35,485 nucleotides of DNA from Pseudomonadota bacterium (GTDB taxonomy: Bacteria > Pseudomonadota > Gammaproteobacteria > Pseudomonadales > Moraxellaceae), in NCBI GenBank assembly GCA_021804355.1, contig JAJZHP010000013.1, positions 1 through 35,485 on the forward strand, in the 5' to 3' direction. The notes under the pieces are model-generated. The model made no database searches. It had not been told where the DNA came from and saw only the letters and a list, made by a program, of their open reading frames with translations. The translations under genes and the position numbers were made by a program. Of the stretch, positions 1 to 35,485 are shown one piece after another (the first letter of the stretch is position 1; the number at the start of each line of letters is the position of its first letter).

Positions 1-1
1 A

Positions 2-109
2 ACACGGCCCACGCTTGGTGAGACCGAGGTAAGTCGTAGTGGTGGCAACACCCCTGCGCTCTGGTCGTTGACCCAAGAAACCCCCGCTACAACGTTGCAA
101 GGCGTTTAG
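2..109 (+). pseudogene. tnpB: C-terminal tail of IS200/IS605-type TnpB (runs in from left edge)
   Basis: An open frame enters from the window edge and ends at TAG 107-109 with the residues TPATTLQGV. This is a low-complexity, Thr/Ser/Pro-rich tail of the kind found after the RuvC-III and zinc-finger core of TnpB (OrfB) proteins. None of the catalytic core lies inside the window, so the family call rests on the tail, on the hairpin that overlaps the stop codon, and on the adjacent interrupted gene. Whether the complete gene is intact cannot be seen. It could instead be another transposase tail; confidence is moderate. Confidence 0.5.
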
Positions 110-130
110 CGGTGGGAGACTTCATTGGGA
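81..130 (+). mobile_element. Right end of IS200/IS605-type element with subterminal hairpin
   Basis: Bases 84-89 (ccgcta) and 107-112 (tagcgg) pair, continued by aacg 91-94 with cgtt 103-106 around one bulged C. Outer ccc/ggg pairs extend the stem to 116. The hairpin overlaps the presumed tnpB stop codon, as the right-end hairpin (and the 3' part of the guide RNA) does in IS200/IS605 elements. The element/host boundary is placed at about 115-130, because host-like acyltransferase codons begin there on the other strand. There is no T-tract, so a simple terminator is less likely. Confidence 0.5.
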
Positions 131-321
131 GGTAAAACGGCAAACAGTATATTTTTGTTGCCCCAAACCCAAGTCTCGGCAACACGATGTATGACAGGCA
201 CTAACCGTGGACGTAGAGGCGTGATCTTCGTGAGCAAGGCCAGCATAACGATCAGGGAGCCCATGATGGCGGTATTAAGAAAGCCTATCAGTAAAAAAAG
301 CGGAGCTCGTAGCCAGAGCAT
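106..321 (-). pseudogene. Truncated membrane acyltransferase (PlsC/YihG-like), N-terminal fragment
   Basis: From ATG 321 (GAGGG ribosome-binding site 8 bases upstream) the frame encodes about 66 residues of host protein: a long hydrophobic segment (roughly residues 5-30, FLLIGFLNTAIMGSLIVML) followed by a basic stretch and the motif HRVAETWVWGNKNIL. That matches the N-terminus of YihG-type 1-acyl-glycerol-3-phosphate acyltransferases, where the membrane anchor precedes the HX4D catalytic motif. The frame then runs into the IS605-type end and stops at once. The catalytic HX4D, FPEGT and later motifs are absent, so the protein is presumably inactive. Homology is from memory of the family's N-terminus only. 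Confidence 0.55.
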
Positions 322-385
322 GCACACTACCCTCGACAAGGATTAGGTCATATTAATTTTATCAGGTTGTGCGTAATACGCAGCC

Positions 386-2503
386 TCATTCGGGTTTAGG
401 CTGTTGGCGGGTGAAGGATAACTGGGGAGGGTGGTAGCGAGAGAGATGTTTAACGACCCCTTGAGCACGGCTATCTGTTTGGCGGCTGACCCAGAATACA
501 CGCCGCATACCCCGGGTAACCCCTACATAAGCCAAGCGATAGGCTTCATCACGTAAGGCATGGGAGTAGGACTGGCGCATACCTGCCTTTTGATAGATGG
601 CGTCGCGCAGCGGGTGTGGCTTGCCTAAAAGGCAATCACCGACGATGATGGCAACGGTGGCCTGAAGTCCTTTGCCCCCATGCAAAGTCTGTAAATTAAC
701 GCACTTTAGCAGTGAGTTAGGTAATCGTTTTCTGATCTCGGCAAGATCTTGTTTTTTGCGCGCCAATACGATCAGCTCCGGCCTATCCATCTGGAGTTGC
801 TCCCTGATCAGGCTAATGATGCTGGTGAAGAAATCATCATGCAAACCATAATGATGGATGCCATGGTCATCAGGCATGCTCGGACGTGCTGCCACAACCT
901 GATGTTGTGCACGAAAACTAACAGGTTCAAGCAATCGGCCGGCATCCATGACGATGGGGGCAACACAGCGAAAATTTTCGTTCAAAGTCAGCTGGGTAGG
1001 TTTATTTAAAGCCCGGTGAACGGGAAAGTGCTGGTGAAAATCCAGCAAGAATTGGGGTGAGGCCCCTCGCCATGCATAAATCGATTGCCAGTCATCTCCG
1101 ATAGCCATGATGCTGCATGGCAAGGACAACTGACGCTGGCAGGATAGTATCCAGTTGACGATTTGTGCAGAAATATCCTGAAATTCATCAATCAGAACAT
1201 GCTGCATACAGGGTGAGCTTGCTGAATTTCGGAAAGCCTCATGAAACGTCTTTATGCCGTGTTTTTCATGCAAATACTGCTGAAAATCAGGCCAAAAAAT
1301 TTGGGTGGCTCTCCACACCAGGCGTTCTTGATCCTGCAAGGTGGCAGGAGGCTCTGATGTCCCCGGATCCAAGCCTAAACATGCCATAAAGTCCGCAGTT
1401 TGTAACATGATCTCCTGTAAACTGAGTGAAAAGGATTCACCCGCCATAGTCATATAACACTGGGGAACAGGCAGAGGGGATGAGCCTTCTGTGTTGTCGC
1501 TTTCGTTGTGTAGTAACTGTTGTAAAAGTTCAAGTTCATGGCGGTTATGGACATAGATATAGGGTTGCAGACAACGATGGGCAATAAGGTCTGCTCGGAT
1601 ATCCCAAGATGTTCGGTTGATAGGGTCAATTTCTGTAGCTATACCATCCAGGAATACCAGATCGCCATGATTCAGCCTGCCATGCGCATGAAACGTATAG
1701 CCGTCCACCTTAAAATGAGCATCAGCGCTGGTCTTGAGTCCTGCGGGCCAGAGCTGCATGGAGGTTAAGTCAATCCTCGATTGCTGACATAAGGATAAAT
1801 CAGCTCGCGCCGCCTGTTTTATGAGCGTAGATGCTGCCATGGATGGTTTTTGTTTTAATGCAACGCGACGCCAAGGGATCGTTTGAAGATACAGTAGATC
1901 ACCTACGTACTGGCGAAACTGAGCGTGTTCACGGTAACAGGCAGCAAAGGACTGATTGAGTAATTCATGTTGTGCCTGGCTTAAGTGGCTGGATGCAAAC
2001 AGGGTGGGGTAGGAAGACTCAGACGCTGCAGTGGAACGTCCCAAAAGCTCAAAGTAGGAGTATGCTCCCTCTCTTTGCATCAGCTGGACCAAGCGGCTAT
2101 GGAATGTGCTGACGACCTGCTGCCAGGGGGTAGGCAGGCCCAATTGCACTGACCAACGCTCCAGGGACTGCCGCAGGTCAGCACAGGAGGCGCGGGTAAA
2201 TGAAAATACGGTTATGGTCTCCGATGCGATACCGAGAAAGTGCACCATAAAAATTATGCGTAGTACCAAGGTGGTAGATTTTCCAGAACCCGCCGCAGCC
2301 CGAACACAGGCTGAGGGTTGATCGCATAAAATCATTTGCCATTGTGTGTCGGTCGGTGCGGGTAAGAGCCCGGCATCGACCCAAGCGGATACCGTTTGTT
2401 GCATGGCCTGAATGCTGTCGGACGTTACTGGAAGCCGCTGCGGTCCGTAGGGTGATTCAGGAGTGCGCTGCCAGGCAAGTTTGAGTGAGGAGTACCAAGA
2501 CAT
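386..2503 (-). CDS. UvrD/PcrA-like superfamily 1 DNA helicase, atypical domain spacing
   Basis: A 705-residue SF1A helicase; ATP-driven 3'-5' unwinding or translocation is expected. Numbering from an alternative in-frame ATG at 2521: Walker A AAGSGKST at about 75-82, motif Ia SFTRAS near 107, motif II DEFQD 445-449, motif III GDDWQSIYAWRG 475-486, motif IV NENFR 514-518, motif V TLHGGKGLQ about 612-620, motif VI YVGVTRGMRR about 665-674. All ATPase motifs look intact. Spacing is odd: about 365 residues between motifs I and II (near 190 in E. coli UvrD) and under 100 between IV and V (near 280 in UvrD), so domain 1B is enlarged and 2B nearly absent. ATG 2503 is preferred because GAGAA lies upstream of it. 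The gene stands alone. Confidence 0.85.
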   Translation of the reverse strand: MSWYSSLKLAWQRTPESPYGPQRLPVTSDSIQAMQQTVSAWVDAGLLPAPTDTQWQMILCDQPSACVRAAAGSGKSTTLVLRIIFMVHFLGIASETITVFSFTRASCADLRQSLERWSVQLGLPTPWQQVVSTFHSRLVQLMQREGAYSYFELLGRSTAASESSYPTLFASSHLSQAQHELLNQSFAACYREHAQFRQYVGDLLYLQTIPWRRVALKQKPSMAASTLIKQAARADLSLCQQSRIDLTSMQLWPAGLKTSADAHFKVDGYTFHAHGRLNHGDLVFLDGIATEIDPINRTSWDIRADLIAHRCLQPYIYVHNRHELELLQQLLHNESDNTEGSSPLPVPQCYMTMAGESFSLSLQEIMLQTADFMACLGLDPGTSEPPATLQDQERLVWRATQIFWPDFQQYLHEKHGIKTFHEAFRNSASSPCMQHVLIDEFQDISAQIVNWILSCQRQLSLPCSIMAIGDDWQSIYAWRGASPQFLLDFHQHFPVHRALNKPTQLTLNENFRCVAPIVMDAGRLLEPVSFRAQHQVVAARPSMPDDHGIHHYGLHDDFFTSIISLIREQLQMDRPELIVLARKKQDLAEIRKRLPNSLLKCVNLQTLHGGKGLQATVAIIVGDCLLGKPHPLRDAIYQKAGMRQSYSHALRDEAYRLAYVGVTRGMRRVFWVSRQTDSRAQGVVKHLSRYHPPQLSFTRQQPKPE

Positions 2504-2615
2504 ACAGGAATTCTCGATCACGTTATAGTCACAGGGTTGGCTGAAGTGGTCCTTGTGGTGTACACCAGTCTGGACGTAGTCTGAGCTCTGAATTTTTCAT
2601 GGAGATGTCAGTTCA

Positions 2616-3797
2616 ATGAGCGGTCCGTTGCAGTCGTTGCGTATTCTTGACTTTAGTACCTTGTTGCCAGGGCCTTTTGCCAGTCTGATGTTGGCTGATT
2701 TGGGCGCTGATGTGCTGCGCATTGAGTCACCGACGCGCCCGGATCTGGTGCGTGTCCTGCCTCCTTATGTCAACGGTATATCGGTCGTTCATGCCCACTT
2801 AAATCGAAATAAACGCAGCCTTGCCGTAGATCTCAAACAGTCGGCTGGCCATGACATCGTGGTGGCTTTGCTGCAGCGCTACGATATTGTGATTGAACAA
2901 TTCAGGCCCGGTGTCATGCAACGGTTGGGGCTGGGGTATGAGGCTTTGCGTGAACATTGCCCAGGTTTGATTTATGTATCCATTACCGGCTACGGCCAGA
3001 CCGGGCCTTACCGTGATCGAGCTGGTCATGATTTGAACTATCTGGCCTTGTCGGGAGTGCTCAGTTACAACGGACGTAAAGCGACAGGGCCTCAGCCTAT
3101 GGCTGTGCAGGTCGCTGATATAGCCGGTGGATCAGCACATGCCGTCATTGCCTTGCTGGCTGCCGTGGTGCATCGCCAGCAAACGGGCGTTGGCCAGTAT
3201 ATTGATATCAGCATGACCGACGCAGCCTTCAGTTTGCAGGCCTTGACAGCGCCTGCTGCCCTGGCCGAGGGTAGCAGTCCTGGCTTGGAGGGGGATACCC
3301 TTAACGGCGGTTCCTTTTATGACTGTTATGTTTGTGCGGATGGCTTGTATCTTTCCGTGGCTGGACTGGAACCACAGTTCTTTTCTGCATTTGTTCATGT
3401 GCTGGGGCGCCCCGATTTAGCGGGGATGGCCGTGGTTCGTGAACCTGCACAGGTCACTTGGTTGAAGGCCGAAATTGGCAAAGCATTAGCTAAGTTCCCA
3501 CGACAACATTGGCTGGATCAATTCGCCAGTTTGGATACTTGTACTGAGCCTGTGCTGAGTTTTCAGGAAGCTTGCCAACATCCTGTGATACAGGAGCGAG
3601 GTATGCTCGTCGATGTGCCCGATCGGCAAGGTGGGAGTCTCAGGCAGGTGGCCAGTCCTTTGCGTTTTTCAGTGACTCCCGCGACCTACCGCCATACGGG
3701 AGGTGCTGTGGGTGAAGATACCGATCAGGTCCTCCAAGAGCTGGGTATGGATGCCGCTACCATTAAGCAATGGCGGCAACAGGGTGTACTTGGCTAG
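2616..3797 (+). CDS. CaiB/BaiF family CoA protein, alpha-methylacyl-CoA racemase-like
   Basis: A 393-residue class III CoA-transferase family protein. The N-terminal half has LRILDFSTLLPGPFASLMLADLGADV, split by the family's typical LLPGPFA and ADLGADV motifs, then NRNKRSLAVDLK near residue 65 and FRPGVMQRLGLGY near 95. RAGHDLNYLA and VADIAGG carry the His and Asp that act as acid/base pair in alpha-methylacyl-CoA racemase (His126/Asp156 in the mycobacterial enzyme), which favours epimerisation of 2-methylacyl-CoA over CoA transfer. Substrate is not determinable. The start is ATG 2616 with GGAG upstream. Its stop overlaps the stop of the convergent TPR gene: both use the palindrome CTAG at 3794-3797. 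Confidence 0.85.
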   Translation: MSGPLQSLRILDFSTLLPGPFASLMLADLGADVLRIESPTRPDLVRVLPPYVNGISVVHAHLNRNKRSLAVDLKQSAGHDIVVALLQRYDIVIEQFRPGVMQRLGLGYEALREHCPGLIYVSITGYGQTGPYRDRAGHDLNYLALSGVLSYNGRKATGPQPMAVQVADIAGGSAHAVIALLAAVVHRQQTGVGQYIDISMTDAAFSLQALTAPAALAEGSSPGLEGDTLNGGSFYDCYVCADGLYLSVAGLEPQFFSAFVHVLGRPDLAGMAVVREPAQVTWLKAEIGKALAKFPRQHWLDQFASLDTCTEPVLSFQEACQHPVIQERGMLVDVPDRQGGSLRQVASPLRFSVTPATYRHTGGAVGEDTDQVLQELGMDAATIKQWRQQGVLG

Positions 3798-4513
3798 GAC
3801 GGTGTAGCCGCCATACCTGCCTTAGCCTGTTGAATCCAGCGGCGGTACAAACGATGGTAGTGATGACCGTTGCGTGCTGCCGCATCAAGTACCTCGCGGT
3901 ACTGTGATCGGGCTTCGGCATCCCGGTGGTGGCGCTGTAACCACGCTGCATAACGGCAGGCGGGTTCGGGTCCTGGATAATGTCCCAGCAAGGAACGCCA
4001 GGCCTGTTCGGTATCAGGGTCATCCAGCGCATCCAGGGTACAAGCTCGTGTCAGTCCCGCCTCTTGCGGAATTTCTCCGCTACCTTGTTCCTGCATGACC
4101 TGTAAGGTATGCAGGGCCAGCTGAGGTTGATTTAAGGCTAATTGAGCCTGTGCCAAACCATGAAGTAGCAGGGTATCGTAGCGATTGGCTCCGGTTAGAC
4201 TCTGCTGGTACAAATCGCAGGCTTCTTGCCATAGGCCCTGTTCGCTAAGGGCTTCCGCTAACCGTCGAGACGCATCAGCGGTGGGAGTTTGTTGCCACTG
4301 CTGTCGCAACTGGGCGAGATTAGGTTGGCGCCATGAGCGAGAAGATGCCGTGGGGTAGCTGCCATCTTGAATTAAGATCTGGGCGATATAAAGCAGGCTG
4401 CTGATGCCAGGAAAGAGAATAAGACCCACGACCCACCAAGGTGATTGTCCTGTTCGCAAGACATGTATGATCAAGGCAATTTGTAGAATCAGAAGCAATG
4501 AAGCGTAAAGCAT
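3794..4513 (-). CDS. Inner-membrane anchored TPR protein
   Basis: 239 residues. The first 60 or so hold two hydrophobic segments, LLLILQIALIIHVL (about 5-18) and WWVVGLILFPGISSLLYIAQ (about 26-45), arranged like the phospholipase-D N-terminal anchor (PLDc_N) domain. After a polar linker, helical repeats with the TPR pattern follow, for example ASRRLAEALSEQGLWQEACDLY and LHGLAQAQLALNQPQLALHTL, to about residue 215. It is probably a cytoplasmic protein-protein interaction scaffold on the inner membrane; no catalytic motif is visible. It converges on the CoA gene with a 4-base overlap. The specific role is unknown. Confidence 0.7.
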   Translation of the reverse strand: MLYASLLLILQIALIIHVLRTGQSPWWVVGLILFPGISSLLYIAQILIQDGSYPTASSRSWRQPNLAQLRQQWQQTPTADASRRLAEALSEQGLWQEACDLYQQSLTGANRYDTLLLHGLAQAQLALNQPQLALHTLQVMQEQGSGEIPQEAGLTRACTLDALDDPDTEQAWRSLLGHYPGPEPACRYAAWLQRHHRDAEARSQYREVLDAAARNGHHYHRLYRRWIQQAKAGMAATPS

Positions 4514-4645
4514 ACGAGAACCAGTCGTTAAATTTTGGCAGATTCTAGCATGTAGGCATTTTGTCGTTGCATCATCTTCCCTGTTAAGTTTATGCTTGGC
4601 CTAGAGTAAATGCTCTAAGTTTTCGGAATTCTTGGGGAAATCTCG

Positions 4646-5179
4646 ATGTTGAAAACGGCAGCAAAAAAATTGCAGCAGCAGGGAATGCTGGCTTATGTTG
4701 AACTCATGATGGGGATCGTTGGTCGGGGCTTGGTAGCGGCCAGTGCCGTTGATGATGTTATGAAGAAAGAGTTTCGCGGATTTGCCGCGGGGACAGTCAT
4801 ACAAATGCATGTACTTCCCGACGGCCCTGGATTTGCCCTAGAGGTTGAAGCAGAGGGAAAACTGCGGTTGCTTAAGACTCCCCCTGAGCAGGTTCATATC
4901 GGTGTTCGTTTCAAACATTTGACGCATGCTTTTTTGGTGCTTTCCTTTCAAGAAGGTACAGCAACGGCCTTTGCCCATGATCGTATGTATGTCGATGGTG
5001 ATATTTCCCTGGCGCTGCGCCTAGTGCGTTGTTTGAACCGTATGGAAATCCTGATCCTGCCGCGTTTGGTAGCTGAAAGGGCAGTTAAACGTTATCCGGA
5101 GATCACCTTGCGCCATAAACTCAGTCAAGGTGGGCGTATCTACAGTCATTTAGCCTTGAATTTCTTACGTGGGGAGTAA
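4646..5179 (+). CDS. SCP2 sterol-carrier-like domain protein
   Basis: 177 residues, soluble, no signal peptide. The central and C-terminal parts (about 60-165) have the alternating strand pattern and the signature VDGDISLALRLVRCLNRMEIL seen in bacterial SCP2-like lipid-binding proteins, where a GD turn follows the sheet. A hydrophobic-ligand carrier role is possible. It is the first gene of a three-gene unit: the next start is 6 bases downstream, the third a further 3. The pairing with an alcohol dehydrogenase and a glutathione transferase suggests processing of a lipophilic alcohol or aldehyde, but this is inference. The family call is by pattern memory only. Confidence 0.55.
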   Translation: MLKTAAKKLQQQGMLAYVELMMGIVGRGLVAASAVDDVMKKEFRGFAAGTVIQMHVLPDGPGFALEVEAEGKLRLLKTPPEQVHIGVRFKHLTHAFLVLSFQEGTATAFAHDRMYVDGDISLALRLVRCLNRMEILILPRLVAERAVKRYPEITLRHKLSQGGRIYSHLALNFLRGE

Positions 5180-5185
5180 AATCGG

Positions 5186-6373
5186 GTGAGTAAATTATTT
5201 TATGAGTTTTTCTGTCCGGTCAAAGTCATCGCTGGTCACAAAGCCCTGGAACATATTCCTTTTGAATTAGGTGTCTTGCAGTCGCATCGTCCCATGATTA
5301 TCACGGATCGTGGTGTCGTGGGGGTTGGGTTGCTGGCGCATGTTGAATCCGCCTTGGCGGAAGGTAAAATTACCATCGCGGCCCGCTTTGATGATGTGCC
5401 TCCGGACAGTAGCATGGATACGGTGCAGCGCGCAGCCGCTATGTACCGGGAAAACCAGTGTGATTCCATCGTTGCGGTCGGTGGTGGGTCGGTGATTGAC
5501 ACCAGTAAGGGGGTCAATATCCTGGTGTCTGAAGGTGGCGATGACCTGAATGTCTATGCCGGTGCACACAACCTCAAACGGCCTTTAAAGCCTTTATTTG
5601 TGGTTCCTACCACGGCGGGTACAGGCTCAGAAGTCACCATGGTGGCGGTTATCTCGGATACACAAAAACAAGTCAAAGTGCCTTTCACGTCTTATTTTCT
5701 TATGCCGAATGCGGCCATACTGGATCCTCGTATGACCCGCACGCTGCCGCCGCATTTGACGGCTATGACCGCTATGGATGCCATGACGCATGCGGTCGAA
5801 TCTTATACGTGTTTGGCCAGCAATGCGATCAGTGAGGTTTACGCCTTTTCAGCGGTACGCAAGATCTCCACGCATTTACTGGAGGTCATGGATAAACCTG
5901 ATGATGCCGATGGGCGGCTGGCTCTGGCAGAAGCATCCACGATGGCAGGTATTGCTTTCTCCAATGCCATGGTGGGCTTGGTGCACTCTCTGGGTCATTC
6001 CTTAGGGGCTGTTTGTCACTTGCCTCATGGCCTGTGCATGAACCTGTTTTTGCCCTATGTGCTTGAATATAATCAGTCCTTAATTGAGTCCCGATTATCG
6101 GAATTGCTGTTGCCTCTGGCGGGAGCTGAAGTCTATGCAGCTACACCAGCCGCTCAGCGTGGCTCTCGTTCCATCTTGCATCTGCGTGCCATGCGTGATG
6201 CTGTTTATCAGCGCTGCAAGTTGCCTCGTACTTTGCAGGAAACCGGTAAGGTGACACGCGAGCAGTTGCCGCTTATCGCTGACATGGCAGTCAATGATGG
6301 TTCAATCCTCTTTAATCCGCGAGAAGCTGATGTTGAGGATCTTTTGGGGATACTGAACGCTGCATGGAGCTGA
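5186..6373 (+). CDS. Iron-containing (group III) alcohol dehydrogenase
   Basis: 395 residues, the normal family length. The GTG start at 5186 follows GGGGAG in the end of the upstream gene. The nucleotide-binding part has GGGSVIDTSKGVNI (about 95-108) and TTAGTGSEVT (about 140-150). The metal ligands fit FucO-type enzymes: Asp and His in AMDAMTHAVE (about 195-204), and two His residues in HSLGHSLGAVCHLPHGL (about 262-278). It should oxidise or reduce a primary alcohol/aldehyde pair with NAD(P). It is the middle gene of a tight operon and probably translationally coupled to both neighbours. The substrate cannot be read from the sequence. Confidence 0.9.
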   Translation: MSKLFYEFFCPVKVIAGHKALEHIPFELGVLQSHRPMIITDRGVVGVGLLAHVESALAEGKITIAARFDDVPPDSSMDTVQRAAAMYRENQCDSIVAVGGGSVIDTSKGVNILVSEGGDDLNVYAGAHNLKRPLKPLFVVPTTAGTGSEVTMVAVISDTQKQVKVPFTSYFLMPNAAILDPRMTRTLPPHLTAMTAMDAMTHAVESYTCLASNAISEVYAFSAVRKISTHLLEVMDKPDDADGRLALAEASTMAGIAFSNAMVGLVHSLGHSLGAVCHLPHGLCMNLFLPYVLEYNQSLIESRLSELLLPLAGAEVYAATPAAQRGSRSILHLRAMRDAVYQRCKLPRTLQETGKVTREQLPLIADMAVNDGSILFNPREADVEDLLGILNAAWS

Positions 6374-6376
6374 GTC

Positions 6377-7051
6377 ATGATTGAGTTGTACACAGCGGCT
6401 ACGCCGAATGGTCATAAAGTATCCATAGCTTTGGAAGAGATGGGACTGTCCTACCAGGTCCATGTTCTAAAATTGCTGGCTCTGGAGCAAAAGCAGGCGT
6501 GGTTTCTGGCGATCAATCCCAATGGCCGAATACCGGCTATCGTGGATCATGATGCCGATGATTTTGCTGTGTTTGAATCGGGTGCCATCCTATGGTATCT
6601 GGCTGAGAAAACAGGGATGTTTTTACCCAAGGACGGGAAGCAACGATCACAGGTCATGCAATGGTTGATGTTTCAGATGGGGGGGCTAGGTCCGATGCAG
6701 GGTCAGGCCAATGTATGGTTTCGCTATATGCCCGAACAAGTCCCCGTAGCTATTGCGCGTTATCAGAATGAAACTCGACGACTTTATGAGGTCATGGATC
6801 ATCGTTTATCTGCCGTCGAGTTTCTGGCCGGCGATTACTCCATCGCTGATATGGCAGCCTGGCCCTGGGCTCGTATTCATGACTGGGCCGGTGTCAGCGT
6901 TGACGGACTTCCTCATTTACGCCGCTGGCTGGATGCTGTGCGCGATCGCCCAGCGGTTCAACAGGGTTTGGCAGTACCTCTGCCTGATGCCGATATGGAT
7001 CCCTCCAAGGTACGTCGGATGGTTCAGGGTGCAAATTCTCAACAGCCTTAG
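6377..7051 (+). CDS. Glutathione S-transferase family protein (YfcG/YghU-like)
   Basis: 224 residues. The thioredoxin-fold N-terminal domain begins [20 protein letters not shown] and holds the cis-Pro motif [11 protein letters not shown] (about 48-58) and the glutathione gamma-glutamate-binding [13 protein letters not shown] (about 68-80). The C-terminal all-helical domain follows, with [10 protein letters not shown] near 157. These details resemble YfcG-type GSH-disulfide oxidoreductases rather than detoxifying GSTs with an N-terminal Ser or Tyr. The start is 3 bases after the dehydrogenase stop. The stop overlaps that of the convergent gene by 4 bases. Confidence 0.85.
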
Positions 7052-7551
7052 AGCATCAGGTTACGCAGTTCTGTCAGGTCGCTTGCGTGCTGGAACCAGG
7101 TATTAAAGCGTTCCGTCAGTTCAGGTGCCGTGGCGAGGGAACGCATGTCAGCATAGGCCATGCCAGGTTTTTGCTCACGTACCAAGCCTAAGCCATCTGC
7201 AATCAGCCAGGATTCCTCTGCGGGGTACAAGTCAGGGTCTAACTTTCGGATATGAATATGCGAAGTCAGGCGATGGGCCAGAACCAACAAGGGATGGGAT
7301 TGTGCCAAAGCGGTTTCGGGATGCGAGATGAGAATCCGTAGTACAGTATCACGCCCATGCCAAAAGGGCTTGAGTGCTTCCAGCCAGGTCTGGTTGCCAA
7401 AGCGGGTAATATCCAGATCGCGGCTTAAAAGCAATAACTGACGACGAGCCTGACTAGCCAGTGCCAAGTCAGCTTCCTGTTGGGCATCGCGTGTATTCAA
7501 CCGGATGATCCCGCTTGCTTGTCCCAGAATTAGACCGCTTTCTGTAGCCAT
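7048..7551 (-). CDS. DUF7931-like protein, lacking the usual acetyltransferase partner domain
   Basis: 167 residues from ATG 7551 (GAGAGGA just upstream; a GTG at 7566 is an alternative). The protein starts with a phospholipase-D/nuclease-like strand-helix pattern ([19 protein letters not shown]), then FHGRD-like [13 protein letters not shown], and a C-terminal [17 protein letters not shown]. This resembles the C-terminal half of PA2631-type proteins, where a GNAT acetyltransferase precedes this domain; PA2631 lies in the equivalent place near purB and mnmA in Pseudomonas. No GNAT-like frame occurs upstream, so the domain stands alone here. The function is unknown and the family call is from memory. 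Confidence 0.55.
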
Positions 7552-7646
7552 CCGTCCTCTCGCCACCTAGTGCCTGTATTGTCAGTTTAATATAGTCGGT
7601 GGCGGTTAAACCTGCCTAGATCGTCATCTGATTTTTTACGGTTCAG

Positions 7647-8789
7647 TTACTCCAACGCTAACGGCGGTAAATACCATCCGTGGTGCAGTGCTAACATAAC
7701 CCCCTGCAGTTCTGTGTCGCTTAAATCTCGGAGTTGCTCAGCGCCTAAACTGACATGATCGGCGAGTAATTTAAAGACTTCAGATGCGATGCTTGTGCAA
7801 AGCTCGCCGTTGACGTAGCAACGAATTAATCCCTGTTCGTCGCTATAGAGCAAGCGTGAGGCTGGATCTCTGAGCAGATGGAGCCCGGATTGCAGCCATG
7901 CTTGCAAGGATGCTAAGTCTACGCTGACCCCTTGCGGCTCGTAGTCGTCGTATTTGGGTTCGCTGAGCAGTTCTCCCAGCACGGTGTGCCAGCGGTATTC
8001 GTCATCAAGCAAAGCTAGGATCTGGCGTCGGAGTCGCGCTACATCGGCATCATCCAGTCGCCCTGGATGGGTAACCCGGGAGCGTTCAACATCGGTGTAA
8101 AGCGGATCCATGCCGGTAGCCAGAGTTACATCGACCAGACGATCCAGAACACGCAACAAGGGCGGGGCTCTAAATCCTATGGAGTAGGTCAGACAGGTAT
8201 CTTGGGCTATGCCGTAGTGAGCCCAGCCGGGCGGCAAATAGAGTAAATCACCAGGATGCAGGGTTGCTTCAAACTCTACCGGCATGTCGCTGAGCAGACG
8301 AAGTTGTGGATGGGGTAGGCGAGGGTGACTATCATCTACAGCCGGTCCAACTTGCCATAGACGTGTCCCTTCACCTTGGATCAGAAATACATCATACCGA
8401 TCAAAATGGGGGCCTACGGAACCTTGTGGTGCGGCCAGGGAAACCATGACGTCGTCTATGCGCCAGGCAGGAAGAAAGGTAAATCTGCCTAGTACCTCCT
8501 GTAGTGCAGGAAGGTAATGGTCTACGGCTTGAACCAGCAGTGTCCAGCTTTTATCAGGAAGCCGGTTCAGCCGTTTTGTGGTAAAGGGACCGTGACTCAA
8601 TTGCCAGGGTGTCTGGCCATGTTCTTCAATCAGTCTGGCCTCTACGCCTTCTGTGCAGGCCAGCTCTTTAAGATCGTCAGGTTCCAACAGCCCGATTAGC
8701 TCGGGGCAAGCTCCCCGTACCACCAAGGGTTTTTTTTGCCAATAATCATGTAAGAAAACTTCAGGGCTTAAATCACCTAATAAAGTCAT
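7647..8789 (-). CDS. roxA: Ribosomal oxygenase, JmjC/cupin (RoxA/YcfD), uL16 arginine hydroxylase
   Basis: 380 residues, matching YcfD. The N-terminus EVFLHDYWQKKPLVVRGA is typical. The 2-oxoglutarate/Fe(II) centre is visible: GPHFDRYDVFLIQGEG supplies the HxD ligands (near residue 125) and PPGWAHYGIA the distal His (near 187). A dimerisation region and a C-terminal winged-helix-like domain follow. YcfD hydroxylates Arg81 of ribosomal protein L16. The gene starts 13 bases after purB on the same strand and is probably cotranscribed; ycfD also lies near purB in E. coli. The start is ATG 8789. Confidence 0.9.
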   Translation of the reverse strand: MTLLGDLSPEVFLHDYWQKKPLVVRGACPELIGLLEPDDLKELACTEGVEARLIEEHGQTPWQLSHGPFTTKRLNRLPDKSWTLLVQAVDHYLPALQEVLGRFTFLPAWRIDDVMVSLAAPQGSVGPHFDRYDVFLIQGEGTRLWQVGPAVDDSHPRLPHPQLRLLSDMPVEFEATLHPGDLLYLPPGWAHYGIAQDTCLTYSIGFRAPPLLRVLDRLVDVTLATGMDPLYTDVERSRVTHPGRLDDADVARLRRQILALLDDEYRWHTVLGELLSEPKYDDYEPQGVSVDLASLQAWLQSGLHLLRDPASRLLYSDEQGLIRCYVNGELCTSIASEVFKLLADHVSLGAEQLRDLSDTELQGVMLALHHGWYLPPLALE

Positions 8790-8802
8790 AAATATCTCTG
8801 GC

Positions 8803-10212
<1,410 letters not shown>

Positions 10213-10229
10213 CTAACTCTTGTGAACAT

Positions 10230-11309
10230 CTAAAGCAGAGGTTCTTCTCGCGTTGCAATGACACCGCCACCCAGACATTCATCCTGATGATAAAATACGG
10301 CCGACTGTCCAGGACTGATGGCGCGCTGCGGTGTTTCAAATTCCACCACAAAGCGCGGGCCATCCTGACGCAAAAGTGCAGACTGATCCGTTTGCCTATA
10401 GCGTATCTTAACGTGTAATTGGGCGGGTAGTGAGGGTGATTGTATCCAGTGTATATGATCCATCCATAAACGCTGACTGTATAAACCAGGATGATCGTCA
10501 CCTTGCCCGACGATCAAAACATTGCGAGCCAGATCCTTGCGCAAAACATACCAGGGAGCTTCCTTGGCATCACGCTGTCCTCCCAGAAGTAATCCTTGGC
10601 GCTGACCTTCGGTATAGAACATCAGGCCCTGATGTTGACCTACTTCGCGTCCTTCTGGGGTTTCCATGATGCCGGGTTGTGCTGGAAGATAACGACGTAG
10701 AAAGTCACTAAAACGACGTTCCCCGATAAAACAGATGCCCGTAGAATCTTTTTTTTGCGCCGTGGCTAAATGCAAGCTGGCAGCGATGTTTCTAACCTCG
10801 GTCTTGTGCAACTCTCCCAGGGGGAAGCTGGCCTGGGCCAGAGCCTCTGCATGCACGGCATGCAGGAAATAGGACTGATCCTTCCCGGCATCCCATCCCT
10901 TGAGGAGATGAACTCCTGCAGCATCCCTACGGGTTCGGGCGTAATGTCCCGTCGCTATCTGATCTGCACCCAGCAGGTGGGCATAATCCAAAAAAGCGCG
11001 GAATTTGATTTCGCGATTACATAAAATGTCGGGGTTAGGGGTACGTCCGGCACGGTACTCAGCCAAAAAATGTTCAAATACCCTGTCCCAGTACTCAGCG
11101 GCAAAGTTGATCGTATGCAACTTAATGCCTAAACGATCACAAACAGCCTGAGCATCGTCAAGATCACGCATGGCTGTGCAGTATTCGGTGCCGTCGTCTT
11201 CATCCCAGTTCTTCATGAACAGACCTTCAACGCTATGGCCTTGCTCTTTAAGCAAGAATGCGCTGACGGATGAATCCACACCTCCCGACATGCCAACGAT
11301 GATTTTCAT
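10230..11309 (-). CDS. mnmA: tRNA-specific 2-thiouridylase MnmA
   Basis: 359 residues. The ATP-pyrophosphatase P-loop [15 protein letters not shown] begins at residue 6. The catalytic cysteines are in [12 protein letters not shown] (near 100) and [12 protein letters not shown] (near 200). The C-terminal beta-barrel contains [17 protein letters not shown]. It thiolates U34 of Lys, Glu and Gln tRNAs using sulfur relayed by the Tus/IscS system. Its ATG overlaps the nudJ stop as ATGA (11306-11309), so the pair is likely translationally coupled. hflD is not downstream as it is in enterics. Confidence 0.97.
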
Positions 11310-11761
11310 AGCCAGATGTGTTCATGAATCAGGTGGAGGGGAAAGCGTTGCCCCGCACGATAATCATCGATACAACGCTGAACCAGAGGGCTACGCAGGT
11401 TAGTCATGTGGGTCAATTGAGCATAGGGGATCCAGTCAGCCGATATGATACCTTCATCCAAGGCTTGTTCTGCGAAGTGTTGCAGCGGATGAGCGATAAA
11501 ACAGATGCGGTAGTAGGTGAGATCCTGTCGATGTGGCGGCGTGTAGACATAAAGTCCAAGCAGGCCGGTAATTTCGACTAGCCAGGCAGTTTCTTCCCGA
11601 GTTTCACGCACCGCCGCTGCTATCAGAGTTTCTCCGGCTTCGACATGACCTGCAGGCTGATTGTAGACAGCTGCATCCTGATCTGCATATTCATGCACCA
11701 GCAGGAAGTGATCATCTTGTTCAATCACCGTGGCTACCGTTACATGCGGCGTCCACACCAT
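11306..11761 (-). CDS. nudJ: Nudix hydrolase, NudJ-like
   Basis: 151 residues. The Nudix box reads [23 protein letters not shown] near residues 38-60, with the G-x5-E-x7-REx2EE pattern complete apart from A in place of the usual G. The N-terminus has the NudJ-type [19 protein letters not shown]. In E. coli NudJ acts on HMP-pyrophosphate and nucleoside di- and triphosphates, and its gene precedes mnmA as here. The start is ATG 11761. The reading frame overlaps mnmA by four bases. Confidence 0.88.
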
Positions 11762-11883
11762 GGCATTACCTCATCAGCCTGAATGTCTAGCCGCCTAGGC
11801 TAGCATAATTGTGCTGGTCTTGGCTTTCACATCGTTTAAGGCGAGCGTAAGATGCTCCCCATCCCCGACGGTAAGGAGCTGTT

Positions 11884-13155
11884 GTGAAACTAGAAACTTT
11901 GGCTGTGCATGGAGGTTACACCCCAGACCCTACCACGCGTGCCGTGGCAGTACCTATTTACCAGACTGTTTCGTATGCTTTTGATAATACTCAGCATGGG
12001 GCAGATTTGTTTGACCTCAAGGTTCCCGGCAATATTTACACGCGTATCATGAACCCAACGCAGGATGTGCTGGAGAAACGGGTGGCCTTGTTGGAAGGGG
12101 GTATAGCGGCCCTGGCACTGGCTTCTGGCCAGTCAGCGATCACCTATGCCATACAGACCATCGCAGAAGCTGGAGATAATATTGTTTCTGCTGCCACCCT
12201 CTATGGTGGGACCTATAACCTTTTTGCTCATACCTTTCCGCAGTTTGGTATCGAAACACGTTTTGCTGATTATCGAGATCCTGCATCGTTCGGGCGCTTG
12301 ATTGATGCCAGAACCAAAGCGGTTTACGTAGAATCCATCGGTAATCCCCTAGGCAACATCACCGACTTGCAAGCGGTTGCAGATGTGGCTCATAGCCACG
12401 GCGTACCGTTGATTGTGGATAATACGGTAGCAACACCTTATCTCTTGCGACCTTTTGAGCATGGTGCGGATATCGTGGTGCACTCTCTGACTAAATACAT
12501 GGCTGGTCATGGCAACTCCTTAGGCGGTGCGATTGTTGATTCTGGTAAATTCCCCTGGGCTGAGCATAAAGATCGATTTCGTCGTTTGAATGAACCTGAT
12601 GTTTCTTATCATGGTGTGATCTATACCGAAGCCTTAGGGGCGGCAGCGTATATAGGGCGTGCCCGTGTGGTTCCACTACGCAACACGGGAGCTGCGATCA
12701 GTCCCTTTAATGCTTTCATGATTCTTCAAGGCATCGATACATTGGCCTTGCGTATGGAACGCATTACGGCCAATACCCAAGCCGTAGCCAAGTTCTTGCA
12801 GTCGCATGACAAGGTCAGTTGGGTACATTACGCCGGTCTTGAAGATCATCCTGATCACGCTTTGGCGCTGAAATACTTAGGTGGAAAACCCTCGGGGATC
12901 CTGACCTTTGGCATTAACGGTGGGAGCATCGCCGGTGCGCGTTTTCAGGATGCATTGAAACTGATCACCCGATTGGTCAATATCGGCGATGTCAGGTCGC
13001 TGGCTTGTCATCCTGCATCCACCACGCATCGTCAGCTCTCCGCGGAAGAGATGATCAAAGCAGGGGTGACGGAAGATACCGTGCGTCTGTCCCTGGGGAT
13101 TGAGCATATTGATGACCTGTTGGATGATCTGGAACAGGCGCTCGCGGCTGTTTGA
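11884..13155 (+). CDS. metY: O-acetylhomoserine sulfhydrylase (aminocarboxypropyltransferase)
   Basis: 423 residues, the length of MetY enzymes and longer than cystathionine gamma-synthases. The GTG start is set by AAGGAG five bases upstream. Cys/Met-metabolism PLP motifs: YTRIMNPTQDVLEKRVALLEG (about 56-76), the SGQSA turn (about 84-88), IVDNTVATPYLLRPFEHGAD (about 177-196), and the PLP lysine in VVHSLTKYMAGHGNSLGG (about 200-217). It forms homocysteine from O-acetylhomoserine and sulfide, i.e. direct sulfhydrylation. It is transcribed away from nudJ across a 122-base gap. I see no recognisable SAM riboswitch in that gap. Confidence 0.92.
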   Translation: MKLETLAVHGGYTPDPTTRAVAVPIYQTVSYAFDNTQHGADLFDLKVPGNIYTRIMNPTQDVLEKRVALLEGGIAALALASGQSAITYAIQTIAEAGDNIVSAATLYGGTYNLFAHTFPQFGIETRFADYRDPASFGRLIDARTKAVYVESIGNPLGNITDLQAVADVAHSHGVPLIVDNTVATPYLLRPFEHGADIVVHSLTKYMAGHGNSLGGAIVDSGKFPWAEHKDRFRRLNEPDVSYHGVIYTEALGAAAYIGRARVVPLRNTGAAISPFNAFMILQGIDTLALRMERITANTQAVAKFLQSHDKVSWVHYAGLEDHPDHALALKYLGGKPSGILTFGINGGSIAGARFQDALKLITRLVNIGDVRSLACHPASTTHRQLSAEEMIKAGVTEDTVRLSLGIEHIDDLLDDLEQALAAV

Positions 13156-13221
13156 GAGGTCTTTAATCCTGGTCTTTTGTTAATGTGATTAAAGGCCCCG
13201 TACTTAGGATCGAATGGCAAC

Positions 13222-13707
13222 GTGAGTAATCCTACTGGCTTGACCCATGTGAATGAACGTGGTGAACCTCAGATGATCGATGTATCTGCAAAAGCTGAAA
13301 CCCAGCGCTGGGCCTTGGCTGAGGCCCGTTTGTGTATGCAGGCTTCAACCCTCGATCTCATCATGCAGGGAGGCATGTCTAAGGGTGATGTGCTGACCGT
13401 GGCTCGTTTGGCAGGAATTCAGGCGGCTAAAAAAACCTCAGATCTCATTCCTCTGTGTCATCCTCTGGCGTTGACGTCGATTGATGTAGAGATCGATGAG
13501 GATCGTGAACTTCCGGGCTTACACCTACAGGCTCGTTGTGGACTGGTAGGGCGTACGGGCGTGGAAATGGAAGCTCTGACCGCCGTCACGTTAGCTGCCT
13601 TGACTGTTTATGATATGTGTAAGGCGGTAGATCGCAGCATGCATATGGTCTATGTCGGGCTGGTGGAGAAACAAGGGGGGCAGCGTGGCCCCTGGAGGCG
13701 ATCCTGA
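13222..13707 (+). CDS. moaC: Cyclic pyranopterin monophosphate synthase MoaC
   Basis: 161 residues. The motif MIDVSAKAETQRWALAEA appears near residue 18, ARLAGIQAAKKTSDLIPLCHPL spans about 57-78, and TGVEMEALTAVTLAALTVYDMCKAVD spans about 112-137. Those segments include the catalytic Lys, His and Asp positions of MoaC. It makes cPMP in molybdenum cofactor synthesis. The start is GTG 13222; an ATG at 13214 in another frame reads only ATG-GCA-ACG-TGA and ends on top of the GTG, which could couple initiation. First gene of moaCDE; moaA is not in the window. Confidence 0.95.
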   Translation: MSNPTGLTHVNERGEPQMIDVSAKAETQRWALAEARLCMQASTLDLIMQGGMSKGDVLTVARLAGIQAAKKTSDLIPLCHPLALTSIDVEIDEDRELPGLHLQARCGLVGRTGVEMEALTAVTLAALTVYDMCKAVDRSMHMVYVGLVEKQGGQRGPWRRS

Positions 13708-13961
13708 TTAAATTTACAGTTTATTATTTTGCCAGTTATCGCGAGCGCTTAGGTCTTGGCTCTGAGATCGTGGAGTGGGCGGGTACGGAGCCCTGTCTGG
13801 CGGATATTCGTGCCCAGTTGCAAGCGCGTGGTGGCGTTTGGTCTGATGTCATGTCCAGTCCAGGTATGTTGATGTCTTTGAATCAAGCGATGGTTTCACT
13901 GTCCGTGGCGGTCCACGATGGGGATGAAGTCGCTTTTTTTCCTCCCGTGACGGGAGGATAG
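13704..13961 (+). CDS. moaD: Molybdopterin synthase small subunit MoaD (non-canonical start)
   Basis: 85 residues, ending in the required double glycine (FFPPVTGG) that is thiocarboxylated to carry sulfur. The ubiquitin-like fold starts IKFTVYYFASYRERLGL. The frame has no ATG, GTG or TTG near the right place: the first common start (GTG 13770) would delete the first strand. The plausible starts are CTG 13704, overlapping the moaC TGA, or ATT 13707. GGAGG at 13694-13698 lies 5 or 8 bases upstream of them. An automatic caller would place the start too late. Expression is likely coupled to moaC. Confidence 0.88.
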   Translation: MIKFTVYYFASYRERLGLGSEIVEWAGTEPCLADIRAQLQARGGVWSDVMSSPGMLMSLNQAMVSLSVAVHDGDEVAFFPPVTGG

Positions 13962-13966
13962 GGCGG

Positions 13967-14461
13967 GTGAAGGTCTGGGTGACTGAGGAAGTGATCGATA
14001 CGGCGATGGAAACAGCTCTTTTTGAGACAGCACAGGATCATGCCTCTGGTGCTGTCGTGACCTTCAGTGGTCGCGTACGCGTCGATGCTCATTGCCCGCA
14101 CCTGCAGAGTTTGTATCTGGAGCATTATCCGGGTATGACGGAGCGGGTCATTGAACAGCATGTTCAACAGGCACATCAACGTTTTGGATTGCTGGATGCC
14201 GCAGTTATCCATCGTGTTGGATATATGCAACCTGGCGAGGTCATCGTTTGGGTAGCCGTCGCAGCCCAACACCGGCGAGCAAGTTTTGAGGGTTGTAGCT
14301 ATCTTATGGATTTTTTGAAGACCGAGGCCCCTTTCTGGAAGAAAGAGGTGGCCGTTGATCACGAATCCTGGGTGGCTGCCAAGAACTCGGATGTTCGGGC
14401 CAAGCTGCGCTGGGCATCTGCAGATCACGCCATTGCCCAGGAGCCAGACCATCCAGATTGA
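13967..14461 (+). CDS. moaE: Molybdopterin synthase large subunit MoaE
   Basis: 164 residues. Motifs include GAVVTFSGRVR near residue 27, LYLEHYPGMTERVIEQ near 48, HRVGYMQPGEVIVWVAVAAQHR near 85, and the active-site lysine region FWKKEV near 124. It pairs with MoaD to convert cPMP into molybdopterin. The GTG start lies 5 bases after the moaD stop, with the 3' end GGAGG of moaD as ribosome-binding site. The last 158 bases overlap the convergent rluE gene. Confidence 0.94.
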   Translation: MKVWVTEEVIDTAMETALFETAQDHASGAVVTFSGRVRVDAHCPHLQSLYLEHYPGMTERVIEQHVQQAHQRFGLLDAAVIHRVGYMQPGEVIVWVAVAAQHRRASFEGCSYLMDFLKTEAPFWKKEVAVDHESWVAAKNSDVRAKLRWASADHAIAQEPDHPD

Positions 14462-14972
14462 AGGGGCCTATGGCATAGCGAATCAGTCGTAAGGTGGGCA
14501 AACCGACCGCTGCTGTCATGCGGCGTACCTGTCGATTTCTGCCTTCATGCAGGGTAATTCTTAACCATTGGGTGGAAATGTGAGCACGATAACGTACAGG
14601 GGGAAACCTGGGCCATAAACCCACCGGTTCGTTCATAATCTCGGCGTTAGCGGGCAGGGTCCATCCATCGTTAAGTAAAATTCCTTTTTGCAAGGACTGC
14701 AGCGCAGCCGTGTCAGCTTCGTGTTCAACCTGTACCCAATAGACCTTGGCCCATTTATCAGGCCCCGGTTGGGAAATCCTGGCTTGCCAGGGGCCGTGAT
14801 CGGTCAGTAGCAGTAATCCTTCCGAGTCATAGTCTAGTCGCCCTGCGGGCACAACACGTGGAATGTCGATGAAGTCCTTAAGCGTAGATTTGTCATCGCT
14901 AGGGGAAAATTGACTCAGGACCTGAAAGGGTTTGTTCAACGCCAGCAAACGACTCAAGGTGTTACCTCGCAA
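14304..14972 (-). CDS. rluE: 23S rRNA pseudouridine(2457) synthase RluE
   Basis: 222 residues from TTG 14972; upstream in frame a stop follows ATG-CCG, so no ATG is available. The family core is clear: LALNKPFQVLSQF (about 10-22), the catalytic aspartate in PAGRLDYDSEGLLLLTDHG (about 42-60), and HEGRNRQVRRMTAAVGLPTL (about 142-161). E. coli RluE ends soon after the GEWRE motif; this protein continues about 40 residues past GQWRD with a basic, Pro/Ser-rich tail encoded antisense to moaE. rluE, nudJ and icd are neighbours in E. coli too; here metY-moaCDE separates rluE from nudJ. Confidence 0.92.
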   Translation of the reverse strand: MRGNTLSRLLALNKPFQVLSQFSPSDDKSTLKDFIDIPRVVPAGRLDYDSEGLLLLTDHGPWQARISQPGPDKWAKVYWVQVEHEADTAALQSLQKGILLNDGWTLPANAEIMNEPVGLWPRFPPVRYRAHISTQWLRITLHEGRNRQVRRMTAAVGLPTLRLIRYAIGPFNLDGLAPGQWRDLQMPSAAWPEHPSSWQPPRIRDQRPPLSSRKGPRSSKNP

Positions 14973-15052
14973 AAGACTTGTGAATTACGGCATGGCTGCA
15001 AATTTCACCTTTCAACGAGCAGCCTGCCAGCAAAAAATGCATAAAACAAGGC

Positions 15053-15058
15053 TATACT
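15053..15058 (+). promoter_or_regulatory. Candidate -10 element upstream of icd
   Basis: TATACT lies 49 bases before the icd start, close to the sigma-70 consensus. No good -35 hexamer is present at 16-18 bases, and no TG extension is seen. The call rests on the hexamer alone. Confidence 0.3.
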
Positions 15059-15106
15059 ATGGGCGCATAACTCGTCAAAAACGCCAATCAAGGGAGTACC
15101 ACTCTG

Positions 15107-16366
15107 ATGGGATACCAAAAGATCAAGGTGCCGGCTGATGGTGACAAAATCACTGTAAATGCCGACCTGTCCCTCAATGTTTCACATTTTCCCATTATTC
15201 CTTACATTGAAGGGGATGGTATCGGTGTCGATATCTCGCCTGTAATGATTAAGGTAGTCGATGCCGCCGTCCAGAAGGCTTATCGTAGTCAACGTGCCAT
15301 TTCCTGGATGGAAGTGTACTGTGGGGAAAAAGCGACCCGTGTTTACGGGCCCGATGTCTGGATGCCAGAAGAAACGCTGGAAGCGCTGCGTGAATACGTG
15401 GTTAGTATCAAAGGCCCCTTAACCACGCCTGTGGGTGGGGGTATGCGTTCCTTGAACGTTGCCTTACGCCAGGAACTGGACCTCTATGTTTGCATGCGTC
15501 CGGTACGCTGGTTCGATGGGGTGCCTAGCCCGGTGCAACATCCTGAATTGACTGACATGATCATTTTTCGTGAAAACTCTGAAGATATCTATGCAGGCAT
15601 TGAGTGGAAAGCAGACAGCCCTGATGCGTTAAAAATTATCAAATTTTTACGCGAAGAGATGGGGGTAACTAAAATTCGCTTTACCGAAAATTGTGGCATT
15701 GGCATCAAGCCGGTGTCCAAGGAAGGAACGCAGCGCCTTGTCCGTAAAGCGATTCAATATGCCATCGATAACGATAAGCCGTCAGTGACCCTGGTACACA
15801 AAGGCAATATCATGAAGTATACCGAGGGGGCTTTTCGCGATTGGGGCTATGAACTGGCGAAGGAACGTTATGGTGCGCAGCTGGTTGATGGTGGCCCGTG
15901 GATGTCTTTCAAAAATCCCAAGAACGGGAAATCCATCATCGTGAAGGACGTGATTGCTGATGCCTTCCTGCAGCAAATCCTGATGCGTCCCGCCGATTAT
16001 TCTGTGATTGCTACGCTGAACCTTAACGGTGACTATATTTCTGACGCCTTAGCGGCAGAAGTGGGCGGTATAGGTATCGCTCCGGGTGCCAATATCGGGG
16101 GCTCCGTGGCCATGTTTGAAGCTACGCATGGCACGGCACCCAAGTACGCCGGATTGGACAAGGTCAACCCAGGCTCCATCATCCTCTCGGCTGAGATGAT
16201 GTTACGTCACATGGGCTGGCCTGAAGCTGCTGATCTGATCGTTAAGGGTGTCGAAGGCGCCATCGAAGCCAAAACCGTGACGTATGACTTCGAACGTCTG
16301 ATGCCTGATGCGACCTTGCTCCGTTGCTCAGAGTTTGGTGATGCCATCATCAAGCATATGGGTTAA
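15107..16366 (+). CDS. icd: NADP-dependent isocitrate dehydrogenase
   Basis: 419 residues, close to E. coli Icd (416). ATG 15107 follows an AGGGAG site. The substrate loop with the regulatory serine is [14 protein letters not shown] (near residue 148), [20 protein letters not shown] lies near 107, and the NADP-specificity and metal-binding region GAPGAN-like [25 protein letters not shown] is split near 322-347. The serine in ENSED is the phosphorylation target of AceK where that kinase exists. It converts isocitrate to 2-oxoglutarate in the TCA cycle. It converges on cspD with only three bases between stops. Confidence 0.97.
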
Positions 16367-16369
16367 GGA

Positions 16370-16612
16370 TCAGGCGGTTGTTGTTTGCTCTCGATGAACC
16401 TGTGCTGTAATTTTGCAGCGCAGGTTCATAGCATGTAAGCCATGGTCGCGTACAACTTCATCAAATTCAACGGCTTGACCTGCTTTTAAGCTGCGGTAGC
16501 CATCCATCTGTATGTACGAATAGTGAACAAACAGGTCATCGTCACGCCCATCAGCACGAACAAACCCATAGCCTTTAGCATTGTTGAACCACTTGACGGT
16601 ACCGGTCGTCAT
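16370..16612 (-). CDS. cspD: Cold-shock-domain protein, CspD type
   Basis: 80 residues. RNP1 (GYGFVRADG) and RNP2-type (DLFVHYSYI) motifs of the cold-shock OB fold are present. The C-terminal tail after residue 66 ([13 protein letters not shown]) and the position beside clpS-clpA mark it as CspD rather than CspA. CspD binds single-stranded DNA and inhibits replication in stationary phase in E. coli. A strong AAGGAGG site lies 7 bases before the ATG. It is divergent from clpS across about 225 bases. Confidence 0.92.
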
Positions 16613-16681
16613 GTTACATCCTCCTTGAAATGTCGGTATAAACGGACTCCGGACTTGGAGTTACCGATGGTTAGTATTTCT

Positions 16682-16695
16682 GTGACCTCTGTCAC
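16682..16695. promoter_or_regulatory. Small inverted repeat between cspD and clpS
   Basis: GTGAC-CTCT-GTCAC forms a perfect 5-base inverted repeat within the divergent intergenic region (16613-16838). It could be an operator acting on cspD or clpS. No regulator is identified, and the repeat is short enough to arise by chance. Confidence 0.25.
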
Positions 16696-16838
16696 TTTGT
16701 TGTAATTTCCGACAATTTGCGAAGATCTTGCATTGTATTCAGGCTGTCAAGACCCAAAATAGATAAAAGGTGCGGTGCATGTTGGTAGGTCAGTCCGCGA
16801 TAATTTCAATTTTGCTACAAAACTGTTGCCATGGGGCC

Positions 16839-17195
16839 ATGAGAAAATCTTCAGGTCTTGAACTAGTATGTCAAGAAGGGGAGCAGGAAGATCCCTGGTA
16901 TGAGGAAGGGGTAACTGTTGAAAAGAATTTGCCTCAGTTGGCTCCTCCTCCGATGTACAAGGTTGTCTTATTGAATGATGACTATACTCCCATGGAGTTT
17001 GTGGTTGAGGTGCTTGAATCGTTTTTTGGATTGCAGCGTGAACAGGCTACTCGCATCATGTTGCAGATCCATCAGCAAGGGAGGGCCGCTGTCGGGTGTT
17101 ACACCCGGGATATTGCAGAAACCAAAGCTATGCAGGTCATTGATTTTGCCCAGCAGAACCAGCACCCGTTGTTGTGCCAGGTCGAGCAGGCTTGA
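16839..17195 (+). CDS. clpS: ClpS adaptor for the ClpAP protease
   Basis: 118 residues from ATG 16839, which places about 35 residues of mobile N-terminus before the folded domain, as in other proteobacterial ClpS. An in-frame ATG at 16779 with AAGGTG upstream would add 20 unusual residues and cannot be excluded. The core is [20 protein letters not shown], with the NDD and Met residues that line the N-degron pocket, followed by [16 protein letters not shown] and the HPLLCQ end. ClpS hands substrates with N-terminal Leu, Phe, Tyr or Trp to ClpA. clpA begins 15 bases downstream. Confidence 0.95.
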
Positions 17196-17210
17196 GAGAG
17201 GTAGGCAATC

Positions 17211-19475
17211 ATGCTGAGCAAGGATCTAGAAGTCACTCTTAATTTTGCGTTCCGCGATGCTCGTGCCAAGCGGCATGAGTTTATGACCGTGGAACATTTG
17301 CTGCTAGCTTTGCTGGATAATGAATCAGCCATGCGTGTGCTGAAAGCGTGCGGGGCTGATGTGAGTGCCTTGCGTCGCGATCTGACGCATTTTATCGATG
17401 AAACCACCCCTTTGATTGCATCGCATGATGCTACCAAGGATACACAGCCTACCCTGGGTTTTCAGCGTGTTTTACAACGTGCAGTTTTTCATGTGCAGTC
17501 TTCGGGCAAGAAAGAGGTCAACGGCGCTAATGTGCTGGTGGCCATTTTCTCGGAGCAGGAATCCCAGGCTGTATTTTTCTTGAAGCACCAAGCCATCACG
17601 CGTATCGACGTGGTTAATTATATCTCCCATGGCATCGCTAAGGTGAATGATCCAGGCCAGCAGCAGGATCAACAGGATTCCAGTGACGAGGAGTCGGCCA
17701 GTGAAACGCCCTCTAACAGTCCTCTGGATGCCTATACCACTAACCTCAATGAACAGGCGAAGGCGGGGCGTATTGATCCTTTGGTAGGGCGTGACGAGGA
17801 AATTGAGCGGGCCATTCAGGTTTTATGCCGTCGCCGTAAAAATAATCCCCTTTTGGTAGGGGAGCCTGGTGTGGGCAAAACGGCGATTGCTGAGGGCTTG
17901 GCCTGGCTTATTATTGAAGGCAAGGTTCCTGAAGCTATATCGGGTTCTACCGTATATGCACTGGATTTAGGCGCCCTGCTGGCGGGCACCAAGTACCGCG
18001 GCGATTTTGAAAAACGACTCAAGTCATTGCTGGCGGAGTTGCGTAAGCAGGAAGGAGCCATCCTGTTTATCGATGAAATTCATACGATCATTGGCGCTGG
18101 TGCGGCTTCCGGCGGTGTCATGGATGCCTCCAACCTGATCAAACCCATGCTGGCTTCAGGCTCCCTCAAGTGCATGGGATCAACCACCTATCAAGAATAC
18201 CGTGGCATCTTTGAAAAAGATCGAGCCTTGGCGCGGCGTTTCCAGAAAATTGATGTCAAAGAGCCCAGTGTTGAAGAGACTTATCAGATCCTTAAGGGGT
18301 TGAAATCGCGCTTTGAGGAGCATCATGGCGTGCGTTACGCTGACAAAGCCTTGCAGGTCGCAGCTGAACTGGCTGAACGTTATATCAATGAACGCTTTTT
18401 GCCAGATAAGGCCATCGATGTTATCGATGAGGCCGGAGCATTTCAGCGCTTGCAGGTTCCCAGCAAGCGTAAAAAAATCATAGGTGTCACGGAAATTGAG
18501 GAAATTGTTGCCAAAATAGCGAGAATTCCCTCGAAATCGGTGTCAGTCAATGATAAGGAAGCGTTACGCAATCTTGAACGTGATCTGAAAATGACAGTTT
18601 TTGGGCAGGATAAGGCTATTGATGTACTTGCCTCTGCCATCAAGTTGTCACGTGCAGGGCTGAAAGCGCCTGAAAAGCCTATAGGTTGTTTCTTGTTTGC
18701 TGGTCCTACCGGTGTGGGAAAAACCGAGGTTACTCGCCAGTTGGCAAAATCCCTGGGGATAGAGTTGCTGCGTTTTGATATGTCTGAATACATGGAGCGT
18801 CATACGGTTTCACGCCTGATTGGTGCTCCTCCGGGTTATGTAGGTTATGACCAGGGTGGTTTATTGACAGAAGCCGTCAGCAAACATCCGCATTGTGTTT
18901 TATTACTGGATGAAATCGAAAAGGCTCATCCTGATGTCTATAACCTGCTTTTGCAGGTGATGGATCATGGCACCTTGACCGATAACAACGGGCGTAAATC
19001 AGACTTCCGCAACGTTATCCTGGTGATGACCACCAACGCTGGTGCTGAAGCCATGAATCATGCGTCGATTGGTTTCGCTGTTCAGGATCATTCCACCGAT
19101 GCCATGGAAATCATGCGCAAGATATTCTCTCCGGAATTTCGTAACCGTCTTGATTCAATTATTCAGTTTGAGTCGTTGAGTCAGAAAATTATTGAGAATG
19201 TGGTGGATAAATTCCTGGTTGAATTGCAGGCGCAACTGGATGATAAGCACGTTTTAATTGAAGTTGATCAGGAAGCCCGTTCATGGTTGGCTGAACATGG
19301 CTATGATAAAGCCATGGGGGCTAGGCCGATGAGTCGCCTTATTCAGGAAGAACTGAAGAAGGTGCTTGCTGAAAAGATTCTCTTTGGCGAGCTCGCTGAC
19401 CACGGTGGTCGTGTCCATGTGACGGTCGAAGGCGATCATCTGCATCTAGACGTTGAGGAGACTGAAGTCGCTTGA
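17211..19475 (+). CDS. clpA: ClpA, AAA+ unfoldase of ClpAP
   Basis: 754 residues. Order: N-terminal double Clp repeat (about 1-140), a charged Gln/Asp/Ser linker (about 145-170), D1 with Walker A GEPGVGKTAIAEGL (near 218) and Walker B ILFIDEIHT (near 284), then D2 with GPTGVGKTEVTRQLA (near 498) and VLLLDEIEKAHPDVYNLLL (near 564). The loop IGF near 618-620 should dock on ClpP, which is not in this window. There is no ClpB-type middle domain. It is cotranscribed with clpS. Confidence 0.97.
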   Translation: MLSKDLEVTLNFAFRDARAKRHEFMTVEHLLLALLDNESAMRVLKACGADVSALRRDLTHFIDETTPLIASHDATKDTQPTLGFQRVLQRAVFHVQSSGKKEVNGANVLVAIFSEQESQAVFFLKHQAITRIDVVNYISHGIAKVNDPGQQQDQQDSSDEESASETPSNSPLDAYTTNLNEQAKAGRIDPLVGRDEEIERAIQVLCRRRKNNPLLVGEPGVGKTAIAEGLAWLIIEGKVPEAISGSTVYALDLGALLAGTKYRGDFEKRLKSLLAELRKQEGAILFIDEIHTIIGAGAASGGVMDASNLIKPMLASGSLKCMGSTTYQEYRGIFEKDRALARRFQKIDVKEPSVEETYQILKGLKSRFEEHHGVRYADKALQVAAELAERYINERFLPDKAIDVIDEAGAFQRLQVPSKRKKIIGVTEIEEIVAKIARIPSKSVSVNDKEALRNLERDLKMTVFGQDKAIDVLASAIKLSRAGLKAPEKPIGCFLFAGPTGVGKTEVTRQLAKSLGIELLRFDMSEYMERHTVSRLIGAPPGYVGYDQGGLLTEAVSKHPHCVLLLDEIEKAHPDVYNLLLQVMDHGTLTDNNGRKSDFRNVILVMTTNAGAEAMNHASIGFAVQDHSTDAMEIMRKIFSPEFRNRLDSIIQFESLSQKIIENVVDKFLVELQAQLDDKHVLIEVDQEARSWLAEHGYDKAMGARPMSRLIQEELKKVLAEKILFGELADHGGRVHVTVEGDHLHLDVEETEVA

Positions 19476-19482
19476 TGTTTTC

Positions 19483-19518
19483 TGCAGTAGGGGGGGGCGG
19501 CCACGCCCCAACCCTGCA
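19483..19518. terminator. Strong GC hairpin between convergent clpA and infA
   Basis: GGGGCG (19494-19499) pairs with CGCCCC (19504-19509) around GCCA. Outer GGG/CCC and TGCA/TGCA pairs lengthen the stem. It lies just behind the clpA stop, where a shared terminator is expected. No T-tract follows on the plus strand, so it may only assist termination or protect 3' ends. Confidence 0.4.
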
Positions 19519-19566
19519 AGCTAAACAGTGATGGTGTTTTCTGCTGGAATGTAAAACCTGCGTTAG

Positions 19567-19785
19567 TCAGCGGACGCGGTAAGTAATGCGTCCTTTGGTA
19601 AGGTCATAGGGTGTCATTTCCACCTTAACCTGATCTCCCGTCAAAATGCGAATATAGTGCTTGCGCATCTTGCCAGATATGTGAGCGGTCACGACATGCC
19701 CATTTTCCAGCTGGACACGAAACATGGTGTTGGGTAGTGTCTCGATGACGGTGCCGTCGAGTTCTAGGGTATCTTCTTTGGACAT
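19567..19785 (-). CDS. infA: Translation initiation factor IF-1
   Basis: 72 residues, the exact E. coli length. The S1/OB-fold sequence contains the near-invariant [20 protein letters not shown] and [19 protein letters not shown]. Only the N-terminus ([10 protein letters not shown]) differs noticeably. IF-1 binds the 30S A site during initiation. GGAGG lies ten bases before the ATG. It is the last gene of the minus-strand run trxB-aat-bpt-infA, with a 93-base gap from bpt. Confidence 0.98.
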
Positions 19786-19878
19786 TAAGTCCCGACCTCC
19801 GGATGCTATTTTGCAAGAGGCGGTGATTGTGCATCAAAAAAGCTCTGGGGCAAAGGGGGCATCATGAAAAGAATGCTA

Positions 19879-20586
19879 TTACTTAGCCATTAGCCATTCA
19901 TCATGTATCAGCATCTCCATCGGACGGAATACCGATTTGTAACGCATTTTAGCCGATTGCTGTATCCAGTACCCCAAATACACGGCATGGTAGTGCATGC
20001 GACGGCACTCTTCGATTTGCCATAGAATAGCGAAAGTGCCTAGGCTGCGTGCCGCTTGTAGAGGTTCGAAAAAAGTATAGGTGGCTGACATGCCTTGCGG
20101 TAACCAGTCGCAAACGGCGACGGCTATCAAGGTGCCCTGAAGGCGGAATTCGATAAAACAGGTATCACTCCAGGCAGACTGAAGAAAGGAGACAAACTGA
20201 TCGACGCTAGGAGGGAACATATCACCATCGGCATGCCGGTGGCGGATGTAACGGTCGTAAAGGTCATAACGCTCTTCCGTTAGTCCTGGCATGGTCGTCG
20301 AGACGTCAAGATCCTGATTCATAGCCCAGACCCGGCGTTGCGAACGATTGGGTTTAAATAAGGCTACGGGGATACGTACGGGTATACACGCCTGGCAGGG
20401 ATGGCAATGCGGGCGGTAGACAAAATTACCGCTGCGCCTGAAGCCTAAATCACTGAGTTCACCGTAAAGAGCGGCTGACATCGTGGACTGAGGATCAGCA
20501 AATAGGGTTGAGGCCTGTCGATCATCCAGGTAGCTGCAGGCATGTTCTGCCGTACTATAAAACTTTAGTTCCCGCACTGAACTCAT
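19879..20586 (-). CDS. bpt: Aspartate/glutamate leucyltransferase (Bpt)
   Basis: 235 residues. It has the N-terminal EHACSYLDDRQASTLF, YRPHCHPCQACIPVRIPV with paired cysteines (near 58-75), and the acyltransferase core RHADGDMFPPS (near 136), MSATYTFFEPL (near 186) and YLGYWIQQSAKMRYKSVFRP (near 209-228). The family moves leucine from Leu-tRNA to proteins starting with Asp or Glu. It was annotated in the past as an arginyltransferase (ate). Together with Aat and ClpS nearby it forms the N-degron route. AGGAT precedes the ATG. Confidence 0.95.
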   Translation of the reverse strand: MSSVRELKFYSTAEHACSYLDDRQASTLFADPQSTMSAALYGELSDLGFRRSGNFVYRPHCHPCQACIPVRIPVALFKPNRSQRRVWAMNQDLDVSTTMPGLTEERYDLYDRYIRHRHADGDMFPPSVDQFVSFLQSAWSDTCFIEFRLQGTLIAVAVCDWLPQGMSATYTFFEPLQAARSLGTFAILWQIEECRRMHYHAVYLGYWIQQSAKMRYKSVFRPMEMLIHDEWLMAK

Positions 20587-20660
20587 GTGGTTATCCTGAA
20601 TCGGGATGCAAAACTGCCCCTAAATAATCATAGCAGGTCATTTTAGGATATTTCGTGTGC

Positions 20661-22387
<1,727 letters not shown>

Positions 22388-22412
22388 TCAAGAGCTGAAT
22401 CGGTGTTCCAAT

Positions 22413-23477
22413 ATGAAAATCGGACTACCCAAAGAATGTAAAATCATGGAAGGGCGTGTTGCCTTGACGCCCGCCGCTGTGGCTAGCCTGGTTGCCGCTG
22501 GTCACGAGCTTATCGTACAGCAGAATGCTGGGGTATTGGCAGGTTATTCAGATCATGCCTATGGGCAGGCTGGAGCCAGTCTGGAGGCTGAAGCCTCTGA
22601 GGTTTACGCTCAAGCTGAGCTGGTTGTTAAGGTCAAAGAGCCGCAGTCACATGAGATTTCCTGGCTACGTTCAGATCATGTCTTGTTCTGCTTTTTGCAT
22701 CTGGCGGCTGAACCTGCGCTTTTGGCGGGGCTATTACAACAAAAAACAACGGCAATAGCTTTTGAAACGGTGATGCTCTCCGGAGGAGCTTTACCCCTGT
22801 TAGCGCCTATGAGTCGGATTGCTGGTGCCTTAGCCATACCTCTGGGAGCGCAATATTTAACGTCAGTGGCGGGAGGACGCGGGGTATTGTTATCGGCCTT
22901 GCCGGGGTTGCCACGTGCTCATGTGGTGGTGCTGGGTGGTGGCGTCGCCGGAGGGCAAGCGGCCATGTTGGCGGCGGCCATGGGGGCAAGGGTGACCGTT
23001 TTTGATCGCAAGCCTGAGGTTTGGGATTACTTGTCGCGCCAGCATCCCGCTATAACTACCTTGTCGATAGAGGGTGGCGCTGTGGATGCGGCTTTAACAG
23101 ATGCTGATTTGCTGATAGGGGCGGTCTTGTTGCCAGGTGCTAAAGCTCCCTCGCTGATCAGTCGTCAACAAGTGGCTGCTATGCAGCAAGGTTCAGTCAT
23201 AGTTGATATTTCAGTGGATCAGGGAGGGTGTATTGCCACGACACGACCAACCACGCATGTCCAGCCAGCCTATGTGGAGGAAGGTGTTATTCATCTGGCG
23301 GTGACTAACTTACCGGGTATCGTTCCTCGTACCTCCACCGATGCGCTTTCTGCTGTTTTATTGCCGTATGTGCATCGGTTGAGCCAGACAGACTGGCGGC
23401 ATGACCCGATTTTATGTGCAGCGATCAATGTGGAGGCTGGTCGGACGGTATTACCCGCGCTTCAAGGAACTATGTAA
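22413..23477 (+). CDS. ald: Alanine dehydrogenase
   Basis: 354 residues, slightly shorter than the usual 370. The N-terminal domain begins MKIGLPKECKIMEGRVALTP. The substrate-binding lysine is in LVVKVKEPQ (near 74) and the catalytic histidine in FCFLHLAAE (near 93). The Rossmann motif VVVLGGGVAGGQAAMLAAAMGA is split near 170-191, followed by FDRKPE, the NAD-specific Asp turn. It interconverts alanine and pyruvate plus ammonia. Its last 16 bases overlap the end of the convergent PstS-like gene. Confidence 0.93.
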   Translation: MKIGLPKECKIMEGRVALTPAAVASLVAAGHELIVQQNAGVLAGYSDHAYGQAGASLEAEASEVYAQAELVVKVKEPQSHEISWLRSDHVLFCFLHLAAEPALLAGLLQQKTTAIAFETVMLSGGALPLLAPMSRIAGALAIPLGAQYLTSVAGGRGVLLSALPGLPRAHVVVLGGGVAGGQAAMLAAAMGARVTVFDRKPEVWDYLSRQHPAITTLSIEGGAVDAALTDADLLIGAVLLPGAKAPSLISRQQVAAMQQGSVIVDISVDQGGCIATTRPTTHVQPAYVEEGVIHLAVTNLPGIVPRTSTDALSAVLLPYVHRLSQTDWRHDPILCAAINVEAGRTVLPALQGTM

Positions 23478-23896
23478 ACGATTTTGACCCCGGCATTGAT
23501 ATGGGTGCTTTCAATATAACCCACCATACGCGGGTCATGTTCCACCATATGAACAATCTGGGCATCATCAGGAACATCATGAGGGGGTTGGCTTGCGCTG
23601 GTAAAGACCTGGGCAGCCCACCAGGCCCTGACCTGAGATTCTGTCATGTGACAGGTGTCCTGATAGAAATGTGCCCGTAAGGTGTGGCTGTTATCCAGAG
23701 GAATGACAGGTAGGCCATCGGGGAAAGTAAAAATCTTGCCCAGATAAATATTGCGAATATCTTCACGGTGTAGGCTATCTATCGGGTTATGGCGTGACAC
23801 GATGACAACAGGTTCTGCATGGGACAGGCATGTTGCTGATAACAGCATTAATATCACGAAGGTAAAGGGTCGGTAATGCCACGTGCAATAGCGCAT
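23462..23896 (-). CDS. Small secreted PstS-like (PBP-like) protein
   Basis: 144 residues from ATG 23896 (GAGAGGG upstream; a TTG at 23911 overlaps the porin stop). A signal peptide is evident: basic start, FVILMLLSATCLSHA, cleavage near residue 27. The mature protein has SLHREDIRNIYLGKIFTFPDG, typical of the PstS-like PBP domain in its short single-domain form, and ends with a GYIESTHIN segment like the GYV motif of phosphate-binding proteins. It lacks a full two-lobe PstS fold and has no ABC permease nearby. It is downstream of, and essentially overlapping with, the porin gene, so the two likely act together in the envelope. Confidence 0.7.
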   Translation of the reverse strand: MRYCTWHYRPFTFVILMLLSATCLSHAEPVVIVSRHNPIDSLHREDIRNIYLGKIFTFPDGLPVIPLDNSHTLRAHFYQDTCHMTESQVRAWWAAQVFTSASQPPHDVPDDAQIVHMVEHDPRMVGYIESTHINAGVKIVYIVP

Positions 23897-23907
23897 AGAT
23901 GGCCCTC

Positions 23908-25143
23908 TCAAAATATAAAGTCCATGCCGACAGCGATCACATTAAAGCTTTGCGCGCTGGCGATAAAGGACGGTGTAGGATTGGCATAAGCACTTTCACT
24001 GCCTGCAGGTTTGCTGATGTGATCAATCTCCAGTTTGAAATCTATATTGGCCTGAAGGTCATAGCGTAAGCCGAATGATAGATTGGCCTGATTAATGGGG
24101 GCATCGAGTAAAGTATCTATGGCATTAATCTGAGCAACAACACTAGCTTGGCTGCTAGAGACCAGGCCAGGCAGCTGGTAGCTGTTGATATTCCAGTAGC
24201 GGGTGTACATGACATAGGGCGTCAGATTCTTCCACGTCCAGCCCAGTAGCATGTTATAGCCACGAACATCCTGTATCAGGGCTGTGTTTAGACGTCGGTT
24301 GACATATTCAGCCTGCAGTAACCAGGGATCATTGCGTAGGGTATAGGCGAGATCGAGGAAATCAGCCGTGATGCCTTGGCTAGGAGTTTGTGCATTAATC
24401 ATGCTGGCACTTGAAACGCCTGATGCTGCCAGTTCACTCAAGGCGGCATGAAAGTTATCAAGTAAATTACTGTTGGCAGAAATTTGTGTTCTTGAATAGG
24501 CCACTCGCCAGTTCTGAAAGCCGCGGTCCAGTGACAGACTCAGGCCATTGGTGTGAAAGTGGTACTGGGTGACAGCTTCGGTGTAGTCAAAGATGCTTTG
24601 GTTTTGTATACCTGAGTCGAGGTTGATATGCCATAGCCAGTCACCTTCATGGAGGTGCCAGGTCAAATCAGCGCCATTGATATAGGCCAGAGGATTGGAT
24701 AAATAGGTGTCAGGCAAGTGTAGACTCAGTCGTGAATATCCTATCTCTCGTGACTCTGACATCAGCAGCGAGTTGGTGGCCAGGCGACCAAAACGAAGCA
24801 TCAGGTTGGGCAATGGGTGGTATTGCAGGTTGGCCCATTCGATATACGGGGTAGCTGAACCATCCGATTGTTGTCGCGAGACGACCTGAACGGTGGCATG
24901 GATACTGGTGCTCAAGTTGCTATCGGCTTGCACGCCGAATAAAGAATCAGTTTCGGCACTGCGCCGAGTGGTATAGCCTACACCGGTATTTTCCTGGACA
25001 GTTGATATGTAATCAATGCCCCGGTTGTTGTTCTGATCAATGGCCAGTGTGCCAAAACCTGAAAAATGTATAGGATCCTCAGCGATGGCTGAGGACTCCA
25101 TCAACAATAAAAGGATTCCCACCAATATCCCTTTTACAAACAC
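23908..25143 (-). CDS. Outer-membrane beta-barrel porin-like protein
   Basis: 411 residues. Signal peptide VKGILVGILLLLMESSAIA, cleaved near residue 21. The mature sequence begins IHFSGFGTLAIDQ, the usual first strand of gammaproteobacterial porins, and shows alternating polar/hydrophobic strands throughout, such as LMLRFGRLATNSLL and NVIAVGMDFIF. The C-terminal phenylalanine is the BAM recognition feature of outer-membrane proteins. NLSFGLRYDLQANIDFKLEID resembles the last hairpins of the Omp-like porin group. The solute is unknown. It forms a pair with the PstS-like gene and may be involved in anion or phosphate uptake (inference). Confidence 0.72.
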   Translation of the reverse strand: MFVKGILVGILLLLMESSAIAEDPIHFSGFGTLAIDQNNNRGIDYISTVQENTGVGYTTRRSAETDSLFGVQADSNLSTSIHATVQVVSRQQSDGSATPYIEWANLQYHPLPNLMLRFGRLATNSLLMSESREIGYSRLSLHLPDTYLSNPLAYINGADLTWHLHEGDWLWHINLDSGIQNQSIFDYTEAVTQYHFHTNGLSLSLDRGFQNWRVAYSRTQISANSNLLDNFHAALSELAASGVSSASMINAQTPSQGITADFLDLAYTLRNDPWLLQAEYVNRRLNTALIQDVRGYNMLLGWTWKNLTPYVMYTRYWNINSYQLPGLVSSSQASVVAQINAIDTLLDAPINQANLSFGLRYDLQANIDFKLEIDHISKPAGSESAYANPTPSFIASAQSFNVIAVGMDFIF

Positions 25144-25315
25144 ATTTCATCCTTGCGGCGCAGGCTAACCCTATCTCCATTTAGCATAACAGTAATATCC
25201 GAATCTGCCATTAAACGGCATACTGACAGGTATTCCGTGTTAAGCGCAGGGAACGTTATGGCAAAGTACAAGCATCGCGTTAGAATACCTGCCTGATCAG
25301 TAAGAAGAGTGTGTT

Positions 25316-27781
25316 GTGACCAAGGATGCCATGGTTGTTCAAGGTGTGGGTATAGGCAAGCGGTTGATCTGGGTAGAAGCTGCGCTTTGGTGGTTGGCGG
25401 CTATCTTGCTGATCATGGCTTTATTGACGCACAGCAATACGGACCCAGGCTGGACACATAGCGCCAGTGGTGCCTCGGTAACCAATGCCTTGGGGCTTGG
25501 TGGAGCCTGGGTTTCTGATGTCATGACGGCTTTGTTGGGTCCTGTCTGCTGGCTGATTCCAGTTTTTTTATTGCAAGCTCCTGTTCAGCGCATGAAAGGA
25601 GCACAAGCCAACAGAGGGCTATGGGTATTTCGCCTGCTCGGCCTGGGGGTTGCCCTGCTAGCACTGGCAGCACTGGCCAGGCTGCACTTTAAAGTACATG
25701 CTGATTTTCTAGTTAATGGTGCGGGTGGGTTGATTGGTGAATTACTGGGTATGGCAGGTTGGCATACCCTAGGATTGGCAGGTAGCTCGGTCTTGTTCCT
25801 GGGGTGTGCCTTGATCGGTATGGTGGTGGCCTTTGATATCGATGTGCTGCAGGTCACGGAGTGGGTAGGATGGCCCGTGCTGTGGGTCTTGGAGACCATG
25901 GCAAACGGGGTGATACGTCGTGTCCAACATATCCATAGGGCCTGGCAACAACGGCAGAAGTTGCGTCAGGAGTTTCGTGAACAGCAGGAACAATTTTCGC
26001 TGCACATCAGTAATCCGAAGGTGAAGCAACAACTGGCCAAGGAGCGTGAAGAGCCTAGACTGGGACAGATCAGTGCATGGGAAGAAACTCCAGTCACTAT
26101 ACCTGTGATTCCCATGACTTCATCAGCGTTACCAGAATCCGTTGCGCTGGTGATCCCGCCCAAACCTTTGCCTAAAAAAACATCGGCCAAGCCGCAACCT
26201 ACCATCCATACAGCGGTCACGGCGCTGGAGCCTAGTTTGCGCGCTGAACGTGAACGACAATTTACGCTGTTTGAAGGACTACCTTCGAACTCGGATTTAC
26301 CTGCCGTGAGTTTGCTGGATGCGCCAGATCATTCACGCAAGCGCGGTTATAGTCAGGAAGCCCTGGAAGGTTTATCCAGGTTGCTTGAGCTAAAACTGAA
26401 AGAGTTTAATGTCGATGCGGATGTCACGGCGGTGCAACCCGGTCCGGTGATTACCCGTTTTGAGATTCAGCCGGCTCCAGGTGTCAAAGTAGCCCGTATC
26501 AGCAATATCGCTAAGGATCTGGCGCGGTCTTTAGCCGTTATTTCTGTGCGGGTGGTGGAGGTTATTCCAGGTAAATCGGTCGTTGGCATTGAGATTCCTA
26601 ATGAGAATCGTGAAATCGTTCGCCTGTCGGAGGTGCTTTCTTCAGCAGAGTACGATAGCCGTGAATCGCCACTAACCCTGGTGCTAGGTAAGGATATTGG
26701 TGGTCGTCCTGTGGTTGCAGATCTGGCACGTATGCCGCATTTATTAGTGGCTGGCACCACCGGTTCGGGTAAATCCGTGGGGGTGAATGCCATGTTACTC
26801 AGCATTCTTTACAAAGCCACACCGGAACAAGTGCGCCTGATTATGATTGACCCTAAAATGCTGGAATTGTCGGTATACGATGGTATTCCACATTTATTGA
26901 CCCCCGTCGTCACGGATATGAAAGAAGCGGCTAATGCACTGCGCTGGTCTGTGGCTGAAATGGAACGACGTTACAAACTGCTTTCCAAGATGGGGGTGCG
27001 TAATCTCGCGGGTTATAACAAAAAAATCAATGAAGCCAATGAGGCAGGTACACCTATCCGCGATCCCTTGTGGCGACCGGAGGATACAGGGCTGCAGGAT
27101 GAAGCGCCCTGGCTGACGGCATTGCCGTTTATCGTGGTCGTGGTCGATGAATTCGCCGATATGATGATGGTGGTAGGCAAAAAGGTGGAAGAACTGATTG
27201 CGCGCATTGCCCAGAAAGCACGTGCAGCAGGCATACATTTGATCTTGGCTACACAACGCCCTTCGGTTGATGTAATCACGGGTCTCATCAAGGCTAATAT
27301 ACCTACCCGTATTGCATTTCAGGTTTCCAGCAAGATTGATTCGCGTACCATACTGGATCAGGGCGGCGCTGATCAGCTGCTAGGGCAGGGGGATATGCTT
27401 TTTCTGCCCCCGGGTAGCGGCTTGCCTGAGCGCGTGCATGGAGCTTTTGTTGCCGATGAGGAAGTACACAGGGTGTGTGATCATTGGCGTTCTCGTGGAA
27501 GTCCTGAGTATATCGACGAGATCCTTGAAGGTAGTTATGAGGTAAGTGACTCAGGTCAAGGGACTGAAGGCGAGGAGAGTGCTGAACAGGATCCGCTTTA
27601 CGATCAGGCGGTAGCGTTCGTCCTGGAAACACGGCGGGCTTCAACGTCATTTGTACAGAGAAAGTTCAAAATAGGCTATAACCGTGCCGCTCGGCTAGTT
27701 GAGGCTATGGAGGCTTCGGGAGTCGTTAGTTCCATGCAAAGTAATGGCCAGCGTGAAGTACTGGTTCCCCATCGTGAATAG
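25316..27781 (+). CDS. ftsK: DNA translocase FtsK
   Basis: 821 residues; GTG start at 25316 after AAGAAGAG. The N-terminal 180 residues have four hydrophobic membrane segments, for example [13 protein letters not shown] and [20 protein letters not shown] short linker (about 200-330) lacks the long Pro/Gln repeats of enteric FtsK. The motor has Walker [17 protein letters not shown] (near 480) and Walker [15 protein letters not shown] (near 603). The C-terminal winged-helix gamma domain, [20 protein letters not shown] to the end, should read KOPS sites. It moves chromosomes at the septum and activates XerCD at dif. It is followed by lolA 10 bases on. Confidence 0.96.
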
Positions 27782-27791
27782 GAGTTCCCTG

Positions 27792-28415
27792 ATGAGATTT
27801 TCAGCTTGGTGGGTCGGTTTGAGTTTACTGGCCAGCACATGGGTACATGCCGATGAGCAGGCAGTACAGCAACTCAACCAGGCCTTGATGCATATCGATG
27901 ATGCCAAGGCGCATTTCACCCAGCACATCATTGATACCCGAGGTGTGCGAGGCCGTGAATTCAGTGGCACCATGCAAGTTAAGCGTCCTGGGTATTTTCG
28001 CTGGGATACTCAGCAGCCCTATGCTCAGACCATAGTGGCTGATGGTCACAAGGTATGGGTCTATGATCCGGATTTAAACCAGGTGCTTATTGAAGCCATG
28101 GACAAGCAGGTGGGTAATACGCCAGCCTTGTTATTAAGTAGCAATACACAACAATTGGCTAAGAATTTTGAAGTCACCTCAGAACCGGTTCCCGCGGGTG
28201 AAGCCTCATTTTTATTAAAACCTAAATCCTCCGACGCGATGTTTGAGGCGATGCGTATCAAGTTTGCGCAAGGGGTGATTACTGAGATGCAGCTGAAAGA
28301 CAGTATGGGTCAGAAGACACGTATTCAGTTTACTGAGGTTCATTACCATCAGGCGCTGGATACACATGTTTTTCAGTTCAAGATTCCCCAGGGCGCAGAT
28401 GTTGTTCAACAATGA
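27792..28415 (+). CDS. lolA: Outer-membrane lipoprotein carrier protein LolA
   Basis: 207 residues from ATG 27792 (GGAG upstream). The signal peptide RFSAWWVGLSLLASTWVHA is cleaved before DEQ. The mature protein has the LolA pattern: AKAHFTQHIIDTRGVRGREF, GTMQVKRPGYFRWDTQQPY, and VADGHKVWVYDPDLNQVLIE. It shuttles lipoproteins across the periplasm from LolCDE to LolB. It sits between ftsK and rarA, as in Pseudomonas and E. coli, and is probably cotranscribed with ftsK. Confidence 0.95.
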   Translation: MRFSAWWVGLSLLASTWVHADEQAVQQLNQALMHIDDAKAHFTQHIIDTRGVRGREFSGTMQVKRPGYFRWDTQQPYAQTIVADGHKVWVYDPDLNQVLIEAMDKQVGNTPALLLSSNTQQLAKNFEVTSEPVPAGEASFLLKPKSSDAMFEAMRIKFAQGVITEMQLKDSMGQKTRIQFTEVHYHQALDTHVFQFKIPQGADVVQQ

Positions 28416-28432
28416 TGCGGATGGTTTAGGGG

Positions 28433-28543
28433 GTGTCTGATTTATTTAGCATCACACCAATGCCTCCCCTGGCTGAGGCCCTGAGACCGGCCTTATTAGA
28501 CGAGGTCGTCGGACAGACTCATCTGCTGGGTGAGGGCAAGACC
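28433..28543 (+). pseudogene. rarA: 5' scar of the native rarA (first 37 codons)
   Basis: GTG 28433, in the usual place 17 bases after lolA, encodes MSDLFSITPMPPLAEALRP and continues LLDEVVGQTHLLGEGKT. This aligns residue for residue with the N-terminus of the complete rarA just downstream (MADLFAQDPVPPLAEALRP...LDEVIGQSHLLGEGKP). After codon 37 all similarity stops and the frame becomes AT-rich nonsense (VKSFIKHRLIKI...), closing at 28633. The AAA+ domain is missing, so the fragment cannot be functional. Its codon use matches lolA and ftsK, so it is taken as the remnant of the ancestral gene. Confidence 0.85.
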
Positions 28544-28625
28544 GTAAAATCATTTATAAAACATAGACTTATAAAGATAATAGTGCAATTAATTGTGCTT
28601 CCCCATTGTTTTCAGGGGGGAAGCT
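28544..28625. other. AT-rich junction between rarA scar and complete rarA
   Basis: About 80 bases of AT-rich DNA separate the scar from the second rarA. They include a palindrome CAATTAATTG (within gtgcaattaattgtgc) and end with GGGGGGAAG, a ribosome-binding site for the ATG at 28626. They probably arrived with the second gene as its leader. I see no transposase remnant or clear direct repeat. Confidence 0.4.
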
Positions 28626-29930
28626 ATGGCTGATTTGTTCGCGCAAGATCCTGTACCACCATTAGCTGAAGCACTTCGTCCCAAGACCTTGGATGAAGTG
28701 ATTGGGCAATCCCATCTGCTTGGTGAAGGAAAACCGCTGAGATTGGCATTCCAGTCTGGGAAACCTCACTCCATGATCTTCTGGGGGCCACCAGGTGTAG
28801 GGAAGACGACTCTAGCAAGATTGACTGCCACAGCATTCAAGTGTGAGTTCATTGCGTTATCGGCCGTGTTCTCTGGTGTAAAGGACATCCGTGGTGCAAT
28901 GGAACAAGCTGAACAGAATTTGGCACAGGGTAAGCACACCATTCTGTTTGTGGATGAAATTCACAGGTTCAATAAGTCCCAACAAGATGCTTTGCTTCCC
29001 TATGCTGAAAATGGATTGGTAACGTTTATCGGTGCCACAACAGAGAATCCATCTTTTGAAGTTAATTCGGCCTTGCTGTCACGAGCTCAGGTATATGTGC
29101 TGAAGTCGTTGACTGACGATGAATTGAAGCTCCTGCTGAAACGGGCACATGAAAAGGTATTCCAAGAACTGGAATTTGACGATCTGGCCGTTGAAACCAT
29201 CGTTGGCTATGCTGATGGGGATGCCAGAAGATTTTTGAACCTGCTGGAACAATGTGCAAGGGCTGCTGGTGCTTCTGGCATTACGAGAATTGATGCTGAA
29301 TTCATCGGTAATGCACTCACACTGAATTCCAGACGTTTTGATAAAGGTGGCGATAATTTTTATGACCAAATATCAGCACTTCACAAATCGGTTCGTGGTT
29401 CAAATCCAGATGCAGCATTATATTGGCTGACTCGGATGTTGGATGGTGGTGCTGATCCAAGATATCTGGCGCGAAGAATAATCAGAATGGCTTGGGAAGA
29501 TATTGGGTTAGCTGATCCAAGAGCGATGCAAATAGCAAATGATGCTGCAAATACCTTTGAAAGATTGGGAAGTCCTGAAGGTGAATTGGCACTTGGACAG
29601 GCAGTAATTTATTTGGCTGTAGCTGCGAAAAGTAATGCTGGATATATGGCATACAACCAAGCACGTGCATTTGTTAAAGATGATAAGAGTAGGGAAGTAC
29701 CTGTTCATCTGCGGAATGCACCAACCAAGCTGATGAAGGAACTTGGTTATGGTCATGAGTATAGGTATGCTCATGATGAACCAAATGCATATGCTGCTGG
29801 TGAAACTTATCTTCCAGATGGAATGAAAGAACCTGGGTGGTATCAGCCCGTTCCACGTGGGTTGGAAATAAAGATTGCTGAAAAGCTCGCTCACCTGCGG
29901 AAGCTGGATCAAGAAGCAGGTAATTCGTAG
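28626..29930 (+). CDS. rarA: Replication-associated recombination protein A (RarA/MgsA), probably acquired
   Basis: 434 residues, full family length. ATG 28626 follows GGGGGGAAG. The AAA+ core has Walker A FWGPPGVGKTTLARL (near 53-67), Walker B TILFVDEIHRFNKSQQD (near 103-119) and sensor 1 FIGATTENPSFEVN (near 134). The tetramerisation (MgsA C-terminal) domain has DGGADPRYLARRIIRMAWEDIG and ends WYQPVPRGLEIKIAEKLAHL. RarA acts at stalled forks and remodels SSB-bound ends. Codon use is unlike the neighbours: many AGA/AGG arginines and A/T third bases, where ftsK, lolA and serS prefer CGT/CGC. It looks like a xenologue that replaced the native gene. Confidence 0.93.
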   Translation: MADLFAQDPVPPLAEALRPKTLDEVIGQSHLLGEGKPLRLAFQSGKPHSMIFWGPPGVGKTTLARLTATAFKCEFIALSAVFSGVKDIRGAMEQAEQNLAQGKHTILFVDEIHRFNKSQQDALLPYAENGLVTFIGATTENPSFEVNSALLSRAQVYVLKSLTDDELKLLLKRAHEKVFQELEFDDLAVETIVGYADGDARRFLNLLEQCARAAGASGITRIDAEFIGNALTLNSRRFDKGGDNFYDQISALHKSVRGSNPDAALYWLTRMLDGGADPRYLARRIIRMAWEDIGLADPRAMQIANDAANTFERLGSPEGELALGQAVIYLAVAAKSNAGYMAYNQARAFVKDDKSREVPVHLRNAPTKLMKELGYGHEYRYAHDEPNAYAAGETYLPDGMKEPGWYQPVPRGLEIKIAEKLAHLRKLDQEAGNS

Positions 29931-29939
29931 ATTCGGATC

Positions 29940-29990
29940 TCTCCGTACTCAGCGGGTGGCTGCTGCTTGCGCGGTCACCGGATCCTTGAA
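29940..29990 (-). mobile_element. Degenerate IS605-type right end downstream of rarA
   Basis: On the minus strand this reads ccgcgcaagcagcagccacc then cgctgag, close to ccgcgtaagcggcagccatc then agctgag in the tnpB right end at 35083-35121. An aggatccgg block also aligns with aggaatcta there. Roughly three quarters of about 39 aligned bases agree by eye. No transposase frame remains next to it, so it is a relic. At 30002-30025, on the opposite strand, a 24-base stretch matches the last codons of that tnpB (20 of 24). Confidence 0.5.
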
Positions 29991-30287
29991 TGTCATGGAC
30001 CCCTGAAAGGATGAGGGTCTAAGGAAACACCAGGGTTTTAAGCACTTGCCAATTAAATCAAGGTCAATCAATCCGTGGAATTGAGAAAGTGCGGTGGTGT
30101 CCCGCCATCATGGTTCCTATGCCACGGATTCCCTTTAACGAGGGTAATCACGATGCCGTTTACTCATTGATATCGAGCCCATGACAGCCTAAAAAATCGG
30201 CAGTATTTTGTGTGTCAATTTGCTAGTCTTGTTGCGCAGCGTGCGATGATGGTGTTCTTATCTGTGTATGGAGCTTACAGGATAGTT
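29991..30287. other. Intergenic region without a recognisable gene
   Basis: About 300 bases between the IS605-type relic and the TMEM175 gene hold no supported reading frame. A perfect 9-base inverted repeat, aatccgtgg 30070-30078 with ccacggatt 30122-30130, encloses a smaller gcgg/ccgc pair and could fold as a cruciform or a structured RNA. AGGA at 30279-30282 is the likely ribosome-binding site for the next gene. Confidence 0.4.
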
Positions 30288-30890
30288 ATGCATTCAATGG
30301 AAAAGAATCGACTGGAGGCCTTCAGTGACGGTGTCCTGGCCATCATTATCACGATTATGGTGCTGGAACTTAAAGTCCCTCACGACCAGAGCATCGCCGC
30401 TTTGGTTCCTTTATGGCCCACCTTGCTAAGTTATGTGCTGAGTTTTGTTTATGTCGGAATTTATTGGAATAATCATCATCACATGATGCAGGTTACGCAT
30501 GGTGTCAATGGTGCTGTGCTTTGGTCAAATCTGCATTTGTTGTTCTGGTTGTCGCTGTTGCCATGGACGACAGGATGGATGGGGGAGAATCATTTCACTC
30601 GCTGGCCGACTCTGGTTTATGGAGTGAATTTACTCTTGTGCGCGGTCGCTTATTTCATTCTGCAAACGACGTTAATTCGGCTACAAGGCCCTGATAGCCT
30701 CTTGGCTCGGGCGATAGGTCGAGACTGGAAAGGTAAATCTTCACCAATAATGTACCTATTGGGTATTGTGGCAGCGTGGATGGATGCTCCCCGTTTAGGC
30801 ATATTGTTTTTTGTCGTGGTGTCTCTGCTCTGGTTGGTGCCAGACCGCCGCATGGAAAGAGTGCTTTCAGAGCCTTCGAGACACGTTTAA
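30288..30890 (+). CDS. TMEM175-family (DUF1211) potassium-channel-like membrane protein
   Basis: 200 residues from ATG 30288, chosen for AGGA upstream; a longer frame from 30210 adds an unlikely N-terminus. The defining motif KNRLEAFSDGVLAIIITIMV is at residues 5-24. Further hydrophobic segments are LLSYVLSFVYVGIYW, LLFWLSLLPW, YGVNLLLCAVAYFIL, MYLLGIVAAWM and GILFFVVVSLLWLV, giving about six helices as in bacterial TMEM175. The histidine cluster NHHHMM follows helix 2. The family conducts potassium weakly selectively; a leak-channel role is inferred. In Pseudomonas a crcB gene occupies this slot. Confidence 0.85.
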   Translation: MHSMEKNRLEAFSDGVLAIIITIMVLELKVPHDQSIAALVPLWPTLLSYVLSFVYVGIYWNNHHHMMQVTHGVNGAVLWSNLHLLFWLSLLPWTTGWMGENHFTRWPTLVYGVNLLLCAVAYFILQTTLIRLQGPDSLLARAIGRDWKGKSSPIMYLLGIVAAWMDAPRLGILFFVVVSLLWLVPDRRMERVLSEPSRHV

Positions 30891-31026
30891 GTCCATGGGT
30901 ATCGTGCCACAGTTCATTGGGTAGGCTGAAAGTGAAAAGCCTGAACATAGGCAGTCAACTGCACTAAGGCATGTTGGTTTGGGCTATCATGAACGCTTTG
31001 AAAGTTGGGAAATAAAAGGATATAGC

Positions 31027-32298
31027 ATGCTGGACCCCAAACGGTTACGTACCGATATCGAAGTTGTGGCTGGACGCTTGCGTTTGCGAGCGATGGAACT
31101 TGATGTTGTTCGCTTCCAAACCTTAGAAGAGCAACGCCGTCAGATTCAGACTGAGACGGAGTCGCTGCAGGCTGAACGTAACCGTGGTTCTCGCGAAATT
31201 GGCAAGTTACGTGCTCAAGGTGTGAATACCGATGCTCCTATGCAACGCATGCAGGTCATCAATGATCGTTTAGCAGGTCTTGCTCAACAATTGCAAGAGG
31301 TGCAAAACGACCTGGAACAGTATCTGCTGAGTCTGCCCAATCTCCCTCATGACAGTGTTCCCGCGGGGCAGAGTGAGGCTGATAACGTTGAAGTGAGGCG
31401 TATCGGTGTACCGAAGCCCATGGCTTTTAAAGCCAAGGATCATGTTGATCTGGGTGAAGCCATGGGCTTGCTGGATGCGGAAGTCGCCGTCAAACTGACG
31501 GGCTCTCGTTTTACGGTGCTGAAAGCGGGTTTAGCTCGCATGCATAGGGCTTTGATTCAGTTCATGCTCGATATACATACCCAAGATCATGGTTATGAGG
31601 AAGTTTATGTTCCTTATCTGGTCAATGCTGATAGTTTACGGGGCACAGGTCAGTTACCCAAGTTTGCCAATGATCTTTTCAAGCTGGCAGGCGACAAGCC
31701 TTATTATTTGATACCCACGGCAGAGGTTCCTGTGACTAACCTCGTTCGTGATACTATTCTGGACGAAGCTGATTTGCCACGCCGTTACGTCTGTCATACT
31801 CCGTGTTTTCGTTCTGAAGCAGGCAGTTATGGCCGAGATACCCGAGGTATGATACGTCAGCATCAGTTTGAGAAGGTTGAGCTGGTGCACATGGTTCGGC
31901 CGGAAGATTCCTATGCGGCTTTAGAGGTCTTGACGGGTCATGCAGAAGCTATTTTACAACGTTTAGAGCTTCCATATCGTGTAGTGAGTCTCTGTGGCAC
32001 TGATCTGGGATTTTCCTCAGCTAAAACCTATGATCTCGAAGTCTGGTTGCCGGGTCAGGAAAAGTATCGGGAAATTTCTTCATGTTCCAACTTTGAAGAT
32101 TTCCAAGCACGACGCATGCAGGCTCGATGGCGCCCTGCCGGTGGTAAACCTGAGTTGCTGCATACCCTTAACGGTTCTGCTTTGGCCGTAGGGCGTACAC
32201 TGGTGGCCATTTTAGAAAATTATCAGGATGAGGGCGGGCGTGTGGCCATTCCTACGGCCTTGCAACCTTATATGTCAGGCATGCGAGTGCTGGAGTAG
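31027..32298 (+). CDS. serS: Seryl-tRNA synthetase
   Basis: 423 residues from ATG 31027 (AAAGGA upstream); the frame is open further upstream to 30979, but [10 protein letters not shown] is the family N-terminus. A long antiparallel coiled coil (about 28-100) binds the Ser-tRNA variable arm. Class II motif 2 is [20 protein letters not shown] (near 260-280) and motif 3 is [20 protein letters not shown] (near 380-400). The TAEVP serine-binding segment is present (near 232). cysG starts 2 bases after its stop. Confidence 0.98.
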
Positions 32299-32300
32299 GC

Positions 32301-33677
32301 GTGGACTATTTACCCCTTGCCCTACGACTCACGGGCCAACCGGTGTTATTGGTGGGAGGAGGGCAGGTAGCTTTACGCAAGGCTCATCTGCTGGAGAGGG
32401 CTGGGGCCTGTATTCATTTGGTTGCACCCGAGATTTTGCCAGAGTTAGCCAATCTTTTGTGTACCGATGCACGACATAGTTTGCTGCAGAGAGTATTTCA
32501 GACTCAGGATCTATCAGCTTGTCGCCTGGTGGTGGTGGCAACTGATGATATGGAACTAAATAAGTCGATTGCCCATTTGGCGCAACAACAGAATCTACTG
32601 GTTAATGTAGTCGATGCACCGCAATGGTCCAATGTTATTTTTCCGGCGATCATTGATCGATCACCGCTACTGATTTCCATCACCTCATCAGGAGAAGCTC
32701 CTGTTCTGGCGCGGATGCTGCGTGAACGTCTTGAGTCCGAGTTGCCTACCGCCTATGGGCAACTGGCTCGTTTAGCAGGATCTTTGCGGGATCGTGTTAA
32801 AGCACACCTGCCCACCTCTGTACAAAGGCGTCGCTATTGGGAAAAAATATTGCGTGGGCATTTTGCTGAGTTGGTTTTTAATCATCGCAGTGACGAGGCG
32901 CTGGACGAAGCTGAAGCTGTCTTACAGTCAGGTATAAGTACGCAGGGGGAGGTTTATCTGGTAGGTGCTGGACCTGGTGATCCTGAGTTGCTGACATTCA
33001 AGGCCTTGCGCTTAATGCAACAAGCTGATGTCATTGTCTATGACCGCCTGGTGAGCCCCTCCGTCCTGGATATGTGTCGACGAGATGCTGAAAGGATTTA
33101 TGTGGGTAAAGCCAGACAAGATCATGCCTTGCCCCAGGAGCAGATCAATGATTTGCTGGCCCGCTTGGCGAGTGAGGGCAAGCGTGTTTGTCGGCTTAAA
33201 GGGGGTGATCCCTTTATTTTTGGTCGAGGCGGCGAAGAAATTGAGCATTTAGCACGTCATGGTTTAGCGTTTCAGGTGGTGCCAGGGATCACCGCTGCCA
33301 ATGGCTGTGCAGCTTATGCGGGAATTCCCTTAACACATAGGGATCACGCCCAGTCCGTGCGCTTTTTGACAGGCCACTTGCGTGATGGTTCCGTGGATTT
33401 GCCCTGGCCAGAGCTTATTCATGAGAAACAGACCTTGGTGATCTATATGGCCTTGGTAGGTTTACCTGAAATATGCCAGCGTTTGGTGGCACATGGTATG
33501 CGTCCTTCTATGCCTATAGCCCTTGTCGCACAAGGTACACAGCCCGGTCAGAAAGTTGTCACAGGAACCTTAGAAACTATCGTTGAGCAGGTTAGGCTTG
33601 CTCAGTTACATGCTCCTACCCTGACCATTGTGGGTGATGTGGTGAAGTTACGAGAACAGCTAAGTTGGTTTGATTAA
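32301..33677 (+). CDS. cysG: Siroheme synthase CysG (trifunctional)
   Basis: 458 residues, equal to E. coli CysG (457). GTG 32301 is preceded by GGAGTAGG from the serS end. The N-terminal Met8-like dehydrogenase/chelatase has VLLVGGGQVALRKAHLLERA (about 15-34), VVATDD (about 76-81) and ISSGEAPVLAR-like SITSSGEAPVLARMLRE (near 125). The uroporphyrinogen-III methyltransferase half begins GEVYLVGAGPGDPELLTFKA (near 215) and includes RLKGGDPFIFGRGGEE (near 298). It converts uroporphyrinogen III to siroheme for sulfite or nitrite reductase, which fits the sulfide demand of MetY. Confidence 0.97.
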   Translation: MDYLPLALRLTGQPVLLVGGGQVALRKAHLLERAGACIHLVAPEILPELANLLCTDARHSLLQRVFQTQDLSACRLVVVATDDMELNKSIAHLAQQQNLLVNVVDAPQWSNVIFPAIIDRSPLLISITSSGEAPVLARMLRERLESELPTAYGQLARLAGSLRDRVKAHLPTSVQRRRYWEKILRGHFAELVFNHRSDEALDEAEAVLQSGISTQGEVYLVGAGPGDPELLTFKALRLMQQADVIVYDRLVSPSVLDMCRRDAERIYVGKARQDHALPQEQINDLLARLASEGKRVCRLKGGDPFIFGRGGEEIEHLARHGLAFQVVPGITAANGCAAYAGIPLTHRDHAQSVRFLTGHLRDGSVDLPWPELIHEKQTLVIYMALVGLPEICQRLVAHGMRPSMPIALVAQGTQPGQKVVTGTLETIVEQVRLAQLHAPTLTIVGDVVKLREQLSWFD

Positions 33678-33832
33678 AGCCATTTTCTCGTAATTGATTG
33701 AAGGTTCATGGTGCTGTAGCTGTTATCGATATTTGATATCATGACTGCTGTCTATCTCCATGTAATTAAAGACAATATTTTATTTTTTCAGATGAATCAG
33801 GTTACTTTTTAGGCAATCAAATGCGAACTTCA

Positions 33833-33848
33833 TCACAAAGCCTTGTGA
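33833..33848. promoter_or_regulatory. Hairpin upstream of the NfeD-like gene
   Basis: TCACAA-AGCC-TTGTGA is a perfect 6-base inverted repeat about 55 bases before the next start. It sits in an otherwise featureless 225-base gap after cysG (33678-33902), which also holds an AT-rich tract. It could be an operator or a leader hairpin. The partner is unknown. Confidence 0.25.
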
Positions 33849-33902
33849 AGCAGCGCAGCAGGTTTATGCTAAGGGTGTACGCCCGATTTAACGGAGGATG
33901 TC

Positions 33903-34139
33903 ATGTTGATGAGCACTGAAACTGAAGTGAACTATGGACACCCGATTAGTATGATGGACGGGTGGAGGCATTTGGAGGGCAGGGCTTTTGTGTTGGGCTT
34001 GCCCAATGCCTTGGGTCAGCATATTGTTACTTTGGGCGATAAGCGCTGGCAAATTGAGCATGGTGGTGCCCAGGCTGGGGATCGTGTCAGAGTAACGCGG
34101 ATGATGGATGAAGTATTGATCGTCGAACGAGTAGCCTAG
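33903..34139 (+). CDS. Small NfeD-like OB-fold protein
   Basis: 78 residues, no membrane segment or signal peptide. ATG 33903 follows GGAGG at a good distance. The sequence GRAFVLGLPNALGQHIVTLGDKRWQIEHGG and then AGDRVRVTRMMDEVLIVERV follow the strand pattern of the C-terminal OB domain of NfeD proteins, where W and GxxVxV are conserved. NfeD normally has an N-terminal membrane region and pairs with a stomatin gene; neither is present here. It is followed by an intrinsic terminator and is probably a single-gene transcript. The role is unknown. Confidence 0.6.
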   Translation: MLMSTETEVNYGHPISMMDGWRHLEGRAFVLGLPNALGQHIVTLGDKRWQIEHGGAQAGDRVRVTRMMDEVLIVERVA

Positions 34140-34176
34140 GTCTAAAGTCAAACCTGACAATTTTCACTAAAAAAGT

Positions 34177-34203
34177 ACGGGTCCCGTGAGGGCTCGTTTT
34201 TTT
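34177..34203 (+). terminator. Rho-independent terminator of the NfeD-like gene
   Basis: ACGGGTCC (34177-34184) pairs with GGGCTCGT (34190-34197) allowing G-U pairs, loop CGTGA, followed by a run of T. It lies 38 bases after the stop codon. Confidence 0.75.
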
Positions 34204-34376
34204 GGTGCACCCAGCATAGGCGCACTCTTGGGGGTGGAAGTCCCGCCGCAAGTTGATCACAGTGAACGAAGTGAAGAGCAACTGCATGATACAGGGTGTA
34301 GATACGGCGGTTGTGCCGTGAAGGAGTGCATTTTTACCCTGGGAGATCTCACATCCGATTCGTACACTTTGCCATG
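34204..34376 (+). mobile_element. Group II intron-like remnant (5' portion, no maturase)
   Basis: The stretch begins ggtgcacccagcataggcgc, then actcttgggggtggaagtcc, very like the 5' ends of bacterial group II introns (GTGCGCCCAGCATGGGCGC...GGGGTGGAAGTCC). The following gaacgaagtgaagagcaactgc also has the look of domain I. No reverse-transcriptase frame, domain V or 3' end is present before the next gene, so it is a 170-base relic. It sits directly behind a terminator hairpin, the preferred insertion site of group IIC introns. The identification is by motif memory and needs a covariance-model search. Confidence 0.5.
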
Positions 34377-34425
34377 AGGCCATAAAAGAACTATATTCAG
34401 TCCTTGTCAAATCTGGAGCACGGCT

Positions 34426-34701
34426 ATGCGCTACTCATCACAAGTCAAGCCAATCAGCTACCTCAAAGCCAACGCTGCCGAGGTTCTGACTCAAATCGCC
34501 GAGCAGCGTGAGCCTATGGTCATCACCCAAAATGGTGAAGCCAAAGCTGTCTTGCAGGACATCGCTTCGTTCGAAGAGACGCAAGCAACCCTGGCCATGC
34601 TAAAGATCCTCGCGCTGGGCAATCAGGATGTAGCCGCTGGCAAAGCCAAGCCTGTAGCTGACGTAGTTGCCCGCCTTCGCGCCAAACAGCACTCAGTCTG
34701 A
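34426..34701 (+). CDS. Antitoxin, Phd/YefM family
   Basis: 91 residues. The N-terminal DNA-binding part VKPISYLKANAAEVLTQIAE and the strand PMVITQNGEAKAVLQDI are characteristic of Phd/YefM antitoxins; the C-terminal ~35 residues should wrap the toxin. GGAG lies just before the ATG. The last base of its TGA is the first base of the toxin ATG (TGATG), so the two are translationally coupled, and the antitoxin probably autoregulates the operon. Confidence 0.92.
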   Translation: MRYSSQVKPISYLKANAAEVLTQIAEQREPMVITQNGEAKAVLQDIASFEETQATLAMLKILALGNQDVAAGKAKPVADVVARLRAKQHSV

Positions 34702-35042
34702 TGGCAGGTATATCGGCCAAGTTTGAAGTCTTGCTCACCGAAGGGGCGGAGCAGGACTTGGAGGCCATCCACGACTATATCTCTGAATTCGACGGCGAGG
34801 CTAATGCCAACTATGTGTTGGAAGGGTTAATGGACGCTGTGGAGAGTCTGTCGAAATTCCCGGAACGCGGTAGCTATCCGAAGGAACTGGTTGGCCTTGG
34901 GATCAAAGAATACCGCCAGACCTTTTTCAAGCCTTATCGCGTGATCTACCGTGTCACAGGCAGCCAAGTCATTATTTACCTGATTGCTGATGGGCATCGT
35001 GATATGCAGTCAGTGCTGGCAAGAAGGCTGTTAGGCGTATAG
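34701..35042 (+). CDS. Toxin, RelE/ParE superfamily
   Basis: 113 residues. The fold signature is clear: EQDLEAIHDYISEFDGEANA, LEGLMDAVESLSKFPERGSYP, then the strands YRQTFFKPYRVIYRVTGSQV and IIYLIADGHRDMQSVLARRL, the last with the conserved DGxRDM. Members either cleave mRNA at ribosomes (RelE) or poison gyrase (ParE); the sequence does not decide which. It overlaps its antitoxin by one base. A TnpB-type element begins about 40 bases behind its stop. Confidence 0.92.
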   Translation: MAGISAKFEVLLTEGAEQDLEAIHDYISEFDGEANANYVLEGLMDAVESLSKFPERGSYPKELVGLGIKEYRQTFFKPYRVIYRVTGSQVIIYLIADGHRDMQSVLARRLLGV

Positions 35043-35082
35043 ACACTCCGTATATTGAAGCATAACGTGTGCTATCCTTGAC

Positions 35083-35163
35083 ATCCTCCCCTCCCTCAGC
35101 TGATGGCTGCCGCTTACGCGGAAAGGGAGTAGATTCCTTCTGCAAGACGCTCATGTCCAATCC
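35083..35163 (-). mobile_element. Right end / putative guide-RNA region of an IS200/IS605-type element
   Basis: Downstream of the tnpB stop, on the minus strand, comes aaggaatctactccctttcc, the hairpin ccgcgtaagcgg, then cagccatcagctgagggagg and a final ggaggatgtc. This arrangement matches the 3' ends of TnpB elements, where the transcribed end forms the guide RNA that ends at the transposon border. The border is estimated at about 35080-35090. It lies just behind the toxin stop and leaves the toxin-antitoxin genes intact. Confidence 0.65.
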
Positions 35164-35485
35164 TTAGACCCCAATATTTTCAGGGGACGCGAGAATGTTG
35201 GTGGCGGCATTGATGTCGCGATCGTGGAGTGTACCGCACTCCACACATCTCCATTCCCTTATTCGTAATCCTTCCTGACCCCTAGGGCCAGTGCGCTTTT
35301 TACAGCAACTGCAGGTTACGGTGGTATGGGCTTCGTTAACGACTTCATAGACTACGCATGCATGATTACATTTGTATTCCAGCATAGTCTTGAACATGCC
35401 CCAGCCCGCATCCAAAACCGATTTTGCCTGGTTGGTTTTGACGAGCTTGGAACTGGATACGTTGCCAACGAAAATGGCTGCATTC
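35164..35485 (-). CDS. tnpB: RNA-guided endonuclease TnpB, 3' part (runs off right edge)
   Basis: The frame is open from the window edge: NAAIFVGNVSSSKLVKTNQA then KSVLDAGWGMFKTMLEYK, then a four-cysteine zinc ribbon (TCSCC...RCVEC) and HDRDINAATNIL, whose Asp is the RuvC-III catalytic residue. The stop TAA follows NIGV. TnpB is the RuvC nuclease ancestral to Cas12. The first ~250 residues, including RuvC-I, lie outside the window, so intactness is unknown. Any tnpA partner would also be outside. Confidence 0.9.
   Translation of the reverse strand, partial: NAAIFVGNVSSSKLVKTNQAKSVLDAGWGMFKTMLEYKCNHACVVYEVVNEAHTTVTCSCCKKRTGPRGQEGLRIREWRCVECGTLHDRDINAATNILASPENIGV

Follow-up and report, generated by a model that had tools for sequence, protein, structure and literature searches.

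A probable eroded remnant of a rarA-targeting integrative element, with its own replacement rarA, in a Moraxellaceae genome

The closest described systems are islands that insert into a protein-coding gene. The recA mobile element (RME) of Vibrio cholerae S24, for which excision and targeting were shown by experiment (PMC4405046), resembles the proteobacterial rarA elements described below in occupying a fixed site in a DNA-repair gene. It also resembles them in its layout: one end holds a complete, divergent version of the split gene, the other a phage-type integrase, and a type II restriction enzyme is in the cargo. The RME differs in having recA as target, a recA promoter of its own with a LexA box and insertions in both orientations, whereas the replacement gene of the rarA elements overlaps in frame with the target stub; the likeness meant here is one of layout. 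The rarA elements, too, contain a complete divergent copy of their target, which is the mark of the RME type. The integrase-bearing mutS elements of Vibrio and other Beta- and Gammaproteobacteria likewise use a conserved repair-gene motif (HTPMMQQ) in distant hosts; they are described as leaving orphaned mutS starts, and mutS as being restored after excision (PMC5296598). The dusA islands are a similar case of an integrase family with one protein-gene target, but this target is reported to be the 5' end of dusA (PMC4482086).

Another described system is a 24-kb cassette of Clostridium. In two species it interrupts rarA at codon 102, and it brings along an intact rarA from another lineage, 69-70% identical according to the later paper (PMC2764570, PMC4824171). 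The cassette differs in being from Firmicutes and in having a 6-bp repeat, TTCATC, at its ends. As this cassette is already known, a rarA-splitting island that brings another rarA is not new in itself. In the open-licence PMC literature, which covers the field partially, we found no rarA island of proteobacteria; as far as this literature shows, what is new is the proteobacterial family, including the recombinases and the ends of its elements, and the fact that the replacement gene overlaps the stub in frame.

The window analysed here is a stretch of 35,485 nucleotides (contig JAJZHP010000013.1) from a metagenome-assembled genome (MAG), 95% complete, of the Moraxellaceae. We consider it very probable that its rarA locus is the eroded left end of a rarA-targeting integrative element carrying a complete replacement rarA. 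The features of the locus are the following, with L098 as the sister species.

27792..28415, plus strand: lolA, left flank in the ancestral place (Pfam LolA; 91.3% amino acid identity to L098)
28433..28540, plus strand: stub of the resident rarA, 36 codons with the native GTG start (81.9% DNA identity to the start of the sister's rarA)
28541..28625, plus strand: element left end (attL side) and leader of the element's rarA (left-end profile)
28433..28633, plus strand: fused stub-leader frame of 66 codons, whose TGA (28631-28633) overlaps the start of the full rarA
28597..28624, plus strand: predicted hairpin GCUUCCCC / GGGGAAGC with the G-rich ribosome-binding site of the full rarA (RNA fold z -3.07)
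28626..29930, plus strand: complete, probably element-derived rarA, 434 amino acids (MgsA_C 222.6 bits; 92% to L035)
29931..30283, no strand: intergenic stretch, no match to the sister (blastn match resumes only at 30284)
30210..30890, plus strand: TMEM175-family gene, right flank common to the sister (Pfam TMEM175; 83.5% amino acid identity to the sister)
31024..32298, plus strand: serS, right flank (Pfam Seryl_tRNA_N and tRNA-synt_2b; 93.9% amino acid identity to the sister)

The initial annotation had placed the native rarA start in its ancestral position after lolA, and the GTG at 28433 does lie 17 bases past the lolA stop (28413-28415). The stub matches the RarA N-terminal profile (iE 6.9e-13) and aligns with the start of the sister's rarA, from inside lolA through GGCAAG at codon 36. 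It is thus real, but 36 and not 37 codons long, the 37th (T) belonging by register to the left end. The full-length protein aligns with E. coli RarA 3pvs (E 1.2e-141), including the Walker A, Walker B and sensor motifs; by sequence it is a complete RarA/MgsA (AAA+) with intact motifs, predicted to work in the cell. A separate native 3' half was absent, as had been claimed: residues from about 129 of the sister's RarA match the window's own genome once, inside the full gene.

Comparison to the sister separates the two pieces of rarA. The stub has 81.9% DNA identity to L098 with 9 of 16 fourfold sites equal, and five neighbour genes have 78.9-84.7% with 499 of 955, while the full rarA has 73.0% identity and only 49 of 160 (Fisher p = 3.7e-7 versus the neighbours). 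The full rarA has more in common with the element-borne gene in Vogesella (L035), with 81.0% identity and 83 of 180 fourfold sites equal (p = 0.0038 versus the sister). Because of this contrast the stub is taken as a vertical piece and the full gene as foreign, in agreement with the first reading. The codon argument used in that reading held in part. AGA and AGG make up 15 of 27 arginine codons in the full rarA and 19 of 143 in FtsK, LolA, TMEM175, SerS and CysG together, and GC3 is 0.36 versus 0.45-0.53 in these genes; the sister's rarA, however, is likewise AGA/AGG-rich (16 of 27, GC3 0.51), so codon bias cannot by itself part the full gene from the sister's and is weakened as sole proof of foreignness.

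If the resident rarA had been duplicated in tandem and the first copy had then decayed, this would fit the 67-68% identity of stub and full gene over 38-39 residues, the betaproteobacterial type shared by the sister's gene and the full gene, and an AU test in which a clade of sister and window is not rejected (p 0.115). We hold this to be very improbable, since the full gene shows an excess of fourfold-site differences from the sister that the stub does not share, and since the stretch between the two copies is an element left end. These two observations rule out the simple duplication that had been named beforehand as able to refute a replacement.

The left end was recognised by comparison with relatives. 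Genomes were scanned with the full RarA, giving at least 579 confirmed loci, of which the best 80, chosen by likeness to the window gene, were taken. In 12 of these best 80 of at least 579 loci the full rarA is preceded, at a distance of 29-110 bases, by a long stub of a different rarA, about 117 codons in length and 50-86% identical to the window gene. Each of these stubs ends after HRFNK, which has decayed in L055, and continues into a leader, of which there are two kinds. With the RarA N-terminal profile, stub remains at iE <=0.016 were seen in 17 of the best 80 loci and in the window. An intein was ruled out as source of the extra 400-460 bases in tblastn spans, which are due to separate N-terminal stubs. 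A genome-wide search in 30 of the best 80 found a separate rarA 3' piece in nine genomes, and in five of the nine it starts at residues 112-114, the cut.

There is thus one insertion point in unrelated hosts, with target halves on both sides (12 long stubs, five 3' halves). It consists of the HRFNK codons in the Walker-B region, one of the most conserved motifs of RarA; like the recA and mutS islands, the elements thus point to repair-gene motifs as a class of integration sites that can be tested. In three genomes the whole element is on a single contig, with rarA cut at the codons for HRFNK/SQQD and the layout of a divergent full rarA at the left end, cargo, and a tyrosine recombinase at the right end. 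The two pieces of rarA lie about 12 kb apart in Pseudoduganella danionis, while in Ramlibacter sp. H39-3-26 and in a Propionivibrio MAG they are separated by about 33-35 kb. The core TT(C/T)AA(C/T)AA, inside the HRFNK codons, is common to the left and right ends; host and element bases diverge just past it, and in our reading the exchange therefore takes place at CAA or close by. Around the core, inspection by eye showed TTGTGC repeats and the inverted arm sequences AAATCAACGACTTA and TAAGTCGTTATTT. On this sequence evidence we class the units in the relatives as site-specific integrative elements of the tyrosine-recombinase type, for which excision as a circle and re-integration are predicted.

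A recombinase gene encoding 423-426 residues is present at all five intact right cuts, pointing away from the 3' piece. Two kinds exist, 43-46% identical, each paired with its matching kind of leader, and the catalytic residues R259, H345, R348, H412 and Y421 (first-row numbering) are invariant; a Pfam Phage_integrase match was obtained for two of the five. At the loci of three of the other four genomes with a 3' piece (L123, L124 and L049) the integrase was absent. While RarA was proposed as the recombining enzyme of the Clostridium cassette (PMC2764570, PMC4824171), the tyrosine recombinase at five of five intact right cuts indicates that in the proteobacterial elements RarA is the replaced part and not the motor. 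This bears on the clostridial cassettes as well: here the integrase does the recombining and RarA looks like a replacement part. In L115 (13032-14129), and also in G082, G067 and L122, an open frame at the right end begins near the integrase gene and continues in frame into the native rarA 3' half, and the orphaned half could be translated in these four.

The proposed sequence of events is that the recombinase integrates at the HRFNK codons and cuts rarA into a 5' part of about 117 codons and a 3' part, after which the cell would live on the RarA of the element. Later deletion of cargo, integrase and right end would make the replacement permanent.

The window fits the end of such a course. A profile of nine element left ends matches positions 28542-28623 with E 4.5e-13 and 49.2 bits, while the best of 100 block-shuffled windows reached 8.6 bits. 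With the same profile, left ends that have no long stub before them were detected in L037, L096, L071 and Pseudomonas agarici (L081, 3.2e-15); in P. agarici (upstream of 5001) the left end and a foreign rarA lie between lolA and serS. The HRFNK core is absent at the window junction, GGCAAG, which has only CAA in common with it, and we therefore class the window as a remnant and not as an element. As its own genome contains no such integrase and 29931-30283 is unmatched in the sister, both the native 3' half and the other parts of the element appear to be lost. The idea of an in-place xenologue replacement by a carrier that rescues the gene it destroys is borne out by the complete elements in relatives together with the left end in the window.

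The foreign rarA could also have arrived by homologous or illegitimate recombination of naked DNA, with the left end as a passenger. A rarA chimera of native and betaproteobacterial type occurs in the same family (L012), and in several relatives a betaproteobacterial-type rarA occupies the ancestral position without any stub. We nevertheless regard this route as unlikely, because the recombinase-side att sequence is present in the left end, correctly ordered and spaced, and is seen at element ends elsewhere; a possible variant is the recombinational transfer of a neighbour's already eroded remnant. That the contig belongs to a draft MAG speaks for an assembly artefact, but both flanks are syntenic with the sister and the same junction anatomy is found in named isolates from other phylum branches, Pseudoduganella danionis, Vogesella fluminis and Limnohabitans lacus, which leaves such an artefact hardly credible.

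A correction to the initial annotation is that the end of the stub probably does not mark where the element went in. In complete elements the insertion is near codon 117, and the stub of the window probably lost about 80 codons afterwards, as in L096, where the stub has an internal in-frame deletion and still ends in HRFNK plus the left end; by our reading of the frames the stubs of L037 and L100 are shortened as well. Direct integration at codon 36, with GGCAA as an off-target core and no later in-frame deletion, would explain why the junction is in exact register with the expected exchange after CAA and why the frame is kept. It seems to us the weaker possibility, though one to be reckoned with, as the overlap with the core is limited to CAA and as L096, L037 and L100 show that stubs are shortened.

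Cargo was annotated for parts of seven elements. That of G060 includes a type II restriction enzyme and methylase, MobC and, below the cut-off, a relaxase-like protein; L047 carries a type III restriction-modification pair, L059 a type II pair and L040 SMEK and HATPase proteins. Among the elements of the 33-35 kb kind, G082 has a TrwC relaxase and a coupling protein, G067 ArdC, and G071 a DrmD-like helicase, a methylase and a type III-like restriction enzyme. Restriction or mobilisation cargo is not visible in every remnant. In many betaproteobacteria (L036, L038, L041-L046, L049-L051, L053 and others) a rarA of the foreign type lies one to several kb after lolA, and the extra DNA may be cargo of older elements.

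An element with integrase was found neither in the window's genome nor in any of 97 relatives of the window, so the donor was not seen in this family. Besides G060, the genome at the centre of both scans, the integrase family had no member in 300 genomes of the order (E 1e-30) or in 369 of the class (E 1e-40). Five Enterobacter plasmids have proteins with 34-35% identity to the integrase over half its length. RarA of the foreign kind had no plasmid or phage record at >=80% (best plasmid 74.9%, phages all <60%), and neither the integrase nor this RarA was found in viral contigs. From these nearly empty searches complete elements appear to be rare, and no plasmid or phage form was found.

In all 12 long stubs (best 80 of at least 579 loci) and in the window the frame of the stub is open from a start codon through the leader, and its stop, a TGA, falls within the new rarA start (CATGGCTGA and CATGCCTGA in relatives, TATGGCTGA in the window). 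It stays open even in some stubs whose catalytic residues are lost (for example GTPGVGKA in L054, GPPEVGKTT in L055), and every stub profile match with iE <=0.48 is in this one frame, the first match in another frame having iE 0.95. Among these matches are six eroded N-terminal stubs (window, L096, L041, L038, L062 and L109), for which the frame is not inherited; the chance expectation is (1/3)^6, about 1 in 700, or (1/3)^5, about 1 in 240, if the Herbaspirillum stubs L038 and L041 represent one event. The list of eroded loci compared for open frames was drawn up by hand. In L109 and L067, however, another frame is nearly as open or more open, and G+C-rich hosts favour open frames.

The leader hairpin of the window has the lowest z of ten leaders, which span -3.07 to -0.06 (L059 weakest), and the mean unpaired probability of its ribosome-binding site is 0.23. 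Over a hand-picked set, accessibility of the site has a median of 0.12 with a leader (n 15) versus 0.35 without (n 63), with p 8e-5 uncorrected for relatedness and type II leaders left out. The G-run of the hairpin shifts register between sequences. At 28553-28581 the window leader includes a promoter-like site (1 found versus 0.6 expected), so the new rarA may have a promoter of its own. When the circle junction of three complete elements was built in silico, the frame into the new rarA was open there as well, so that coupling would reach beyond the integrated state.

We think that the new rarA is probably translated by coupling to the stub frame. Ribosomes from the old rarA start would traverse stub and left end, open the hairpin that hides the ribosome-binding site of the new gene, stop at the TGA inside ATGGCTGA and restart on the new rarA. 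Stubs may then erode in frame only, which would explain why a stub of 36 codons still persists, and a gene stub, usually deemed junk, may be a needed leader. The broadest form of this proposal is that of a proteobacterial element family that splits rarA at the Walker-B motif and keeps the 5' half as a translated leader opening the start of its own rarA, so that host and element are locked together, remnants are reduced to leader plus gene, and rarA has been replaced repeatedly in two proteobacterial classes (older naming); we see this as evenly balanced between right and wrong.

Trees were calculated with FastTree on 142 rows (ten duplicate loci and one duplicate 3' piece omitted, the L122 3' piece excluded by a length rule) and with IQ-TREE on 60 rows picked by hand from these. 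In the former the window rarA falls inside a 69-row set (support 98) with element genes and rarAs of many families, the nearest row being L035 (92%); in the latter it falls in a 35-row set (97/93). Phylogeny, which had been suggested as a check, gave a divided answer: the sister's gene lies outside the 35-row set, but a clade of window and sister alone is not rejected, as mentioned above. A single clade of the window and six relatives of its family is rejected (p 0.0054). Support within the group is weak. No single exclusive clade comprises the element-borne rarAs: three of type II lie outside the 69-row set in FastTree, and the rarA of L096, a locus with both leader and stub, groups with ordinary Oxalobacteraceae genes. 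In P. danionis the 3' half groups with Oxalobacteraceae genes (99/91), as a resident gene should. Replacement by such elements offers a mechanism for a gene-tree puzzle, the swapping of a single-copy replication-fork gene for a foreign one in place.

The destroyed gene had been called native. It was resident and vertically inherited, but stub and sister gene have the betaproteobacterial pattern PPLAEALRP...LLGEGK, unlike the PLAARLRP of other family members, and we infer that it was itself an older import and not of the type ordinary for its order. The event in the window would then be at least the second foreign rarA in this lineage. Other members of the family (L006, L007, L008/L098, L009, L010 and L011) carry, in the ancestral position and with no stub in view, a rarA of the betaproteobacterial type; as these do not form one clade with the window gene (p 0.0054), several imports are indicated. 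In L012 (G017) of the same family the RarA is chimeric: in 40-column windows its first half reaches 97-100% identity with the family's own type (L022), and its second half is 87-92% identical to the window's foreign type.

Two minor observations may be added. The record of L068 is titled Pantoea, but its genes are Comamonadaceae-like and its rarA pairs with that of Acidovorax L053; the species label is probably wrong. The intergenic sequence at 29948-30060 of the window is a short repeat; its own genome has similar copies on contigs C15, C3 and C69, and the C15 copy lies, by our reading, behind a ribonucleotide-reductase-like gene.
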